Part shown: piece by piece, positions 1-64,000 of the stretch
Position numbering within the stretch: position 1 is the first letter of the stretch
How the letters are laid out: each line of letters opens with the position of its first letter
Assembly: GCA_017631325.1 (NCBI GenBank)
Contig: JAGBTM010000053.1
Coordinates: 1-64,000, forward strand
Length of the DNA stretch: 64,000 nucleotides
Source of the DNA: Clostridia bacterium
GTDB taxonomy: Bacteria > Bacillota > Clostridia > Oscillospirales > CAG-272
Direction of reading: 5' to 3'
Program-made: the position numbers and the translations under genes
The notes under the pieces: model-generated
What the model was told of the DNA's origin: nothing
What the model saw: the letters and a program-made list of their open reading frames with translations, nothing else
The model's database searches: none

Positions 1-315
1 CTAAGGCTAAGCACAATAAAGCGAAGTGGCACTTCGGCCCACCGCGCGCCTCGTGTATCACGGCGCAATCCAAAAACCAAACGTTATAGTCTCCCCCTAA
101 TACACTGCCATCTCGCACGGCACGGTTCGTTTCGTAACGTCAAAGGCTGCCATCTCACACGGCACGGTTCATTTCGTAACGCCAAAGGCTGCCATCTCAC
201 ACGGCACGGTTCGTTTCGTAACGCCAAAGGCTGCCATCTCACACGGCGCGGTTCGTTTCGTAACGCCAAAGGCTCCCATCTCATATCATACGATAGAAAG
301 AGAAAGGAGCTTGAT
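1..315. repeat. Intergenic region with 42-bp tandem repeat
   Basis: About four copies of a 42-bp unit run from about 106 to 282. The copies begin at 106, 148, 190, 232 and, partially, 274, and differ by only a few substitutions. Because 42 is a multiple of three, the minus strand stays open and reads as a 14-residue periodic peptide containing ALRNEPCR. I regard this as a by-product of the repeat, since it has no ribosome binding site and no recognisable domain. A small perfect hairpin (CGAAGTG and CACTTCG arms) lies at about 22-36. The ddl ribosome binding site (AAAGGAG, about 302-308) follows the repeat directly. Confidence 0.85.
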
Positions 316-1371
316 ATGAAAAAAACAAAACCAACGGTTCTTTTGATATACGGCGGAGTGGGTGTCGAGCACGACGTTTCGGTAATGAGCGCCGACAACG
401 TTTATTCACTCATAGATCAAGACGAATTTGCCGTAATACCTATTTTTATAAGTAATGAGGGCGACTGGTACAGAGTAGATAAAATCTATAACCCCTGCGA
501 CGCTGAGAAAAAATCTCTTCCCACAGTCCACCTTGGCGTACATAACGGTAGAGGTGGAATATTCGAGGACGACGGCTTCACGGCCGTTGACGTAGCGTTT
601 CCAATGCTTCACGGTGACGGAGGCGAGGACGGTATCGTTCAAGGTGCGCTCGAATGCGCCAAAATAAAGTTCGTCGGCCCTGATTTTTATTCCGGCCCCG
701 TGACTATGGACAAAGCATTCACCAAGATAATAGCAGAAAGCCTTGGCATACCGACAGCGCGCTTCGTCTTGAGCATCGCTCACTCACCCATTTATTCAAT
801 GGAACGCTCATTAGAGCGCGCAGAGAAGCTCTTCGGATATCCGATGTTTATAAAGCCATCACGCCTCGGTAGCTCGATTGGCGCCTCGCGCGCTGATACG
901 AAGGAGGAGGCGCGCGCGGCCTACAAGATGGCACAAAGCTTCTCTGACAGAATTCTTATCGAAGAACTCGTAGATATAGAAAAAGAAGCCGAATGTGCCT
1001 ACTTTAAGGTAAAAAACAAAGAAATAATCACAGATTTGGCTGAAATTTCTTGTAGTTTTGGATTTTACGACTATGAGAAAAAATATTACGGTGGGGTCGG
1101 TGCAGCCCTATCTGAAAAAGCAAAAATCTCACCCAAGACAAGTGAGCGCATAAGGGAATACACACGCATGTTAAGTCAGTACGTTGGCACAAGGCATCTG
1201 TCAAGATTTGACTTTTTTATAGCGCGCGACGGTCGAGTGTTATTTAATGAGATAAACGCAATTCCCGGCTTCACAAAATCAAGTCTTTACCCGACGCTGC
1301 TTTCCGAATACGGCCTTTCGCCAAGCCATGCCGTAGCTCTTATGATAAGGGACGCGTTGGAAGACGCTTGA
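316..1371 (+). CDS. ddl: D-alanine--D-alanine ligase
   Basis: Joins two D-alanines using ATP, giving the dipeptide that ends the peptidoglycan stem; cytoplasmic. The 351-residue length fits the ATP-grasp Ddl family. Seen in the sequence: the N-terminal GGVGVEHDVS signature (normally GGxSxEHxVS, so one Ser is replaced by Val), the PMLHGDGGEDGIVQG loop, the ATP-grasp SRLGSSIG segment near residue 190, the omega-loop FYDYEKKYYGG expected of D-Ala-D-Ala rather than D-Ala-D-Lac enzymes, and the C-terminal NEINAIPGFT metal-binding motif. The ATG follows a strong AAAGGAG site. It overlaps the glutamate racemase gene downstream by 4 bases, so the two cell-wall precursor genes are translationally coupled. 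Confidence 0.95.
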   Translation: MKKTKPTVLLIYGGVGVEHDVSVMSADNVYSLIDQDEFAVIPIFISNEGDWYRVDKIYNPCDAEKKSLPTVHLGVHNGRGGIFEDDGFTAVDVAFPMLHGDGGEDGIVQGALECAKIKFVGPDFYSGPVTMDKAFTKIIAESLGIPTARFVLSIAHSPIYSMERSLERAEKLFGYPMFIKPSRLGSSIGASRADTKEEARAAYKMAQSFSDRILIEELVDIEKEAECAYFKVKNKEIITDLAEISCSFGFYDYEKKYYGGVGAALSEKAKISPKTSERIREYTRMLSQYVGTRHLSRFDFFIARDGRVLFNEINAIPGFTKSSLYPTLLSEYGLSPSHAVALMIRDALEDA

Positions 1372-2051
1372 TAGGAATTTTCGACAGCGGTGTCGGTGGG
1401 CTGGCCTCATACAACGAGGCGCGCAGACTTCTGCCTAGCGAGGACATTATTTACCTTGCCGACAGCAAAAACGCTCCATACGGCACAAAAGACAAGGAAA
1501 CCATAATAAAGCTCGTAAAGAGCAATATAAAAATGCTAAAGGAACGCGGGTCGAAAAAAATTCTGATAGCCTGCTGTACAGCCTCGAGTATTTATAGCTC
1601 GCTCTCGCGAGAGGAGCAGAAAATTGCAGTTCCGATAATTATTCCCGCAGTCTACGAGGCTCTGTCCTCGGGTAGCAGAATTACTACTGTTTCCACAAGC
1701 TACACGGCAAGCTCTCACGCATTCAAGGAGGCGGCAGCTGCCCTGTGTAAAAGCGCCGAGGTTACCGAAATCGCGGCACAAATACTCGTGGAGCTGGTCG
1801 AGTGCGGAGCGCGAGACGGTGGACTTTTACCTCGCGAGAGCGCGATACTCGACGGGATATGTGCTAAAATTCGCGACACTTCCCCCGACTCACTCATTCT
1901 AGGCTGTACACATTTTTCACACCTGGAGGGCGAGTTCGCTCTGAGACTTCCGACGGTGAAAATCGTAAATGCCGCGCTCATCGGCGCAAGAGTTCTTGTG
2001 TCAAGCATAACCGACAGCGCGCACGAGAGCGGAAAAACCATCTATATATAG
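1368..2051 (+). CDS. murI: Glutamate racemase
   Basis: Interconverts L- and D-glutamate to supply D-Glu for peptidoglycan. The N-terminus GIFDSGVGGLA and the second catalytic cysteine in LGCTHFSHLEGEF are typical of the Asp/Glu racemase family. The first cysteine motif reads IACCTASS instead of the usual ACNTAS, so the Asn after the catalytic Cys is itself Cys. At 227 residues it is somewhat shorter than the usual 250-270. The start is a TTG inside the ddl stop (4-base overlap); no ATG upstream of the conserved N-terminus is available, so coupling to ddl is likely. The substitution leaves a small chance that the substrate is another acidic amino acid. Confidence 0.88.
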   Translation: MIGIFDSGVGGLASYNEARRLLPSEDIIYLADSKNAPYGTKDKETIIKLVKSNIKMLKERGSKKILIACCTASSIYSSLSREEQKIAVPIIIPAVYEALSSGSRITTVSTSYTASSHAFKEAAAALCKSAEVTEIAAQILVELVECGARDGGLLPRESAILDGICAKIRDTSPDSLILGCTHFSHLEGEFALRLPTVKIVNAALIGARVLVSSITDSAHESGKTIYI

Positions 2052-2237
2052 AGCAATAAAGCATAACCGCAAAGTAGAAAATATAAAGTGTAAAATCTAA
2101 AGCACTATTTATAAAACGGTATATATAAAAACCTTACCCAATCTAATCAAAGACGTATATAATAAACTATCTATATAAAACGCTAAATAATATAAAGGAT
2201 ACAAAAAAGGCGCTGTGGCGTCACAGAAAGGACAAAA

Positions 2238-2609
2238 ATGGGAAAATACAGACGAGGAAGAATTAACGATGCCGTTTGTCAGGAGCTTGCGATAGCCATG
2301 GGTAATCTGCGCGAGCCAAAGGTTATAAACAATTTTGTGAGTATAACTCGCGCAGAGGTCGCACCCGACCTAAAATATGCGACGGTTTACTTTTCCTGCA
2401 TAGGAGATACCGCCGAGGCTCTCGCGGGACTTAAAAAATGCACGGGCATTCTCCGTCATCATCTTGCAAGCACGCTCAACCTCAGAATAACACCCGAGCT
2501 TCATTTTACAAAGGACGGCTCTATCGAGCATGGCGCAATGATTGCAAAAAAGCTCGAAGAAATCAAAGAGGCAGACGAGAAAATCAAACAAAGCAACAAG
2601 GAAATTTGA
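2238..2609 (+). CDS. rbfA: 30S ribosome-binding factor A
   Basis: Cold-shock-type ribosome assembly factor that binds pre-16S rRNA and helps mature the 30S subunit. The 123 residues form the usual single KH-like domain: the N-terminal RINDAVCQELA helix, the SITRAEVAPDLKYATVYFS strand block and the C-terminal LNLRITPELHFTKDGSIEHG segment. The ATG follows GAAAGGAC at a normal spacing. It stands alone, about 185 bases after murI and 160 bases before galU, rather than in the common nusA-infB-rbfA operon. Confidence 0.93.
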   Translation: MGKYRRGRINDAVCQELAIAMGNLREPKVINNFVSITRAEVAPDLKYATVYFSCIGDTAEALAGLKKCTGILRHHLASTLNLRITPELHFTKDGSIEHGAMIAKKLEEIKEADEKIKQSNKEI

Positions 2610-2769
2610 CATTTTTGTAATGTTTAATTCTCATTTAAGGCTGTTTTATCAAATAAAACTAAAAAGCTTAGATGTCTAAACGTCAAAAGAAGCTTATTAA
2701 CTCAATTAAGTTTATATAAGGCCAAAACAAAAAAATTATATAAGGATTAATCAAAAGGAGAAAAGAAAA

Positions 2770-3648
2770 ATGAAAAAGATTACTAAGGCAATTATCCCCG
2801 CGGCAGGTCTTGGAACGCGTATGCTTCCAATCTCCCACGCAGTACCCAAGGAAATGCTCCCTATCGTTGATTTGCCCGCAGTCTACTATCTTGTAGAAGA
2901 GGCTGCAAAGAGCGGCATTACCGATATACTTATCATAACCAACAGAGATAAGGACGCTATGGAGAGCTTCTTCGACCTTTCCATCGAGTACGAGAAGGCG
3001 CTCAGCGCAAAGGGTAAGATAAAGGAAGTCGAAAGACTTCACGAAATCGCAAACATGGCCAACGTATATTTCCTCAGACAAAAGGAAACCAAGGGCCTTG
3101 GCCACGCAGTAGGCAGAGCTCGTAGCTTCGTCGGAGACGAGCCGTTCGTGGTTCTCTACGGTGACGACGTAATCTTCTCCGAAACCCCCGTTTGCCGTCA
3201 GATGATGGACGTGTACGAGAAGTACGGCAAATCGGTAGTCGGTGTTAAGCCCGTTACCCCCGAGCAGCTCACTAAGTATTCCTCACTCAAGGTTGAGAAC
3301 GTAGATGGTGAAAAGAACGTCACCTTCTGCACCGATATGATAGAAAAGCCGAAGCCCGGCGAGGAGTTTTCAAACCTTTCAATTCTCGGACGAGTTCTTC
3401 TCACTCCCGACGTTTTCGACATCATCGACGCGCTCGAGCCCGGAGCAGGCGGTGAGTATCAGCTTACCGACGCTATGAAGAAGATGGCAAGGAACGGCGG
3501 CGTATACGCTCTCGAGTTTGAGGGTGACAGATACGACCTCGGTTCAAAATTCGGTCTACTCAAAGCCAACGTTATAAAGGGTCTTACCCACCCCGAAACC
3601 AAGGATGAGCTTCGCGAATTTATCAAAGAGCTCGCAAAAACTCTTTAA
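2770..3648 (+). CDS. galU: UTP--glucose-1-phosphate uridylyltransferase
   Basis: Makes UDP-glucose from UTP and glucose-1-phosphate for cell-surface polysaccharides. The 292-residue length and the N-terminal nucleotidyltransferase signature (PAAGLGTRMLP, then PKEMLPIVD) fit bacterial GalU. The usual TK before PKEMLP is SH here. The catalytic-site strand VVLYGDDVIF and the EKPKPGEEFSN region are present, and the C-terminal GDRYDLGSKFGLLKANV is classic GalU. The ATG has a strong AAAGGAG upstream. The stop overlaps the start of the acetyltransferase gene by one base (TAATG). Confidence 0.95.
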   Translation: MKKITKAIIPAAGLGTRMLPISHAVPKEMLPIVDLPAVYYLVEEAAKSGITDILIITNRDKDAMESFFDLSIEYEKALSAKGKIKEVERLHEIANMANVYFLRQKETKGLGHAVGRARSFVGDEPFVVLYGDDVIFSETPVCRQMMDVYEKYGKSVVGVKPVTPEQLTKYSSLKVENVDGEKNVTFCTDMIEKPKPGEEFSNLSILGRVLLTPDVFDIIDALEPGAGGEYQLTDAMKKMARNGGVYALEFEGDRYDLGSKFGLLKANVIKGLTHPETKDELREFIKELAKTL

Positions 3649-4085
3649 TGGAAATCAGGCGCGCCGTCCCCGACGATTCCTCGGGAATAGAGCAAATTGA
3701 GACACTCTCCTTCCCCGACCCTCTTAGTAAAAAGGATATTTTCACCTATATTTGCTCGGAGGGCGGGACCTGCTTTGTCGCAGTAGAGGACGGGGAGGTC
3801 ATAGCCTACGTTATCGGCAGAATGATAGCCCCCGAAGGCGAAATCTACCGTATTGCAACCCACCCGAGCAAAAGAGGGCGCGGCATAGGATACAGGCTCC
3901 TTTCATATATGACAAAAACAGAGCGAGCTCGCGGACTTGAGTGCGTTTTCCTCGAGGTAAGGTCGAAAAATGCGCCCGCCATTTCCCTGTACACCTCGTT
4001 TGGATTTGAGAAAATAGGAGAAAGAAAAAACTACTACAAAAATCCTGATGATGATGCAATTATAATGGCTTATGGGCATTTTTGA
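3648..4085 (+). CDS. rimI: Ribosomal protein S18-alanine N-acetyltransferase (RimI type)
   Basis: A 145-residue GNAT acetyltransferase. The acetyl-CoA loop is ATHPSKRGRGIGYRLL (R/Q-x-x-G-x-G/A motif), followed by FLEVRSKNAPAISLYTSFGF and a C-terminal RKNYYKNPDDDAIIM. This combination is characteristic of RimI, which acetylates the N-terminal Ala of ribosomal protein S18. It is one base into galU and upstream of tsaD; rimI-tsaD linkage is common in Firmicutes and supports the name. I see no tsaB or tsaE in the window. Function is inferred from family and context. Confidence 0.88.
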   Translation: MEIRRAVPDDSSGIEQIETLSFPDPLSKKDIFTYICSEGGTCFVAVEDGEVIAYVIGRMIAPEGEIYRIATHPSKRGRGIGYRLLSYMTKTERARGLECVFLEVRSKNAPAISLYTSFGFEKIGERKNYYKNPDDDAIIMAYGHF

Positions 4086-4284
4086 CTAGTATAGTTTACA
4101 AAAATCAAATATTTTACTCAAAATTTGCGGACAAGCAGTTTTGTGTGAGAGAGCATTGCCCTCAAAAATTTACCCATTCAAACAGCGACACAAACTTATG
4201 TGTCAAAAAAGTAACGTTCAACCTCAAAAAACAATATTCACCCTAGAATACATCACTTATGCCCACTGTGGCACGGAGAACAAA

Positions 4285-5367
4285 ATGAACATACTCGCCT
4301 TTGAAAGCTCCTGCGACGAAACAGCCGCATCGGTTGTGAGCGTCGAGGACGGTGCTTTTGAGATAAAATCGAATATCGTGGCCTCACAGATAGAAACGCA
4401 CAGACTATACGGTGGAGTCGTGCCGGAAATCGCTAGCAGAGCGCATACCGAGGCGATTTCGCGCATAACGTACGAGGCTCTCGGTGAGGCAGGCCTTTCA
4501 CTCTCACAGGTCGACCTCGTTGCCGTTACGTCAAACCCGGGTCTTATCGGCGCTCTGCTCGTTGGCGTGAGCTTCGCCAAGGGTATAGCAGCTTCAAACA
4601 ACATACCCCTTGTCGCAGTCGACCATATCAAAGGCCACGTTGCAGCGTCCTATCTCGGTATAGGCGCAGAGCCGCCAAAGCCCCCATTCCTAGCCCTGAC
4701 GGTATCGGGCGGTCACACCGCAATATATCTTGTCGAGGACTACACCGACTACAAGATGATAGGCACGACGCGTGACGACGCCATAGGCGAGGCGTTTGAC
4801 AAAATAGGCCGTGTTATCGGCATACCCTACCCCGCAGGACGTGGCTTTGACGAGCTGTCGCGTGAGGGCTTCATTACCGCTGTCGGCAGTGAAGAAAATT
4901 TCTATTCTCTATACAAAAAATCCGACGATTATAAGGACAAGGAGCTTGCGCTCCCATCACCTGCCATCTCGGACGACTCACTTGATTTTTCCTTCTCGGG
5001 TCTAAAAACAGCGGCCATCAACCTTTTACACAAGTACGAGCAGTCAGGCCGTGAAATACCACGCGCACGCTTTGCCGCGCGCTACACCTACGAGGCTGTT
5101 GAGGCCGTGGCCAAGAAGATTTCACTCGCCCTCACAAAATACCCGGGGTACGATTTAGTACTTGCCGGAGGCGTTGCGGCAAACTCACACCTGAGAGCAA
5201 GACTTTACGAGGTGTGCTCAGCGCACGCAGTAAGACTCATCACACCACCCGTGTCGCTATGCGGTGACAATGCCGCTATGATAGCGGCGGCAGGCTACTA
5301 CGAATATATGAGTGGCAGGCGCGCAGACTCCACTCTTAACGCAAGCGCACTTGACTCTATTAAATAA
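4285..5367 (+). CDS. tsaD: tRNA t6A37 threonylcarbamoyltransferase
   Basis: Transfers the threonylcarbamoyl group to A37 of ANN-decoding tRNAs, together with TsaB and TsaE. The open frame extends to 4141, but conserved sequence begins at MNILAFESSCDETAAS. The ATG at 4285 has a GGAG site 7-8 bases before it, so I place the start there (360 residues, the usual length). Metal-binding histidines lie in DHIKGHVAA; the ASKHA nucleotide fold is marked by TVSGGHT, GEAFDKIGR and a C-terminal GGVAANSHLRARL. It is followed 11 bases later by rex. Confidence 0.95.
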   Translation: MNILAFESSCDETAASVVSVEDGAFEIKSNIVASQIETHRLYGGVVPEIASRAHTEAISRITYEALGEAGLSLSQVDLVAVTSNPGLIGALLVGVSFAKGIAASNNIPLVAVDHIKGHVAASYLGIGAEPPKPPFLALTVSGGHTAIYLVEDYTDYKMIGTTRDDAIGEAFDKIGRVIGIPYPAGRGFDELSREGFITAVGSEENFYSLYKKSDDYKDKELALPSPAISDDSLDFSFSGLKTAAINLLHKYEQSGREIPRARFAARYTYEAVEAVAKKISLALTKYPGYDLVLAGGVAANSHLRARLYEVCSAHAVRLITPPVSLCGDNAAMIAAAGYYEYMSGRRADSTLNASALDSIK

Positions 5368-5378
5368 AGGAAAAAGAT

Positions 5379-6077
5379 ATGGAAAGCATAGATAAAATTC
5401 ACGGCACGTTTGAGCGCAGAGCCGAGCAAAAGGACGTCGTTCCCTCTGCCGTTATAAAAAGATTACCTCGCTATCACAGATACCTTGGCGACCTTCTCGA
5501 CGCAGGAAGACTTCGCATATCCTCAGCGGAGCTGTCTAAAATCATGAACGTAACAGCCTCGCAGATAAGACAGGACCTCAACTGCTTCGGTGGATTCGGT
5601 CAGCAGGGCTACGGCTACAATATCAAATATCTCTACACCAAAATCAGCGATCTTCTCGGTGTATCAGCAGGCTACAACGCGGTAATAGTAGGCGCAGGAA
5701 ACCTCGGTCGCGCACTCGCCTCAACCCGAATGTTCGCAAGACGCGGTGTAAACAGAGTTGCTCTCTTCGACATCGACGAGAACCTCGTCGGCAAGGAAAT
5801 ATACGGCATTCCCGTTATGCATACGGACGAGCTGTATAGCTTCTGCCAAAGAGAAAAAATATCCATCGGTGTCCTCACCGTCCCCAAAACCGCGGCATAC
5901 GAGGTCGCAAGAACGATGGCAGCGGCAGGCGTTAAGGGAATATGGAACTTCGCCAACATGGAGCTGAAGCTCGACGATGCCTCTGTAACCGTAGAGAATA
6001 TACACCTCGGCGACTCGCTTATGACCCTCTGCTACAAGATTAAAGAGGGCGAAGAAGAGGACAGCTGCGAGGATTAA
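5379..6077 (+). CDS. rex: Redox-sensing transcriptional repressor Rex
   Basis: Senses the NADH/NAD+ ratio and represses fermentation and respiratory genes when NADH is low. The N-terminal winged-helix domain (about residues 20-90) contains SSAELSKIMNVTASQIRQDL and the FGGFGQQGYGYN turn typical of Rex. The C-terminal Rossmann domain has VGAGNLGRALA, the dinucleotide-binding loop. The 232-residue length is slightly above the usual 210. It sits 11 bases after tsaD and is probably co-transcribed. A strong Rex operator lies upstream of the rnf operon at 18433-18450, which gives this repressor a likely local target. Confidence 0.95.
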   Translation: MESIDKIHGTFERRAEQKDVVPSAVIKRLPRYHRYLGDLLDAGRLRISSAELSKIMNVTASQIRQDLNCFGGFGQQGYGYNIKYLYTKISDLLGVSAGYNAVIVGAGNLGRALASTRMFARRGVNRVALFDIDENLVGKEIYGIPVMHTDELYSFCQREKISIGVLTVPKTAAYEVARTMAAAGVKGIWNFANMELKLDDASVTVENIHLGDSLMTLCYKIKEGEEEDSCED

Positions 6078-6206
6078 CCCCATACCGTGTCAAGTTTTAA
6101 CCATACATATCAAAAAACTCAAGCCAATTAAGACCCCAAAAACCAAAAGAAAAACGTTATACAAAGAAAAAAGAAAATCAAAACCACAAAGGTGGGTATA
6201 AAATAA

Positions 6207-7181
6207 ATGAACAAGAAAATATACGCTGCCACCGCGCTCACGGTAACACAAAAGGAAGCCTTTCTCGAGGCCTCGCGCGAGGAGCTTCGCGTACTCGTTG
6301 CTATAATGGAGACCCGTGGCGCGCCCCTTTCCGAAGAAGAGCTCTCAAAGCTCTCTGGCACCTCGCTCGCAAGAACGAAATCGGCGCTTGCGCTTTGGGA
6401 AGCCGAGGGCGTCATCTCGGTGAGTGAGCAGGACACGAATATAATCTATGAGTTTGAAGAGACTATCTCGCGTGGAGAAATCTCGGAGGAAAGCTCAAAG
6501 GAGGTTGCCGAGGGTATCAGAAACAACCATCTTGAAGCGCTCCTCTCGGAATGCGCCAAAATTATGGGGCGCACCTCTCTTGCCACCCACGAAATCAAGA
6601 ACATAAGCGCGCTTTACACCCAATACTCGCTTTCTACCGAGTACATATTAAACCTAGCAGCCCACCTCGCATCTCGCTCAAAGCTCACCTCGGTACGACT
6701 GAGGGACAAGGCCATCGAGCTCGTAGAGCACGGCTGTGACGACGCAGAAAGTCTCTCAATTTACATCGAAAACGCAGAAAAATCCTCTAGCGAGGAATGG
6801 GAAATGCGCCGTCTTTTTGGTATATACAGCCGCGCGGTTACACCGAGCGAGAGAAAATATTTTAAGCGTTGGACCGAGGAGCTCGGCTTTTTCTCCGAGA
6901 TTATCTCCGAGGCGTACGATATAGCAGTTCTTAACACGGGCAAGGCGTCCTTGCCTTACATTGACAAAATCCTCGGTGCATGGCACGAGGCCGGCTGCAA
7001 AACCGCAGCCGAATGCCGAGCATACAACGATAAAAGCAAGAGCACCCACTCTCAAAAGACACAACCTCGCACCCAGAGAGCCAAAAAGAGTGAAAATCCC
7101 ACCCCAAAATACGGCAACTTTGATGCAAACGACGCCTTTCTTGCGGCGCTCGACCGTTCCTATACCAAAGAGGATAAATAG
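6207..7181 (+). CDS. DnaD-domain replication initiation protein
   Basis: A 324-residue protein with the two-part layout of primosomal DnaD/DnaB-like proteins. Residues about 20-90 form a winged-helix-like region (PLSEEELSKLSGTSLARTKSAL), and about 110-185 and 205-265 form DnaD-type helical repeats, the second ending TGKASLPYIDKILGAW before a basic, low-complexity tail. Proteins of this kind help load the replicative helicase at oriC. The DnaC/DnaI-like loader lies 260 bases downstream on the same strand, a common Clostridia pairing that supports the role. The start has only a weak AAAGGTGG site 10 bases upstream. Confidence 0.85.
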   Translation: MNKKIYAATALTVTQKEAFLEASREELRVLVAIMETRGAPLSEEELSKLSGTSLARTKSALALWEAEGVISVSEQDTNIIYEFEETISRGEISEESSKEVAEGIRNNHLEALLSECAKIMGRTSLATHEIKNISALYTQYSLSTEYILNLAAHLASRSKLTSVRLRDKAIELVEHGCDDAESLSIYIENAEKSSSEEWEMRRLFGIYSRAVTPSERKYFKRWTEELGFFSEIISEAYDIAVLNTGKASLPYIDKILGAWHEAGCKTAAECRAYNDKSKSTHSQKTQPRTQRAKKSENPTPKYGNFDANDAFLAALDRSYTKEDK

Positions 7182-7224
7182 TTCCGAAAGGGCGCTGGCA
7201 TAATCCACAAAGGCAAAACAGCAT

Positions 7225-7420
7225 ACTCAGCTCTAAAAAACAGCCCCAAGCAAGAGTTTAACCCAAAAAATTACACCGGGGCAAAACATACTCTCTTCAA
7301 AAATTAACCAAAAGCAAAAGTTTAACCCGAAAAAATTCCATCGAGGCAAAAAAGACATACTCTTTAACCTCAAAAGCCTCCCAAAAGCAAGGATTTACCA
7401 AAGACACAAAGGACAAAATC
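7225..7420. repeat. Imperfect ~64-72-bp direct repeat between dnaD-like and dnaC
   Basis: A segment starting AGCAAGAGTTTAACCC at about 7249 recurs at about 7312 (AGCAAAAGTTTAACCC), continuing through a shared GGCAAAA then ACATACTCT block. A third degenerate start lies near 7385. No gene or terminator was recognised here. Confidence 0.6.
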
Positions 7421-7443
7421 ACCTTTATAGAAAGAGGAATGAT

Positions 7444-8391
7444 ATGTACAGCTACGAGAATTACCAGAAGGTAAAAGCCGAAATTGAAAAACGCAGACTT
7501 GACGCCATAGCGAGCGCTGAAGCGAGGAGTGAGATGCTGAGGCTCGAGAGCGCGCAGATAAAGGAAATCGACGAGGAGCTTTCAAGCACCGGACTTCTTA
7601 TTTTCAAAACTGCCTGCTCGGGCGGTGACATCACGCCAATAAAGGAGCGCAATAAGTCTCTCAATAAGCAGAGAGTAAAAATAATAAAGAGCCTCGGCTA
7701 TCCAGAGGACTACACCGAGGTTAAGTATCACTGTAAAAAATGCTCCGATACGGGCTATATTGACGGTGTTAAAATGTGCAAGTGTCTTAAAGAGGAGCTT
7801 ATCAAGGCAACCATCGCCTCATCGGGCATCGGCGACCTTATATCCGAGCAGTCCTTTGACAACTTCGACCTCTCACTCTACGAGGAGGGCACAGAGCGTG
7901 ACAGAATGACGGCAAACCTTGCCCGCGCAAAGCAGTACGCAAGGGACTTTTCAAAAAAGCGCTCAAATCTCTTGTTCGTCGGCACCACGGGTACGGGAAA
8001 AACCCACCTCTCCACAGCCATTGCGCGCGAGGTTATCCACATGGGCTACGACGTACTCTACGACAGCATACACAACATTGTATCGGACTTCGAGGCCGAT
8101 AAATTCAAGAGCGGGTACGGTCAGCTCGAGCAAAAGAGCGAAAAATACCTCGAATGTGACCTTTTGATTATCGACGACCTCGGCACTGAGTTCTCAAACC
8201 AGTTCACCGTGTCCTGCATCTATAATCTTCTCAACACACGTCAAAATCACGGCAAGGCAACCATAATCTCAACCAATCTCTCCCCCGAGGAGCTCTCGGC
8301 AAAATACGAGGGAAGAATTTACTCCCGCCTAGTAGGTAAAGACACGACGGTGCTTATGTTCGTTGGCAAGGATAGACGCCTTTATAGATAA
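7444..8391 (+). CDS. dnaC: DnaC/DnaI-type helicase-loading ATPase
   Basis: Loads the replicative helicase onto origin DNA. The 315 residues include an N-terminal coiled-coil-like charged region, a zinc-binding segment (YHCKKCSDTG followed by MCKCLKE) near residue 100, and an AAA+ domain with Walker A GTTGTGKTHLS near 180, Walker B LLIIDDLGTE near 240 and a sensor region TIISTNLSPEEL. This arrangement fits DnaI-like loaders, and the upstream DnaD-domain gene fits the same process. The start ATG has AGAAAGGA upstream. Phage DnaC homologues look similar, but nothing phage-like surrounds it. Confidence 0.92.
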   Translation: MYSYENYQKVKAEIEKRRLDAIASAEARSEMLRLESAQIKEIDEELSSTGLLIFKTACSGGDITPIKERNKSLNKQRVKIIKSLGYPEDYTEVKYHCKKCSDTGYIDGVKMCKCLKEELIKATIASSGIGDLISEQSFDNFDLSLYEEGTERDRMTANLARAKQYARDFSKKRSNLLFVGTTGTGKTHLSTAIAREVIHMGYDVLYDSIHNIVSDFEADKFKSGYGQLEQKSEKYLECDLLIIDDLGTEFSNQFTVSCIYNLLNTRQNHGKATIISTNLSPEELSAKYEGRIYSRLVGKDTTVLMFVGKDRRLYR

Positions 8392-8697
8392 TCTACATTC
8401 AATATCAAAACAAAAACGCTTTTAATATTAGAGTGATTAAAGCCGATTTTAATATTAGAGTAGAAGGCATTTAATATTAGGGCCAAAAACGTTTAATATT
8501 AGGTCCGAAAGCATTTAATATTATAGTAGCAAAAACCTCATCAATTTGAAAGAGTAGCAAAAGCCTCATCAATTTTAGAAGAACCATAGTCACAATTTTA
8601 TTTAGAATAACAAAAGCGGCCAGAAAACCAATTCGGTTCCCTGGCCGCTTTTGTTTTTTGTGCTTTTTGCACATATTTATTTACATTTTGGCATTTT
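8392..8697. repeat. Intergenic region: short dispersed repeats and bidirectional terminator
   Basis: Five copies of TTTAATATTAG spaced about 21-27 bases apart lie at about 8421-8525. They are followed by two copies of a 28-bp unit (AGTAGCAAAA, then CCTCATCAATTT) at about 8525-8582. The terminator is annotated separately. No gene was recognised. Confidence 0.8.
8608..8662. terminator. Bidirectional rho-independent terminator (dnaC / asnA)
   Basis: Arms AAAGCGGCCAG and CTGGCCGCTTT form an 11-bp stem with a loop of about 20 bases. A T-rich tract follows on the plus strand and a shorter one on the minus strand. It lies between the convergent dnaC and asnA genes and probably serves both. Confidence 0.88.
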
Positions 8698-9705
8698 TTA
8701 GAGAAGTCTGATACCTGCCTTGCGACAGCCCTCAACCGTATCCTTGTCCCAAATACTGCACTGTACCTCACCGATATGCGCACAGCCGAGCATAAGCATA
8801 CAAAGTCTTGACTGACCTATGCCGCCGCCAACGGTAAGAGGAAGCTCGCCGCGAAGAAGCATGCTGTGGAAAGGAAGCGTGCGTCTGTCGTTGCAGCCGC
8901 GTTCGGTAAGCTGACGGTCGAGCGACACCTCGTCAACTCTGATACCCATAGAGGATATTTCAAACGAACGGGAAAGAACCTCGTTGTAGAAGAGAATATC
9001 ACCGTTAAGCTCCCAGTCGTCATAATCGGGCGCTCTGCCGTCGTGAGGCTGGCCGTTCTTAAGCTTGCCGCCTATCTTCATAATAAGGACGGTGCCGTAT
9101 TTCTTGGTTATAGCGTCCTCGCGCTCTTTTGAGGTGAGGTCGGGATACATCTCGAGAAGCTCCTCCGAGGTTATCGCAAACATACTGCGCTTGAGGGTAG
9201 TCTTATGCTCGGGAAACTCGCGCGAGAGCGCCTCGTTGGTATCGCATATAACGTCAACTATAGACTGCGCAGTATCTATAAGATACTGAATATTTCTATT
9301 CTCTCTCGTTATAACCTTTTCCCAGTCCCACTGGTCAACGTAGATGGAATGAATATTGTCAAGCTCCTCGTCACGCCTTATAGCATTCATATCGGTATAA
9401 AGACCGTTGCCAACGAAGAAATTATACTCCTTAAGCGCCATTCTCTTCCACTTAGCAAGAGAATGAACAACCTCAGCACACTCACCGACAGCAGGAACAT
9501 CAAACGAAACGGGACGCTCGGTGCCGTTAAGGTTGTCGTTAAGTCCCGAGTTCTCGGTTACAAAAAGGGGCGCTGACACTCTCTTTAAATTAAGAGACTT
9601 GGCGAGCTTGTCCTGAAAGGTGCGCTTTATAAAGGATATAGCCTTCTGCGTTCTGTAAACGTCATAAGAGCTTTTATAATTTTCGGGAATAAAAAGCTTG
9701 CTCAT
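8698..9705 (-). CDS. asnA: Aspartate--ammonia ligase
   Basis: Makes asparagine from aspartate, ammonia and ATP. It is related to class II aminoacyl-tRNA synthetases. The 335 residues match AsnA throughout: FIPENYKSSYDVYRTQKAI at the N-terminus, PLFVTENSGLNDNLNG, VHSLAKWKRMAL, the YVDQWDWEK segment and the C-terminal LTVGGGIGQSRLCMLML motif. The start has a TAGGA site upstream. It is monocistronic, ending at a terminator. A perfect 17-bp palindrome lies 25 bases upstream of the start (9730-9746) and may be an operator. Confidence 0.96.
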   Translation of the reverse strand: MSKLFIPENYKSSYDVYRTQKAISFIKRTFQDKLAKSLNLKRVSAPLFVTENSGLNDNLNGTERPVSFDVPAVGECAEVVHSLAKWKRMALKEYNFFVGNGLYTDMNAIRRDEELDNIHSIYVDQWDWEKVITRENRNIQYLIDTAQSIVDVICDTNEALSREFPEHKTTLKRSMFAITSEELLEMYPDLTSKEREDAITKKYGTVLIMKIGGKLKNGQPHDGRAPDYDDWELNGDILFYNEVLSRSFEISSMGIRVDEVSLDRQLTERGCNDRRTLPFHSMLLRGELPLTVGGGIGQSRLCMLMLGCAHIGEVQCSIWDKDTVEGCRKAGIRLL

Positions 9706-9729
9706 ATTTTTTCCTATCCAAAGCTTATT

Positions 9730-9746
9730 TTTACATTAAATGTAAA
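9730..9746. promoter_or_regulatory. 17-bp palindrome in the asnA leader
   Basis: TTTACATT-A-AATGTAAA is a perfect dyad with a one-base centre, 25 bases upstream of the asnA ATG. A TATAAT-like element lies further upstream on the minus strand, with no convincing -35. It is a plausible repressor site of unknown regulator. Confidence 0.45.
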
Positions 9747-9839
9747 TATATGTTATCAAATCAACCTGAAATTATGCATTATACCCTAAAACTTAGCGCA
9801 CAAAATTTTATAAATTCGCGCACAGCTTAGAGCGTCAAA

Positions 9840-11345
9840 TTATTTAACCGCGGTGGTGTTACGGAGCATAACGTCGTGATATCCGCCCTCCACGATGCTT
9901 ACCGAGGAAACGAGAGTGAGCTTAGCCTTCTGTTGCAGCTCCTCAATGGTGATAGCACCGCAGTTGCACATAGTGGACTTAACCTTGTAAAGCGACTTCT
10001 CTACGTTATCGTGAAGCGAGCCTGCGTAGGTTACGTAGGAGTCAACGCCCTCCTCGAACGAGAGCTTAGTCTTACCGCCAAGGTCATATCTCTGCCAGTT
10101 CTTTGCTCTGTTGGAGCCCTCGCCCCAGTACTCCTTAACGTACTGACCGTTTACCATAATCTTGGGTGTGGGGGACTCGTCAAATCTTGCGAAATATCTG
10201 CCGAGCATCATAAAGTCTGCGCCCATAGCGAGAGCGAGCGTCATGTGATAGTCGTGTACGATACCGCCGTCGGAGCAGATAGGAATATAAATTCCCGTTT
10301 CCTTGTAGTATTCGTCACGCGCTGCCGCCACCTCGATAACAGCGCTGGCCTGTCCGCGACCGATACCCTTAGTCTCACGGGTGATACAGATAGAGCCGCC
10401 GCCAATACCGATTTTAATGAAATCAGCGCCGCACTCTGCAAGAAAACGGAAGCCCTCGCGGTCAACTACGTTGCCTGCGCCTACCTTGACCTTGTCACCG
10501 TACTTTGCTCTGATGAACTCAAGCGTTTTCTTCTGCCAAACGGTATAGCCCTCGGACGAGTCAATGCAAAGCACGTCAGCGCCTGCCTTTACAAGTGCGG
10601 GAACACGCTCCTCGTAGTCACGGGTGTTGATACCTGCGCCAACAATATAGCTCTTGTTCTTGTCGAGAAGCTCTTGGGGATTTTCCTTGTGCTGAGAGTA
10701 GTCCTTTCGGAATACGAAATATTTAAGATTACCCTTTTTATCAATTATAGGAAGAGAGTTAAGCTTGTTCTCCCAGATTATATCGTTTGCCGCCTTGAGA
10801 GTGGTTCCCTCGGGAGCTGTAATAAGCTTCTCGATAGGCGTCATAAAGCTCTTTACAAGCTCGTCACCTTCCATACGGCTAACTCTGTAATCACGGCCTG
10901 TAACTATGCCAAGCAGCTTTCCGTGTGCCGTTCCGTCGGAGGTTACAGCCATCGTGGAATGGCCGTTCTCCTCGGCGAGAGCGAGAACGTCTGAGAGAGT
11001 GCTGTTTGGAGTAAGGTTAGAGTCACTTACAACAAAGCCGGCCTTGTAGGACTTTACCCTCGCTACCATAGCCGCCTGGTCCTCTATCGATTGAGAGCCG
11101 AAGACAAAGGAAATGCCGCCTTCCTTTGCAAGCGCAATGGCCATCTTATCGTCGGAAACAGACTGCATTATAGCGCTCGTCATAGGAATATTCATCATGA
11201 TGGGACATTCCTCTTTGCCCTTCCTGTATCGCACAAGGGGGGTGCGCAGAGAAACGTTTTGCGGTACGCATCTTTCGTCGGTGTATCCCGGAATAAGAAG
11301 ATACTCGCTAAAGGTGCGTGAGGGTTCGTTAAAATAAGTAGCCAT
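9840..11345 (-). CDS. guaB: Inosine-5'-monophosphate dehydrogenase
   Basis: Oxidises IMP to XMP with NAD+, the committed step to GMP. The 501 residues form a TIM barrel interrupted by two CBS domains (about residues 95-220). The catalytic cysteine lies in [20 protein letters not shown], the active-site flap is rich in Arg/Tyr ([13 protein letters not shown]), and the phosphate-binding [10 protein letters not shown] is present. The N-terminus ([19 protein letters not shown]) is the form often seen in Clostridia. The gene has its own consensus promoter (11399-11427) and appears monocistronic. Confidence 0.96.
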
Positions 11346-11398
11346 AACCTTTTTCCTTTTCTTTATTTTCTTATTTTACAAATATTTTATTAGCATAT

Positions 11399-11427
11399 AT
11401 TCTACCACAACTATATTTTTTTGTCAA
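11399..11427 (-). promoter_or_regulatory. Sigma-A promoter of guaB
   Basis: On the minus strand, TTGACA (11427-11422), a 17-base spacer and TAGAAT (11404-11399). It lies 54 bases upstream of the guaB ATG. No purine riboswitch was recognised in the leader. Confidence 0.8.
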
Positions 11428-11466
11428 TATATTTATTTCTTTTAATAAAAATTTATAAAACATATC

Positions 11467-11508
11467 AAAAAACGGGCGTGCCCGAAAACGCAGTTTTTGG
11501 GTACGCCC
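11467..11508 (-). terminator. Terminator of the rnf-NusG_II-Gx operon
   Basis: On the minus strand a 10-bp stem (GGGCGTACCC with GGGCACGCCC, one G-U pair) with a 15-base loop is followed by six Ts. It lies 210 bases past the last gene of the rnf transcript. Confidence 0.82.
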
Positions 11509-11554
11509 ATAACGAAATTTGCCCCTCGGGCAAGTGAAGTACTTTGCTATAAAT

Positions 11555-11640
11555 ATTTACTCCTCAAATTTGAAATATTCACTCGTCAAATTTGAAATAT
11601 TCACTCGTCAAACGTGAAATATTCGCTGCGCGAGCGCGGG
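11555..11640. repeat. 22-bp tandem repeat downstream of the rnf operon
   Basis: Three copies of a unit containing CTCGTCAAATTTGAAATATT run between about 11560 and 11632, the last one diverged. The rest of the 11346-11716 gap holds the guaB promoter and the operon terminator. I see no gene. Confidence 0.75.
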
Positions 11641-11716
11641 AGGTAGGTCCCACCCCGTTATTAGCTCTCCAGTTGAAACGATGACGCGTCAGTTATGCGC
11701 GGGGCAAATTACAGGC

Positions 11717-12220
11717 TCATCTTCCTCTCGAAAGATTGATTTTCTTTATCAAAATAGCACTTACAACGCCTATTGCAACGCCCGAAAGCGAGCCTGAAAG
11801 CAGAAGATACGGCAGGTAATACTGCACGACGCTCGTGCCAAGTATAACCGATGCAACGACGGTCTGTGCGACGTTGTGCATAACTCCACCGACAACGCTT
11901 ATGGCTATCTCGGATAAAGGCGTTATCTTCTTTAAAAGAACCATACAGCATAGGCTCACGATAGCACCCGATACGCTGTAAATAAAGCTCACAGGACTTC
12001 CGAAAAGCACCGAAACCATCACCACTCGCACAAAGGACACGGCCACAGCTTCCTTTATACCGAGCTTGTATAGTGTGAATATAACCGCTATGTTTGCCAA
12101 TCCCATCTTAACACCCGGAATAGCAACAAAGGTGGGTATTCGGCTCTCAATATACGAGAGTATCAGCGCAAACGAAACCGAAAGCGCAAGAGTAGTTAGT
12201 TTTACAGTATTGTTTCTCAA
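11717..12220 (-). CDS. Gx-type membrane protein (heptaprenyl diphosphate synthase component I family; EetB-like)
   Basis: A 167-residue integral membrane protein with about five hydrophobic segments, starting after a short basic N-terminus. The segment IPTFVAIPGVKMGLANIAVI is the family signature; the fold resembles ECF-type substrate components. The historical name (heptaprenyl diphosphate synthase component I) is probably misleading. It follows a NusG-domain-II gene by 9 bases, downstream of rnfB. The same pairing is, as I recall it, the EetA/EetB pair of flavin-based extracellular electron transfer in Gram-positives. A quinone- or flavin-linked role at the membrane is my inference. Confidence 0.85.
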   Translation of the reverse strand: MRNNTVKLTTLALSVSFALILSYIESRIPTFVAIPGVKMGLANIAVIFTLYKLGIKEAVAVSFVRVVMVSVLFGSPVSFIYSVSGAIVSLCCMVLLKKITPLSEIAISVVGGVMHNVAQTVVASVILGTSVVQYYLPYLLLSGSLSGVAIGVVSAILIKKINLSRGR

Positions 12221-12229
12221 AGCACTCTC

Positions 12230-12607
12230 CTATGATACTAAATCAACTCCACCCTCACCGCGTATCACAACGGAAACGCGATTTGGAAGACAGTCTATTC
12301 TCTCACCGACGTAGCGAATTTTGCCCCTCGCCTCGCAGGTGTGCGTCGGACAGCTTGAATAATTAAAGTACGCGGCTCCGCCCTCTATCACCAGAACGTT
12401 CGTTCCGCCGTTAATGGGAAATACCCCGTCTGAAAGAAGCGAATACTCCGCTACTGTCACACCGTTAACCTCTACTACGGCAACCTCACCCTCTTTGCGA
12501 GTGAGTTCCATCACGCAAAATGCCACAAGGGATACTAATATAACCGACAGAATTACTATAATATCTATGCGGTATTTTTGGGTTTTTTCCTTGTTTTCCT
12601 TAGCCAT
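12230..12607 (-). CDS. NusG domain II-containing membrane-anchored protein (EetA-like)
   Basis: A 125-residue protein with one N-terminal transmembrane segment (about residues 14-32), so the rest is probably outside the membrane. The C-terminal half is a NusG domain II fold with the typical cysteine pattern SSCPTHTCEARGKI and DCLPNRVSVVI. It is not the transcription factor NusG: the NGN and KOW domains are missing. It lies between rnfB and the Gx-family gene and is probably transcribed with them. A role in extracytoplasmic electron or flavin handling is inferred from context only. Confidence 0.85.
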   Translation of the reverse strand: MAKENKEKTQKYRIDIIVILSVILVSLVAFCVMELTRKEGEVAVVEVNGVTVAEYSLLSDGVFPINGGTNVLVIEGGAAYFNYSSCPTHTCEARGKIRYVGERIDCLPNRVSVVIRGEGGVDLVS

Positions 12608-12684
12608 ATTTTTCTGCTTTCGTATTTGGTTTCTTTAATTTTTTAACGGTATTTTTTGCTGTTTTGCTAATCTTTATTTACATT

Positions 12685-12710
12685 CGGCGCTCCTTTTTCA
12701 AGAAGCGCCG
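12685..12710. other. Hairpin between rnfB and the NusG_II gene
   Basis: A 7-bp GC-rich stem (CGGCGCT with AGCGCCG) and a 12-base loop. There is no T-tract on the minus strand, so it is more likely an mRNA-processing or stability hairpin than a full terminator within the rnf transcript. Confidence 0.55.
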
Positions 12711-12749
12711 TCTGTTTTGGTTTTTTATAATTGGTTTTTCAGTTATGCT

Positions 12750-13562
12750 TTAGAAATGCGCTCCGCAAATAAAGTTACCCTCGTGAATACAATGAACGGG
12801 ACATACCGAAACACACTCAGCGCAGCCTGTACAGAGCGAATAATCAATAGTAGCGAGATTATCTATAACCTTGATAGCGCCAAATTTACAGGTTTTCTCA
12901 CACTTCATACAGCCGATACAGCCGTTAGGACAGCTTTTTCTGGTTATAACGCCCTTTTCGTGATTAGAGCACTCAACGACTACTCTTGAGGTGTCGTTTA
13001 TAAGTCTTATAATACCGTTGGGGCACTCACGAACACATATTCCACAGCCCACGCACTTTCTCGGGTCTATTCTTGCAACGTAGTCCTCAACGTATATTGC
13101 ATCCTGAGGACAAGCTCTCATGCAGTCGCCGTAGCCAAGGCACGCCGAGGTACAGCTCTTATCTCCACCAAAGAAAAGATTTGCGGAGGCGCAGGTTTTT
13201 ACACCCTGATAATCGTATTTTTTCTCAACCCTGCCGCACTTGCCGTTACAGGCAACGTATGCAACCTGCTCTACGACGTCCTCGGCCTCAACACCGAGAA
13301 GCGTGGCAACGCACTTAGCGACGGCGTCACCGCCCGGAATACAAAGGTTGGTTTTATCTGTCTCGCCGTTTGCGAGAGCCTTAGCGTAGCTGTCGCAGCC
13401 GCTATATCCGCACGCGCCACAGTTTGCACCGGGCAAAGCCTCACGAATTGCTATCGCGCGCTCGTCCTCTTTTACAGCAAAGAAAACACTCGATACGGTA
13501 AGAAGCACCGCGCATATAATAGCGATAACTACAAGAAGTAAAACGGGAACAAGAATGTCCAT
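12750..13562 (-). CDS. rnfB: Rnf complex subunit B (iron-sulfur electron entry)
   Basis: Takes electrons from reduced ferredoxin and passes them into the Rnf ion-pumping complex. The frame is open from 13622, but the ATG at 13562 has an AGGGGGT site and begins directly with the membrane anchor (MDILVPVLLLVVIAIICAVL), so I choose it (270 residues). It has an Fe-S motif LPGANCGACGYSGCD near residue 50. A ferredoxin-like array follows, with CMRACP, CVGCGICVRECP, CIGCMKCEKTC and CTGCAECVSVCP, so several [4Fe-4S] clusters are expected. It is the last rnf gene, followed by the NusG_II gene. Confidence 0.95.
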   Translation of the reverse strand: MDILVPVLLLVVIAIICAVLLTVSSVFFAVKEDERAIAIREALPGANCGACGYSGCDSYAKALANGETDKTNLCIPGGDAVAKCVATLLGVEAEDVVEQVAYVACNGKCGRVEKKYDYQGVKTCASANLFFGGDKSCTSACLGYGDCMRACPQDAIYVEDYVARIDPRKCVGCGICVRECPNGIIRLINDTSRVVVECSNHEKGVITRKSCPNGCIGCMKCEKTCKFGAIKVIDNLATIDYSLCTGCAECVSVCPVHCIHEGNFICGAHF

Positions 13563-13575
13563 ATTCTCTACCCCC

Positions 13576-14172
13576 TTAGGCAAGTAAATTCTCAACGACG
13601 CCTGCAAATCCATAGAACGCAAGAGCGACTATGGAAGCGGCAACGAGAGTAATCGGAATACCCTTAAACGGCTTTGGTGCCGGGCAATTCTCTATTCTCG
13701 AGCGAACGCCTGCGAAAAGCACCATCGCAAGAAGGAAGCCGAGACCTACACCGAGCGAGGAAACCATCGAGGTGATAAAGTCGTATCCCGCAGTAATGTT
13801 GTTGATGGTAACGCCAAGCACCGCGCAGTTAGTAGTTATAAGAGGAAGATAAACGCCGAGCGAGTTATATAGCGCGGGAATAAATCTCTTAAGAACTATC
13901 TCAACGAACTGAACGAGAGCCGCAATAACGAGAATGAAGACTATCGTCTGTAAATATTCAAGCTTTGCAGGCTCAAGAATACAGGTGTAAATGGGGTGAG
14001 TGACCGCCGTAGCGCAGAGCATAACGAAGGTAACGGCGATACCCATACCGGAGGCCTGACTGAACTTTTTCGATACACCGAGGAAGGGACATATTCCAAG
14101 GAACTGCTGAAGAACGTAGTTGTTGATCAAAACTCCGCCCATAAGGACGAGTATGAGTGCCTTAATTTCCAT
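13576..14172 (-). CDS. rnfA: Rnf complex subunit A
   Basis: Membrane subunit of the ferredoxin:NAD+ oxidoreductase. The 198 residues contain six predicted transmembrane segments and the family signatures NNYVLQQFLGICPFLGVSKK at the N-terminus and LPLITTNCAVLGV in the middle. The Cys-containing membrane motifs (GICPF, TNCAVLG) match those that hold an Fe-S cluster at the RnfA/RnfE interface. It overlaps rnfE by 11 bases and precedes rnfB by 13 bases. Confidence 0.95.
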   Translation of the reverse strand: MEIKALILVLMGGVLINNYVLQQFLGICPFLGVSKKFSQASGMGIAVTFVMLCATAVTHPIYTCILEPAKLEYLQTIVFILVIAALVQFVEIVLKRFIPALYNSLGVYLPLITTNCAVLGVTINNITAGYDFITSMVSSLGVGLGFLLAMVLFAGVRSRIENCPAPKPFKGIPITLVAASIVALAFYGFAGVVENLLA

Positions 14173-14905
14173 TTTCCTCTACCTCCTTCGTTTCTGTATT
14201 TTCGCTCTCTACCATAGTAAGCTCAAGCATCTCAGAGCAAGAGGTCTTGTTACATATATGGCTCGAGGGACAGCCCTCGCAGGAAAAGGACTTTCTCTTT
14301 ACGCCGCCGCGCTTTTCGGTAATTTTATTCATAAGCGCGATAACGAGACCGTATACAAGAAATCCTCCGGGCGCCTGTGTGAGAACGGGAATTTTGAAGC
14401 TTGCAAGAAAGGGTATCTCAAAGCCCGCAAAGCTTCCGTTACCTATAACCTCGCGCACGGTAGCCATAGCAACGAGTGCAACGAGGAAGCCTATTCCCAT
14501 ACCGACACCGTCAAGCGCTGAATCTAAAACGGTATTCTTTCTCGCGAACATCTCTGCTCTGCCGAGAATGATACAGTTAACGACTATAAGTGCAAGATAC
14601 ACGCCGAGCATGTCGTAAATGCTTGGCAAGAACGCCTGAAGAAGCATCTGAACGACGGTAACGAATACGGCTATAATAACTATATAGCAAGGAATACGAA
14701 CCGTGTCGGGAATGATTTTTCTAAGCGCTGAAATAACTACGTTTGAGCACACGAGAACCAAGGTTGCGGCAATTCCCATCGAAAGAGCCGAAATAACCGA
14801 GGTGGTCGTCGCAAGTGTCGGACAGGTTCCGAGAATAAGGATTAAAACGGGGTTATCCTGTATAATTCCTCTAAGGAGGATAGCTAACTTTTTATTATTC
14901 GTCAT
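14162..14905 (-). CDS. rnfE: Rnf complex subunit E with Cys-rich C-terminal tail
   Basis: Membrane partner of RnfA. It has six predicted transmembrane segments with the cysteine motifs LGTCPTLATTT and LIVVNCIILGRAE expected at the RnfA/RnfE Fe-S interface. At 247 residues it is about 40 longer than typical. The extra part is a soluble tail after the last helix with the pattern C-x2-C-x5-C-x4-C (SCEGCPSSHICNKTSC), followed by an acidic end. The tail could bind a metal or another Fe-S cluster; that is inference. It overlaps rnfA by 11 bases and lies two bases after rnfG. Confidence 0.93.
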   Translation of the reverse strand: MTNNKKLAILLRGIIQDNPVLILILGTCPTLATTTSVISALSMGIAATLVLVCSNVVISALRKIIPDTVRIPCYIVIIAVFVTVVQMLLQAFLPSIYDMLGVYLALIVVNCIILGRAEMFARKNTVLDSALDGVGMGIGFLVALVAMATVREVIGNGSFAGFEIPFLASFKIPVLTQAPGGFLVYGLVIALMNKITEKRGGVKRKSFSCEGCPSSHICNKTSCSEMLELTMVESENTETKEVEENGN

Positions 14906-14907
14906 TA

Positions 14908-16110
14908 TCAGTTACCTCCTGTAAGAAGCTCGTAAGCAGCGAATGCAGCAGCTATCGCGTCCTTATATCCGTTGGCGGTCATTGTAGCACCGGACGACCC
15001 CTCAACCGTCGAATAATCTTCCTTAGTCTTGTTATCAAAGCTGTCAATAAATTCACTGTTGTTAAGAAGAAGTCCGCCAATATCTGCCGTTTCATGCTCT
15101 GATACCACCATCGTATCAATTATTCTGCCATTTGAATCAATAGAAACCTTAACCACGATAGGCTTGCGCGAGGGATAATATTTCGACGGACCCTTCATTC
15201 CGTATCCATCTCCGTTAGTTACGATAACGTAATTACCGCTTGCGCTGCTGTATGCCTCTACGAATTTTTTCTCATCAAGTGCGCCTATAAGGTCGGGGTC
15301 GGTAATTTTCGTAAGAACAGAGGCCTCAATAATACCGTCTGCAGCAAGAGCCGCAGCGCTATCCTCAGCGCTTATATCAGTACCAACGACACTGCCTGCC
15401 TTCACACCGACGAAAGCCTCGCCTATAACGTAAACTCTGCCCTCGGTGGACTCGTAAACCGCATCAACGCCCTCTATCACCTCAACCCTAAACCACTTGG
15501 TAAAGCTAAGTCCCGTAGTACCGAGAGCCTCGTTGCAGCTGTCCTGAAGTATCTGTTCGGGGGTTCTGGTGTCAACGTCAGCACCACCCGCGATAGCAGC
15601 TGCCTGAAGAGAGGCCTTGATAGCCTCGGAATAAGCCGCAGAGGTAAGAGTTGCGCCGGAAACGAGATAAGGAGTAAAGCCCTCGAGCGTCTGGTCCTTG
15701 TACTCACCGTCAAGGCCCTCAACGTAGGGGAATACATTTACGTCGTAGGAGTCGGTCTCCTGCTCCGCTATAACCTTAGTGCCAACCACCTTGCCGTCGG
15801 AGTTAATACCGCACATTATGACAAGACCCGAGCTCTTACCCGTTACGGTAGCCTGGAAAACGTATCCGCCGTCTGCCTTGTAGCCCTTGGTAATTGCCTT
15901 AGGATACTTGTCGCCAAGCTCGATTTCCTCGAAATTTTTACCGTCAGGTAAAACCTCAAGAAGCGCCTCGTTTGCCGCTGCGTTCTGATTTGCCGCAATT
16001 ATCGGGCCCGTTATCACGTTTACAAGCGCAAGAAGAAGCGCCGAAACAAGACAAATAACGCCAAGCACGATAGTGGGCTTCATATTAGATTTGATATTTT
16101 CAAGCTTCAT
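14908..16110 (-). CDS. rnfG: Rnf complex subunit G, double FMN-binding domain form
   Basis: Extracytoplasmic flavin subunit of Rnf. The 400 residues are about twice the family length. One N-terminal membrane anchor (TIVLGVICLVSALLLALVNV) is followed by two FMN-binding domains. The first (about residues 75-175) ends with the flavinylation motif YLVSGATLTSAAYSEAI. The second (about 290-395) ends with GSSGATMTANGYKDAI. Each SGAT supplies a Thr that ApbE could link to FMN. A linker region without clear homology joins them. It overlaps rnfD by one base. The apbE gene upstream of rnfC is the likely modifying enzyme. Confidence 0.92.
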   Translation of the reverse strand: MKLENIKSNMKPTIVLGVICLVSALLLALVNVITGPIIAANQNAAANEALLEVLPDGKNFEEIELGDKYPKAITKGYKADGGYVFQATVTGKSSGLVIMCGINSDGKVVGTKVIAEQETDSYDVNVFPYVEGLDGEYKDQTLEGFTPYLVSGATLTSAAYSEAIKASLQAAAIAGGADVDTRTPEQILQDSCNEALGTTGLSFTKWFRVEVIEGVDAVYESTEGRVYVIGEAFVGVKAGSVVGTDISAEDSAAALAADGIIEASVLTKITDPDLIGALDEKKFVEAYSSASGNYVIVTNGDGYGMKGPSKYYPSRKPIVVKVSIDSNGRIIDTMVVSEHETADIGGLLLNNSEFIDSFDNKTKEDYSTVEGSSGATMTANGYKDAIAAAFAAYELLTGGN

Positions 16111-17054
16111 TATTTCTTACCCACCTTTCCAAAAGGCTTTCTTGAGCACAGCCTTTCAACGTAGGGAGAGAGAATATTCATAATAAGAATTGCGAACGAA
16201 ACGCCCTCGGGATATGAACCGAAAAAGCGTATAAGAACCGTAATAAGCGCGGCTCCAAGGGCAAAGACCATCTTGCCGAGTGTGTTCGTAGGAGTGGTTA
16301 CGTAGTCGGTTATCATAAAGAATGCCGCAATCACAACGCCGCCGCCAAGCACCTCGTAAAGAGCCAAATTAAAGTCCATCTTAATAATAAAGGAAAGCAC
16401 GAAAACCGTACCTATATATATAACGGGTATCTGCCACTTGATAACTCTACGCAAAATGAGGTATACACCGCCAACGATAAGCGCGATAGCGCAGGTCTCG
16501 CCAAGCGCGCCCATTCTGTTGCCGACGAGCATATCAATAAGCGAGGGGAGTGAGTCGGTTGCGCCCGACTTTATAGCCTCAAGAGGAGTTGCTCCCCCCA
16601 CAAGCTCTGGGTCCATAAAGTTCGTTGCAACCTTATCGCCAACGCTTGAGGAGAAGGCTATGAGAAGAAGCACTCTCGACGCAACGGCAGGGTTAGCGAA
16701 GTTACAGCCTATTCCGCCAAAGAGGCATTTTACTATAACAATAGCAAAGAACGAGCCTACTATACAGTGGTAAATCTCTGCGTTTGCAGGAAGGCTGAAC
16801 GCGAGAAGAAGTCCCGTTACGGCAGCCGAAAGGTCGGATACCGTCTGTTCTTTTTTAACAAGAAGGTTAAAGAGAAACTCAAAAAGCACCGACGAGGCAA
16901 CGCACACGGCGATTACGAGAAGCGCCGAAAGTCCGAACAGCACGACCGACGCCACAGCCGCGGGTGTGAGTGCTATCAGAACGTCCCTCATTATAACCTT
17001 AGTCGTAACTTTAGTCCTTATGTGAGGCGAAGAAGATACTATTAACTTTTCCAT
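16110..17054 (-). CDS. rnfD: Rnf complex subunit D
   Basis: Integral membrane flavoprotein of the Rnf complex, thought to be central to ion pumping. The 314 residues have eight to ten hydrophobic segments. The motif LVGGATPLEAIKSG contains the Thr expected to carry covalent FMN, and the N-terminal SSSPHIRTKVTTKVIMRDVL is typical. It overlaps rnfG by one base and follows rnfC by 11 bases. Confidence 0.95.
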   Translation of the reverse strand: MEKLIVSSSPHIRTKVTTKVIMRDVLIALTPAAVASVVLFGLSALLVIAVCVASSVLFEFLFNLLVKKEQTVSDLSAAVTGLLLAFSLPANAEIYHCIVGSFFAIVIVKCLFGGIGCNFANPAVASRVLLLIAFSSSVGDKVATNFMDPELVGGATPLEAIKSGATDSLPSLIDMLVGNRMGALGETCAIALIVGGVYLILRRVIKWQIPVIYIGTVFVLSFIIKMDFNLALYEVLGGGVVIAAFFMITDYVTTPTNTLGKMVFALGAALITVLIRFFGSYPEGVSFAILIMNILSPYVERLCSRKPFGKVGKK

Positions 17055-17065
17055 TTCCTATCTCC

Positions 17066-18400
17066 TTACTTTAATCCGGCCTTGTGAGCCTTGTATTCTC
17101 TGAGTGACGCCTTCATGGTGCGTATGTTCTCGAGTATAGGTCTGTTCGCAGGACAAACGAAGCTGCAGCTTCCGCACTCTACGCACAGATTTATGCGCGA
17201 CTCATCAAGCAGCTGCATCTTGTCGTCAACGTTATCGAGCTTTGCAGCTCTGCCAAAGGACGTTGGGTCGAGCAGCTGAGGACAAGCCTCGGTACATCTT
17301 CCGCAATGAATACAAGCAGTTGACTTGTTCGCAAGAGCGTCCTTCTTCGAGAGGGCTATAATTCCGCCCGTAGTCTTTATAACGGGCTCCTCGTCCGAGT
17401 AAATAGACACTCCCGTCATAGGGCCTCCGAGTATAATCTTTGCCGCCTCGCACTTAAGTCCGCCGGCAAACTCGATTACGTCGCGAACCTTAGCGCCGAT
17501 AGGTACTATAACGTTCTTAGGCTCCTTGACGGCGCTTCCGTCGAGCGTAACGCAGCGCGAGGTTAGAGGCATACCGTCCTTAACGTATTTTGCAATAAGC
17601 GCAAGGGTGGTAACGTTCATAACCATAACTCCAAGCTCAATGGGGAGCTTGTTTTCAGGCACGGTTATACCGAGAGTATTGTATATAAGTACCTTCTCTG
17701 CGCCCTGGGGATAGAGAGTAGGCAAAGGCATTACCGAAACACTCTCGTCGTCGGCAAACACTCTTGCTACCGTCTCGATGCACTCGGGCTTGTTGGTCTC
17801 TATACCGAAAATAAATCTCGGCGTGTCGGGAAGATACTTTTTAAGTAGCTCGACGCCCTCAAATATAAGCTCGGGGTTATCCAGCATCATTCTTGCATCA
17901 CATGTGAGATAAGGCTCGCACTCGGCTCCGTTTATAATTACGGTCTCGAGCTTGTTATTCTTTACACCCTCAAGCTTTACAGCCGTTGGGAAGCCCGCAC
18001 CGCCAAGACCTATAATACCCGAGGCGTGAATTGCCTCTATAAGCGTATCGAGGTCCTCTACCACGGGAGGCTTAATATCCTCACAGACGGTCATAAGTCC
18101 GTCGCTCTCTATTCTGATGGACGGATATTTTCTGCCGTCGGCACCAAGGTGCAAGTCAATTTTAGTTACCTTACCCGAAACCGATGAATATATAGGAGAC
18201 GACATCTTGCCGTCAGCCTCTGCTATAAGCTGGCCTACCTTTACCGTGTCTGTCGCCTTAACTACGGGGATAGCAGGCTTACCGCGATGCTGAAGCGTCG
18301 GGAAAATAACCTCCGAGGGAGCGTCCATTACGACAGGCTCGCACGATGCGGTAGATTTAAGGTGTGGTATACGTAGTTTACCTAAAAGCTTTTCAAACAT
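17066..18400 (-). CDS. rnfC: Rnf complex subunit C (NADH-side)
   Basis: Peripheral cytoplasmic subunit that exchanges electrons with NAD(H). The 444 residues show the Rnf barrel-sandwich N-terminus (VVKATDTVKVGQLIAEADG), a NADH/FMN Rossmann-like core (GIIGLGGAGFPTAVKL), an SLBB region, and two [4Fe-4S] motifs, CIHCGRCTEACP and CVECGSCSFVCP, near residues 365-425. It is the first gene of rnfCDGEAB. A consensus promoter lies at 18503-18531 and a Rex operator at 18433-18450, so expression should follow the NADH/NAD+ ratio. Confidence 0.96.
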   Translation of the reverse strand: MFEKLLGKLRIPHLKSTASCEPVVMDAPSEVIFPTLQHRGKPAIPVVKATDTVKVGQLIAEADGKMSSPIYSSVSGKVTKIDLHLGADGRKYPSIRIESDGLMTVCEDIKPPVVEDLDTLIEAIHASGIIGLGGAGFPTAVKLEGVKNNKLETVIINGAECEPYLTCDARMMLDNPELIFEGVELLKKYLPDTPRFIFGIETNKPECIETVARVFADDESVSVMPLPTLYPQGAEKVLIYNTLGITVPENKLPIELGVMVMNVTTLALIAKYVKDGMPLTSRCVTLDGSAVKEPKNVIVPIGAKVRDVIEFAGGLKCEAAKIILGGPMTGVSIYSDEEPVIKTTGGIIALSKKDALANKSTACIHCGRCTEACPQLLDPTSFGRAAKLDNVDDKMQLLDESRINLCVECGSCSFVCPANRPILENIRTMKASLREYKAHKAGLK

Positions 18401-18432
18401 AACCGTTTCCTTTTCTCTTTCTATCTGTTAGT

Positions 18433-18450
18433 TTGTTACAATTTTAACAA
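18433..18450. promoter_or_regulatory. Rex operator upstream of rnfC
   Basis: TTGTTACAATTTTAACAA matches the Rex consensus TTGTTAA-N4-TTAACAA with one mismatch, and eight of nine positions of the dyad pair. It lies about 45 bases downstream of the predicted start of transcription and 33 bases before the rnfC ATG, so Rex could block elongation or initiation. The rex gene itself is at 5379-6077. Confidence 0.82.
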
Positions 18451-18502
18451 TATTTGCCCAAATTTTCAGCGAAAAATGATAAATTTGAACAAATACTGAT
18501 AT

Positions 18503-18531
18503 ATTATAACCTAAAATCTTTTATATGTCAA
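18503..18531 (-). promoter_or_regulatory. Sigma-A promoter of the rnf operon
   Basis: On the minus strand, TTGACA (18531-18526), a 17-base spacer and TATAAT (18508-18503): a perfect consensus promoter, about 100 bases upstream of rnfC and 42 bases after the apbE stop. Confidence 0.9.
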
Positions 18532-18572
18532 GATGTAATATATTCATTCTCGAGAAAATATTGCCTCTTGTC

Positions 18573-19634
18573 TCACACGAGGGTAATTCCGTCGGTTTTT
18601 TTGATTTCTCCACCCTTTGTAATCCATATTACCTCAACGCCCTCTATGGACTCGACTATTCTTAATCCGTCCTCGTAGCTCATACAGAACAGCGCCGTTG
18701 ATAAGGCGTCGGCAAGACCTGAGTCAAGAGTAAAAATGGAAACCGAGGAGAAATAATCCGCAGGCATATTCGTCACGGGGTCTATGATATGGTGATATCT
18801 CACACCGTCAACCACGTAGTATCTTTCGTAGTCACCCGAGGTTACAAGCGAGGTGTTCTTAATCTTAACCTTGCACGCAAAGCTCTCGCTTGACGTCTTA
18901 TCCGGGTTTGTTATCGCCGTGAGCCAGCCCTCGCCCGTCACCTTCTGGCCGATAGCGCGGATATTTCCGCCTATGTTAAGAACGTATGAGCTTACGCCAC
19001 GCGAGATGAGAAGCTCTGCCGCGCGCTCGGTCGCATAGCCCTTGCCGATAGCGCCGACGTCGAGTGACATCTTGCTGTCGGAAATATAAACGGTGGAATT
19101 TTCCTCGTCTATTACGAGATTGTTTATATCCGTATGAAGCGCCGCCTCGCTGAGCGCCGCGCCGTCGGGTATATACGCCCCGTCGGGATTATCAGCTCCG
19201 TGCTCGCGCGCATCGTGCCACAGCTTCAGAACCGAACCCATAGCTATATTCGTTTTTCCCTCGGTGAGTGTGTAAATTTCCTTCGCATAGAGAAGAAAAT
19301 CAACAAGACGCTCGTCAACCTCCACGGGAGCTATACCCGCATTCTTGTTTATCGTCTTAATATTGTTTACACCTGCATACTCGTGATAAATGTCAAAGAG
19401 CTTATGATACTCACCGAGCAGGTCGAACACAGCCGTAGCGTTTGCTGAAAATTCCGCCTCGGCATCACCCTTATACGACATTATAACCGATACCGTGTCA
19501 AAAAACTCGTAGTTTGAACGGGCCTTCGTCTTTGGCTCTTGTACCTCAGGCGCGCCCGTCGGAGCGCAGGAAATGAGCGTTACCGACACAAGAATGGCGG
19601 CGGTTATAGCCCTTATAATCTTATGGATATTCAT
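18573..19634 (-). CDS. apbE: FAD:protein FMN transferase (lipoprotein)
   Basis: Covalently attaches FMN from FAD to Thr in flavinylation motifs of exported proteins such as RnfG and RnfD. The 353 residues begin with a lipoprotein signal (hydrophobic core, lipobox ending LISC near residue 23). The ApbE core has FFDTVSVIMSYKG, AGIAPVEVD, MSLDVGAIGKGYATERA and LNIGGNIRAIG, with VTSGDYERYY and HHIIDPVTNMPA near the active site. It lies directly upstream of rnfC, and the PplA-like lipoprotein gene precedes it; both supply likely substrates. The start has a GGAGGG site. It has no strong promoter of its own that I could find. Confidence 0.94.
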   Translation of the reverse strand: MNIHKIIRAITAAILVSVTLISCAPTGAPEVQEPKTKARSNYEFFDTVSVIMSYKGDAEAEFSANATAVFDLLGEYHKLFDIYHEYAGVNNIKTINKNAGIAPVEVDERLVDFLLYAKEIYTLTEGKTNIAMGSVLKLWHDAREHGADNPDGAYIPDGAALSEAALHTDINNLVIDEENSTVYISDSKMSLDVGAIGKGYATERAAELLISRGVSSYVLNIGGNIRAIGQKVTGEGWLTAITNPDKTSSESFACKVKIKNTSLVTSGDYERYYVVDGVRYHHIIDPVTNMPADYFSSVSIFTLDSGLADALSTALFCMSYEDGLRIVESIEGVEVIWITKGGEIKKTDGITLV

Positions 19635-19826
19635 AAATATCCCTCCGAAAAATCAAATCAAAAAATCAACTTAAAACAGTTTAAATTAACAAGCCACGGC
19701 TGTTACCGTCGGGCTTTGTACTCAAAAAAATAAAATAATTTCACGAAAACAAAAAACAAAATCAAAAATAACTTACAAAAACAGAAAAATGCGCTTTAAC
19801 TAAATAAGAGTAAATCCTAAAATCAA

Positions 19827-19861
19827 AGCAGGGCGGCAAACAACAACGGTGCCGTCCTGCT
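19827..19861 (-). terminator. Terminator of the PplA-like lipoprotein gene
   Basis: A 12-bp stem (AGCAGG..CGGCA with TGCCG..CCTGCT, one G-U pair) with an 11-base loop, then a moderately T-rich stretch on the minus strand, 23 bases past the stop. Some read-through into apbE is possible. Confidence 0.75.
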
Positions 19862-19883
19862 ATGAATTTTGGTAAAGCAGTAA

Positions 19884-20804
19884 TTATCTAGCCATGTTTA
19901 CAGCTGCTTCGATAGCTGCCTTGTAGCCGCCTGCGTAAATGGTGCATCCTGCAACACCCTCGGAAGCAAGAGTTGCGATATTGTCCTTGGTAAGACCGAT
20001 TGCTGCCTTTGCGTATGCGTCAGCCTGAACGTACCAAGTTCCCGCGGCCATGGGTTTATATGAATCATAGCTTGTTCCCAGCTCACGCTTGGTTCCGTCG
20101 TAAGACAGAGTGGACGCGTATGTTTGCTGGTCAGTTACAATGCTGGGCTCTGCGGTATCAAGAATTGCCGCTGCAACCTTACCCTCGGACATAATAACTG
20201 CAGCAAAGGTGGTAGAAGCTGTTACACTCATCGCTTCTTCGTCTACCTCGAGCGCAGATGCTGCAACCTTAAGACCTGCGGTAAGAGTGCCTGCCTTTGC
20301 AGAGAAAGCGGTTTTGTATTCGCTTGCAAACGCCTTGTCAACAGCCGCCTTCATGTCGGTAACGTCAATAGTGCAGCCTGCTATGAGATCGGTCTTGCCT
20401 TCGGTAAGAGTAAGGCCTGCAATATCAGTCTGGGTCTTGCCAACTACGTATGCTTCAAACGCTGCGCCCTGCTTGTACCAGTCGCCTGCGCCCTCGTCCA
20501 TACCATAATTGGGAATGGTGTCATAATCCTCGCCCTGCTCTACCTTGGAGGTGGGTGCAGTGGTCATTTCTTCTTCGCCGCCGCCGTACTCAACGCAGTC
20601 AACACGGCACAGAACTACCTTGCCGTCGGCATCGGTAACGATAGCTGCTACGGTTTTTGCAAGCGCATCGCCGTCAAAATTAACTGCTACGCCAATAGAA
20701 AGCTTGTAGCTTTCAGCTGCAGGGGGTGTCTCGGGAGTTCCGCACGCTGCGAGGCAGGTGAGGGAAAGCACGAGAACGAGAATGAGAGAAAGAATTCTTT
20801 TCAT
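19884..20804 (-). CDS. Two-repeat flavoprotein-like surface lipoprotein (PplA-like)
   Basis: A 306-residue lipoprotein: signal peptide with a lipobox ending LAAC (Cys about residue 21), then two similar halves of about 130 residues. Each half has an F/YxA-V strand, a WYKQG or WYVQA segment, and ends in a motif AGCT followed by an amphipathic helix (DLIAGCTIDVTDMKAAVDKA and GVAGCTIYAGGYKAAI). This is the layout of paired FMN-binding domains such as PplA of Gram-positive extracellular electron transfer. The flavinylation motif here is AGCT, not SGAT; the Thr is kept. It is next to apbE and rnf and has its own perfect promoter. Flavinylation is inferred, not shown. Confidence 0.72.
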   Translation of the reverse strand: MKRILSLILVLVLSLTCLAACGTPETPPAAESYKLSIGVAVNFDGDALAKTVAAIVTDADGKVVLCRVDCVEYGGGEEEMTTAPTSKVEQGEDYDTIPNYGMDEGAGDWYKQGAAFEAYVVGKTQTDIAGLTLTEGKTDLIAGCTIDVTDMKAAVDKAFASEYKTAFSAKAGTLTAGLKVAASALEVDEEAMSVTASTTFAAVIMSEGKVAAAILDTAEPSIVTDQQTYASTLSYDGTKRELGTSYDSYKPMAAGTWYVQADAYAKAAIGLTKDNIATLASEGVAGCTIYAGGYKAAIEAAVNMAR

Positions 20805-20861
20805 TTTTTGTCTCCTGTTTTGTTTTATTTATTATTTTGTTTTTGTGCGTATTGCCTATAC

Positions 20862-20890
20862 ATTATACAGTATTTTTTGTACTTTGTCAA
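20862..20890 (-). promoter_or_regulatory. Sigma-A promoter of the PplA-like lipoprotein gene
   Basis: On the minus strand, TTGACA (20890-20885), 17-base spacer, TATAAT (20867-20862): perfect consensus, 58 bases upstream of the ATG. Suggests high expression. Confidence 0.88.
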
Positions 20891-21088
20891 TAGATTTGTT
20901 AATTATTTGTCACTTTTAAGGCGAAAAAATGGTAAATTTTTACTCTATCGCGGATTTACTAAACTTTTGTTTTTGATTAACCGTGCTAGCGCTTGCTTTT
21001 TTCCTCGCCCAAGACAAAATCCAACAATCCGACCCCTGACTTTACTTGATTTATTTGAATTTTTCTCTCATGACGATGCTAAAACGAA

Positions 21089-23965
21089 TTAAGCCTCAAG
21101 CACCCTATCGAGCCCAAGCTTTTCGTCCGAAAGCGTCGCACCGTCGGCCGAAACGCATACCGAAGCGCGCTCTATTGCCCTCTCGATGACGTCGGCTGCC
21201 TTTAGAATATCCTCGCCCGAGACGTTTATCATATCACGGTAGAGCTTCGTTTCCATCTCGGGCGTCCAGCCTACGATATAATCGTAAAGCCCCTGCTGAG
21301 CCTCTGCGCGCGGAGTTGTCAAAACGTCGTATTCACCGATAGCTCCGATAATGAATTTAGTCAAATCCTCGCCGCTCTTAACCAGCTCCCTAAGGTAAGC
21401 AGGAGCACCCTTGTAGCACTCAAGCGAGCCCCTCGGTGACGGGTCACGGTAGGAATAACAGCATATCTCACCGGACTTGCGAGGTATAAAGCCCGCTCCG
21501 TATGCGCCCCCCTTAACTCTTATCTCGTTCCAAAGATACTCATACGAGAGAACCGAGCGTAAAACTCGCATCACGCCAAGCATACCGACAGCCTCTAGGG
21601 AAAGGGTCGAAATCGCAGAATATGCGACACGGGTGGGGGTTTTCAGTCCCTCTTTAACCTGATTTCCGTAGCTTATCGGGTATTTTTCTCCAAGCTCTCC
21701 CGAGGGGAATATTTCGATTATCTGCTTGACGAAATCCTCGTCGGGCGCGCCTCCAAGCGACACAAGAAGCCTCTCTCTCACCGTGATTTTAGACATAAGA
21801 GCAAAAAGCTCGCCCGAAAGCGTCTGCCACCTCTTGTCAAAGTCGGAAAGCAGCTCCTTAGTCCTCTGGTATGCATCAAAGCCGCCCATTATTTCACCGA
21901 TAGCGCCGGCCTCGGTCACAGATGAGGACGCCCTTGTAAGAGCGAGCGACAGAGCATCTGAGGTGAGAGAATCCTCAATTATGCTCTTAAGCTGCTCAAG
22001 TATCGTTTTAACAACGTTTTTCTCGGAGAAATCGCTCTTCATAAGAAGCTCTCGCACAATCTCGCAAACCATACCCTTGTTGCAGTCAAGCACGCTGATA
22101 TTCACCGTCATAGCGCGCCTTGTTCTGCCTGAGCCGTCGGAGGCAGGGTAGGTCGCAGCGCTTACTGTGAAAGAGCCGAGATTTGTTTTTATCGCATTCT
22201 GAAGCTCTGAGGCCGTATATTTTTCGGTTCTGAGGTTCTTTAAAAGCGTGGATATAAGCGAGAGAAGATACAGCTCGCGCTCGTTAAGGTCGTCGCCAAA
22301 AAAGCTCATTCCAAGGTAACTTATTCCACCCGTTTCGACCTCCTGCAAAAGTACCTCGGCGGAGGATATTTTCTCCGTCTTCGGCGATGGCTTTTGCTTC
22401 TTTACGGATATATCCGAGAGCGAAAGGGTGGGTATCGTGTCGAGATTTTCACGAGTGTCGGGTGTTTTCTGCCAAATATCGAGCTCTTCCTTTTCGCGCC
22501 TTATTCTCGCAATTTCTTCTTCGCCAAGTCTTTTTCCAAGCTCCAGAAGACGAGCTTCTCTTTCCCTTGCCTCATTTTCCTCAGCACCCTCCCTTGCATG
22601 CATACGGACGGTAGCACAGTGAGGATTATCTACGGTTGATTTAAGAAGCAATTTCTCAAAATAGTCGCCCTCTATAAGCGAGCGAACCTCGGCAAGCGTT
22701 TTTTCGTAGCAGAGGCCCGCCTTTGGCTCTCCGCCGTAAATCCAGGGCGCAAATGCCGACAGCGCGAACGCCACACCGCGAGGGAGCGAGCCAAAATCCT
22801 TTTCCCTCAGCTTAAACTCGTTGTTGTTGAGGGTTGCAACAAGTCTATCCTTGTCAATTCCCTCTCGAGCTATCTCCCGTATAGCCTCGTCAAGAGCAGA
22901 CTCGGCCTCTAAACACCTGTCCTCTTCAACACCGATAAGCTCAATGGATATTTCACTTTGTCTTACTCTTGACACGCTCATAACAAGGTCCTTGCAAAGA
23001 CCCGTGTCGAGCATTTTGCGTTTTAGAGGCGCCTCGTTGGTCGATGCAAGCGCCGAGGACAAAACGGTCAGGGAGAAGTCCTCCACAGCCTCAAAGAGCG
23101 AGGAATAAACGTATCCCCGAGCTACCCTCGACGTATGCTCGCCACAAGGCTCGTATTCAAGTGTTACGGGTGCAGACGTGACGGGGGGCTGTGTCGGATA
23201 TTCGACCTTTACTTCCTTTTTTTCGTACTCCGAAAGATAGGAATTTATAAGCTCCAGCGTCCTGTTTATATTCAAGGCTCCGTCGAGGAAAATATACGAG
23301 TTCGAGGGGTGATAGTAGGTCTTGTGCCTCTCGCAGTAGTCCTCGTAGGTAAGAGTGGGTATAAAATCGGGGTTTCCGCCCGAGTCGTAGCTATATAATA
23401 CGTCGGGAAAAAGGCACCTGCGCAGCTCGTCGCCAAGTCGCTCATCGGGCGAGGAATACGCCCCCTTCATTTCGTTATACACTACACCGTTATAGGAGAG
23501 CTTCCCCTCGCTGTCGCACTCTAAGTGCCAGCCCTCTTGAAGAAAAATATTCCTGTTTTCGAGCATCTTTGGGTGAAAAACCGCATCAAGATATATATCG
23601 GTAAGGTTTAGAAAGTCCTTTTCGCACCTTGAGGACACGGGGTACACCGTTCTGTCCTCGTAGGTAAGAGCGTTAAGAAAGGTATTAAGCGAGCCCTTGA
23701 GAAGCTCAACGAACGGCTCCTTTACGGGAAACTTTCTCGAGCCGCAAAGCACCGAGTGCTCGATTATATGGAACACTCCCGTGTCGTCCTTGGGCGGCGT
23801 TCGAAAGCAAATAGCAAAGGTCATATTACTCTCGTCTCTGTCGAGATACGCAAGACGCGCTCCGCTTCCCTCGTGCTCCATCATATAGATTTTACCTGCA
23901 ACCTCGGGTATATTTTCTATCTCGGTCACGGTAAAGCCGTGTATTTTATCCTTAATTTTCATCAT
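21089..23965 (-). CDS. M16C-family zinc metallopeptidase (PreP/presequence-protease type)
   Basis: A large (958-residue) cytoplasmic insulinase-family peptidase that degrades peptides inside a closed chamber. The inverted zinc motif is HIIEH at residues 66-70, with the downstream Glu in the helix after TYEDRTVYPVSS. Four alpha/beta domains in two halves and a connecting helical hairpin (about residues 450-520, Glu/Lys/Arg-rich) match the family. The frame is open to 24022, but GGAGG precedes ATGATG at 23965/23962 and conserved sequence starts right after, so I place the start at 23965. It overlaps the hydrolase gene by 14 bases and is translated from the same message. Confidence 0.92.
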   Translation of the reverse strand: MMKIKDKIHGFTVTEIENIPEVAGKIYMMEHEGSGARLAYLDRDESNMTFAICFRTPPKDDTGVFHIIEHSVLCGSRKFPVKEPFVELLKGSLNTFLNALTYEDRTVYPVSSRCEKDFLNLTDIYLDAVFHPKMLENRNIFLQEGWHLECDSEGKLSYNGVVYNEMKGAYSSPDERLGDELRRCLFPDVLYSYDSGGNPDFIPTLTYEDYCERHKTYYHPSNSYIFLDGALNINRTLELINSYLSEYEKKEVKVEYPTQPPVTSAPVTLEYEPCGEHTSRVARGYVYSSLFEAVEDFSLTVLSSALASTNEAPLKRKMLDTGLCKDLVMSVSRVRQSEISIELIGVEEDRCLEAESALDEAIREIAREGIDKDRLVATLNNNEFKLREKDFGSLPRGVAFALSAFAPWIYGGEPKAGLCYEKTLAEVRSLIEGDYFEKLLLKSTVDNPHCATVRMHAREGAEENEAREREARLLELGKRLGEEEIARIRREKEELDIWQKTPDTRENLDTIPTLSLSDISVKKQKPSPKTEKISSAEVLLQEVETGGISYLGMSFFGDDLNERELYLLSLISTLLKNLRTEKYTASELQNAIKTNLGSFTVSAATYPASDGSGRTRRAMTVNISVLDCNKGMVCEIVRELLMKSDFSEKNVVKTILEQLKSIIEDSLTSDALSLALTRASSSVTEAGAIGEIMGGFDAYQRTKELLSDFDKRWQTLSGELFALMSKITVRERLLVSLGGAPDEDFVKQIIEIFPSGELGEKYPISYGNQVKEGLKTPTRVAYSAISTLSLEAVGMLGVMRVLRSVLSYEYLWNEIRVKGGAYGAGFIPRKSGEICCYSYRDPSPRGSLECYKGAPAYLRELVKSGEDLTKFIIGAIGEYDVLTTPRAEAQQGLYDYIVGWTPEMETKLYRDMINVSGEDILKAADVIERAIERASVCVSADGATLSDEKLGLDRVLEA

Positions 23966-24908
23966 CAGAAAGTGCCTCCTCCATAAAGCTCTCAACCGCC
24001 CCAAGATACCTGTCCTTATCACACAGATAGCTCACTCCGTGCTCTGCGCCCGGAAAGGTTACTAGCATTCTTTTTTTCATTTTACAGTTTTCAAAAATTT
24101 CCCTGCTCATATAGCACGGAACGAAGCTATCGGCCTCCCCGTGTAGAATTATCGTGGGGATTTGAGAGGACTTTACAGCCTCCTTTGCCTCTGCCGAGCA
24201 GACGTCAAAGCCACCGAAAATCATGCCTCCAAGCCTTACGAGTGGGAAGAAAAGCCTCGCGGGAAGTCCCATTTTCGAGATAACCGAGCTGATTATATCT
24301 CGCGGCGAGGAATAGGGGCAGTCGGCCATTATAGCCTTGACGTTCTTAGGTAAATCAAGCCCCGATGCCATAAGCACGGTCGCAGCCCCCATAGACATGC
24401 CCAGAATAATTATTTTGGTCTTCTTGCCGAAGCGCTCTATCGCATAGTTTATAAAGTCAAGACAGTCGTATCTCTCCTTTATTCCAAAGGTAATAGACCC
24501 ACCCTCGCTCTTTCCGTGGGCCCTTTGGTCCACGAGAATGAGGTTGTGTCCTCTGCCCCTCGCGTCTCTTGCTCCGCCGCAGAAATCCCTGAGCGCGTGT
24601 CCGCGATAGCCGTGCATCTGTATCTCAACGGGAGCACCGTCTTTGTTATGATAATATCTTGCGTAAAGTGTCACACCGTCGTGTGATTTAATGTAAATAT
24701 CTTCACACGGGGTGGCACTTATCTCGTTAATAAGCGGCTCCATAATAGGATTAAACTCGTCAAATCCCGCAAGACGCATGCTCGCATACGGGTCGTCGGG
24801 CGTATTCTTATTTCTGGCAAAGGTCATTCGGTAGCACACGAACGCAGCTAAAAGCACTAAAGCCAAAATGCAAAAGGCTACTATGAGTATAGGCAAAGCA
24901 ATATCCAT
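23952..24908 (-). CDS. Membrane-anchored alpha/beta hydrolase
   Basis: A 318-residue serine hydrolase with one N-terminal transmembrane segment (LPILIVAFCILALVLLAAFV), so the enzyme domain may face either side of the membrane. Nucleophile elbow GMSMGAA, acid in ILHGEADSFVP and catalytic His in GAEHGVSY form the triad. An oxyanion region lies in MHGYRGHALRDF. The substrate is not evident; relatives include esterases and acyl hydrolases. The frame could start at a TTG four codons earlier, but that codon overlaps the GGAG ribosome binding site, so the ATG at 24908 is preferred. It is the first gene of a two-gene operon with the M16C peptidase. Confidence 0.88.
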   Translation of the reverse strand: MDIALPILIVAFCILALVLLAAFVCYRMTFARNKNTPDDPYASMRLAGFDEFNPIMEPLINEISATPCEDIYIKSHDGVTLYARYYHNKDGAPVEIQMHGYRGHALRDFCGGARDARGRGHNLILVDQRAHGKSEGGSITFGIKERYDCLDFINYAIERFGKKTKIIILGMSMGAATVLMASGLDLPKNVKAIMADCPYSSPRDIISSVISKMGLPARLFFPLVRLGGMIFGGFDVCSAEAKEAVKSSQIPTIILHGEADSFVPCYMSREIFENCKMKKRMLVTFPGAEHGVSYLCDKDRYLGAVESFMEEALSDDEN

Positions 24909-24941
24909 TATACGCTCCAAAATTAAATAAAATATATCTTT

Positions 24942-24970
24942 ATTTTATCATTTCGAGAGAGCGTTGTCAA
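24942..24970 (-). promoter_or_regulatory. Sigma-A promoter of the hydrolase-M16C operon
   Basis: On the minus strand, TTGACA (24970-24965), 17-base spacer, TAAAAT (24947-24942), 34 bases upstream of the ATG. Confidence 0.82.
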
Positions 24971-24975
24971 GTACG

Positions 24976-25065
24976 CCTAGCCTAATTATGACACCTTGCC
25001 TAATTATGACGCCTAGCCCAATTATGACGCTTTGGCCAATTATGACGCCTTGCCAAACAATGACG
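24976..25065. repeat. 18-bp tandem repeat, five copies
   Basis: Five contiguous 18-bp units with consensus CCTAGCCTAATTATGACG start at 24976, 24994, 25012, 25030 and 25048; the last is most diverged. They sit immediately upstream of the hydrolase -35 box and could modulate that promoter. The rest of the gap, 25066-25440, shows nothing I recognise. Confidence 0.9.
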
Positions 25066-25443
25066 ACCGTTTTATTATGCTCCCCGACAATACCACTTTA
25101 ACTCTATGACTGGGCCGTGTTAAAATAAACTTTGTTTTACGCTTAAAATACGGCCTTTAGCCCGCTTACCAAGACGGTATCAGGCAAAGCGCCCTTTTTC
25201 AGAGTTTTTAGCCACCCTTCCCGAAAAACAGCTTTAACATCTAACCAAGAAATAAAATCAGCCCCGTTTTTACATAAACAAGACGGCACCCAGCACCCAA
25301 TATAAAATCAAGACGTATTATACTGCAACTCGGCAAAACAAGGCTCGAATTTTCTTCAATAGCTCAAAAAGGCTATAACTTTTGGTTTTTTCAGTAAAAT
25401 TTTGCAAAAACCCTCTCAATTATTTCCAAATTTGCTTTTTCGG

Positions 25444-25472
25444 TTGATTTTGCCCTATGTTTATGTTAGAAT
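25444..25472 (+). promoter_or_regulatory. Promoter of the glpA-like operon
   Basis: TTGATT (25444-25449), 17-base spacer, TAGAAT (25467-25472), 55 bases upstream of the ATG. Confidence 0.68.
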
Positions 25473-25527
25473 ATTTCTGTACATAATATTCAAGGGATTT
25501 TACCCGTATTTTTTTGTGAGGTAAATT

Positions 25528-26958
25528 ATGTTTGATATAGCAGTAATCGGCGCAGGTGTCGTCGGAGCGCTCGTCGCAAGAGAGCTTACACGCTTCGGAA
25601 TGAAGGTTGTTATTCTCGAGCGAGGCAGTGATGTCGCCCTGGGCGCAACCCGTGCAAACAGCGCGATAGTACACGCAGGCTTCGACGCCAAGGAGGGCAC
25701 TCTCAAGGCCCGTCTTAACGTGCGAGGCTCAAAGATTATGGAGAGCGTGTGCCAAAATCTCGGAGTTAAATACAAAAGAAACGGCTCGCTTGTCGTCGGA
25801 TTTAACGACGAGGATAGAAAAACTCTCGAGCAGCTTCTAATCAGAGGCAAAAATAACGGTGTCGAGGGACTTTCTATACTCGAGCGCGACGAAATTCTCA
25901 AAATAGAAAAGAATATAGGAGACGGTGTAATCTGCGCCCTCCACGCTCCGTCGGGCGCTATCGTCTGCCCCTACGAGCTTTGTATGGCAGCGGTTGGCAA
26001 CGCTATGGACAACGGCGCCGAGCTTATTCTGGACTTTAACGTAACGGCAATAGAGAACGTCGGTGATTACTACAAAATCACCTCGCCCGACGGAAAGCTT
26101 GCCGAGGCAAAATACGTCGTAAACTGTGCAGGCGCTTACTCCGACGATATAGCGCGTCTTGTCGGTGACAGCTCGTTCAGTATAAGAGCACGTCGAGGCG
26201 AATATCTGCTTCTCGACCGCGAATGCGGTGACACGGTATCCCACACAATATTCCGTTGCCCCTCAAAAATGGGCAAGGGTGTACTCGTCTCCCCCACCGT
26301 TGACGGCAATCTTCTCGTCGGCCCGACAGCCGAGGACATAGACGATAAGAGCGACACGAAAACTACACCCGAGGGTTTAGACAAGGTTCGCGCGCTCGCC
26401 CAAGAGCAGGTGTCAGGCATTGCATTTAACAAGGTTATCACCTCATTCTCGGGACTTCGCTCGACCGGTAGCACGGGTGACTTTATAATAAACTTGCCTC
26501 AGCCCAGATTTTTAAATATCGCCGGTATAGAGAGCCCGGGACTTTCCTCTGCCCCGGCTATTGCCGAGTACGTAATAATGATGCTTCGCGAGTCGGGAGT
26601 CTTTCTCTTCAAGCGTGAGGATTTTAACCCATACAGACGCCCTATGCACTATTTTTCGACCTTAAGCAAACAGGAAAAGAACGAAATCATAAAGGAGCGT
26701 CCCGAATATGCGCACGTTATATGCCGATGCGAGATGGTTACCGAGGGCGAAATCCTTGACGCCATAAGAACTAATCCTCGCCCAAACGACCTCGACGGTG
26801 TAAAGCGCAGAACTCGTGCAACGATGGGCAGATGTCAAGGTGGATTTTGCTCGCCCTATATAGTCGAGCTTCTTTCAAGGGAGCTTGGAATTGACTACCT
26901 TGAGGTTACGAAATCCGGCGGAAAATCCTATATCAACGTTGGCAAAACCAAGGAGTAA
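25528..26958 (+). CDS. FAD-dependent oxidoreductase, anaerobic glycerol-3-phosphate dehydrogenase A-like
   Basis: A 476-residue DAO-family flavoenzyme. The N-terminal FAD-binding motif is DIAVIGAGVVGALVARELTR, followed by a GATRANSAIVHAGFD segment typical of glycerol-3-phosphate dehydrogenases. The C-terminal 90 residues form a BFD-like [2Fe-2S] domain with CRCEMVTEGEI and TMGRCQGGFCSP cysteines. The downstream neighbours are a second FAD/NAD-type oxidoreductase (4 bases on) and a DUF1667 protein, the set usually called GlpA-GlpB-like-DUF1667 in Clostridia. No glpK or glpF is nearby, so another 2-hydroxyacid or polyol phosphate substrate is possible. Confidence 0.85.
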   Translation: MFDIAVIGAGVVGALVARELTRFGMKVVILERGSDVALGATRANSAIVHAGFDAKEGTLKARLNVRGSKIMESVCQNLGVKYKRNGSLVVGFNDEDRKTLEQLLIRGKNNGVEGLSILERDEILKIEKNIGDGVICALHAPSGAIVCPYELCMAAVGNAMDNGAELILDFNVTAIENVGDYYKITSPDGKLAEAKYVVNCAGAYSDDIARLVGDSSFSIRARRGEYLLLDRECGDTVSHTIFRCPSKMGKGVLVSPTVDGNLLVGPTAEDIDDKSDTKTTPEGLDKVRALAQEQVSGIAFNKVITSFSGLRSTGSTGDFIINLPQPRFLNIAGIESPGLSSAPAIAEYVIMMLRESGVFLFKREDFNPYRRPMHYFSTLSKQEKNEIIKERPEYAHVICRCEMVTEGEILDAIRTNPRPNDLDGVKRRTRATMGRCQGGFCSPYIVELLSRELGIDYLEVTKSGGKSYINVGKTKE

Positions 26959-26961
26959 AAT

Positions 26962-28221
26962 ATGAATTACGATAGAAAAGCAGACCTCGTCATCATAGGC
27001 GGTGGCCCTGCCGGTATGGCGGCGGCTCTTGCCGCAAGAGAAGCAGGCATAAACGACATACTCATTCTCGAGCGCGACAACGAGCTTGGCGGAATTTTAA
27101 GACAATGTATACACGGCGGCTTTGGACTTCACACCTTTGGCGAGGAGCTAACAGGCCCCGAATACGCGTACAGGTACGAAAAGAGAGTAAAGGAAGAAAA
27201 CATTCCTTACATGCTGAACACCATGGTCACCGAGCTTACACCCGACAGATGTGTCACTGCCATGAACGAAAAGCTAGGAGTGTTCACGGTAAAGGCAGAG
27301 GCCGTTATACTCGCCATGGGCTGCCGCGAAAGACCCAAGGGCGCCCTCGGAATATCAGGAACGCGTCCCTCGGGTATTTATACAGCAGGCACAGCGCAGA
27401 AATTCGTTAATATGAAGGGCTACATGCCCGGACGCGAGGTCGTTATTCTCGGCTCGGGCGATATAGGTCTGATTATGGCCCGTAGAATGACGCTCGAGGG
27501 TGCCAAGGTACACGCAGTATGCGAGCTTATGCCCTACTCAGGAGGCCTTGCGAGAAACATAGAGCAGTGCTTAAACGACTACGGCATTCCCTTAAAGCTC
27601 AGCCACACCGTAGCTGAAATTCACGGCAAGGAGCGTCTTGAGGGCGTCACGATAGTCAAGGTTGACGAAAACCGCCGTCCCATACCCGAAACCAGAGAGT
27701 ACGTAAAGTGCGACACGCTTCTTCTCTCCTGCGGACTTATCCCCGAAAACGAGCTTACAAAGGGTGCGGGAATATCGCTCGACAGAGTAACGGGCGGTGC
27801 TGTTGTAAACGGGAAACGCGAGACCGAGTGCGAGGGTATTTTCGCCTGCGGAAACGTGCTCCACGTCCACGACCTCGTTGACTTCGTATCCGACGAGGCT
27901 GTAATTGCGGGACGCTCGGCCGCAGAATATATTAAGGGCAAATCAAACGAAAAAATTAAGATTAAGCTCCAAACAGACGGTAAAATTCGCTACACGGTAC
28001 CCCAGATAATAACAGAGCTCTCCGACACGACGGTTTATTTCCGTGTCAGCGACGTTTATAAAAACGCGGAAATTTTAATTGAGGACGGTGAGGAGAAGCT
28101 CTACTCAAAAAAGACCTTGAAGCTCGCCCCGGGCGAGATGGAAAGCATAAAGCTCACAGCAAATATGCTCTCCCGTGTAAAATCGGGCGAAATCAAATTC
28201 TCTTTAAAGACGGGAGTGTAA
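26962..28221 (+). CDS. NAD(P)/FAD-dependent oxidoreductase, partner of the glpA-like protein
   Basis: A 419-residue two-dinucleotide-fold flavoprotein. The FAD motif is DLVIIGGGPAGMAAALAA at residues 7-24, followed by LRQCIHGGFGLHTFGEEL with a Cys-containing loop. The NAD(P) motif VVILGSGDIGLIMAR lies near residue 155, and a second FAD contact in GIFACGNVLHVHDLVDFVSDE near 290. The C-terminal 90 residues are a small beta domain without catalytic signatures. It probably passes electrons between the GlpA-like subunit and an acceptor such as NAD(P)+ or ferredoxin. Tight spacing on both sides indicates one operon. Confidence 0.85.
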   Translation: MNYDRKADLVIIGGGPAGMAAALAAREAGINDILILERDNELGGILRQCIHGGFGLHTFGEELTGPEYAYRYEKRVKEENIPYMLNTMVTELTPDRCVTAMNEKLGVFTVKAEAVILAMGCRERPKGALGISGTRPSGIYTAGTAQKFVNMKGYMPGREVVILGSGDIGLIMARRMTLEGAKVHAVCELMPYSGGLARNIEQCLNDYGIPLKLSHTVAEIHGKERLEGVTIVKVDENRRPIPETREYVKCDTLLLSCGLIPENELTKGAGISLDRVTGGAVVNGKRETECEGIFACGNVLHVHDLVDFVSDEAVIAGRSAAEYIKGKSNEKIKIKLQTDGKIRYTVPQIITELSDTTVYFRVSDVYKNAEILIEDGEEKLYSKKTLKLAPGEMESIKLTANMLSRVKSGEIKFSLKTGV

Positions 28222-28227
28222 AACGAT

Positions 28228-28584
28228 ATGCAAAGAAATCTTACCTGTATAATCTGTCCCCGCGGCTGTAATCTTGTAATAGAGCTTGATGACGAGGGGA
28301 AAATTGAGAGCGTCAGCGGCAACGCCTGCAAAAGAGGTATAGGATACGCAGAGGACGAATGCACCGCTCCCAAGCGTTCTGTAACCTCAACCGTAAGATG
28401 CGAGGGTGGTGGACTTATAGCCGTAAAAACGGCCTCACCTATCCCCAAATCACTAGTTTTCGAGTGTATGAAGAAAATTAACGGCACGCACGCCAAATCC
28501 GACGTCAAAATAGGCGACGTTATTATAAAGAACGTCCTCGGCACAGGCGTCGATATCATAGCAAGCGGCAACAAAATGCTCTGA
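28228..28584 (+). CDS. DUF1667 Fe-S-type small subunit
   Basis: A 118-residue protein of the DUF1667 family. N-terminal CIICPRGC followed by GNACKRGIGYAEDEC gives a C-x2-C-x3-C...C pattern suggesting a [4Fe-4S] or metal site; the rest (KTASPIPKSLVFECMKKING) is the family's conserved end. It is almost always found with the two preceding oxidoreductases, so it is likely a third subunit of the same complex. Its chemical role is not established to my knowledge. Confidence 0.88.
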   Translation: MQRNLTCIICPRGCNLVIELDDEGKIESVSGNACKRGIGYAEDECTAPKRSVTSTVRCEGGGLIAVKTASPIPKSLVFECMKKINGTHAKSDVKIGDVIIKNVLGTGVDIIASGNKML

Positions 28585-28609
28585 TACACCGTCGCGTTTC
28601 GACATAGCA

Positions 28610-28800
28610 AAGGCTAGGTACAAAATGCAAAACGCAAAATTACAAACGGGAAATTAGAAATTAGAAATTGCAAACGAGAAATCAGAAATTACAAACGAGA
28701 AATCAGAAATTACAAACGAGAAATTAGAAATTAGAAATGCGTAACGCAGTGCGCAAGAGAAGAGTGCAAAGTTCATAATTCACAGCTCAAAAACGCTAAA
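28610..28800. repeat. 21-bp tandem repeat downstream of the glp-like operon
   Basis: About four copies of ACAAACGAGAAATCAGAAAT-type units at 28641, 28669, 28690 and 28711, two of them with an extra TAGAAAT insertion. No gene is visible between 28585 and 28947. Confidence 0.8.
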
Positions 28801-28834
28801 ACTCAAAGGCGCAAGCAAAAAAACACAAATAAAA

Positions 28835-28890
28835 ACAAAAAACAGCCGAAGCTTCAAGACATAAATCTTTGAAAATTGGCTGTTTTTTGT
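28835..28890. terminator. Bidirectional terminator between the glp-like operon and coaD
   Basis: Arms AAAAAACAGCC (28837-28847) and GGCTGTTTTTT (28878-28888) with an internal TTCAAAG-like secondary stem. T-runs lie on both strands. Confidence 0.85.
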
Positions 28891-28947
28891 TGTTTTTGTA
28901 TTCTTTTGTTTACACTTTTAGCTCTTCGCACAGGTTAAAGGGGCGGC

Positions 28948-29415
28948 TTACGTTCTGTCATTAATGTATTTTATTACCTCACTTGGCAGTATTCCGGAAA
29001 GGTCGCCGCCACTCTTTATCGTATCTCTTGCGAGGGTGGAGCTTATATTCTCGTAGGCCGTATCGCACTTCCAAAGCTCAGTTTCATATCCACCGTTTTC
29101 TTTGTTCCACTCGGACTGCTCTCTTTCCCACGGCAAATCCGCCTCGGTTCTGTATCCCTTGACTATCTTGTCGATTTCATGCTCTCGCATATAGTCTATA
29201 ACAAGGCCGTCCGAGTAGCTTACCATAACGTTATCGAGGCTGTCGGTAGCAAGAATTAACATTCTCACCCTGTCGTCAAGCGAAAACGAGTATTTTTTAT
29301 TAGGATTTGTAAAAATTACGGCATAAACCTCGTCGTACTCACGACTCGCTCGCTTTATTATTTCAAGATGCCCGAGCGTCACAGGGTCATAGCTTCCCGG
29401 CAAAATTACCTTCAT
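28948..29415 (-). CDS. coaD: Phosphopantetheine adenylyltransferase
   Basis: Transfers AMP to 4'-phosphopantetheine, the penultimate step of coenzyme A synthesis. The 155 residues show the nucleotidyltransferase signature GSYDPVTLGHLEII at the N-terminus (T/HxGH type), a KGYRTEADLPWE substrate loop and ENISSTLARDTIKSGGD near the C-terminus (ISSTxxR motif). It lies downstream of rsmD, the usual Firmicutes rsmD-coaD neighbourhood, although a repeat-filled gap of about 250 bases separates them. Confidence 0.95.
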   Translation of the reverse strand: MKVILPGSYDPVTLGHLEIIKRASREYDEVYAVIFTNPNKKYSFSLDDRVRMLILATDSLDNVMVSYSDGLVIDYMREHEIDKIVKGYRTEADLPWEREQSEWNKENGGYETELWKCDTAYENISSTLARDTIKSGGDLSGILPSEVIKYINDRT

Positions 29416-29427
29416 TTTATCCTCTTC

Positions 29428-29543
29428 CTTTTCTTCCCTTTTTGAATAGAGTTCTCTTCCCTTTTTGAATAGACTTTTCTTCCCTTTTTGAATAGAGTTC
29501 TCTTTCCTTGTTGAATAGAGTTCTCTTTCCTTGTTAAATAGAC
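29428..29543. repeat. 23-bp tandem repeat, five copies
   Basis: Units containing TCCCTTTTTGAATAGA recur with an exact 23-base period (GAATAGA at 29444, 29467, 29490, 29513, then AAATAGA at 29536), alternating between two variants of the spacer. They lie immediately upstream of coaD. Confidence 0.9.
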
Positions 29544-29671
29544 TTTTCTTTATTCGGCTATGCGAGAGTTTGTTTTTATGCTTTATGGCAAACGGCAGGC
29601 CGCGGCAAAAAAGAGCTTTTATTCACCCGGTATAAAGACCCGGCTCGCCGTCGCTTAAATCTTAGACAACC

Positions 29672-30238
29672 TTACTCCTCGCCTCTGTAAATCAGAACGT
29701 TGACGCTCGTCTTTTTACCGTAATCCTGCGACCTTATCAGCTCGTAGCCCGAAAGACGTTGGTCGTTTATATCAATTTTCTCCTCTCCCGACTCAAGCAC
29801 GACGATAGCACCCGGTATTATAAGCTCGGCTCGTACAAGAGCGGCGGCTGCATCTACACAGCACCCAAGGTCGTACGGGGGGTCAATGAACACAAGGTCA
29901 AATTTTTCCCTACCCGACGCTTTTCTTATATAATTTCTAAAATCCGAAACGAGAAATCGGCTTTTTTCAAAAAAGCTCGTAGCCACAGCGTTCTTTTTTA
30001 CTATCTCCATAGCTTCGCGCGAGGAGTCAACAAACATACATCTCTCGGCTCCGCGTGAGAGCGCCTCGAGTCCCATCTGTCCCGAGCCTGCGAATAAATC
30101 GAGTACTCTGCGGTTTTCTATATCAAACTGAATCGACGAAAATATAGCACCCTTAATTCTCTCAGAGGTCGGACGGGTGGCCTCACCCTCAAGAGTAAAA
30201 AGTCTTTTACCCTTTGCCGAGCCTGTAATTATGCGCAT
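29672..30238 (-). CDS. rsmD: 16S rRNA (guanine966-N2)-methyltransferase
   Basis: Methylates G966 of 16S rRNA with S-adenosylmethionine. The 188 residues begin MRIITGSAKGKRLFT and contain ATRPTSERIKGAIFS, the SAM-binding VLDLFAGSGQMGLEALSRGA and the catalytic DPPY (VFIDPPYDLG). The frame is open to 30280, but family alignments begin at MRIITG, and an AAAGGA site precedes the second of two adjacent ATGs, so 30238 is preferred. It overlaps the end of uvrC by about 32 bases and is translationally coupled to it. Confidence 0.93.
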   Translation of the reverse strand: MRIITGSAKGKRLFTLEGEATRPTSERIKGAIFSSIQFDIENRRVLDLFAGSGQMGLEALSRGAERCMFVDSSREAMEIVKKNAVATSFFEKSRFLVSDFRNYIRKASGREKFDLVFIDPPYDLGCCVDAAAALVRAELIIPGAIVVLESGEEKIDINDQRLSGYELIRSQDYGKKTSVNVLIYRGEE

Positions 30239-32078
30239 CATTTTCCTTTTTTCCCCTTTTGCTTTTCTTAAAATAATCAACTACCCTCTCAGCGTCCGAG
30301 CGTCCTATACCCTTAACGGTAAGAAGCTCCTCTGCGGTAGCGCTCTTGATTTTGCCAAGAGGCATACTTTTAAGCAAGGCCCTCGCCTTTGCAGGACCAA
30401 TGCCCTCTATCTTCTCAAGTATTGAATGCGTAAGCGTTTTCGTCTTGGCCTTGCTTGAGGATTTTACCGCAAATCTATGCGCTTCTTCCTGCAAATTGTA
30501 AACAAAACCGTACACATCGAACTCTTTCGCAATAGAAATCTCGTGCTCGAGGTCGCACAGCGCGCGCGTTTTGTGATAGTCGTCCTTAACCATTCCAAAC
30601 ACGGGAATGTCGAGCGAGGCGCTCTCCAGCACCTCTCTTGCAACGGCAACGTGTCCTCTGCCGCCGTCAACCAAAATAAGTCCGGGTGTATCGCCGAGCG
30701 ATGCCGTTGCGTCTCCGATATGAGCCACCCTGCGCGAAATAACCTCACGCATTGAGCCGTAGTCATCAGCCCCCTTCGTGCTCTTAACCGAAAACAGACG
30801 GTAATCGCTCTTTTTGAGTCTTCCGTCCTGCCAAACTACCATCGAGCCGACTATATTTTCGTTTCCTATATTCGATATATCGTAGGCCTCTATGCGCTCG
30901 GGTATCTCACCGAGGCCGAGAAGCTCGGATATGCGCCTTATATTCTTATCCTCCCGCTCGCCCTCGAGCGTCTTTTGCTTTGCAGACTCGCGAGCGTTAT
31001 CGAGCGCCATATCACACAGCGCGCGTCCCTCACCCCTCTCGGGTGTCCTTGCGTAAACTCTGCGTCCCGCAAGAAGCGAAACGTAGTCCGACAGAAGCTC
31101 TAAATCCTCTTTTTCGGCCGAAAATCCAAGCATAATTTCTTTCGGGAAATTATCCGTACCCTCGTAATGCGAGGCGATAAGTGATATAAGCTCCTCGGAA
31201 GATGGCTCGTCGAGTGCCGAAACTATAAACTCATTCTTATTAATAAGCGCGCCTGCGCGTATCGAGAGCATAGCCAACGCGCCCACAACCTCGGACGCGA
31301 AGAACGAAAACACGTCGCGTGAGGCCGACGCATCTGCCACAACCTTTTGCTTCTCCGAGAGCTTATCAAGCGCCATGATGCTGTCACGAAGCGTTGCCGC
31401 GCGCTCGAATTCAAGCGCCCCTGCAGCACGTTCCATCTCTCTTTCAAGGCTCCTTTTAGCCGCGTCGGAGCTTCCCGAAAGAACACGCTCAGCGCCCTTT
31501 ACAAGCTCTCTGTATTCCTCTGCCGTAACCGAGCCTGCGCAGGGTGCCACACATCTGCCTATATCTCTGTAAATACACGGTCGCACTCGTCCTATATCCT
31601 TTGGAAAGGAGTGCTTGCAGCTCGGGAGCATAAACACCTTCATAACGGCTCCGAGAGCAGCGTGAGCCGCTGAGGAGCCACTGTAAGGGCCAAAATAACG
31701 CCCACCGTCGCTTTTTCTCTCCCTCGTTACGAAAAGACGAGGATACTCGCCCTGACTAACCTTAATATACGGATATGACTTTGCGTCCTTCAGTTTTATA
31801 TTATACTTAGGAGAGTGCTTCTTTATCAGCACGTTTTCAAGCGTCAGGGCCTCTATCTCGCTCTTACAAACGATGTAGTCAAAATCCCTGACCAGCGACA
31901 CAAGTTTTGCGGTTTTTGTGCTCTTGTGCGTTCCGACAAAATAGCTCGATACACGGTTTTTGAGCTTCTTGGATTTGCCTACGTACAAAACAGCCCCGTC
32001 GGTGTCCTTCATTATATAAACACCGGGACCCTCGGGAAGCGAATTTGCCTTGTCCCTCAAGCGTTCAATAACCGTCAT
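30207..32078 (-). CDS. uvrC: Excinuclease ABC subunit C
   Basis: Makes both incisions in nucleotide excision repair. The 623 residues carry, in order, a GIY-YIG nuclease (PGVYIMKDTDGAVLYVGKSK) at residues about 15-95, a cysteine-bearing region (CIYRDIGRCVAPC) near 165, a UVR UvrB-binding motif near 205, an RNase H-like nuclease half (EAYDISNIGNENIVGSMVV, then GLILVDGG) near 390-460, and a C-terminal double helix-hairpin-helix (IEGIGPAKARALLKS, VKGIGRSDAERVVDYF). All expected domains are present. It is probably the first gene of a uvrC-rsmD-(coaD) transcript. Confidence 0.96.
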   Translation of the reverse strand: MTVIERLRDKANSLPEGPGVYIMKDTDGAVLYVGKSKKLKNRVSSYFVGTHKSTKTAKLVSLVRDFDYIVCKSEIEALTLENVLIKKHSPKYNIKLKDAKSYPYIKVSQGEYPRLFVTRERKSDGGRYFGPYSGSSAAHAALGAVMKVFMLPSCKHSFPKDIGRVRPCIYRDIGRCVAPCAGSVTAEEYRELVKGAERVLSGSSDAAKRSLEREMERAAGALEFERAATLRDSIMALDKLSEKQKVVADASASRDVFSFFASEVVGALAMLSIRAGALINKNEFIVSALDEPSSEELISLIASHYEGTDNFPKEIMLGFSAEKEDLELLSDYVSLLAGRRVYARTPERGEGRALCDMALDNARESAKQKTLEGEREDKNIRRISELLGLGEIPERIEAYDISNIGNENIVGSMVVWQDGRLKKSDYRLFSVKSTKGADDYGSMREVISRRVAHIGDATASLGDTPGLILVDGGRGHVAVAREVLESASLDIPVFGMVKDDYHKTRALCDLEHEISIAKEFDVYGFVYNLQEEAHRFAVKSSSKAKTKTLTHSILEKIEGIGPAKARALLKSMPLGKIKSATAEELLTVKGIGRSDAERVVDYFKKSKRGKKENDAHNYRLGKG

Positions 32079-32120
32079 AGCTCTCTCCTCTCTATTATTT
32101 TAGTTTACTTTTCTAAAAAG

Positions 32121-32168
32121 CAAGGGCGGCCGTGGTAGTCCTATATGACAACCGGCGAGCCGCCCTTG
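32121..32168 (-). terminator. Terminator downstream of the HPr gene
   Basis: Perfect 10-bp stem (CAAGGGCGGC with GCCGCCCTTG) and a 28-base loop. On the minus strand it is followed by CTTTTTAG. Confidence 0.78.
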
Positions 32169-32325
32169 ATGTGAAATTTAGTGCCGCGCTGGCGGTTAGC
32201 GAGCTTCACGCTCACCCTTACGAGAAAATCAGGAGGCCCTTCGGTCTCTCCGAGAGGAAAATCCGAGCAATAAAGCCCGCCTCTATAAGAGCAATCCAAA
32301 CCTTCGTCAGCTCTGCAAGAAAAAT
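32137..32325 (-). other. GC-rich element of unknown nature after the HPr gene
   Basis: This stretch is richer in GC than the other gaps. On the minus strand one frame stays open for about 60 codons and ends just before the terminator loop with residues reading KFHIKGGSPVVI. I find no good start codon with a ribosome binding site. It could be a gene remnant, a small RNA or a dispersed element that includes the terminator hairpin. I do not assign a function. Confidence 0.3.
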
Positions 32326-32595
32326 TTAGCGAACATCTCCAAGCTCGCCCTCTACGAGAGAGGCAAGTCCTTCTACCGCGAGGTTCTCATCGGTGCCGTC
32401 TGCTATAAGCGTTATCTCGGTATCCTTTGAAATGCCGAGAGAAAGCACACCGAGAAGGCTCTTGGCGTTGACGCGACAGTCCTCCTTTTCAACCCAAATA
32501 GAGCACTTATAGCAATTCGCCTTTTGAACGAAGAAGGTCGCCGGTCTTGCGTGAAGTCCAACGCTATTACGGATAGTTACGCTGCGAGAAATCAT
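32326..32595 (-). CDS. HPr-family phosphocarrier protein
   Basis: An 89-residue HPr. GLHARPA holds the His that accepts phosphate from enzyme I, and NAKSLLGVLSLGI holds the Ser phosphorylated by HPr kinase, so both transfer and catabolite-repression roles are possible; presence of the His argues against Crh. The start has a GGAGAGA site and a promoter at 32629-32657. No enzyme I or PTS permease gene is nearby. Confidence 0.93.
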   Translation of the reverse strand: MISRSVTIRNSVGLHARPATFFVQKANCYKCSIWVEKEDCRVNAKSLLGVLSLGISKDTEITLIADGTDENLAVEGLASLVEGELGDVR

Positions 32596-32628
32596 GGTTC
32601 TCTCTCCTTAAGAGTTCTTAGTATTTCA

Positions 32629-32657
32629 AGTATAACAAATTTATAAATAAAAATCAA
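32629..32657 (-). promoter_or_regulatory. Promoter of the HPr gene
   Basis: On the minus strand, TTGATT (32657-32652), 17-base spacer, TATACT (32634-32629), 34 bases upstream of the ATG. Confidence 0.7.
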
Positions 32658-32749
32658 TAGGTTTTGACAAAAATAATATTAAACTTTCGCGCGTTTTACG
32701 GGTGTTTTTACAGCAGAATGCATAATTTACGCCCGTTTTATAGCGTCCT

Positions 32750-34567
32750 TTAGCGTATTTCTATGTCGATAGCAGAGGAGTCAACGTCACGCGTGTCGTC
32801 GTAATAAAGAACCTTGTCGTCCACTTCCTTTTTCGCTATTCTGAGAGTTGCGCTTCCTATTCCAAACACCGCAAAAAAGAGATAGAATACGCTCTCCTCG
32901 GCCCATATATACTCGGTAGCGCCGTAGCAAATCAATGCAAAAAGGGCAGACGAGACAAAGGGCGCAAGCGTGCTTATCTGAGAGTGCTTGATATACGAGT
33001 GATACATAACCCTGTGTCTTATACGGACGGGAAGCAAAAGCGCAAAGCATATAAGAGCGCCAACACCTGCCTCGAGACCTATCTCAAGGAAAATATTCCT
33101 TGAATTAAGAAAACCCTCAATGCCGTATTTTCCCATCTCCATAGCAAAGCTCTCGCCACCGATACCTATTCCGAAGAAAATATTGTCCGAAAACGCCGAG
33201 GCCGTCGCGCGCCAAAGGTCCTTAAGCTCGGAAATTTTATCTATACCCGGCACGTAAGCTAAAACTGCATCAACTATATTCTCAGGCAGGAAAAGAACGG
33301 TATACGGAATGAGAAAAGCAAGTATAAAAAGCGGAAGTGCAAGCGACTTTGTTTTAAGAATGTAATAGGCCAGCGCACCAAGCAAAAGAGCGAAGACGGA
33401 AAAAAACTCTCCCGTGAGCAAAAGCGCTATGAGGTTCAGCACAATTACCGCAAAATTCGCTACACGCCCCCACCCCTTTGACTGTTTCAAGAGCGCTGCC
33501 GAGAAAAGTATCGACACTATGAAAAACGCAGCCGCCGTATCGGTTGAAGAAAAGCTGGAGCTTACTCCCCGTCCGACAAGAGACCCAAAATCACCCCTCG
33601 ACAGAGCCGAAATAAGCGTGTAAAGTGATATAAGGGAAGGCGCCAGAGATGAAATCACCACGGCCCCGAGAGCCGAGTCGGCAATACGTCTGTTTGTTAT
33701 CAGATTTCCCGCAAGAACGTAGCCGAGAGCCATCGCAACCATAATAAGCGAGCTTGTAAACGACTCGCTTCCCTTTATAAAAATTCCGCTTATCAGAATA
33801 AAGGTAAGCATAAGAGCTATAAGAAAGTCGTACTGCTCAAAAAACACGACACGCTTGCCGCATATTACCTTTCGTATAAAGGATACGAAGCCCACGGTCA
33901 GCGATATTGCAAAGACGGTCGTGGAGTTTGGAATATACGAAAGATACGGTATCGCCATAAGCGAAAGAAGAAGACAAAACTCAGGCGACAAAAAGGTTAT
34001 ATAAACGAGAAGTAAAACCAGCACAAAAACCGCAACGAAATATGCAGGCACAAAGTATCCGACAGCGCCAAGCAGCGCACCGAGAATTGCACCGAGCCAG
34101 CTCGGGAAGGTTTTGGTGTTTTCTCTACCGCTAACCCGCTTAATACAGAAAAACTCAAAGAGTATAAAATCCGCAGCTTTGTTCTCCTGAAGAAGATGCG
34201 CCATCGGCTTGTCAAGAAGCAAAAGAGGTATTGAAACGAGCGAAGAGGCAATTCCTATTATCAGGGACGAGATAAGCCTTGCGCCCGAAATCTCAATGTA
34301 ATCGGCAAGAAAATAGAGAAGAAAGCACGCAAGTCCGTACGAAAGAAATGCGGCCCCATAGGTCTTTGTCGAGGTAAACGCAAGGGTGTGCGAAAATTTA
34401 TCTCCCACGCGAGTGAGCATAAGAAAAACGTTTTTGCTTCCGCTGTGCGTTATAGAGCCGCTATAGCTCCGACTAAAGAAGCTCTTTCCTGCCCCGCTCT
34501 TAGCGCCAACGCGCCCATCTGCGTCCTCATATCCATTTAAAAAATCAAGTAACGGTCTACGAGCCAT
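32750..34567 (-). CDS. O-antigen ligase/polymerase-like membrane protein
   Basis: A 605-residue integral membrane protein with about 12 predicted transmembrane segments after a 75-residue soluble, Ser-rich N-terminus. The C-terminal third has the features of the Wzy/WaaL family: a long extracytoplasmic loop (NIFFGIGIGGESFAMEMGKYG), then FLEIGLEAGVGALICFALLL. The likely role is polymerising or ligating a surface polysaccharide. It stands alone, without glycosyltransferase neighbours, so substrate and exact reaction cannot be given. Confidence 0.72.
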   Translation of the reverse strand: MARRPLLDFLNGYEDADGRVGAKSGAGKSFFSRSYSGSITHSGSKNVFLMLTRVGDKFSHTLAFTSTKTYGAAFLSYGLACFLLYFLADYIEISGARLISSLIIGIASSLVSIPLLLLDKPMAHLLQENKAADFILFEFFCIKRVSGRENTKTFPSWLGAILGALLGAVGYFVPAYFVAVFVLVLLLVYITFLSPEFCLLLSLMAIPYLSYIPNSTTVFAISLTVGFVSFIRKVICGKRVVFFEQYDFLIALMLTFILISGIFIKGSESFTSSLIMVAMALGYVLAGNLITNRRIADSALGAVVISSLAPSLISLYTLISALSRGDFGSLVGRGVSSSFSSTDTAAAFFIVSILFSAALLKQSKGWGRVANFAVIVLNLIALLLTGEFFSVFALLLGALAYYILKTKSLALPLFILAFLIPYTVLFLPENIVDAVLAYVPGIDKISELKDLWRATASAFSDNIFFGIGIGGESFAMEMGKYGIEGFLNSRNIFLEIGLEAGVGALICFALLLPVRIRHRVMYHSYIKHSQISTLAPFVSSALFALICYGATEYIWAEESVFYLFFAVFGIGSATLRIAKKEVDDKVLYYDDTRDVDSSAIDIEIR

Positions 34568-34719
34568 TTTGCCCCCTCCAACGCAGATATCTGCGTAAAC
34601 TAAACTTTACTTATCTAAGCAAAGACAATAAGCGCTTATCCACCTAAAAATCACAATGCGCTTTTTCCCTCGGCTGATGCCACCTCTTTGCTTGTAAAAA
34701 CGCGGCGAATATTTTTTGT

Positions 34720-34906
34720 ATCATGTGTTTTAACACGCTCCGTGTTTTTGACTTTAGCGCCGTTTTTTAACACGCCGCGTGTTTTTTACCTGTGACACTG
34801 TGTTTTTTAATACGCCACATATTTTTGCCTTTAACGCTGTATTTTAACACGCTCCGTGTTTTTGACTTTGACGCTGTGTTTTTTAACACGCCCCCGTGTC
34901 TTTTGA
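34720..34906. repeat. 37-40-bp tandem repeat reaching into the trmD 3' end
   Basis: Five units marked by AACACG (34732, 34769, 34809 as AATACG, 34846, 34885), each followed by a CCGTGTTTTTGACTTTGACGC-like block of no more than 20 bases at a time. The last unit overlaps the final codons and stop of trmD (ends 34883). Nothing else was recognised between 34568 and 34720. Confidence 0.85.
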
Positions 34907-35647
34907 GCTTTTGCGCCTCTGTTTTTTCGGCTTTGGCTTCAAGCTCTCCACTATATCTGGCCGAAGAGCAAGAAGGTCAGGACGGCGCTCGGCCGTTATT
35001 TTTACAGCCTCCTCTAGACGCCATCTTTCAATTTTTTTATGGTCACCCGAGAGAAGAACCTCGGGAACCTCCCTGCCCATGAACTCGCGCGGCTTTGTGT
35101 ACTGCGGATATTCAAGTATTCCCGACGCCACCGACTCACCCTCGTAACACTCGCTCGATGCGAGCACTCCGTCAACAAGTCGCGATACGGCGTCGATAAC
35201 TATGCAAGCAGGTATTTCCCCACCCGTCACAACGTAGTCGCCAATAGAGATTTCCTCGTCTACAATCTCGTCAAGCACCCTCTGGTCAACGCCCTCGTAA
35301 TGACCGCAAAGAAATATAAGGTTATCGTATTTTGACAGCTCAAGTGCCACCCCGTGTGAAAAAATACGTCCCTTAGGCGACATATAAATCACACGCCTTG
35401 AGTTTCCCTCGGGAATACTCTCAACAACCGACCGATAGCAGTCGTATATAGGCTGACAGCTCATAACCATGCCAACACCTCCACCGTATGGCGTGTCGTC
35501 GGTCTTGCGATGCTTATCAAGTGAAAAATTTCGTATATTGTGACAGCGAGCCTCAATCAGCCCTGCCGTCTGCGCTCTGCCGATAATACTCTCGGAAAGC
35601 ACGCCCGACACCATCTCGGGAAAAAGCGTCATTACGTCAAATCTCAT
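34883..35647 (-). CDS. trmD: tRNA (guanine37-N1)-methyltransferase
   Basis: Methylates G37 of tRNAs with a G36 to prevent frameshifting. The 254 residues have the SPOUT knot with RVIYMSPKG, FLCGHYEGVDQRVLDE and ISIGDYVVTGGE, plus the N-terminal MRFDVMTLFPEMV. A basic C-terminal tail (KPKPKKQRRKSSK) is longer than usual and its last codons lie in a tandem-repeat unit, so repeat expansion may have altered the end of the protein. It overlaps rimM by 11 bases; rimM-trmD is the normal order. Confidence 0.96.
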   Translation of the reverse strand: MRFDVMTLFPEMVSGVLSESIIGRAQTAGLIEARCHNIRNFSLDKHRKTDDTPYGGGVGMVMSCQPIYDCYRSVVESIPEGNSRRVIYMSPKGRIFSHGVALELSKYDNLIFLCGHYEGVDQRVLDEIVDEEISIGDYVVTGGEIPACIVIDAVSRLVDGVLASSECYEGESVASGILEYPQYTKPREFMGREVPEVLLSGDHKKIERWRLEEAVKITAERRPDLLALRPDIVESLKPKPKKQRRKSSKDTGAC

Positions 35648-36152
35648 CGTCCGAAAACAGTCCGGGGATAGGCAAAACGCGAACCCCCTTATCGCTTATC
35701 TCCTTTATAAACTCTTGGACACCCGGAACGAGCACCTCTCGGCCCTCGTATTTCACGGTATAAATTCTTCGTCCTGCGGTATCCGAAACGTCCGAAATCT
35801 CACCGAGCGGCTCTCCGCTCTCGGCGTGAAACACAGGAAGTCCTATAATATCGGCTATAAGCATATCCCCGCGTTTTACGGGAATATCACTTCTGTGAAG
35901 ATACAGCGTCCTGCCCTTAAGCGCAACAGCCTCATCTCTGTCCGACACGCCCTCAATCGTCATAATAACCGCCTCGCCCGATGCCGACGCAGAAATCACG
36001 CGCCTTTCGGTAAAAGCATCCTTCGTCTTAAAAAATATTCTCTTTTGCTTTGCCAGAACCGACGCGCTGTCGCAAAAATGCTCAACCTTTACAGCTCCAC
36101 GCACTCCGTGTGCCGTCAGTATTCTGCCACCCTCAAGATATTCACGCTTCAT
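35637..36152 (-). CDS. rimM: Ribosome maturation factor RimM
   Basis: Binds ribosomal protein S19 and assists 30S head assembly. The 171 residues contain the N-terminal barrel (GGRILTAHGVRGAVKVEHF) and the C-terminal PRC-barrel (ADIIGLPVFHAESGEPLGEISD, ending REVLVPGVQEFIKEISDKGVRV). No rpsP or ylqC precedes it, unlike the common rpsP-rimM-trmD operon. Its own promoter lies at 36177-36205. Confidence 0.94.
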   Translation of the reverse strand: MKREYLEGGRILTAHGVRGAVKVEHFCDSASVLAKQKRIFFKTKDAFTERRVISASASGEAVIMTIEGVSDRDEAVALKGRTLYLHRSDIPVKRGDMLIADIIGLPVFHAESGEPLGEISDVSDTAGRRIYTVKYEGREVLVPGVQEFIKEISDKGVRVLPIPGLFSDDEI

Positions 36153-36176
36153 AGGATACCTCGCTTTCTTCTTTTT

Positions 36177-36205
36177 ATTTTAGCACATTATAAAAATAAA
36201 ATCAA
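36177..36205 (-). promoter_or_regulatory. Promoter of rimM-trmD
   Basis: On the minus strand, TTGATT (36205-36200), 17-base spacer, TAAAAT (36182-36177), 25 bases upstream of the rimM ATG. Confidence 0.68.
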
Positions 36206-36280
36206 GAGTAATAAAGTCATAAGCGGTAAAAAGCAAAAATTATAATTTACAAGCACTAATACTATAGCAGCGAGAAAGAC

Positions 36281-36319
36281 AAAACGGCTCTGCCAAGTTA
36301 TCCTTGAGAGAGCCGTTTT
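36281..36319 (-). terminator. Terminator of the SipW/TasA-like operon
   Basis: An 11-bp stem (AAAACGGCTCT with AGAGCCGTTTT) with a loop of about 17 bases; T-rich on both strands. It lies about 200 bases past the last gene of the operon. The sequence from 36320 to 36520 has nothing I recognise. Confidence 0.82.
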
Positions 36320-36520
36320 TTATTAATTTACGAAACAATTTTTTAAATTTGGGTCATCAATACACGGCGCACCGAATACACGGGAAGCCTTAAGCGCTCG
36401 AAGCTTTTTGCCTTCGCCACCTGATAATATCGGGATAAGCGTCAACAACCAGAGCAAATACTATCCGCGAAAGCAAATTATCTGAGCACAGGCGAGCGCC
36501 GTGATTGCTTTAACAAATTA

Positions 36521-38791
36521 TCAGTTGTGGCAAAGGCCGTCCGCAAGATGTACAGTATCAGAGAGCTTGTAATCGTTGTTGATTACAGATGCGTCACAGT
36601 AATACTTTGCGTATCCTGCATAGCGGTAGTCGCCGTAAATCCAGTATGTGCCGCTTACTACCACGGATTTGTCACCCTCGGTAGCCACAGCGTTGTCAAA
36701 CACCTCGTAGTCAGTGGGATTTGAGCAAATCCACTCAGCCTCAACAATGCAGCCCTCAACAACGGTTTCGTTCTGAGAGAGACCGCAAAGTCCGCCTGCG
36801 TTATAGGTGCCGTAAATCTCTGTGTTCTTTACAGAGCAGCCCTTGAAGGTAGTTACTCCGCCGGGATCAGCCGCGCCGCCAATAAGCGCGCCAACCTTAC
36901 CGAAGCCTATTACCACGGAGTCAACGACGTGCACGTTCTCGAGCGTTACGGTGCCGTAAGCATAGCCCGCTACGATACCGTACATATTGCCGTTCTGAAT
37001 CTTGTAGGAGGCGTCGTATCTCGACACGGATGCGCCCTCAAAGGTTACGTTCTTAACAACTGCGGGGCCAACAAGGTTTGCAAAGAATCCGTTTCCGTAT
37101 CCTGCGTCCTTCTCAACCTCAAGGTTGTAGATTGTGTATCCGTTACCGTCAAAGGTTCCGTAGAAGCACTTGTGAGTGCTGGGACCGATAGGCTCCCATT
37201 TGCTGCCCGCAAGGTCAATGTTCTGACTGAGCTTAACGGTCTTGCCGTGGAAGGTATTTCCTGCTGCTACGAGCGCGGAGAAGCCCGCAAGCTCTTCTGC
37301 CGTGCCTATTACGAACTCGCTTGCCGCAGAATCGTACCAGGTGCTGTCACTGCTGCCGTCCCAAGCGTCAACCATTATAATCTCGTTATTTTCCTCAACG
37401 AAATCAAAGTCTGAGACGAGCGTGTCGGTCTCGTACATATAAGGAACGCCCTTAGTCGCGTCGTCAAGAGCATCTCCTGCCTGACAGCCGTAGAAGGTGC
37501 TGTTCTTGATAACTACGCTTGCGTCAAAGCCCGCGCCGTCGTTACCGGAGCCGATAGCAATACCGGGCTTCTTGCTGATGAGCTCGAAGGTACAACCGTC
37601 AACAGTAACCTCGGTTACGTCAGTGCCGTACTTCTCCTCGATTTTAAGTCCGCGAGTACCCTTGAAAACGCAGTTCTCAAAGCTTACGGCTCCGTCACTT
37701 ACCCAAGCGGCGTAAACGCTGTCCTCTTCGGTGAGGAAGGTACAGTTTCTGAAGGTTGCGTTGCTGTCAGCCTCGAGCATAATACCGCTCGTAAAGGTAA
37801 CGTTCTCAAAATAAAGGTCGCCGCCAAGCTCAAGATAAGTAAACTCCCAAGCACTCTCGTTATAGGATACCGAGTTGTCTACGATAGTCATATCCTTGAA
37901 GGTGAGAGAGCCGTTAGCATTCGCAACCGCGCTTACGCCGGCACCGTCAAATACGAGATACGTGCTGTCCGCACCGTATCCGAGAAGGGTGATGTTGTTC
38001 GCGTGGCTCGGAGCTATGTCGCCGACACCCGACTGTCCCTTGGTGGTAAGCTTGGAATATCCGCTCCACTTATAAGTGAAGTCAGCGTTGTCAAGAGCAC
38101 CGAGTGCTCCGTTTATATCCATAGCGGTCTGTGCCGAGCTGCCGCCCTGAGCCGAAACCTCGTCGGTAACGTCAGCATTTCCCTGTACCGCCTGAAGTGT
38201 GAGAACAATACCCACGCTTCTCTCTGTGCCGGGCTCGCTCTGAACCTCGTTGCCTACAGAATAAGGAAGCTCGATAGTAACCTCGATTACGTTATCCTCA
38301 AGCTGAGTTTCTCTTGCAAGATACTTCCAGAAGGTAACTCCGCCATTCATGGCATAATCTACGCCCTCGATGTTAGCGCTCGCCACAAGAGCCGATTTAA
38401 GCGCCTCATCAGAGCCGTCGGTATAGCCCATAGCAACTCTGTACTGTACGTCAACGTTGGAAAGATTCTCAACGTTGATATTTACCGTAACCGCGTCACC
38501 GGGAACTATGTTCACGAGCTTGATATCGCCCTCTCCCATTACCTCAGCGTATCCGCCCGTAGCAAAGTATGCCTTTCCATCGGTAGCCTCAGACATATAA
38601 ACGTCAGCGCCCCTAGAGGTTGCAACAAGAGATGTCGAATCGAGCTTTGCCGTCATCTTTACCGTACCCGAGCTTACGGCTATGTTAACCGTATCCTCGC
38701 TGGTAAAGATAGCATAGGTTGCTCCCGCAATCATGCTCACGCACATAACAATGGTAAGCACTGCGGAAATTATAACATTTCTTCTTTTCAT
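36521..38791 (-). CDS. Secreted SipW-dependent surface protein with TasA-like head and beta-helix repeats
   Basis: A 756-residue exported protein. The signal region (MKRRNVIISAVLTIVMCVSM, then AGATYAIFTSEDTVNIAVSSG) is the SipW type: cleavage is expected after TYA and the mature part starts with an aromatic/FTS stretch. Residues about 45-205 form a TasA/camelysin-like beta sandwich ending VGNEVQSEPGTERSVGIVL. Residues about 250-470 look like right-handed beta-helix coils (SLTFKDMTIVDN, YFENVTFTSG), and about 490-700 have GLUG-type repeats (FYGTFDGNGYTIYNLEVEK, VGALIGGAADPGG). No sortase motif or C-terminal membrane anchor is seen, so attachment may be through the TasA-like fibre. It is the last gene of the operon. 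Confidence 0.8.
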   Translation of the reverse strand: MKRRNVIISAVLTIVMCVSMIAGATYAIFTSEDTVNIAVSSGTVKMTAKLDSTSLVATSRGADVYMSEATDGKAYFATGGYAEVMGEGDIKLVNIVPGDAVTVNINVENLSNVDVQYRVAMGYTDGSDEALKSALVASANIEGVDYAMNGGVTFWKYLARETQLEDNVIEVTIELPYSVGNEVQSEPGTERSVGIVLTLQAVQGNADVTDEVSAQGGSSAQTAMDINGALGALDNADFTYKWSGYSKLTTKGQSGVGDIAPSHANNITLLGYGADSTYLVFDGAGVSAVANANGSLTFKDMTIVDNSVSYNESAWEFTYLELGGDLYFENVTFTSGIMLEADSNATFRNCTFLTEEDSVYAAWVSDGAVSFENCVFKGTRGLKIEEKYGTDVTEVTVDGCTFELISKKPGIAIGSGNDGAGFDASVVIKNSTFYGCQAGDALDDATKGVPYMYETDTLVSDFDFVEENNEIIMVDAWDGSSDSTWYDSAASEFVIGTAEELAGFSALVAAGNTFHGKTVKLSQNIDLAGSKWEPIGPSTHKCFYGTFDGNGYTIYNLEVEKDAGYGNGFFANLVGPAVVKNVTFEGASVSRYDASYKIQNGNMYGIVAGYAYGTVTLENVHVVDSVVIGFGKVGALIGGAADPGGVTTFKGCSVKNTEIYGTYNAGGLCGLSQNETVVEGCIVEAEWICSNPTDYEVFDNAVATEGDKSVVVSGTYWIYGDYRYAGYAKYYCDASVINNDYKLSDTVHLADGLCHN

Positions 38792-38881
38792 CTTTTCTCC
38801 AAATTATCTTCACGCTACAGTCTGCGTTTTTTGTGCAAACTGTAATATATAGTTTGCATTTTGAGCTTTAATCAGCCTAAA

Positions 38882-40621
38882 TTACGGATTAATGCTCTCC
38901 AACTGCTTTGAGGGATTGTTGTAAACGAAATTTACACCATCGTGTTCAGTGCCGCCGTACACACCCTGACCGCCTCCGAAGAGCTGGTCAAATACGATAA
39001 GCTCGTTATGAGCCTCACCCTCGTTGTGTACGTGGTTATCGTCTACCACCTTATTTCCCTCGGCATCGGTTGCTACACCGTATCTGGGATTAGAGTATGC
39101 AGAGTTTGAAACGCCTGCCTGTACTCTTACGTAGGGCCAGGACGTTCCGGCAAACTCACAGTAGGTATAATCAGCCCACTCGCCGTAGATAACCGTAACG
39201 TTCTCGCAGGTGAGCTGAGGAGCATACGCTATCGTGCCGCCGCTTTCGCTCGTGGTCGTTTTACCCGTGTTTCCGATAAGCATACCGCAACGACGGTAAG
39301 CGTACCACTGATAAGAGGAGGTTACGTCATTGTAAGCATCAATTCTGCAAGCAACCGTCGTGTCCTTGATAAGAATTTCAGCACTTCCGCCGCATCCGCC
39401 GATAACACCGCCGATAGAGTTGTCGAAATCGCCCCACTGAGCAGCCACCGAAACGCTCGAATCAACGTTACAGTTGATAAACGTCTGCTTGCCGCTTGCC
39501 CAACCGACAATACCGCCGGAATAGTACTGATAGTCAGCGCATCTTGCATTTTTAACAGTGATGTTCTCAAACGTACATTCACCGTCGGATACACCTGCAA
39601 TCACACCGCAAATAGCACTCTCGCCCGATATATCCGCACCGTCAACTGTAAGATTCTTGATATGAGCATCCTGAACAGCTCCAAACAGACCGAGTCCGCA
39701 GTCGCTGTAGTAATATCCGTTATCAAGCGCCCAGGTGTTCTGATTGAGGTTCTTTACGGTTTTTCCGTTTCCGTCAAAGGTGCCCTTGAACGCCTTATCG
39801 TGTCTGTACGAGCCAATAGGGTCAAAGCAAAGAAGCTCTCCGTTTTCGTCGTATGCCTTAAGGTCCAGGTCGGATTCGAGCGTAATGTTCTTTCCCTCAA
39901 AGGTTTCACCGGCGTCAACAAGCTCCATAAGGCCCGCGAACTCTTCCTCCGTAACGAGCGAGAATTCGCTTGCGTTTTCGTCGTACCAAGAGGTGTCAGC
40001 CGTGCCGTCCCAGAAAATAATCTCTTCGCCAAGAGAGCCGTCAGCATTACCCTGAATTGCTTCAACGGTCATAGCGATTTTGGCAGTGAGGCCCTGATAC
40101 TCGTTGCCGGCATCCTCGGGAAGCTCTATGCTGACGTTGACAGCCTCCATATCAGCTCCGTCCTCGAGGGTTGCCCACGCAGATCTGTAGCTATGTATAG
40201 AGGTGTACTCTTCTCCGTTAATTGTAATAACGAGCCCCTGCATAAGCTCCGTGCCCTCAACGCAAGCAATTTTATAACGGTAAAGAACGTTAACGTTGCT
40301 TTCATTGGTACCAACCAACTGAAGTGAAACCTTGTCACCGGGCAAAATTCTGTCAACGGAAAGAGTTGCACTCTCTGCATCGAACGATGCGCTTCCGCCC
40401 TGCGTAAAGGTTCCGTCCTCGCGTCCCTCAAATCCTTCTTCATCATCAAGGGATGTCGTCTTCATATTTGCTACCGAAGCTGTCATCTTTACAGTACCCG
40501 AGCTTACCGCAATATTTACGGTGTCCTCGCTTGTAAAGAGTGCAAAGGTAGCTCCGCTTATCATACTTACACACATAACAATGGTCAGCACTGCGGAAAT
40601 AATTGCGTTTCTCTTTTTCAT
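38882..40621 (-). CDS. Secreted SipW-dependent surface protein with TasA-like head and GLUG repeats
   Basis: A 579-residue paralogue of the preceding protein. The first about 45 residues (MKKRNAIISAVLTIVMCVSM, ATFALFTSEDTVNIAVSSG) are nearly identical between the two, so the genes arose by duplication. The frame is open to 40696, but AGGAG precedes the ATG at 40621 where the signal begins, so that start is used. A TasA-like sandwich (about 45-200, VLYRYKIACVEG, PEDAGNEYQGLTAKIAMTV) is followed by GLUG/beta-helix units (FKGTFDGNGKTVKNLNQ, GLFGAVQDAHIKNLTVDGAD, SGGIVGWASGKQTFINC). Probably a surface adhesin or matrix component carried by the fibre; substrate unknown. Confidence 0.8.
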   Translation of the reverse strand: MKKRNAIISAVLTIVMCVSMISGATFALFTSEDTVNIAVSSGTVKMTASVANMKTTSLDDEEGFEGREDGTFTQGGSASFDAESATLSVDRILPGDKVSLQLVGTNESNVNVLYRYKIACVEGTELMQGLVITINGEEYTSIHSYRSAWATLEDGADMEAVNVSIELPEDAGNEYQGLTAKIAMTVEAIQGNADGSLGEEIIFWDGTADTSWYDENASEFSLVTEEEFAGLMELVDAGETFEGKNITLESDLDLKAYDENGELLCFDPIGSYRHDKAFKGTFDGNGKTVKNLNQNTWALDNGYYYSDCGLGLFGAVQDAHIKNLTVDGADISGESAICGVIAGVSDGECTFENITVKNARCADYQYYSGGIVGWASGKQTFINCNVDSSVSVAAQWGDFDNSIGGVIGGCGGSAEILIKDTTVACRIDAYNDVTSSYQWYAYRRCGMLIGNTGKTTTSESGGTIAYAPQLTCENVTVIYGEWADYTYCEFAGTSWPYVRVQAGVSNSAYSNPRYGVATDAEGNKVVDDNHVHNEGEAHNELIVFDQLFGGGQGVYGGTEHDGVNFVYNNPSKQLESINP

Positions 40622-40704
40622 TTTTTCTCCTAGATAAATTAACAAAGGGGTGAAATTTTGTGTATGGAACCACAAAATACAAACTTTTGTTTGCAAAACC
40701 AGCC

Positions 40705-41352
40705 TTATTCAACACTAGCAGTCTTCTGAACAGCCTCTATGATAAGGTCAAAATAAACTTCCTGATTTTGCGCCTTATCGTTCGTTCCGTTTGTCGTGTC
40801 GTTCACAAAAGAAACCGAAACTGCGAACTCTCTTTCGCTAGAAAGATTGTTCATCTCGCCCGTATAAAGCACGAGCCCCTCTTCCTTAATCTCCGAGAGA
40901 GTTTTCGATGCTACCGTTTCGCCACCCTCCGTTGCGCTAAATATCAGCTGCTCCGCAAGCGCGTTGCTCTCGCCGTTTTCATCGCCGTGTACTACTACCT
41001 TCACCGTGTAATTAAAAGCAACGTTTCCGTTGTTTCCAAGCGAAAGATACGCAGTATAGCTTGTGCCGGGAACCACTACCTCGTCACCTTCAATGCCAAA
41101 TATGTTAGCCTCGGGCGAATTGGTAAATGACATATCTTCATCATCCGTAACGGTAACGAGCTCGCCCGTCGTCTTGTCGAGAACCACCCTTTCAAGCTTG
41201 GTTCTTTCAAGAGTTACGTCGAGAGTTCCTGCAACGAGATGATGTGCAACCACGGCTCCGTCGGTGAAAATTGCGTAAGTGCTTGCAGTGATAATACCAA
41301 AGCACAGAAGCAGAGTCGCGCACGCGATTATCAACGATTTGATTTTTCCCAT
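40705..41352 (-). CDS. TasA/camelysin-like SipW-dependent fibre protein
   Basis: A 215-residue exported protein made of little more than a SipW-type signal (SLIIACATLLLCFGIITAST, then YAIFTDGAVV) and one TasA/camelysin-like beta sandwich (VVPGTSYTAYLSLGNNGNVAFNYTVKVVV). It is a candidate major fibre subunit, since the other secreted proteins of the locus carry the same domain plus extra repeats. It has a strong AAAGGAGG ribosome binding site, the best of the operon, which fits a highly made structural protein. It lies between sipW and the two beta-helix genes. Confidence 0.8.
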   Translation of the reverse strand: MGKIKSLIIACATLLLCFGIITASTYAIFTDGAVVAHHLVAGTLDVTLERTKLERVVLDKTTGELVTVTDDEDMSFTNSPEANIFGIEGDEVVVPGTSYTAYLSLGNNGNVAFNYTVKVVVHGDENGESNALAEQLIFSATEGGETVASKTLSEIKEEGLVLYTGEMNNLSSEREFAVSVSFVNDTTNGTNDKAQNQEVYFDLIIEAVQKTASVE

Positions 41353-41470
41353 TTTTCTTCCTCCTTTCTAAGCGATACGTTTTCTTTGCCAATATTCGCA
41401 TCGGTTATGCCGAAAAGCAAATAAAGCAAATATTTGTATATATAAAGCTCTGCTAAGCAAAGCGATATAA

Positions 41471-42301
41471 CTATAAATCGGTCTCAAGAGATTTTTGAAC
41501 CGAAGAGGCATCTGCTTCTATATCAGTGTCAGAACAAGGAAGCTCGGATGCGGGCGAGGGGACGTCGGCACTCAACTCCTTTGCGCGCTGAAGCTCAAGT
41601 ATCATTTTCTCAAGCTCCTCTATCTTTGCATTCTGGCGATTCTTTTCTTCCTTGAAACGCTTTTTCTTATCCGCGCCGAGAACGTTCACGATGCGAATTA
41701 TCTCAATTATCATAATAATCAGACAGGGCAAAATTATCAAAAGCACCATTCCGAGCGGTTGCCTTACTCCCCACGTCGCAACTCCCAGAACGTAACTCTG
41801 ACCCACCACCTTACCAACTATGTAGTTCAATCCTACCGTGTCGGCAGTGTCGATTTTCTGCTTCAGGGTTTTTGAGTCCGACGCCTTATTGTCACCCTCA
41901 AGGCTTATAATGTATCCGCCGCCCTTGCTCTCTTCTATATCTACTATTCGGTGAGTTATAGTTTCCTGCCTCTGATACACGTACTTAAAGGTAAGCACGT
42001 CGCCTACCTTGAGTGATGCATACCACTCGTCAGCAGCGGCTGAATCCTTTGGCACCTCTTCGATAAACACCATAGATTTCAGAGGGATATCCTTAATTTC
42101 AAACCCCGATACGTCGGTATCCGGACACTTTTCCATAGATTCCGAAATTACAACGCGCATCTGATAGCCAAATACGCTAACAGCTCCGTCACCCTCACCT
42201 CGCGAAGAAAGCGTAGCCACCAGAGCAAAAACACACAGCACAAGAAATAAGTAGGTTAAAGCGGTCGAGACGATTTTGAAAATTCGTTTAACTTTACTCA
42301 T
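41471..42301 (-). CDS. sipW: Signal peptidase I, SipW (ER/archaeal) type
   Basis: Cleaves the special signal peptides of TasA-like proteins. The 276 residues contain an N-terminal membrane anchor (residues about 10-31), the serine motif VVISESMEK (nucleophile Ser55), and a His in place of the general-base Lys (QETITHRIVD, about residue 118), the mark of the SipW/ER-type Ser-His enzymes. LEGDNKASDSK and IVGKVVGQSYVLGVATW follow, and a second membrane segment near residues 185-205 leads to a coiled-coil-like cytoplasmic tail (RFKEEKNRQNAKIEELEKM). The tail is longer than in Bacillus SipW. The start overlaps the preceding gene by 8 bases. Confidence 0.92.
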   Translation of the reverse strand: MSKVKRIFKIVSTALTYLFLVLCVFALVATLSSRGEGDGAVSVFGYQMRVVISESMEKCPDTDVSGFEIKDIPLKSMVFIEEVPKDSAAADEWYASLKVGDVLTFKYVYQRQETITHRIVDIEESKGGGYIISLEGDNKASDSKTLKQKIDTADTVGLNYIVGKVVGQSYVLGVATWGVRQPLGMVLLIILPCLIIMIIEIIRIVNVLGADKKKRFKEEKNRQNAKIEELEKMILELQRAKELSADVPSPASELPCSDTDIEADASSVQKSLETDL

Positions 42302-42806
42302 ATATAGAGCTTATACCTTTCTGATTTAATGAAAGCAGCATATCAAATTTTGTCGAGCTCCCCATGGCCTCGTTGCCTACCGTTTCGGGCATAAAATAAG
42401 TAACCTTGAATTCCGCCTCGCATCCCTCTTCAAGATTGGTTTCATAAGTAATCGGCTCGGAATATTTTAAAAGAGTTTTTAATTTGCCACTCGCTATTTT
42501 CTTTTCGCCCAGCCTGACGGTAACCTCAACAAACTCCTCAAGTCCGCCATCAAGCCTTTGGTCAAGCTCGAGGGCAATTACGTAATCCGCACTTTCGCGG
42601 CACTCTATTTTAAATGAGTATTCCCTCATCTCACCCGGAGCAAGCCAAAGCTCGTTTACTTCAATTTTCCGAAGCTCTCCCTCGTTTATCTCTATCACAC
42701 TCTCGGGCGCGCTGGCGGTTACGTCGTAATATATCTCTCTACCAACCGCAAAAATTGAGGTTGCAACAATTCCTATACCGCAAATCGCGCTGACGATAGG
42801 AACCAA
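42294..42806 (-). CDS. TasA-like exported protein, first gene of the SipW operon
   Basis: A 170-residue protein with an N-terminal hydrophobic segment (VSAICGIGIVATSIFAVG) and a single beta-sandwich-like domain with TasA-type features (WLAPGEMREYSFKIECRES, then FMPETVGNEAMGSSTKFDM). The signal lacks the usual ATYAxFT cleavage site, so it may stay anchored in the membrane and act as a fibre base or assembly factor, like TapA in position; that is inference. The start is taken as TTG at 42806 with GGAG five bases before it; no ATG in frame is available. The invertible promoter segment lies 64 bases upstream. Confidence 0.6.
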   Translation of the reverse strand: MVPIVSAICGIGIVATSIFAVGREIYYDVTASAPESVIEINEGELRKIEVNELWLAPGEMREYSFKIECRESADYVIALELDQRLDGGLEEFVEVTVRLGEKKIASGKLKTLLKYSEPITYETNLEEGCEAEFKVTYFMPETVGNEAMGSSTKFDMLLSLNQKGISSIYE

Positions 42807-42870
42807 AGCATCTCCGATTTTAATAATAATCCCCCCTTTACAATAACTTACTTGTGTTAATTAAAATATC

Positions 42871-42890
42871 ATATAATAATATGTTATATG
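42871..42890 (+). repeat. Left inverted repeat of the invertible segment
   Basis: Perfect 20-bp inverted copy of 43082-43101. It has internal half-sites ATATAA and TTATAT around a 7-base core, as in tyrosine-recombinase crossover sites. It lies 65 bases upstream of the first SipW-operon gene. Confidence 0.85.
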
Positions 42891-43081
42891 ACAATTTTTT
42901 ACAAATAACAGACAAAATATTGGTAAAAGTGTGAAAAAAGACAAACATCTTTTAAAATACCAATGTTAACAAATTGTTAATTAAACGGTTAAACTATTGA
43001 TTTTAACTGACGTTTGTGATATATTATCAACAAAACTTAAACATTTAAGAAAATATATGTAAAGATTTCTATTTATTTTTG
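42891..43081. promoter_or_regulatory. Invertible promoter segment (putative phase switch)
   Basis: 191 bases between perfect 20-bp inverted repeats. A promoter at 42997-43025 reads rightward, away from the SipW/TasA operon. Inversion would put its start of transcription near 42940, about 134 bases before the operon's first codon. The segment also holds a dyad TTAACAA-A-TTGTTAA near 42966-42980, possibly a binding site. On the minus strand only a weak promoter (TTGTCA, 15-base spacer, TATGAT) spans the left repeat in the present orientation. See the finding for the full argument. Confidence 0.72.
42997..43025 (+). promoter_or_regulatory. Promoter inside the invertible segment, pointing away from the operon
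   Basis: TTGATT (42997-43002), 17-base spacer, TATATT (43020-43025). There is no plus-strand gene to its right before a terminator, so in this orientation it appears to drive nothing. Confidence 0.7.
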
Positions 43082-43101
43082 CATATAACATATTATTATA
43101 T
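43082..43101 (-). repeat. Right inverted repeat of the invertible segment
   Basis: Exact reverse complement of 42871-42890. Internal layout: ATATAA (43083-43088), core CATATTA (43089-43095), TTATAT (43096-43101). Confidence 0.85.
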
Positions 43102-43122
43102 TCTGCTTTTTGACGTGGTTTT

Positions 43123-43156
43123 GCAAGCTGTTTTTTCGGCTTGCTTTTTGTTTTTT
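43123..43156 (+). terminator. Terminator just outside the invertible segment
   Basis: Stem GCAAGC/GCTTGC (43123-43128 and 43139-43144) with a 10-base loop, followed by an 11-of-12 T tract on the plus strand only. The only plus-strand promoter that could need it is the one inside the invertible segment; it would also shield the 3' end of the recombinase gene. Confidence 0.78.
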
Positions 43157-43254
43157 GAGCGAATACGTAAGTTATTGGTCCTTGCGTTTAAATCGCGTAG
43201 TATATTAAAAAACAAAACTATACGGCAAAATCAGCTGCTCGCGTGGTCTTCGCC

Positions 43255-44196
43255 TCACTTAGCCGACATATACAGCTCCAACCGACACATCGCTTTTTTC
43301 TTGGTGTCAAGCAGGCTGTGACTGTATCTATTCAAGGTTAGCGTTGCGTCCTTGTGTCCCATCAGCTCACTAAGCGTTTTAATATCAACTCCAGCTTCCA
43401 CAGCACGCGTAGCAAAGGTATGCCTCAATGCGTGAAAATTTAGTGGATTTTTGACTATATTTATTTGCATTTTAGCAAAAAAGTGCTGATAATTTCTAAT
43501 GTTTGGACTTTCGCCTTTTTCATTAATAATTACAAATTCTCCCGTCGCTCGCGCCTTCTCTCTTGACAAAATATTGATAAGTGAAGGGGCTATCGGTATA
43601 TCTCTTTTGGAGCTTTTTGATTTTGGAGTGTCATAGAGATTTCGCCACTGCCCATCGGTATCCTTTGCGCAATATTTGGTTCTTTGAATTCTAAAAAGCT
43701 TCGAGCGCAAATCAACGTCCCCCCACTTCAACGCAAGCAGCTCTCCTATTCTCAGTCCCGTATAGAGTGCTATCAGAATTCCGATATGCAAGGAATCTCC
43801 CTCTCTTAAGCACCGCCTCTCGAGCTCCGACTGCTCGCGCTTTGTAAAAACGCGCATTTCTCTCTCCTTGCCCGAAAACCGTTTGACAAGCGTGCAGGGG
43901 TTGCTTTTAACCAATCCAGCCTTCAAAGCATCTTCAAAGATGGATTTTATTATAGCTCTCATTAGATTTACGCTCGCGGCTGTCATTTTACAGCCGTTTT
44001 TCTTGTTTCCCGACTTGAGCTTTTGATATAAGAAATCGTAAATAGTATCCGCCCCTATTTCTTCAATTTCCATTTGTTCAAAGTGCGGATTAATATGAAT
44101 CTCGAGTACGCTCTTATAAATCAAATAGGTGTGGTGCTTTACCCTTGGCTGTTTATAAATTTCAAGCCACCGCTTCTGCCATTGTAGAAATTTCAT
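43255..44196 (-). CDS. Tyrosine recombinase (site-specific integrase family)
   Basis: A 313-residue recombinase. Residues about 1-100 form the SAM-like core-binding domain; the catalytic domain follows with TGLRIGELLALKW (first Arg), KSSKRDIPIAP (Lys), HALRHTFATR (HxxR), LMGHKDATLTLNRYSHS (second His and the nucleophile Tyr). All catalytic residues are present. It resembles phage/ICE integrases but no phage or conjugation genes, and no tRNA attachment site, lie nearby. It sits next to a promoter segment bounded by inverted repeats, so I propose it acts as an invertase there. Its 3' end faces the segment. Confidence 0.92.
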   Translation of the reverse strand: MKFLQWQKRWLEIYKQPRVKHHTYLIYKSVLEIHINPHFEQMEIEEIGADTIYDFLYQKLKSGNKKNGCKMTAASVNLMRAIIKSIFEDALKAGLVKSNPCTLVKRFSGKEREMRVFTKREQSELERRCLREGDSLHIGILIALYTGLRIGELLALKWGDVDLRSKLFRIQRTKYCAKDTDGQWRNLYDTPKSKSSKRDIPIAPSLINILSREKARATGEFVIINEKGESPNIRNYQHFFAKMQINIVKNPLNFHALRHTFATRAVEAGVDIKTLSELMGHKDATLTLNRYSHSLLDTKKKAMCRLELYMSAK

Positions 44197-44388
44197 TTTA
44201 TTCTCCTTTTCTTTGGTCCGTTTTTTCTTTGGTGCCCGATTATTATACTACTTTTCCACATTTTTTTGAATTTTTTCATAAATGTTAGTCTTTTTTTAAA
44301 AAATTTATACTTTTTATTAAATTCGCTATATTTATTCACAAATTTAGTTTATAATTATTGGTGATACATAACAGAAAGAAGAAAAACT

Positions 44389-47115
44389 ATGCTGGAACTA
44401 AAAAATATCCAAAAGGATTACGTTACCGCCTCGGAAACGGTGCACGCCCTAAGAGGTCTTAACCTCACGTTCCGTGACAGAGAATTCGTCTCAATTCTCG
44501 GACCGTCAGGCTGTGGAAAAACCACACTGCTTAATATCGTCGGAGGCCTCGACCATTACACCTCGGGCGACCTGGTCATAAACGGCCGAAGCACCAAATC
44601 CTACGGCGACAGAGATTGGGACGTATACCGTAACCACAGAGTAGGCTTTATTTTTCAGAGCTACAACCTCATTCCTCACCAGACGGTGCTCGGAAACGTT
44701 GAGCTCGCCCTCACCATTTCGGGTGTCGGTCGCGCGGAGCGTGTAGAACGCGCTAAGCGTGCGCTTGACAGAGTTGGCCTTGAGGGTCAGTATTATAAAA
44801 GACCTAATCAGCTCTCGGGTGGTCAGTGTCAGAGAGTAGCGATAGCCAGAGCGCTCGTAAACGACCCCGAGATACTTCTCGCCGACGAGCCGACGGGAGC
44901 GCTTGATACAAAAACCTCGGTGCAGATAATGAACCTTATCCGTGAAATTGCGGGCGAGCGCCTCGTTATCATGGTTACGCACAACCCAGAGCTTGCACAG
45001 CGTTATTCCACTAGAATAATCAGCCTGCGCGACGGTAAGGTTGTCAGCGACACCAACCCCGTGTCGAGAAGCGAGCTGAGGCTTGCTACAAAGCTCACCG
45101 CTAAAGAGAAGCGCGAAAAGAAAAAAGCGCAGAAGAAAAAGGGACGCGAAAACGCAAAGATGTCCTTCTTCACAGCCTTCCGCCTTTCCGCAAAGAACCT
45201 TATCTCCAAAAAGGGACGAACCTCTATGGTCGGTATTGCAGGCTCTATCGGAATTATCGGTATCGCGCTCGTGCTTGCGTTCTCGTCCGGTATAAAGGGG
45301 TACGTCAAGTCGATGCAGGACGATATGCTCTCCGGCAACCCCGTGTCAATACGCGAGACCACGTACGACCTTGAGGCTATGACAAACATAATGTCAACAA
45401 GCGACAAGCTTGATATAATCAAGGAACCGGGCAGAGTTTATATCGACTCGCTCATCGAGTATATAGCGAAGACCAACAAGAACGTAGACTCTATGGTTAT
45501 CAAGAACGAGATAACCAAGGATTACGTCGATTACGTCACGGCTATGCCGAGCGATTACTACTCCGCTATGCTTCTCGGCTACGGAATGGACCTCTCAAAT
45601 AACATTTACACGAACTTTACCGACGGTGGCGGAGAGAAAACTATTTCAATATCGGCGCTCACCGAAATATACACCTCTATTCTCAAATCCACCGATTTCT
45701 CGCGTTATGCGAGCTTCATAAATCAGCTCGTTCCCTCGTTTGAGCAGGCGCCGAACAACCCCGACTACATCAAAGAGCAGTACGACGTTATAGGCGAGCT
45801 TGCGGACGAGTACGACGAGGTAATGCTCGTCCTGAACAGAAACGACGAGCTCTCCGACCTTCTTCTTGCAAGGCTCGGCTACTACACTCAGGACGAATTT
45901 CTTAACATAATCAGACGCGCCTCCGAGCAGGAAACAACGGGCGAATACAGAGAGTATTTCACCTACGAGGAGCTTTTGTCAAAGGTCTTCACGTTCTACC
46001 CCAACGACTCGGTATTTACAAAGAACGAGGGCAACGCCATGCGCCCGTTCAATTACGCAAACGTGGCCGACCCCGTCAGCATGGAGGGTGGAGTTGAGCT
46101 TAAGGTTGTCGGCATACTGTATGCAGATGAGCAAACCACCTACGGTTGTCTCACCTCCGGTATTTACTACACCGAACAGCTTACGAATTACGTTCTCGAC
46201 GCACACCGCGACTCCGAGATAGTTACCTACGCCAAGTCCATGACCGACGGCGCTATCAGAAGCATGACCTTCAACGGCATGAAGATAGGTATCTATTACG
46301 ATTATTCCTACGTTGACTACGACGGCCAGATAAAGAACGCTACGGCATTCGTCGGCAGCTCGCTTGCAAACATAAGCAGTCTTCTCGACTCCTTTGGCAG
46401 CATGGGCGGTCTCGGTGGCTCGGGCGGCTCCTCGGGCTCAGGTGGCGGAGGCTCACTCGACACCTCGGCGCTCACCTCAACCGTACTTCTCGACTCGAGA
46501 ATGCTCGGTGGCGAGAGCGTACCTAACGAAATGTCCATATATCCTATCAGCTTCGACTCAAAGGATTTGGTTACAAACTATCTTAACGCCTGGAACGGTG
46601 ACGGTAATATAACCGTCGGCGATAGAGTTATCAAGGCCGAGGACAGAGCCGACGTATCTTATACCGACACTCTTGAGCTGGTTATCAACCTCATAAACGG
46701 CATGATAGACGTCGTATCTGCAGCTCTTATTGCATTTACCTCCATCTCGCTGGTCGTTTCCACTGTTATGATAGGTATAATCACCTACGTCTCGGTTGTC
46801 GAGAGAATAAAGGAAATAGGCGTTATCCGCTCACTCGGAGGACGCAAAAAGGACGTCAGCAGACTCTTCACGGCAGAAACCTTTATTATCGGTCTGCTTG
46901 CAGGCGCTATCGGTATTATCGCAACGTACGGTATATCCTATATTGCCAGCGCCATCGTCTACAACCTTATCGGTATACCGAATATTGCAATGCTCGAGCC
47001 CGCACACGCAGCACTCCTTATACTCCTTAGCATAATACTCACACTCTTCTCGGGTGTTATGCCTGCAAGAAGCGCAGCAAAGAAGGACCCAGTCGTTGCA
47101 CTTAGAACCGAATAA
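44389..47115 (+). CDS. MacB-like ABC transporter, ATPase-permease fusion
   Basis: A 908-residue fusion. Residues 1-230 are an ABC ATPase with Walker A GPSGCGKTTLLN, signature QLSGGQCQRVAIAR, Walker B ILLADEPTGALD and a switch His (MVTHNPELA). A basic linker (KEKREKKKAQKKKGRENAK) leads to a MacB/FtsX-type permease: one membrane helix near 285-305, a long extracytoplasmic domain (about 310-750) and three C-terminal helices (VVSAALIAFTSISLVVSTVM, then FIIGLLAGAIGIIATYGISY). A Gly/Ser-rich loop (about 675-700) interrupts the external domain. Such transporters export peptides, antibiotics or lipoproteins, or act in antimicrobial-peptide resistance; the substrate is unknown. Confidence 0.9.
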   Translation: MLELKNIQKDYVTASETVHALRGLNLTFRDREFVSILGPSGCGKTTLLNIVGGLDHYTSGDLVINGRSTKSYGDRDWDVYRNHRVGFIFQSYNLIPHQTVLGNVELALTISGVGRAERVERAKRALDRVGLEGQYYKRPNQLSGGQCQRVAIARALVNDPEILLADEPTGALDTKTSVQIMNLIREIAGERLVIMVTHNPELAQRYSTRIISLRDGKVVSDTNPVSRSELRLATKLTAKEKREKKKAQKKKGRENAKMSFFTAFRLSAKNLISKKGRTSMVGIAGSIGIIGIALVLAFSSGIKGYVKSMQDDMLSGNPVSIRETTYDLEAMTNIMSTSDKLDIIKEPGRVYIDSLIEYIAKTNKNVDSMVIKNEITKDYVDYVTAMPSDYYSAMLLGYGMDLSNNIYTNFTDGGGEKTISISALTEIYTSILKSTDFSRYASFINQLVPSFEQAPNNPDYIKEQYDVIGELADEYDEVMLVLNRNDELSDLLLARLGYYTQDEFLNIIRRASEQETTGEYREYFTYEELLSKVFTFYPNDSVFTKNEGNAMRPFNYANVADPVSMEGGVELKVVGILYADEQTTYGCLTSGIYYTEQLTNYVLDAHRDSEIVTYAKSMTDGAIRSMTFNGMKIGIYYDYSYVDYDGQIKNATAFVGSSLANISSLLDSFGSMGGLGGSGGSSGSGGGGSLDTSALTSTVLLDSRMLGGESVPNEMSIYPISFDSKDLVTNYLNAWNGDGNITVGDRVIKAEDRADVSYTDTLELVINLINGMIDVVSAALIAFTSISLVVSTVMIGIITYVSVVERIKEIGVIRSLGGRKKDVSRLFTAETFIIGLLAGAIGIIATYGISYIASAIVYNLIGIPNIAMLEPAHAALLILLSIILTLFSGVMPARSAAKKDPVVALRTE

Positions 47116-47197
47116 TTTAATATTCGATTCACCCCAAAACGAGTAATTTTCACCGAATTGTTACCGTTTTTGCAAATTATTGTTTACAAAACCAAAT

Positions 47198-47240
47198 AAA
47201 ACGGCACGGGCTTAGCCAAAAACTCTCCGTGCCGTTTTTT
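47198..47240 (+). terminator. Terminator of the ABC transporter gene
   Basis: Stem ACGGCACGG with CCGTGCCGT (extended by A/T pairs), 17-base loop, then TTTTTTG and another T-run on the plus strand. Confidence 0.88.
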
Positions 47241-47369
47241 GTTTTTTGTTCCTTTAGTTCACGTCTGACAGGCTTGAAATGCCTGGTCGGAAATTAGAAA
47301 TACGTGTTTTCTTAACACATCTTCCAATTTATTCTTTCGGCATCCTCGTCCCATCTGTGCATAACGCTA

Positions 47370-47490
47370 CGATTTTACATTATGTATTCCACATTCTGCA
47401 TTATGTATTTTGCATTATGTATTTTGCATTCTGCATTATGTATTTTGCATTCTGCATTCCTCATTCCTCATTTATCATTCTTAATTTATT
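47370..47490. repeat. Low-complexity GCATTATGTATTTT-type repeat
   Basis: Alternating TGCATTATGTATTT and TGCATTC units recur about six times, passing into CATTCCTCATTC stretches. The 47241-47500 part of the gap holds no gene. Related simple repeats recur at 52110, 53990 and 55830 in the pyr operon. Confidence 0.8.
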
Positions 47491-47500
47491 TTATTTTCTC

Positions 47501-47529
47501 TTGACAACGCGTGCGCGTTGTGATATAAT
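47501..47529 (+). promoter_or_regulatory. Sigma-A promoter of the pyr operon with embedded palindrome
   Basis: TTGACA (47501-47506), 17-base spacer, TATAAT (47524-47529), a perfect consensus. The spacer carries the dyad ACAACGCG-TG-CGCGTTGT (47504-47521), an apparent operator between -35 and -10. A second CGTGCGCGTT-like stretch in reverse lies at about 47541-47552. The leader shows no PyrR-binding consensus that I recognise. Confidence 0.85.
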
Positions 47530-47639
47530 ATTACGGAAATTAACGCGCACGTTCTTTTATACGCACGGTCACTCGCCTATATGGGTGCTATCGCGTATAT
47601 TTTAAGGATAAGGCGCTTTACACAATACGGAGGTGCACT

Positions 47640-48887
47640 ATGAAGGCTTTGTTTAAGAATGCTGAAATATACGGTATAGGCAAGAATACAAAGTGCGATT
47701 TTCTTTTTGACGGTGCTGCTCTTTCCGTTTCCGAGGGTAAGCTGTCCCCCATGGACTTCGTGCCCGCTTTTGATAATACGGTTATTTTTCCCGGTTTCTG
47801 TGATGTTCACGTACATCTCAGGGAGCCGGGTTTTTCTTATAAGGAAACGATAAAGAGCGGAACAATGGCCGCTGCCAGAGGCGGCTACACGGCAGTATGC
47901 TCTATGCCAAATCTCTCACCCACACCCGACACGAGAGAAAACCTAACAGTCCAGCTTGATATAATTGAGCGTGACGCTTGTATCAAGGTGATACCCTACG
48001 GCACGATAACCGTCGGACAGCGCGGCGAGCAGCTATCGGATATGGAGGGCATGAGGGATTTTGTGGCAGGATACTCCGACGACGGACGCGGAGTACAGAG
48101 CGAGGATATGATGCTCGCCGCTATGACCGAGGCTAAGAGGCTCGGACGTCCGATAGTAGCTCACTGCGAGGATAATACCCTGCTCCACGGTGGATATATC
48201 CACGACGGCGAGTATGCAAAATTGCACGGCCACCGCGGTATCTCCTCAGAGAGCGAATGGCGTCAAATCGAGCGCGATATAGAATTAGTCAAGAGGACGG
48301 GCTGCGCCTACCACGTCTGCCACATCTCAACAAAGGAGAGCGTCGAGCTTATAAGACGCGCTAAGCGTGAGGGTGTCGATATCACGTGCGAGACCGCTCC
48401 CCACTATATACTGCTCGACGAGAGCGCTCTCACCGAGGACGCCAGGTTCAAGATGAACCCACCCCTGCGCTCGCCTGACGACCGTGAGGCAATTCTCGAG
48501 GGAATAATCGACGGCACGATAGATATGATAGCCACCGACCACGCGCCTCACTCGGCCGAGGAAAAGTCGAGAGGCCTTGAGAAGAGCGCTATGGGTATCG
48601 TCGGAATAGAAACGGCATTCCCTCTCGTCTACACTTATCTTATAAAAACGGGCATAATAAGTATGGAGCGCGCGATAGAGCTTTTCTCACTCGCACCGCG
48701 CAGGCGCTTCGGCATAAGCTCGGACAAGGGCTTCACCGTGTTTAAGCTTACAAACGCAAAGAAAATAAACCCCGACGAGTTTCTCTCTATGGGAAAAAGC
48801 ACACCCTTCCTTAACACGTCGGTCGAGGCAGAATGTATACTCACAGTATACGACGGCAAACCGGTCTACGACGGTATATCCAAATAG
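47640..48887 (+). CDS. pyrC: Dihydroorotase
   Basis: Cyclises carbamoyl-aspartate to dihydroorotate, step three of UMP synthesis. The 415-residue length and DVHVHLREPGFSYKE (metal-binding His-x-His), AHCEDNTLLHGG, ETAPHYILLDES and ATDHAPHSAEEK (catalytic Asp) place it in class I (amidohydrolase) dihydroorotases. It is the first gene of the pyrC-carB-pyrK-pyrD-pyrF-pyrE-pyrB cluster and has a GGAGGTG ribosome binding site. The order is unusual in that pyrB is last. Confidence 0.94.
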   Translation: MKALFKNAEIYGIGKNTKCDFLFDGAALSVSEGKLSPMDFVPAFDNTVIFPGFCDVHVHLREPGFSYKETIKSGTMAAARGGYTAVCSMPNLSPTPDTRENLTVQLDIIERDACIKVIPYGTITVGQRGEQLSDMEGMRDFVAGYSDDGRGVQSEDMMLAAMTEAKRLGRPIVAHCEDNTLLHGGYIHDGEYAKLHGHRGISSESEWRQIERDIELVKRTGCAYHVCHISTKESVELIRRAKREGVDITCETAPHYILLDESALTEDARFKMNPPLRSPDDREAILEGIIDGTIDMIATDHAPHSAEEKSRGLEKSAMGIVGIETAFPLVYTYLIKTGIISMERAIELFSLAPRRRFGISSDKGFTVFKLTNAKKINPDEFLSMGKSTPFLNTSVEAECILTVYDGKPVYDGISK

Positions 48888-48932
48888 ACCGCCTTCTCAT
48901 TAATTCAGTAAAAAAATTCGGAGGATATAAAA

Positions 48933-51900
48933 ATGGCAAAAAGAACTGACATCAAACGAGTAATGATAATAGGCTCAGGCCCTATCGTGATAGGTCAGGC
49001 GGCAGAGTTCGATTACGCAGGCACTCAAGCGTGTCTTGCTCTCAAGGAGGAGGGCTACGAGGTAATCCTCGTCAACTCGAACCCCGCTACCATAATGACC
49101 GACACTACCATAGCTGACAAGGTCTATATGGAGCCTCTCACCCTTGAATACATCGCTAAAATCATAAGATACGAGCGCCCCGACGCAATAGTTCCCGGCA
49201 TCGGTGGTCAGACGGGTCTTAATATGGCGATGCTTCTTGAAAAGAAGGGCATTCTCAAGGAGAGCGGCGTAGAGCTTCTCGGTACGTCAAGCGAAAGTAT
49301 CGAGCGCGCAGAGGACAGAGAGCTTTTCAAGGAGCTTTGCGAGTCCATCGGCGAGCCTGTAATTCCCTCCGATATAGCAAATACGGTAGAAGAAGCAGTT
49401 GAGGCGGCAAAGAAGATAGGCTACCCCGTAGTTCTGCGCCCTGCATTCACGCTTGGCGGCACGGGCGGAGGCTTTGCCTACAACGAAGAGGAGCTTCGCG
49501 AGGTTGCAAACGACGCGCTTACCGCCTCTCCCGTCAGACAGGTTCTCGTAGAGAAAAGTGTCAAAGGCTATAAGGAAATCGAGTTCGAGGTTATGCGCGA
49601 CTCGGCCGACAACGCCATCACCATCTGCGGCATGGAGAACATCGACCCCGTCGGCGTTCACACGGGCGACAGCATGGTAGTAGCGCCAATTATGACCCTT
49701 AACGACCACGACCTCAAGATGCTCAACGACAGCGCTATAAAGCTTATCCGCGAGCTCAAAATAGAGGGCGGCTGTAACGTTCAGTTCGCTCTCAACCCCA
49801 ACTCCTCCGAATATTATCTTATCGAGGTAAACCCGAGAGTTTCGAGAAGCTCGGCTCTTGCATCGAAGGCATCTGGCTATCCGATAGCCAGAGTTACTGC
49901 AAAAATCGCCCTCGGCATGACCCTCGACGAGATAGACGTTGCAGGCACCAAGGCGTCCTTTGAGCCAAGCCTTAACTACATCGTAGCCAAGTTCCCTCGC
50001 TTCCCATTTGACAAATTCACCTCGGTTCCCAATAAGCTCGGCACTCAGATGAAGGCCACGGGAGAATGCATGGGCATCGGCTCAAACCTTGAGGAATGTA
50101 TTCTCAAATCGGTACGCTCGCTCGAAATCGGTGTATGCCATCTCCACATGCCAAAGTTTGATAAAAAGAGCGACGACGAGCTTCTTTCCTACCTTGAAGA
50201 ATTTCACGACGACAACGCGTTCGTTATCACCGAGCTTCTTCGTCGCGGCCACTCTATCGAGCAAATCCACTCCATCACTAAGATAACCCCCTTCTTCCTT
50301 GAATCCTTCAAGAAGATAACCGATATGGAGGCAACTCTTAAGGCGAATAAAAATAGCGCTGAGGTTCTCGCCTCTGCAAAGAAGATGGGCTTTTCGGACA
50401 AGTTTATCGCACGTCTTTGGGAAACCTGTGAGACAAGCGTTTCCGACCTTCGCAAAAAATCAGGCATTATCCCCGTATTCCGCATGGTTGACACCGCGCA
50501 CGTAGGCGCGTACACCCCTTATTTCTACTCTTCATTCTCGGGCGAAAACGAGTCGCGCCTGCAAAGTGACAAAAAGAAGATAGTGGTTCTCGGAGCAGGT
50601 CCTATCCGTATCGGCCAGGGCGTTGAGTTCGACTACTCCACCGTACACGCAGTAAACACTATCAGAAAATGCGGCTACGAGGCAATTATTATAAACAATA
50701 ACCCCGAGACCGTTTCCACCGACTACACCACCTCGGACAAGCTCTATTTTGAGCCTCTCACCCCCGAGGACGTTATGAACGTCATAGACTTCGAGAAGCC
50801 CGACGGTGTTATCGCATCGCTTGGCGGTCAGACAGCAATCAACCTTGCCGAGCCCCTCGCATCACGCGGAGTTAAGATTATCGGTACCGACTGCGAGGCT
50901 ATCGACAGAGCCGAGAACCGTGACGCCTTTGAGAAGATACTCTCTTCTCTCGGTATTCCTCAGCCCAAGGGCGAGGCCGTTACCAAAATCGAGGACGGTG
51001 TCAAGGTCGCGGCCAAGGTCGGCTACCCCGTTCTCGTTCGTCCGAGCTTCGTTCTCGGCGGACGCGCAATGCAGCTTGTCGGTAACGAAAATCAGCTTCG
51101 CCACTACCTCAGAACAGCCGTTGAAATCGACGAGGACAAGCCCGTTCTCGTAGACCACTACATTCAGGGTAAGGAGGTCGAGGTAGACGCTATCTGCGAC
51201 GGCCGTGACGTTTTCGTCGGTGGTATTATGGAGCTCGTTGAGAGAACGGGTGTTCACTCGGGCGACTCAATATCAATATATCCCGCCTTCTCAATTTCGG
51301 ACAAGGTAAAGGGTAAAATTCTCGAGTACTCCAAGATGCTCGGCCTTGCCATCGGTATCGTAGGTCTGTTTAACATTCAGTTCATCGTAGACGCAAACGA
51401 CGACGTCTATATCATAGAGGTAAACCCCCGTTCCTCGAGAACCGTCCCCTTCCTCTCGAAATCCACGGGATATTCTCTTGCCGACCTTGCAACAGAGGTA
51501 ATCCTCGGCAAGTCCTTAAAGGAGCTCGGCATCTTCAGCCTCTACCCCGATGAAAAGAAGAGATGGTACTGCAAGGTTCCCGTATTCTCATTCAAGAAGA
51601 TTAACGGTGTTGACGCATACCTCTCACCCGAAATGAAATCCACAGGCGAGGCTATCGGCTACGACGACGACCTCTATCGCGCATTCTACAAGGCTCTTCA
51701 GGCCTCGGGCATGAACGTGCAGAACTACGGCACGGTGCTCGTTACCATAGCCGACAAGGATAAGGAGGAGGCTCTTCCCCTTATCAGACGCTTCTACAAC
51801 CTCGGCTTTAATATCGAGGCAACTCACGGCACGGCTATCTACCTTAAGCAGCACGGCATCAAAACGCGCGTAAAGAGAAAGATTTCCGAGGGCGCCAACG

Positions 51901-52109
51901 ACATTCCTACCTCTATGCGCCAGGGTCACATCGCCTACGTTATCAACACGAGCGACGTTTCCTCATCGCATCAGCAGATGGACGGTTACGAAATCCGTCG
52001 CCTCGCGGTTGAAACCAATACCACCCTCTTCACCTCGCTGGACACCGTACGAGTGCTTCTTGACGTGCTTGAGGATATAACCATTACCATCTCGACAATA
52101 GACAGCTGA
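48933..52109 (+). CDS. carB: Carbamoyl phosphate synthase, large subunit
   Basis: Makes carbamoyl phosphate from bicarbonate, ammonia and two ATP, drawing ammonia through a tunnel from the small subunit. The full 1058 residues are present: two ATP-grasp halves with IGSGPIVIGQAAEFDYAGTQ and GAGPIRIGQGVEFDYSTVH, an oligomerisation region between them, and a C-terminal methylglyoxal synthase-like allosteric domain (about residues 930-1058) ending in the family's Thr/Ser-rich end. No carA (small subunit) is in the cluster, so it must lie elsewhere. It has a GGAGG site and follows pyrC by 45 bases. Confidence 0.96.
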   Translation: MAKRTDIKRVMIIGSGPIVIGQAAEFDYAGTQACLALKEEGYEVILVNSNPATIMTDTTIADKVYMEPLTLEYIAKIIRYERPDAIVPGIGGQTGLNMAMLLEKKGILKESGVELLGTSSESIERAEDRELFKELCESIGEPVIPSDIANTVEEAVEAAKKIGYPVVLRPAFTLGGTGGGFAYNEEELREVANDALTASPVRQVLVEKSVKGYKEIEFEVMRDSADNAITICGMENIDPVGVHTGDSMVVAPIMTLNDHDLKMLNDSAIKLIRELKIEGGCNVQFALNPNSSEYYLIEVNPRVSRSSALASKASGYPIARVTAKIALGMTLDEIDVAGTKASFEPSLNYIVAKFPRFPFDKFTSVPNKLGTQMKATGECMGIGSNLEECILKSVRSLEIGVCHLHMPKFDKKSDDELLSYLEEFHDDNAFVITELLRRGHSIEQIHSITKITPFFLESFKKITDMEATLKANKNSAEVLASAKKMGFSDKFIARLWETCETSVSDLRKKSGIIPVFRMVDTAHVGAYTPYFYSSFSGENESRLQSDKKKIVVLGAGPIRIGQGVEFDYSTVHAVNTIRKCGYEAIIINNNPETVSTDYTTSDKLYFEPLTPEDVMNVIDFEKPDGVIASLGGQTAINLAEPLASRGVKIIGTDCEAIDRAENRDAFEKILSSLGIPQPKGEAVTKIEDGVKVAAKVGYPVLVRPSFVLGGRAMQLVGNENQLRHYLRTAVEIDEDKPVLVDHYIQGKEVEVDAICDGRDVFVGGIMELVERTGVHSGDSISIYPAFSISDKVKGKILEYSKMLGLAIGIVGLFNIQFIVDANDDVYIIEVNPRSSRTVPFLSKSTGYSLADLATEVILGKSLKELGIFSLYPDEKKRWYCKVPVFSFKKINGVDAYLSPEMKSTGEAIGYDDDLYRAFYKALQASGMNVQNYGTVLVTIADKDKEEALPLIRRFYNLGFNIEATHGTAIYLKQHGIKTRVKRKISEGANDIPTSMRQGHIAYVINTSDVSSSHQQMDGYEIRRLAVETNTTLFTSLDTVRVLLDVLEDITITISTIDS

Positions 52110-52309
52110 TAAATGCAGAATGCCAAATGCATTCGGCATAACGGGAAATGTAAAATGAGCAATTAGAAATTAAAATTTTCTTTCGTTCCGAGTTTCAACT
52201 TTCAATTTTCACAACTTTTGCTGAAAATTAGTAAAAAAGTTAAGTTTAGTTTACAAAAACAGGACTGTGGCTCGTAAATCGGGCCACAGAGAAAAAAGAG
52301 GAAAACGAT
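52110..52309. repeat. carB-pyrK gap with simple repeats and a small hairpin
   Basis: Starts with AATGCAGAATGCCAAATGC-type sequence and AGAAATTAAAATTTTC. It ends with a 7-bp hairpin (CTGTGGC, 11-base loop, GCCACAG; about 52264-52288) just before pyrK. No gene, and no T-tract after the hairpin. Confidence 0.6.
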
Positions 52310-53041
52310 TTGAAGGACGTAAATTTAAAGATTGTTTCCAATAAAAAAATAGCTGAAAATACATACGAATGCGTACTCTTGGGCGATATTTCGGATATCA
52401 CTGCCCCGGGTCAGTTCGTTAATATAAAGCTCGACGGCTTCTATCTGAGAAGGCCTATCTCGGTTTGTGACGCTGTGGGCGACCGCCTCACTATCATCTA
52501 TAAGGTTGTCGGTGACGGCACCGAAAAGATGGCAAACGCCAAAGCAGGCTGCGAATGGATGACCCTCACGGGTCTTGGCAACGGCTACGACACCTCACTC
52601 TCAGGCGAGCGCCCTCTGCTCATCGGAGGCGGCGCTGGTGTACCCCCTATGTATATGCTCGCCAAGAAGCTTATTTCCGAGGGCAAATCGGTATCGGTTA
52701 TCCTCGGCTTTAACACCGCGAAGGAGGTATTCTACAAGGAGGAGTTCGAGGCGCTCGGAGCCGACGTTACAGTCACAACCGTAGACGGCTCGGTCGGTAT
52801 CAAGGGATTTGTAACCGACGCTATGCGAGGACTTGATTACACATACTTCTACACCTGTGGACCCGAGCCTATGCTCAGGGCTATCTACAACAGCTCGGAA
52901 AGCTCAGGACAGCTTAGCTTCGAGGAGCGAATGGGCTGTGGCTTCGGCGCTTGTATGGGCTGCTCGTGCAAAACGAAGTATGGCAACAAGCGTATCTGTC
53001 GCGATGGCCCCGTACTTACTAAGGAGGAGATAATCTGGTAA
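52310..53041 (+). CDS. pyrK: Dihydroorotate dehydrogenase B, electron transfer subunit
   Basis: FAD/[2Fe-2S] subunit that passes electrons from PyrD to NAD+. The 243 residues hold an N-terminal flavin-binding barrel (DGFYLRRPISVCD contains the RxxS FAD motif), an NAD domain (GERPLLIGGGAGVPPMY, FYTCGPEPML) and C-terminal cysteines CGFGACMGCSCKTK and RICRDGP. The start is a TTG with AGAGGA upstream; there is no in-frame ATG near the conserved start. It lies nine codons before pyrD. Confidence 0.94.
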   Translation: MKDVNLKIVSNKKIAENTYECVLLGDISDITAPGQFVNIKLDGFYLRRPISVCDAVGDRLTIIYKVVGDGTEKMANAKAGCEWMTLTGLGNGYDTSLSGERPLLIGGGAGVPPMYMLAKKLISEGKSVSVILGFNTAKEVFYKEEFEALGADVTVTTVDGSVGIKGFVTDAMRGLDYTYFYTCGPEPMLRAIYNSSESSGQLSFEERMGCGFGACMGCSCKTKYGNKRICRDGPVLTKEEIIW

Positions 53042-53079
53042 ATTTCGTTTTGTGGCGAGATTTTCCCGAGGTGATTTAT

Positions 53080-53991
53080 ATGACTAATACAAAGGTAAAT
53101 TTATGCGGAATTGAGCTTTCAAATCCGATTATCCCTGCCAGTGGAACGTTTGGCTTCGGCTACGAATTTGCCGAGCTTTACGACATCAACGTGCTCGGAA
53201 CTCTCTCGTTTAAGGGCACGACGCTGGAGCCGAGATTTGGCAACCCCACCCCGAGAATTGCAGAATGCGCCTCGGGTATGCTCAATGCCGTAGGGCTTCA
53301 GAACCCTGGTGTTGACAAGGTAATTTCAGACGAGCTTCCAAAGCTTCGCTCGGTATTCTCAAAGCCGGTTATGGCAAACGTCTCGGGCTTTGGGGTAGAC
53401 GAGTACACCGAAACTGTAAGACGCCTCGACACCGAGGAGTGCATCGGCTGGTTTGAAATCAATATTTCCTGCCCCAACGTCCACGGCGGAGGCATGAGCT
53501 TCGGCACCTCGTGCGAGATGGCCGAGCGTGTAACCCGCGCCGTAAGAGACGTAACGAAAAAGCCTATAATCATTAAGCTCTCCCCCAACGTCACCGATAT
53601 CGTATCAATAGCCAAGGCCTGCGAGGCAGGAGGTGCCGACGGTGTGAGCCTTATCAACACGCTTCTCGGCATGAGAATAGACCTGAAGAAGAGAAAGCCA
53701 ATCATAGCAAACAAGACGGGCGGCTTCTCGGGTCCCGCCATCAAGCCCGTAGCCGTCAGAATGATATATCAGGTCTGGGAGGCTGTCAAAATTCCGATAG
53801 TCGGAATGGGTGGTGTTTCCACAGCCGAGGACGTAATCGAGCTTATGCTCGCAGGCGCGACTGCAGTTGAGGTGGGAGCCGAAAACCTCGTAAACCCCTA
53901 TGCGTGTCGAGATATTATACTCGATTTACCTCGCGCAATGGAGAAATACGGAATAGAAAGTCTCGCTGATATTGTCGGTGCGGCACACTGA
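53080..53991 (+). CDS. pyrD: Dihydroorotate dehydrogenase B, catalytic subunit
   Basis: Oxidises dihydroorotate to orotate with FMN, then passes electrons through PyrK to NAD+ (class 1B). The 303 residues from the ATG at 53080 begin MTNTKVNLCGIELSNPI; an in-frame TTG at 53050 exists, but GAGGTG is correctly spaced from 53080. Catalytic Cys in NISCPNVHGGGMSFG, FMN-binding NKTGGFSGPAIKP, MGGVSTAEDVIELMLAGA. Adjacent pyrK confirms class 1B. Confidence 0.95.
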   Translation: MTNTKVNLCGIELSNPIIPASGTFGFGYEFAELYDINVLGTLSFKGTTLEPRFGNPTPRIAECASGMLNAVGLQNPGVDKVISDELPKLRSVFSKPVMANVSGFGVDEYTETVRRLDTEECIGWFEINISCPNVHGGGMSFGTSCEMAERVTRAVRDVTKKPIIIKLSPNVTDIVSIAKACEAGGADGVSLINTLLGMRIDLKKRKPIIANKTGGFSGPAIKPVAVRMIYQVWEAVKIPIVGMGGVSTAEDVIELMLAGATAVEVGAENLVNPYACRDIILDLPRAMEKYGIESLADIVGAAH

Positions 53992-54237
53992 ATGAGGAAT
54001 TAGGAATTAGGAATTAGGGATTAGGAATGAGGAATGAGAAATGAGAAATTAGAAATTAGAAATGAAATTTCACTTTCGTTCTATACCTTAATTTTGAGGC
54101 TTCAACTTTCAATTTTCAACCTTCAACTCATTTCGTTTTCTAGCTCAACCTTCAATTTTCACTCATTTCATTTTCCATATTAATTTTCAACTTTTAATTT
54201 TCAACTTTTAAAAACATAAATCGAAAGGAACTTTACA
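53992..54237. repeat. pyrD-pyrF gap: GGAATTAGGAATGAG-type simple repeats
   Basis: Begins with repeated GAATTAG and GAATGAG units (53993-54065) and continues with CAACTTTCAATTTTC repeats (54107-54205). There is no gene. Similar tracts follow pyrE and precede pyrC. Confidence 0.8.
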
Positions 54238-54936
54238 ATGGGAAAGGACGTAATCATCGCTTGCGATTTCGCGAGCGCAGAGGAAACTCTTAGCTTCCTC
54301 GACAAATTCGAGGGAAAGAAGCCCTTCGTTAAAATCGGTATGGAGCTCTACTACGCTGAGGGCCCCTCAATAGTAAAGGAAATAAAGAAAAGAGGTCACA
54401 AAATTTTCCTTGACCTCAAGCTTCACGATATCCCCAACACTGTAAAAAAGGGTATGGCAGTCCTCTCAAAGCTCGACGTTGATATGACTAATCTTCACGC
54501 AAGCGGCACAAAGGCTATGATGGAGGCGGCTCTCGAGGGTCTGACCCGTCCCGACGGCACACGCCCTATGCTCATAGCAGTTACTCAGCTCACCTCTACG
54601 AGCCAGGAGAGAATGGAAGCTGACCTTCTTATAAAGGAACCAATCGACAAGGTTGTTATGCACTACGCCTCGTGTGCCAGAGATGCAGGACTTGACGGTG
54701 TAGTATGCTCGCCTCTCGAAGCAGGCAAGGTACACGACGTGTGCGGCAAGAATTTTGTAACCGTCACCCCCGGTGTAAGATTTGCAGACGGTGACAAGGG
54801 CGACCAGGTCAGAGTTATGACACCTGAGCAGGCTAAGAAAATAGGCTCTGACTACATAGTAGTCGGCAGACCCATTACAGCAGCGCCCGACCCCGTCGCA
54901 GCATACGAGAGATGTATCAGTGAGTTCGTAGGCTAA
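54238..54936 (+). CDS. pyrF: Orotidine-5'-phosphate decarboxylase
   Basis: Decarboxylates OMP to UMP, the last step of the pathway. The 232-residue barrel has the catalytic tetrad segment FLDLKLHDIPNTVKKG (Lys-x-x-Asp), the phosphate-binding VTPGVRFADGDKGDQVRVMTPEQ and IGSDYIVVGRPIT near the C-terminus. The ATG has a GAAAGGAA site. Confidence 0.96.
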   Translation: MGKDVIIACDFASAEETLSFLDKFEGKKPFVKIGMELYYAEGPSIVKEIKKRGHKIFLDLKLHDIPNTVKKGMAVLSKLDVDMTNLHASGTKAMMEAALEGLTRPDGTRPMLIAVTQLTSTSQERMEADLLIKEPIDKVVMHYASCARDAGLDGVVCSPLEAGKVHDVCGKNFVTVTPGVRFADGDKGDQVRVMTPEQAKKIGSDYIVVGRPITAAPDPVAAYERCISEFVG

Positions 54937-54964
54937 ACCCCGTCCGTATCAAATCAAAACGATA

Positions 54965-55054
54965 CAAACTATACGAGCAATACAAACGGCACAAACGATA
55001 CAAATAGCACAAACGATACAAACGGCATAAACGATACAAACGGCACAAATAATA
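54965..55054. repeat. 18-bp tandem repeat between pyrF and pyrE
   Basis: Four good 18-bp units (CAAACGGCACAAACGATA and variants at 54983, 55001, 55019, 55037), preceded by a degenerate fifth at 54965. Because 18 is a multiple of three, the minus strand reads as a periodic FVSFVPF-like frame, an artefact. Confidence 0.88.
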
Positions 55055-55177
55055 CAAAATCAGCAAAAACAATTTTCAATAACTGCAAAAAACACACCAA
55101 AAACGCAATATTTGTAAACACAACATTGCATTTTGATAAAAAATACAGAAAAAAATAAACACAGAAGAGGTGTAACA

Positions 55178-55831
55178 ATGGAAAGCTATAAAAGAGAATT
55201 TATAAAGTTTCTTCAGGGCGCAGGCGTTCTTAAGTTCGGTGATTTCACCGCAAAAAGCGGAAGAAAAATCCCCTATTTCATTAACGCAGGCGAGATAAAG
55301 ACGGGCGAACAGATAGCAAAGCTCGGTGAGTTCTACGCCAAGAGCTATCTTGATAAGGTAGGAAATAAAAAATGCGTTCTCTACGGCCCCGCATACAAGG
55401 GTATTTCCATCGCAGTAGCTGCCTCTATCGGTCTTTCAAAGTCTGGCCTTGACGTTCCGTTCTTCTTTAACAGAAAGGAAGCAAAGGATCACGGCGAGGG
55501 CGGTGTTTTCGTAGGTTACGTTCCTCATGGCGAGGACATCGTTATCGTTGAGGACGTTATCACCGCAGGCACCGCTATAAGAGAGAGCATGGCTATCCTT
55601 TCCCCCATAGCCGACTCCAAGGTTGCCGCTTGCTTCGTCATGGTTGACAGAAAAGAAAAGGGCAAGGGCGAGAAGTCTGCTATGGCAGAGGTTGGCGAGG
55701 AGTTTGGCTTCCCCGTATACTCTGTCGTAGACGTTTACGATATTATCGAATATCTTGACGAGGACCCCTCACATGCCGAGGACGTAGCAAGAATTCGCGC
55801 GTACCTTGAGGTCTGGGGCGCAAAGCAATAA
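55178..55831 (+). CDS. pyrE: Orotate phosphoribosyltransferase
   Basis: Adds phosphoribose from PRPP to orotate. The frame is open from 55133, but the ATG at 55178 has AGAGGTG and starts the conserved region (MESYKREFIKFL), giving 217 residues. FTAKSGRKIPYFINAG binds the substrate, VLYGPAYKGISIA and the PRPP loop DIVIVEDVITAGTAIRES are intact. A Lys/Glu-rich insertion (KEKGKGEKSAMAEVGEEFG) near 165 is part of the family's larger form. Confidence 0.95.
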   Translation: MESYKREFIKFLQGAGVLKFGDFTAKSGRKIPYFINAGEIKTGEQIAKLGEFYAKSYLDKVGNKKCVLYGPAYKGISIAVAASIGLSKSGLDVPFFFNRKEAKDHGEGGVFVGYVPHGEDIVIVEDVITAGTAIRESMAILSPIADSKVAACFVMVDRKEKGKGEKSAMAEVGEEFGFPVYSVVDVYDIIEYLDEDPSHAEDVARIRAYLEVWGAKQ

Positions 55832-55996
55832 AAATTAGAAATGAGGAATTAGAAATCAGAAATTGATGTTTCACCAAGGCATTTTTTCTCGATTTTCTTT
55901 CCAATGTGTCAGCACTTTTTCCATTCCTCATTTCTCATTCCTAATTCCCAATTCCTCTTTACTCATTCCTAATTCCAAATTTTCCGGAGGTTCGCA
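55832..55996. repeat. pyrE-pyrB gap with inverted simple repeats
   Basis: AGAAATGAGGAATTAGAAATCAGAAATT at the left (about 55835-55863; written here in shortened form as AGAAATGAGGAATTAG then AAATCAGAAATT) faces CATTCCTCATTTCTC-type repeats at the right (55922-55978). The two could pair to form a long AT-rich stem around the pyrB leader. There is no gene. Confidence 0.7.
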
Positions 55997-57058
55997 ATGC
56001 GTAATCTTATCAACATACTCGACCTTACTACCAAGGAAATAGACGAGCTTATCAACACAGCCTCGGACATAATCGACAGCCCAGAGCTGTACGCCAACAG
56101 CTGCCGAAGCAAAATTCTCGGCACGCTCTTCTTCGAGCCGTCAACGAGAACACGCCTTAGCTTCGCATCGGCTATGATGGGCCTTGGCGGAGGTGTGCTC
56201 GGCTTTTCGCAGGCGGCGTCCTCGTCGGTTGCAAAGGGCGAAACGGTTGCCGACACCATAAGAATGGTTAGCTCCTATTCTGATATTATAGTAATGCGTC
56301 ACCCCAAGGAAGGCGCGCCGATAGTCGCATCTAACGTATCAAGCGTTCCCGTTATCAACGCCGGCGACGGTGGACACTTTCACCCGACGCAGACCCTCAC
56401 CGACCTACTCACTATCAAAAAGAAGAAGGGGCGCTTTGAGAACCTTACCGTCGGCGTATGCGGTGACCTCAAATACGGCAGAACCGTACACTCTCTTATA
56501 TCGGCTATGGCGCGCTATAAGGGTGTGAAATTCGTGCTTATAGCACCCGATGAGCTTAAGCTCCCCGACTACGTCAAGACCGAGTTTCTCTGCGGCATCG
56601 ACTATATCGAAACAGCCTCACTTGAAGAGGCTATTCCCTCGCTCGACATTCTCTATATGACGAGAATACAGGCCGAGAGATTTGACTCCCCGGAGGAGTA
56701 CGAAAGGCTCAAGGACACCTATATTCTGAACGCAGAAAAGCTAAAGAGCGCAAAGTCCGACCTCTCAATTCTCCATCCCCTGCCCCGTGTCAACGAGATA
56801 GACACAGACGTGGACGACGACCCGAGAGCGCACTATTTCGACCAGGCAACCTACGGCAGATACATCAGAATGGCCCTCATTCTCATGCTCCTAAAAACCA
56901 AGGGCGTTGTCGACAGACGTACCCACGGCACCGAGGACGAGCACCTATCTTGCCAGAACCCACACTGCATTTCATTTGGCGATAGCGAGCGCGGAATTAA
57001 GCGCCTGTTCGACGACGGCAAGTGTATCTACTGCGACCAGATGGCAAAGAAGGTTTAA
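55997..57058 (+). CDS. pyrB: Aspartate carbamoyltransferase with PyrI-like zinc tail
   Basis: Joins carbamoyl phosphate and aspartate, the committed step of UMP synthesis. Residues 1-305 are a normal PyrB with [25 protein letters not shown] and [11 protein letters not shown]. After a basic hinge the last about 40 residues add C-x4-C-x18-C-x2-C (CQNPHCIS, then [11 protein letters not shown]), which resembles the C-terminal zinc domain of the separate regulatory subunit PyrI (CPNSNCIS and CKYCEKEF in E. coli). The PyrI allosteric domain itself is absent. The tail probably stabilises subunit contacts or binds zinc; regulation by nucleotides cannot be inferred. The start has a GGAGG site. Confidence 0.93.
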
Positions 57059-57182
57059 GATTTTAAGTGAGCCACAGCCGAAAGCCACAGAATGCGCGGC
57101 AAGGCTCGGTGGTGTGGTGTAACAAAAGCAACAGGCAAAAACGCAGCGTTACCACATAAATTGTGACGCTTCTACGCAATAA

Positions 57183-57226
57183 AAAAACCGCAAAATGTAA
57201 ATTAAAACTTACATTTTGCGGTTTTT
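57183..57226. terminator. Terminator between pyrB and trpB
   Basis: Long stem (AAACCGCAAAATGTAA with TTACATTTTGCGGTTT) with an 8-base loop and T-runs on both strands, so it probably ends both pyrB and trpB transcripts. The rest of 57059-57393 is T-rich on the plus strand and holds nothing I recognise. Confidence 0.9.
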
Positions 57227-57393
57227 GCTTTTGTTTTGTCTTTTCTTTTTTGTTTATGCTTTGAATTAAATTACTTTTGTAGTGCGTCTTTTTTCGTTTG
57301 CTTTTTCTGTTTCATGTTTTTTCTTTTTCACTTTGTGCTTTTGTTTTTTGCCTTGTGTTCTTGCGCCCAATTTATCTCTGACGCACGACAAAA

Positions 57394-58632
57394 TTATTTA
57401 TCGACGCTCAGCTTCTCGGGGATAGGATAATTTTCAAGTATGTAATCCATATCCTTATCACCTCTACCCGAGAGGCAGACGAGTATCGAGCCGTGGGACA
57501 TCTTTCTTGCGAGCTTCATAGCATAGGCGACGGCGTGCGAGCTCTCTATTGCAGGGATAATGCCCTCGCATCTTGCGAGAGTAAAGAATGCATCGATGGT
57601 TTCCTCGTCGTTTACAACGTCGTACTTAACTCTGCCAAGGTCACGGAGGAATGCGTGCTCAGGGCCTGACGAGGGGTAGTCAAGTCCGCTTGCAACCGAG
57701 TATACGGGAGCAGGCTCGCCATTTTCGTCCTTCAGCATAATACTGTTAAAGCCATGCATAATTCCCTCAGTGCCGTAGGTAAGGCTCGCCGCGTGGTCAC
57801 CGAGCTTGTTACCTCTGCCGAGAGGCTCAACACCGTAAATATCAACGGGGTCGTTAAGGAAGCCCGAGAACATGCCCATTGCGTTCGAGCCGCCGCCAAC
57901 ACAGGCAACAACAGCATCGGGAAGCTCACCCGTCATAGAGGTGAACTGCTCTCTCGCCTCAATACCGACAACACTCTGGAAATCTCTTACCATCATAGGA
58001 AACGGGTGAGGGCCAAGCACTGAGCCGATGCAGTAAATAGCGTCCTTGTACTCCTTGCAGTATGCATCGAACGCTGCGTCAACAGCCTCTTTAAGAGTGG
58101 CAAGTCCGTGCTTTACCTCAACAACGTTAGCTCCTAGAATTTTCATTCTCGCAACGTTTGGAGCCTGCTTCTTTATGTCAACAGAGCCCATATAAATATC
58201 ACATTCAAGGCCGAAATATGCCGCCGCGGTTGCCAAAGCAACACCGTGCTGACCTGCGCCGGTCTCCGCGATAACCTTCTTCTTGCCCATATACTTTGCA
58301 AGAAGAGCCTCGCCCATACAGTGATTTAATTTGTGCGCGCCCGTATGGTTTAGGTCCTCACGCTTGACGTAAATCTGCGCGTTTCCTATCTTCGAGGAAA
58401 GCCTTTCAAGATAGGATATAGGGGTCGGCCTGCCCTGGAACTCGCGTCTTATTTTTCTAAGCTCAGCTATGAACTTTGAGGACTTACATATCGTAAAGTA
58501 AGCCTCGTTTATCTCTGTCATAGCACGCTTAAGGTCCTCGGAAACGTACGCTCCGCCGTACTTACCGAAAAAGCCGTCGGCCGAGGGGTAGTTTTTGAAG
58601 TAGGTGTTAAAATCAATTCCGTTAAATTTCAT
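57394..58632 (-). CDS. trpB: Tryptophan synthase beta chain
   Basis: Condenses indole (or, with TrpA, indole-3-glycerol phosphate) and serine to tryptophan using PLP. The 412-residue length and [20 protein letters not shown] (PLP-binding Lys), [29 protein letters not shown] and [14 protein letters not shown] place it in the TrpB1 class that usually pairs with TrpA. No trpA or other trp gene is adjacent, so it may act on salvaged indole. Transcription is controlled by a Trp T-box upstream (58995-59247). It has an AAAGGAG site. Confidence 0.95.
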
Positions 58633-58990
58633 ATTATCTCCTTTGTAAATTTCGCGAATTACTTCGGGTATCTTATGCTCGACGTATCAATATACGCCCT
58701 TCGCATAATTACCCTCGTGCTTCATCAAAATTTACGTCTTTTCGTTCGTTTTTCGTTTTGTTTATTTTTTGAAACTTTGGTAATTACTCAGGATAGTTTA
58801 CGCTTGCCGTATCCGTATACGCGCATCAATAATTACCCTCGTACTTCATCAAAATTTACGTCTTTTCGTTCGTTTTTTATTGTCTTTTTGTTTTTCGCTC
58901 GATTACATTCGTTTGTTGCGCTTTTTCGTAAATTTTAAGCACGCCATCGAAAATCAAGTATTATCATATCTTCTCCTTTTAGTTTCACTA
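58633..58990. repeat. trpB leader between T-box and gene, with long direct repeat
   Basis: About 360 bases separate the T-box terminator from trpB. A direct repeat of about 49 bp occurs at 58705-58753 and 58829-58877 (one mismatch; begins ATAATTACCCTCGT), period 124, with weaker similarity (CGTATAC-type motifs) on either side. A tiny ORF lies at 58935-58967. No other gene is evident. Confidence 0.75.
58935..58967 (-). CDS. Possible 10-residue leader peptide with a Trp codon
   Basis: On the minus strand the short frame MIILDFRWRA follows an excellent AAAGGAG site 6 bases before the ATG, immediately after the T-box terminator. It contains one Trp codon. It could be a leader peptide, or a remnant of the gene originally under T-box control. 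There is no comparative evidence either way. Confidence 0.35.
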   Translation of the reverse strand: MIILDFRWRA

Positions 58991-58994
58991 AATC

Positions 58995-59247
58995 TTCGGG
59001 CTAAAAAAACAAAAAAGCCCCGAGCAAAACGCTCGGGGCGAATAAATCGCGGTGCCACCCGAATTCAAGGCATAGCCTTCTCACGCACTAAAATGCGTTG
59101 TGCGGATAACGGTCGCCCTCCGTCGAAGCCTACTTAGTTCGGTTCGCCCTCAAAAGCCCATTCACCTATCTTAGTTATACCGCGCTCACACCATCGGCGG
59201 CTCTCTGAAACAACTCTGGACGGCTACTCTTCTTTATCACAGGTTAT
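58995..59247 (-). promoter_or_regulatory. T-box riboswitch, tryptophan specific
   Basis: On the minus strand the T-box sequence GGGTGGCACCGCG (59060-59048) precedes a strong terminator (GCCCCGAGC with GCTCGGGGC at 59031-59039/59017-59025, then six Ts). Stem I carries AGAGAGCC and a specifier loop GTGAA-TGG-GCTTTTGAG in which the TGG codon (59160-59158) matches tRNA-Trp. Uncharged tRNA-Trp is expected to bind and prevent termination, so trpB is turned on when tryptophan is short. The assignment agrees with the downstream gene. Confidence 0.93.
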
Positions 59248-59253
59248 GTGAAA

Positions 59254-59282
59254 ATTATACTACCTTATTCGGCTTTTGTCAA
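59254..59282 (-). promoter_or_regulatory. Sigma-A promoter of the T-box-trpB transcript
   Basis: On the minus strand, TTGACA (59282-59277), 17-base spacer, TATAAT (59259-59254); perfect consensus. Confidence 0.9.
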
Positions 59283-59396
59283 TAGTATTTGGAAAAATTT
59301 TTGTGTGGCAAATTTTTACACCCCACACCTTTATATCTGAATTATATCTAAAAGATAGGAAATCCGAGCAAAAAAAAGCACAAAAAACAACCAAGC

Positions 59397-59960
59397 CTAA
59401 GTTAGAAACAGAGGCCTCATCTGCTCGCCTCTAATAGCGCACCGAAGCGCCTCGGGTATTCTATCCATATCGGCGACCAAGGAGTAGGGCTTATTTTTGA
59501 CGTCGTCTTGTAGCATAGGAACGAAAAAGGTGGATTTCCTCGTCAGAAGCGCCCCTATCCCCCCAAGATTTTGCGACATGGCGTCGTTTGAAGCAAGGGC
59601 AATAAGCAAAGGTCTATCCTGTCTGAGATGCGCCTTTGCAGCCATTGTAACCGTCGTATCGGTGATACCGTGTCGAATTTTCGCGAGTGTATTGCCCGTG
59701 CAGGGAGCAATAATAAGAGCTTCAAGCGGTGTCGCAGGACCGAGCGGCTCGGCGTCCTTTACAGTGTGTATTATATCCCTTCCCGTCAGCTCTCTTACCC
59801 TTTGGCAGTACTCCCGTGCCAAGTGAAATCTCGTGTCGGTCGAGTATGCGCTCTCGCTCATTATAGGCTGAATATCGTATCCCAAGCTAACAAGACGCGA
59901 CATCGACGAAAACGAGCGTCCCATAGTACAAAACGAGCCACAAATAGCATATCCTATCAT
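59397..59960 (-). CDS. dpaB: Dipicolinate synthase subunit B
   Basis: Flavoprotein subunit of the enzyme that makes dipicolinic acid for the spore core. The 187 residues start with the flavin-binding YAICGSFCTMGRSFSSM and contain PLEALIIAPCTGNTLAKI and ASNDAMSQNLGGIGALL, as in SpoVFB. It overlaps dpaA by 4 bases (ATGA). The gene is evidence that the organism forms endospores, or descends from one that did. Confidence 0.94.
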   Translation of the reverse strand: MIGYAICGSFCTMGRSFSSMSRLVSLGYDIQPIMSESAYSTDTRFHLAREYCQRVRELTGRDIIHTVKDAEPLGPATPLEALIIAPCTGNTLAKIRHGITDTTVTMAAKAHLRQDRPLLIALASNDAMSQNLGGIGALLTRKSTFFVPMLQDDVKNKPYSLVADMDRIPEALRCAIRGEQMRPLFLT

Positions 59961-60712
59961 ATAACACCCCCAAGGCGCAAAATTATTGCCTCTGCATACA
60001 CCTTACCCGCGCTTTTCGGGTACATCTTATCGGGAACTTGCCCCATTTTCTCGACACGGGGTAGGTCTTTTAGGTAATTTCCTGATGCAAGGTCTATTAT
60101 CCTGCGAACACTCCCGATACCAAAAGAGTCCGCGCTAACTATACTCTCGGGTGCCGTATTTATAAGTATATCAAGTCCGCGGTAGTCCTCTGTACCGTCG
60201 CATACCGACGAAGCTATACCCATGCTTCTAAGCTCCGCCGACACCTCTTCTCTCTTGGTGTAGACGCGCGGCGCACCGCCGAGAAAGAACCACGTTTTCG
60301 CAATTTCCTTACCTATTCTGCCATACCCGACGATGCCTATTTTTATATCCTCGGGTCCCGCCTGCTCGCTTGTCAAAATAGACGAGACTGCACCGAGCGC
60401 CGTAAGATAGGCGTTCTTTAAAAGAAGCTGTTCGTCGTATATCGCGTCGTATATAACAGCTCCCCTTTTTTCTATTTCCCTCGCGCACTCCTCGGGTATT
60501 CCGTACCCCGCAACGAGTGTGCCTTCTTCAATTTTATCTATCAGCTCGGAAAGTAAAATTTCCGTTCCGTTTACAGTTTTGCCGTCCTTGGTAGTCGGTA
60601 TGGGAAGCACGATGGCGCACTTTATATCGGGTCCGCCAGAGCCCGAGCAGCTCATAAGCCGCTCTCTGCACGCCTCCTGCCTTCCACCCTTGCCAAAAAC
60701 AAGAATATTCAT
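59957..60712 (-). CDS. dpaA: Dipicolinate synthase subunit A
   Basis: Dehydrogenase-like subunit of dipicolinate synthase (SpoVFA), made in the mother cell late in sporulation. The 251 residues are somewhat short for the family (about 290); the first 100 residues carry the substrate half and IKIGIVGYGRIGKEIAKTW is the NAD(P) motif. The C-terminus (YPKSAGKVYAEAIILRL) is the family's conserved end. A GGAGG site precedes the start. A promoter with a sigma-A spacing that overlaps a sigma-K-like -10 is at 60766-60794. Confidence 0.92.
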   Translation of the reverse strand: MNILVFGKGGRQEACRERLMSCSGSGGPDIKCAIVLPIPTTKDGKTVNGTEILLSELIDKIEEGTLVAGYGIPEECAREIEKRGAVIYDAIYDEQLLLKNAYLTALGAVSSILTSEQAGPEDIKIGIVGYGRIGKEIAKTWFFLGGAPRVYTKREEVSAELRSMGIASSVCDGTEDYRGLDILINTAPESIVSADSFGIGSVRRIIDLASGNYLKDLPRVEKMGQVPDKMYPKSAGKVYAEAIILRLGGVI

Positions 60713-60765
60713 ATAGTCAAAGCCTCCAGGCGCACAGCCGTATTCGACCGCTTCGCCTTAATTTC

Positions 60766-60794
60766 ATTATATGAATAGCTTTATAAAATGACAA
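60766..60794 (-). promoter_or_regulatory. Promoter of dpaAB
   Basis: On the minus strand, TTGTCA (60794-60789), 17-base spacer, TATAAT (60771-60766). The -10 is embedded in CATATAAT, which also fits the sigma-K -10 pattern CATA-N3-T; I see no clear sigma-K -35, so sporulation control is only suggested. Confidence 0.55.
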
Positions 60795-60885
60795 ACCCCG
60801 ACACGCCCGTTTTGGTTTTCAAAGAGGATAACCTCTCCTCCTCTTGCCTCTAATATACCAAATACGGCCGCTCGGGGCCTTCTTA

Positions 60886-60987
60886 TTAAACGTCTTTTTG
60901 CCTTTTCGACTTCTCGTTTTTCTTCTTATATTCTGTCGGTGACAGGCCTATATATTTCTTAAAATTTCGGTAAAAAGCCGTAAAATC
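60886..60987 (-). pseudogene. C-terminal remnant of an AraC-family regulator
   Basis: Reading the minus strand from 60987 to a stop at 60886 gives 33 residues including DFTAFYRNFKKYIGLSPTEY, the second helix-turn-helix of AraC-type regulators (compare F-x-R-x-FKK-x-x-G-x-SP-x-E-Y). A stop codon and AT-rich sequence lie immediately upstream, so the rest of the gene is lost. It has no start codon and cannot be functional. Confidence 0.75.
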
Positions 60988-61035
60988 TCAAAAATTTTAA
61001 AAAATAATAAAACCCAAAAAAGTTATAAAAATACA

Positions 61036-61083
61036 ACAGGTTATAAAAAACAGCAAGCTATAAAAAACAGCAAGCTATAAAAC
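61036..61083. repeat. Short tandem repeat upstream of the MFS terminator
   Basis: Three copies of a 17-18-bp unit (AACAGCAAGCTATAAAA and variants) at about 61036-61083. Between 60988 and 61036 the gap is AT-rich without features. Confidence 0.75.
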
Positions 61084-61140
61084 AAAAAATAAAAGCCAAA
61101 TCTCTTTTCGCCTTGAATTGAGATTTGGCTTTTATTTTTT
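61084..61140. terminator. Terminator of the MFS transporter gene
   Basis: Long perfect stem (core AAAAGCCAAATCTC with GAGATTTGGCTTTT, extended by A/T pairs to 21 bp) with a 15-base loop and T-runs on both strands; 104 bases past the MFS stop. Confidence 0.9.
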
Positions 61141-61243
61141 TAGAAAGCGAGTTCCCTACGTCCATCTGTCATTTAAACAAGCAAAAAGACACAAACTTTC
61201 CCCTTTTTACTTTGCGCTGTCTCACAGGAAAAACGGTATATTT

Positions 61244-62581
61244 TTATTGTTTTTTCCCCGCTTTTACCTTAGAGAGAAGCGGTATAACCAAAAGAGCCAC
61301 AAGCACCGCGATAGCTGCCGCGAGGAAAATCTCAGGAGCAGGAATAAAATCGGTGGTCATAGCGTCTGCTCCTGCATTCTCAAGCTTTATACCTTGAGCG
61401 CGGTTAATGGCGTTGCCGATTTCGGGTCCAATAAGCATAGGGATAAGCACGCTGAATACCATTCTGACGCCCTGAAGCTTACCTGCCGCGCCCTCAGGTG
61501 TGAAGTCACGCATTGTCGAGCCGCAAAGAGCACTGACGAAGATGTAGCCCGTAATCATTACGAAGCCGAATATTCCAAACACGATAAGAGAGGCCGTCTT
61601 GTTTTCGGTTGGCGAAAAATACATGCCGAAAAGTCCGAGCGCCATAACACCCGCTGCGATATAGAGGAGCTTCGCCTTGTCATATTTATCCGATACAGCG
61701 CCAAGGAACAGGTTTATAACGGCTCCGAGAGCTATCGCGGCACCAAAAACTATACTGTACTCTATCACGCTGAACGAAAGATACGTCTTCATGTAAATAA
61801 TGAGATATGGCATAAAAATTTGACAAGCTATTCCATATACCAAAACTATTATAAAGGTTACGTAAAGGGGGAGATTATTTTTTATTACACTAGGACGGAA
61901 GCCGTAGAATATATCCCTCATTGTGCCCGATTTTTGGATTTTTTCGCTGTCCTTGACGATAAACAAACCGAGCACACCCGATGCAGTAATAGTAGCGCCA
62001 AGTCCTATGAAAAGAGCCGTGTATCCGACAGCCTCGACCAAAATTCCAAATCCGCCCGCCACGGCAAGCATAGCCACCAGCGGCAAAATAGCCACGACAC
62101 CCTCAACCTTTCCTCTGTACGAGGAGTGAGTGTTGTCGGTTACCCAAGCGTTAAAGGCCGCGTCGTTTGCGCTCGAGCCGAATACCGTCATAACGCAGTC
62201 GCCCACAACGACCAAAACAAGAGTAAGAGCTACCGCCTCAGCACCCGAGCGCATAAAAAGACCGCCTACTCTCTCGGGAGACAGACAACCGAACAGCGCC
62301 ACAGTAACACCCCATATTATATAGCCTATCGAAATGAAGCTGCGCCTGTTTCCTATCTTGTCCGACAGAACGCCCGCAACGAGCGTCGTAACCGTCGCAA
62401 CGATACCGCTCAGCTGTACCATCAGCGTTATAGTGTCAAGGTCGGGGGCAATAGTATCGAAAACGAAAAGATTGAAATACATATTTTCAACCGACCACGC
62501 AAGCTGTCCGATAGTACCGAAAAGTATCAGTATCAGCCAGCTGGAGCGAGAAAAGCCCCTATCCGTGTTAAGTTTTTTCAT
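61244..62581 (-). CDS. MFS transporter
   Basis: A 445-residue major facilitator with 12 predicted transmembrane segments. The first conserved inter-helix loop is GVLSDKIGNRRSF (MFS motif A, DxxGxRR type) near residue 70. A second copy (GAVSDKYDKAKLL) lies near 275, in line with the two-fold repeat of the fold. The substrate is not evident. It is divergent from, and may be functionally linked to, the rhamnulokinase upstream (a sugar transporter is possible), but a gap and hairpin separate them. The ATG has an AAGAGG site. Confidence 0.82.
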   Translation of the reverse strand: MKKLNTDRGFSRSSWLILILFGTIGQLAWSVENMYFNLFVFDTIAPDLDTITLMVQLSGIVATVTTLVAGVLSDKIGNRRSFISIGYIIWGVTVALFGCLSPERVGGLFMRSGAEAVALTLVLVVVGDCVMTVFGSSANDAAFNAWVTDNTHSSYRGKVEGVVAILPLVAMLAVAGGFGILVEAVGYTALFIGLGATITASGVLGLFIVKDSEKIQKSGTMRDIFYGFRPSVIKNNLPLYVTFIIVLVYGIACQIFMPYLIIYMKTYLSFSVIEYSIVFGAAIALGAVINLFLGAVSDKYDKAKLLYIAAGVMALGLFGMYFSPTENKTASLIVFGIFGFVMITGYIFVSALCGSTMRDFTPEGAAGKLQGVRMVFSVLIPMLIGPEIGNAINRAQGIKLENAGADAMTTDFIPAPEIFLAAAIAVLVALLVIPLLSKVKAGKKQ

Positions 62582-62599
62582 AATTTACCTCTTTTTTTA

Positions 62600-62815
62600 T
62601 GAGCGCCCTTGTAACTCTGGGCACCCGTTTTTTCTTTTGAAAAAGTCCCCTTGTGACTAAAGGTTTCTTTCTTTTTAGAAATCCCCTTTGCGGCTAAAGG
62701 TTTTCTTTTTAGAAAGCCTCTTTGTGACTAAAGTTTTTTCTTTCTGGAAGCCACTTTGTAATAAAGTCGTTCTTCATTTATCGAAACGCCCGTGTAACTC
62801 TGGGCAGCTCTTTCG
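62600..62815. repeat. 34-bp tandem repeat between MFS and rhamnulokinase
   Basis: Four units of 33-35 bp containing CCCCTTTGTGACTAAAGG and a T-rich block start at about 62644, 62677, 62711 and 62746. They are flanked on both sides by GTAACTCTGGGCA-containing copies (62607 and 62797). No gene is present. Confidence 0.85.
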
Positions 62816-62823
62816 CTTTTTTA

Positions 62824-62856
62824 GAAAGCCTTGACTGGTGTCAAGGCTCTCTTTTT
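62824..62856. terminator. Hairpin terminator between rhamnulokinase and MFS genes
   Basis: Perfect 8-bp stem (GCCTTGAC with GTCAAGGC, 62828-62835 and 62840-62847) with a 4-base loop. The T-run is strong on the plus strand and short on the minus strand, although both flanking genes are on the minus strand. Confidence 0.65.
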
Positions 62857-62891
62857 TTGTTTTTAGCGTAATATGAACGTGTCAGTGGGTA

Positions 62892-64000
62892 TTATTTTTT
62901 GTCGCGTCTCATTTGAACCTTGAGGTTACCGATAGCGGTCGCCTCGATGGGCAGAGCGATAACTCGCTTGCTGGTGTAACGCTCGGTAAGCTCGTTTAAG
63001 TACGTGTTCTTTGCGCCACCGCCAACAATGTAAATCTCGGAGTATTCGTGGCCCGTATTAACCTCGAGGTCGCGTATTGCTTCGTCGTAGCAGGCAGCAA
63101 GGCTGTGATATGCGCAGTTGAAATAATCCGCCGTGGTCTCGGGCGTCTTCTTGCCCTTTGCCTTTATATACGTTTCGATAGCTTCCTTCATACTCTTGGG
63201 AGCCATAAAGGACGGGTCGTTTACGTTAAAGAGCTCGTCATAGCTTGACTTTTTCGCCATAGCGGCAATTTCACCGTATGAGGTCTCGGGACAGAGCTCT
63301 GAGCGGAGGCACTGAATTATCCACATACCCGTTATGTTCTTGAGGTATCTGAAATATCCGACACCGCCCTCGTTGGAATAGCCCGAGGTTCTGCTCTTGT
63401 CGTCGGTGAGAGCCTCTGTGAGCTTAACGCCAAGGAGCGACCAGGTACCCGAGGATATATAGGGCGCATCGGTCTGCATATCTATCGCCTCAACGGCGCT
63501 TGCCGTATCGTGCGTAGGAGCAAATACAACGTTGATTTTGCCGCCTACCTCAATCTCAACCTCGGGAGAAAGAGGTCCTACGAGAGTGCCGGGGGCGTGT
63601 AAGGGAGCTATAATTTCGGTGGGAAGACCGAGCGATGTGAAAATATCCTTATCAAGCTCGTGTGTCTTCACGTTTACAAGGCCCGTGGTTGACGCATTGG
63701 TCGACTCCTTCATTTTGACACCCGTGAGCTTGTACATAAGATACTCGGGTATCATAAGGAAATCGGTAACTCCTGTGAGCCTGCCTGCGAGCTTGTCGGC
63801 ATAAAGCTGATATATCGTATTGAAGCTGTTGAACTGAATACCCGTAGCTCTGTAAAGCTCCTCAAACGGTATAATTCCGTGAACGAGCTTGATAGGCTCC
63901 TCTGTTCTCGAGTCGCGGTATGCATAGGTTGGATAGACCTCGCTCTCACCCTTCATAAGAACGTAGTCAACTCCCCAGGTGTCGACGGAAAGGCTCTCGA
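62892..64000 (-). CDS. rhaB: Rhamnulokinase (FGGY family), 5' end outside the window, truncated C-terminus
   Basis: Phosphorylates L-rhamnulose in rhamnose breakdown. The frame continues to the window edge with SLSVDTWGVDYVLM, the rhamnulokinase version of the FGGY DTWGVD motif, so the start lies beyond 64000; the ATG at 63956 is internal. FAPTHDTASAVEAI and SSGTWSLLGVKL (adenosine-binding) and the FGGY C-domain IVGGGAKNTYLNELT are present. The protein ends IGNLKVQMRRDKK, about 40 residues before family members usually end, so the last helices are missing. The gene may be damaged or the short form may be natural. Confidence 0.85.
   Translation of the reverse strand, partial: ESLSVDTWGVDYVLMKGESEVYPTYAYRDSRTEEPIKLVHGIIPFEELYRATGIQFNSFNTIYQLYADKLAGRLTGVTDFLMIPEYLMYKLTGVKMKESTNASTTGLVNVKTHELDKDIFTSLGLPTEIIAPLHAPGTLVGPLSPEVEIEVGGKINVVFAPTHDTASAVEAIDMQTDAPYISSGTWSLLGVKLTEALTDDKSRTSGYSNEGGVGYFRYLKNITGMWIIQCLRSELCPETSYGEIAAMAKKSSYDELFNVNDPSFMAPKSMKEAIETYIKAKGKKTPETTADYFNCAYHSLAACYDEAIRDLEVNTGHEYSEIYIVGGGAKNTYLNELTERYTSKRVIALPIEATAIGNLKVQMRRDKK

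Follow-up and report, generated by a model that had tools for sequence, protein, structure and literature searches.

A segment of DNA bounded by inverted repeats lies between a tyrosine recombinase gene and an operon for SipW/TasA-type secreted proteins in the 64,000-nucleotide stretch of a gut Clostridia bacterium genome analyzed here (the window), raising the question of whether the segment is flipped by the neighboring enzyme and thereby aims a promoter at the operon or away from it. The original prediction described such a phase-variable promoter switch, captured in its OFF orientation. We consider it highly probable that 42871-43101 (231 bp including both repeats) is a promoter inverton that is OFF in the sequenced copy and controls the SipW/TasA-type operon. 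In the proposed mechanism, the recombinase encoded 153 bp away would bind both 20-bp inverted sites and flip the segment. In the OFF orientation, the main promoter would fire toward the 3' end of the recombinase gene and its transcript would be stopped at 43123-43156; in the inverted state, the same promoter would face the u170-sipW-tasA-like operon, giving the ON state.

The repeat-bounded segment and its neighbors

The features of the locus are as follows.

36521-38791, minus strand: secreted beta-helix protein, 756 aa (PF13229, 6.8e-9)
38882-40621, minus strand: TasA/camelysin-type secreted protein, 579 aa (PF12389)
40705-41352, minus strand: TasA/camelysin-like secreted protein, 215 aa (PF12389, 3.4e-4)
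41471-42301, minus strand: SipW-like signal peptidase, 276 aa (NF046067, 1.6e-15)
42294-42806, minus strand: first operon gene (u170), 170 aa, TTG start
42871-42890, no strand: left inverted repeat, 20/20 complementary to 43082-43101, probable recombination site
42876-42904, minus strand: weak promoter-like TTGTAA-17-TATTAT spanning the left repeat, 9/12, current orientation only
42891-43081, no strand: probable invertible segment, 191 bp, bounded by the repeats, with analogous cassettes in relatives
42997-43025, plus strand: internal promoter TTGATT-17-TATATT with a TGn extended -10, pointing to the recombinase side (OFF)
43082-43101, no strand: right inverted repeat, probable recombination site
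43123-43156, plus strand: intrinsic terminator, hairpin 43123-43144 plus a T run
43255-44196, minus strand: tyrosine recombinase, 313 aa, probable invertase (Phage_integrase, SAM_3)

The perfect 20-bp repeats, 191 bp apart, were found as predicted, and each is itself the dyad ATATAA/CATATTA/TTATAT that had been described. Among 4000 first-order Markov sequences modeled on the surrounding 450 bp, no perfect repeat was longer than 17 bp, short of the 20 bp observed, so the repeats exceed chance. No further copy was detected in the genome (G000) with up to three mismatches permitted, and inversion in silico leaves both arms identical. A dyad within each repeat would also suit AT-rich palindromes that serve as binding sites or hairpins and take no part in recombination, but just two perfect copies exist in the genome, in inverted order and beside a recombinase of a cassette-bearing group, which leaves this regulatory or structural role with an extremely slim chance; a chance palindrome was rejected on the same observations.

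The right-pointing promoter claimed within the segment was recovered as its top-scoring promoter by our own score, matching 9 of 12 consensus positions, with the call made by consensus only. Inverting the segment in silico places this best promoter before the operon; its minus-strand -10 then ends at 42947, leaving 141 nt to the TTG start codon of the 170-aa gene. The claim of a terminator acting on the plus strand alone also held, the structure being reported for that strand only (folding energy -12.8 kcal/mol, z -2.7), and hairpins occupy the corresponding position in the three loci that were folded (L061, L063, and L023). A weak minus-strand promoter across the left repeat, proposed as TTGTCA-15-TATGAT, exists as a pattern, but TTGTAA-17-TATTAT (42904-42876) is the better match, and inversion in silico removes its -35. 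As far as the main promoter is concerned, the present state is thus read as OFF, perhaps with a weak leak: the minus-strand promoter could allow some operon expression in that state. A variant of the inverton reading, whose probability overlaps with that of the preferred one, holds that two promoters of different strength would make the switch one between high and low expression. TATTAT in the left repeat does pair with TTGTAA only in the present orientation, but promoter-like matches come cheaply in these AT-rich surroundings (13 found versus 5.6 expected per 2 kb) and a single promoter of the TTGAYT-17-TATAAT type recurs in the cassettes of relatives, and we judge the variant rather unlikely.

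The genes of the locus all lie on the minus strand: the recombinase comes first, then, past the cassette, the 170-aa gene, the sipW-like gene, and three genes for secreted proteins. The SipW operon that had been placed 65 bases to the left of the repeat is there, but it begins with the gene for the 170-aa protein, with sipW second. Homologues of u170 with 25-37% identity were found at L061, L062, L063, L102, and L103, and none was detected at L064, L065, or L104. Upstream of its TTG start, at 42807-42850, three in-frame ATT codons follow a GGGGGG run, and the true start may lie upstream of the TTG. The 276-aa SipW-like protein scores 57.2 bits against an NF046067 cut-off of 190 and is not classed as the Bacillus SipW equivalog. 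Against PF12389 (cut-off 22.5 bits), the 215-aa protein, which has homologues at 34-40% identity, scores 20.9 bits, and the 579-aa protein, for which an ATG start was chosen (the open reading frame list gives a TTG start at 40696), scores 23.1 bits. The model of the SipW-dependent signal peptide, TIGR04088 (cut-off 19), gives 15 bits, below cut-off, for the 579-aa protein and no match for the 215-aa protein; proteins of L109, L112, L150, L164, and L332 reach the cut-off, and those of L107 and L111 do not. The N-terminus of the 756-aa protein resembles the TasA model NF046066 over residues 8-55 (E 0.012, 15 bits against a cut-off of 450). A PDB sequence search with the TasA-like alignment returned one match, a ribosomal protein at E 0.61. 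The SipW and TasA assignments therefore consist of weak but consistent profile matches, several of them below cut-off, together with homologues in relatives, and the protein families suggest that the products may form surface fibers. Farther along the window, at 47372-47466, tandem GCATTATGTATTTT-type units lie upstream of a dihydroorotase-like gene, and the N-terminus of a pyrD-like open reading frame at L065, MRNAECRMQNEE, suggests, as read from the protein, a similar repeat string.

The window-type recombinase group and its cassettes

The recombinase matches Phage_integrase (5e-26) and SAM_3 (1.2e-8). Its catalytic set, which we take to be R149, H255, R258, H281, and Y291 plus a K, is invariant across the four-row alignment A2, and its gene ends 153 bp from the right repeat, in keeping with the nearby, catalytically complete enzyme that had been claimed. 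In a tree of 50 recombinases, the protein is the first branch of a clade of 15 (support 100/98), apart from phage and element integrases; no relatives of it were found in genome_contigs. Members of its group were sought in 59 relatives, 394 genomes of the order, 395 genomes of the family, and viral_contigs, giving 52 recombinases in total, of which 15 were placed by the tree and the other 37, outside the tree, by profile score (E <= 1e-90). Among the best 80 matches to A2 in viral_contigs, one belonged to the group (L187, 43%), and the remainder were at most 35% identical.

Cassettes were scored by a uniform test in loci with at least 300 bp downstream, as inverted repeats of 15-mers with at most one mismatch, starting no more than 170 bp from the recombinase stop. 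Enough 3' sequence was available for 46 of the 52 members, and 27 of these 46 carried inverted repeats, against a single case among 62 control integrases whose 3' flanks were distinct; a repeat together with a promoter of at least 10/12 was seen in 0 of the 62. Under an earlier, looser test (perfect arms of at least 12 bp), 4 of 64 controls had repeats, the repeat being identical in two of them. The uniform test failed in 19 of the 46 members, including L021, L300, and L302-L304.

These counts bear on the possibility that nothing flips: the enzyme would be an integrase belonging to a degenerate integrative element whose former ends persist as the repeats. The protein does resemble phage and element integrases (PHROG 1, 6.9e-67; the PDB "Int protein" 6en0, 2.6e-28), but what lies between the repeats is a 191-bp segment with a promoter rather than the recombinase, the cassette layout is common in the group and almost absent among the integrases, no element-like open reading frame of at least 60 aa lies between the recombinase and its neighbors, and the ABC-transporter neighbor is shared with genome G060. 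An integrated-element remnant was rejected on the segment layout, the group coupling, and the lack of element-like reading frames, and we regard it as highly improbable.

Within the 27 cassettes, the promoter points toward the recombinase (OFF) in 24, the window included, toward the other side (ON) in one (L336), and is undecided in two, so that the ON state is nearly unseen in the window's group. A search within this group for pairs of cassettes reversed over nearly their full length found none; minus-strand matches extend to at most 67 bp, and several of them are the repeats themselves. The single orientation seen at the window and the excess of OFF cassettes could also mean that the cassette formerly inverted and is now locked OFF in the window's lineage. 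We consider such a locked state improbable, if a little less so than an integrase remnant, given that the repeats have kept all 20 of 20 matches and the recombinase retains an intact reading frame and conserved catalytic columns. An active inverton remains our preferred reading. Many of the group's sites resemble CTATT-N5-AATAG, of which the window's ATAAT-AATAT-GTTAT is, by eye, a diverged version.

A first downstream open reading frame was found for 26 of 27 other loci, and 12 were scanned by profile; among these are one TasA-type and one prepilin-type protein, two with Listeria-Bacteroides repeats, one with a condensation domain, and one DegT-like protein. At L331 (G566:C6), the protein encoded after a window-type recombinase and cassette begins with a prepilin-type N-terminus (PF07963, TIGR02532). 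The genome G060 carries the same ABC transporter as the window (68% identical), divergent to u170-sipW-tasA, with no recombinase between them. Between its ABC gene and u170 lies an inverted match of 14 bp, rich in purines (L103, 10589-10602/10750-10763, inner 147); it was dropped as a cassette, being unlike either site type by eye and having no adjacent recombinase. Elsewhere in G060, a window-type recombinase and an OFF cassette are followed directly by a 696-aa protein that exceeds the cut-offs of PF12389 and TIGR04088, which makes at least two occasions on which a window-type switch came to sit before SipW-type cargo. G060 has a third window-type recombinase (L343), beside which the uniform test finds no cassette.

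Several related structures were observed along the way. In the window's own genome, a paralogous recombinase at L021 (G000:C20:5000-14269) has a short repeat pair at 7350-7520, in which TTGATT-17-TATAAT points at the recombinase and which precedes a 132-aa gene; it is likely a second switch of this genome. By eye, the L021 structure is cassette-like, with a 10-bp perfect core, but it fails the uniform criterion and was scored as a miss. At L022, a 124-bp perfect inverted repeat surrounds a run of N after a window-clade recombinase (7227-7533), perhaps because both orientations were assembled and scaffolded together. At L070 (G011:C14), 424-bp perfect inverted repeats (6560-6983 and 8461-8884) flank a recombinase, and the arm, as read, encodes a type IV prepilin N-terminus, making a pilin-switching segment possible. 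Related recombinases at L066 and L069 lie inside 20-bp and 31-bp inverted repeats approximately 1.4 kb apart, where the recombinase gene itself could flip.

SipW operons of the genus and reversed rec280 cassettes

Counting that of the window, 69 genomes of the genus were covered, and nine of them have a sipW homologue of at least 41% identity. A complete cassette lies upstream of the SipW operon in G035, G010, G018, and G034, and in G075 the contig ends within the cassette; no comparable repeat was found near the sipW homologue of G021 or the stop-containing one of G076. The complete genus cassettes adjoin a different recombinase, named rec280, with just 31% identity to that of the window over 98 aa, and its sites are ACATAA-N6-TTATGT. 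The embedded promoter, TTGAYT-17-TATAAT by eye, is OFF in G035, G018, and G034 and ON in G010 and G075. These two distantly related switch systems appear to have become attached independently to SipW/TasA-type operons.

A scan of genome_contigs with rec280 gave 575 relatives, the best 80 of which were analyzed; these were mostly Clostridia metagenome-assembled genomes, many from the gut of sheep, goat, and deer. Among these best 80, the uniform test detected repeats in 54 of the 61 loci with at least 350 bp downstream, the other 19 being too short, and a looser test detected repeats in 56 of the 80. The 54 cassettes comprised 9 ON, 32 OFF, and 13 undecided. SipW-type signal sequences, sought with our own pattern, occurred in plus-strand open reading frames downstream of 14 of 48 of these loci, a fraction biased upward because similarity to recombinases adjacent to SipW operons set the ranking of the 80 loci, and upstream, on either strand, in 0 of 72. 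Contigs end within 300 bp of the recombinase on the 3' side in 19 and on the 5' side in 0 of the 80 rec280 loci, and in 6 versus 1 of the 52 window-type loci; assembly breaks from mixed orientations would explain this asymmetry, among possible causes.

The original prediction proposed a search of related genomes for the same repeats around an inverted middle. No such genome was found for the window locus, of which no second orientation was seen, but analogous rec280 cassettes occur in both orientations between species. A 313-bp stretch of L107 that spans the whole cassette aligns with L108 in reverse (minus strand, 87.9%) while the flanks align in the forward sense (plus strand, 95% and 81%); between L107 and L109, 321 bp align on the minus strand at 73.8%, again with plus-strand flanks. 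The L108 contig ends 95 bp beyond its cassette; L107 and L109 both have tetR-u170-sipW-tasA homologues downstream. L107 was read as OFF and L109 as ON. Promoter scores of 10.5 (reverse) and 10 (forward-like) lie close together in L107, so that score alone does not make its OFF label sharp; the reversal of its cassette is independent of that label. In G071 (L105), a tetR-like gene adjoins the cassette on a contig with no sip match; its reading as an ON cassette before sip/tetR was dropped for that reason, and L105 counts only as a reversed homologue of the cassette end.

The coupling of the recombinase group to cassettes and the reversed cassettes at homologous SipW operons support the promoter-inverton reading, in line with the predicted switch captured OFF. 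The association between group and cassettes suggests that the window recombinase acts on the adjacent repeats. The window copy would then be flipped by its neighboring enzyme, its orientation would turn operon transcription ON or OFF, and a minority of cells may make SipW-processed surface fibers.

Known switches and the meaning of the locus

In Bacillus subtilis, tapA-sipW-tasA is a matrix operon whose heterogeneous expression arises through regulator bistability. The window operon resembles it in encoding a SipW-type signal peptidase with TasA-type secreted proteins; heterogeneity, in contrast, apparently comes from DNA inversion. RecV of Clostridioides difficile is a tyrosine recombinase, and one RecV serves several distant sites. 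In the flagellar and cmr switches (PMC7446863, PMC8844915), it inverts a short stretch of DNA that precedes an operon. The window shares with that system a recombinase that would flip a short segment before an operon in Clostridia, but here each cassette examined lies beside the gene of its own recombinase, and a SipW/TasA-type operon is the target. The fimS switch of Escherichia coli employs two recombinases. It likewise places a short invertible promoter segment before a fiber operon and uses tyrosine recombination, but the fiber is unrelated, the recombinase subfamily differs, and the window has one recombinase instead of two; the switch governs type 1 fimbriae (PMC9993118). For the hCom2 gut community, PMC11892184 pairs inverton group 139, from Clostridia, with invertase group 35 (a tyrosine-type recombinase/integrase), reports an inverton of Clostridium sp. 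D5 whose orientation shifts over passages, and lists surface genes among the inverton targets. The window is similar to group 139 as a Clostridia inverton adjoining a tyrosine recombinase; "signal peptidase" and "TasA" do not occur in the main text of PMC11892184. A search by titles and the starts of abstracts, with subscription journals mostly outside its range, found no promoter inverton controlling a SipW/TasA-type matrix system. The mechanism of promoter inversion is known; the recombinase group, its sites, and its target have no match in the literature searched.

On balance, we lean toward the broader view that SipW/TasA-type fibers of gut Clostridia are commonly switched by inversion and usually OFF, with at least two distantly related recombinase/site systems attached independently, even to homologous operons within a genus. 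If the inverton reading is right, a heritable genetic switch in uncultured gut Clostridia would govern a matrix system of which regulator-driven bistability in Bacillus is the best-known form of control. Distantly related switches attached to operons of one kind would offer a clean example of selection converging on phase variation.
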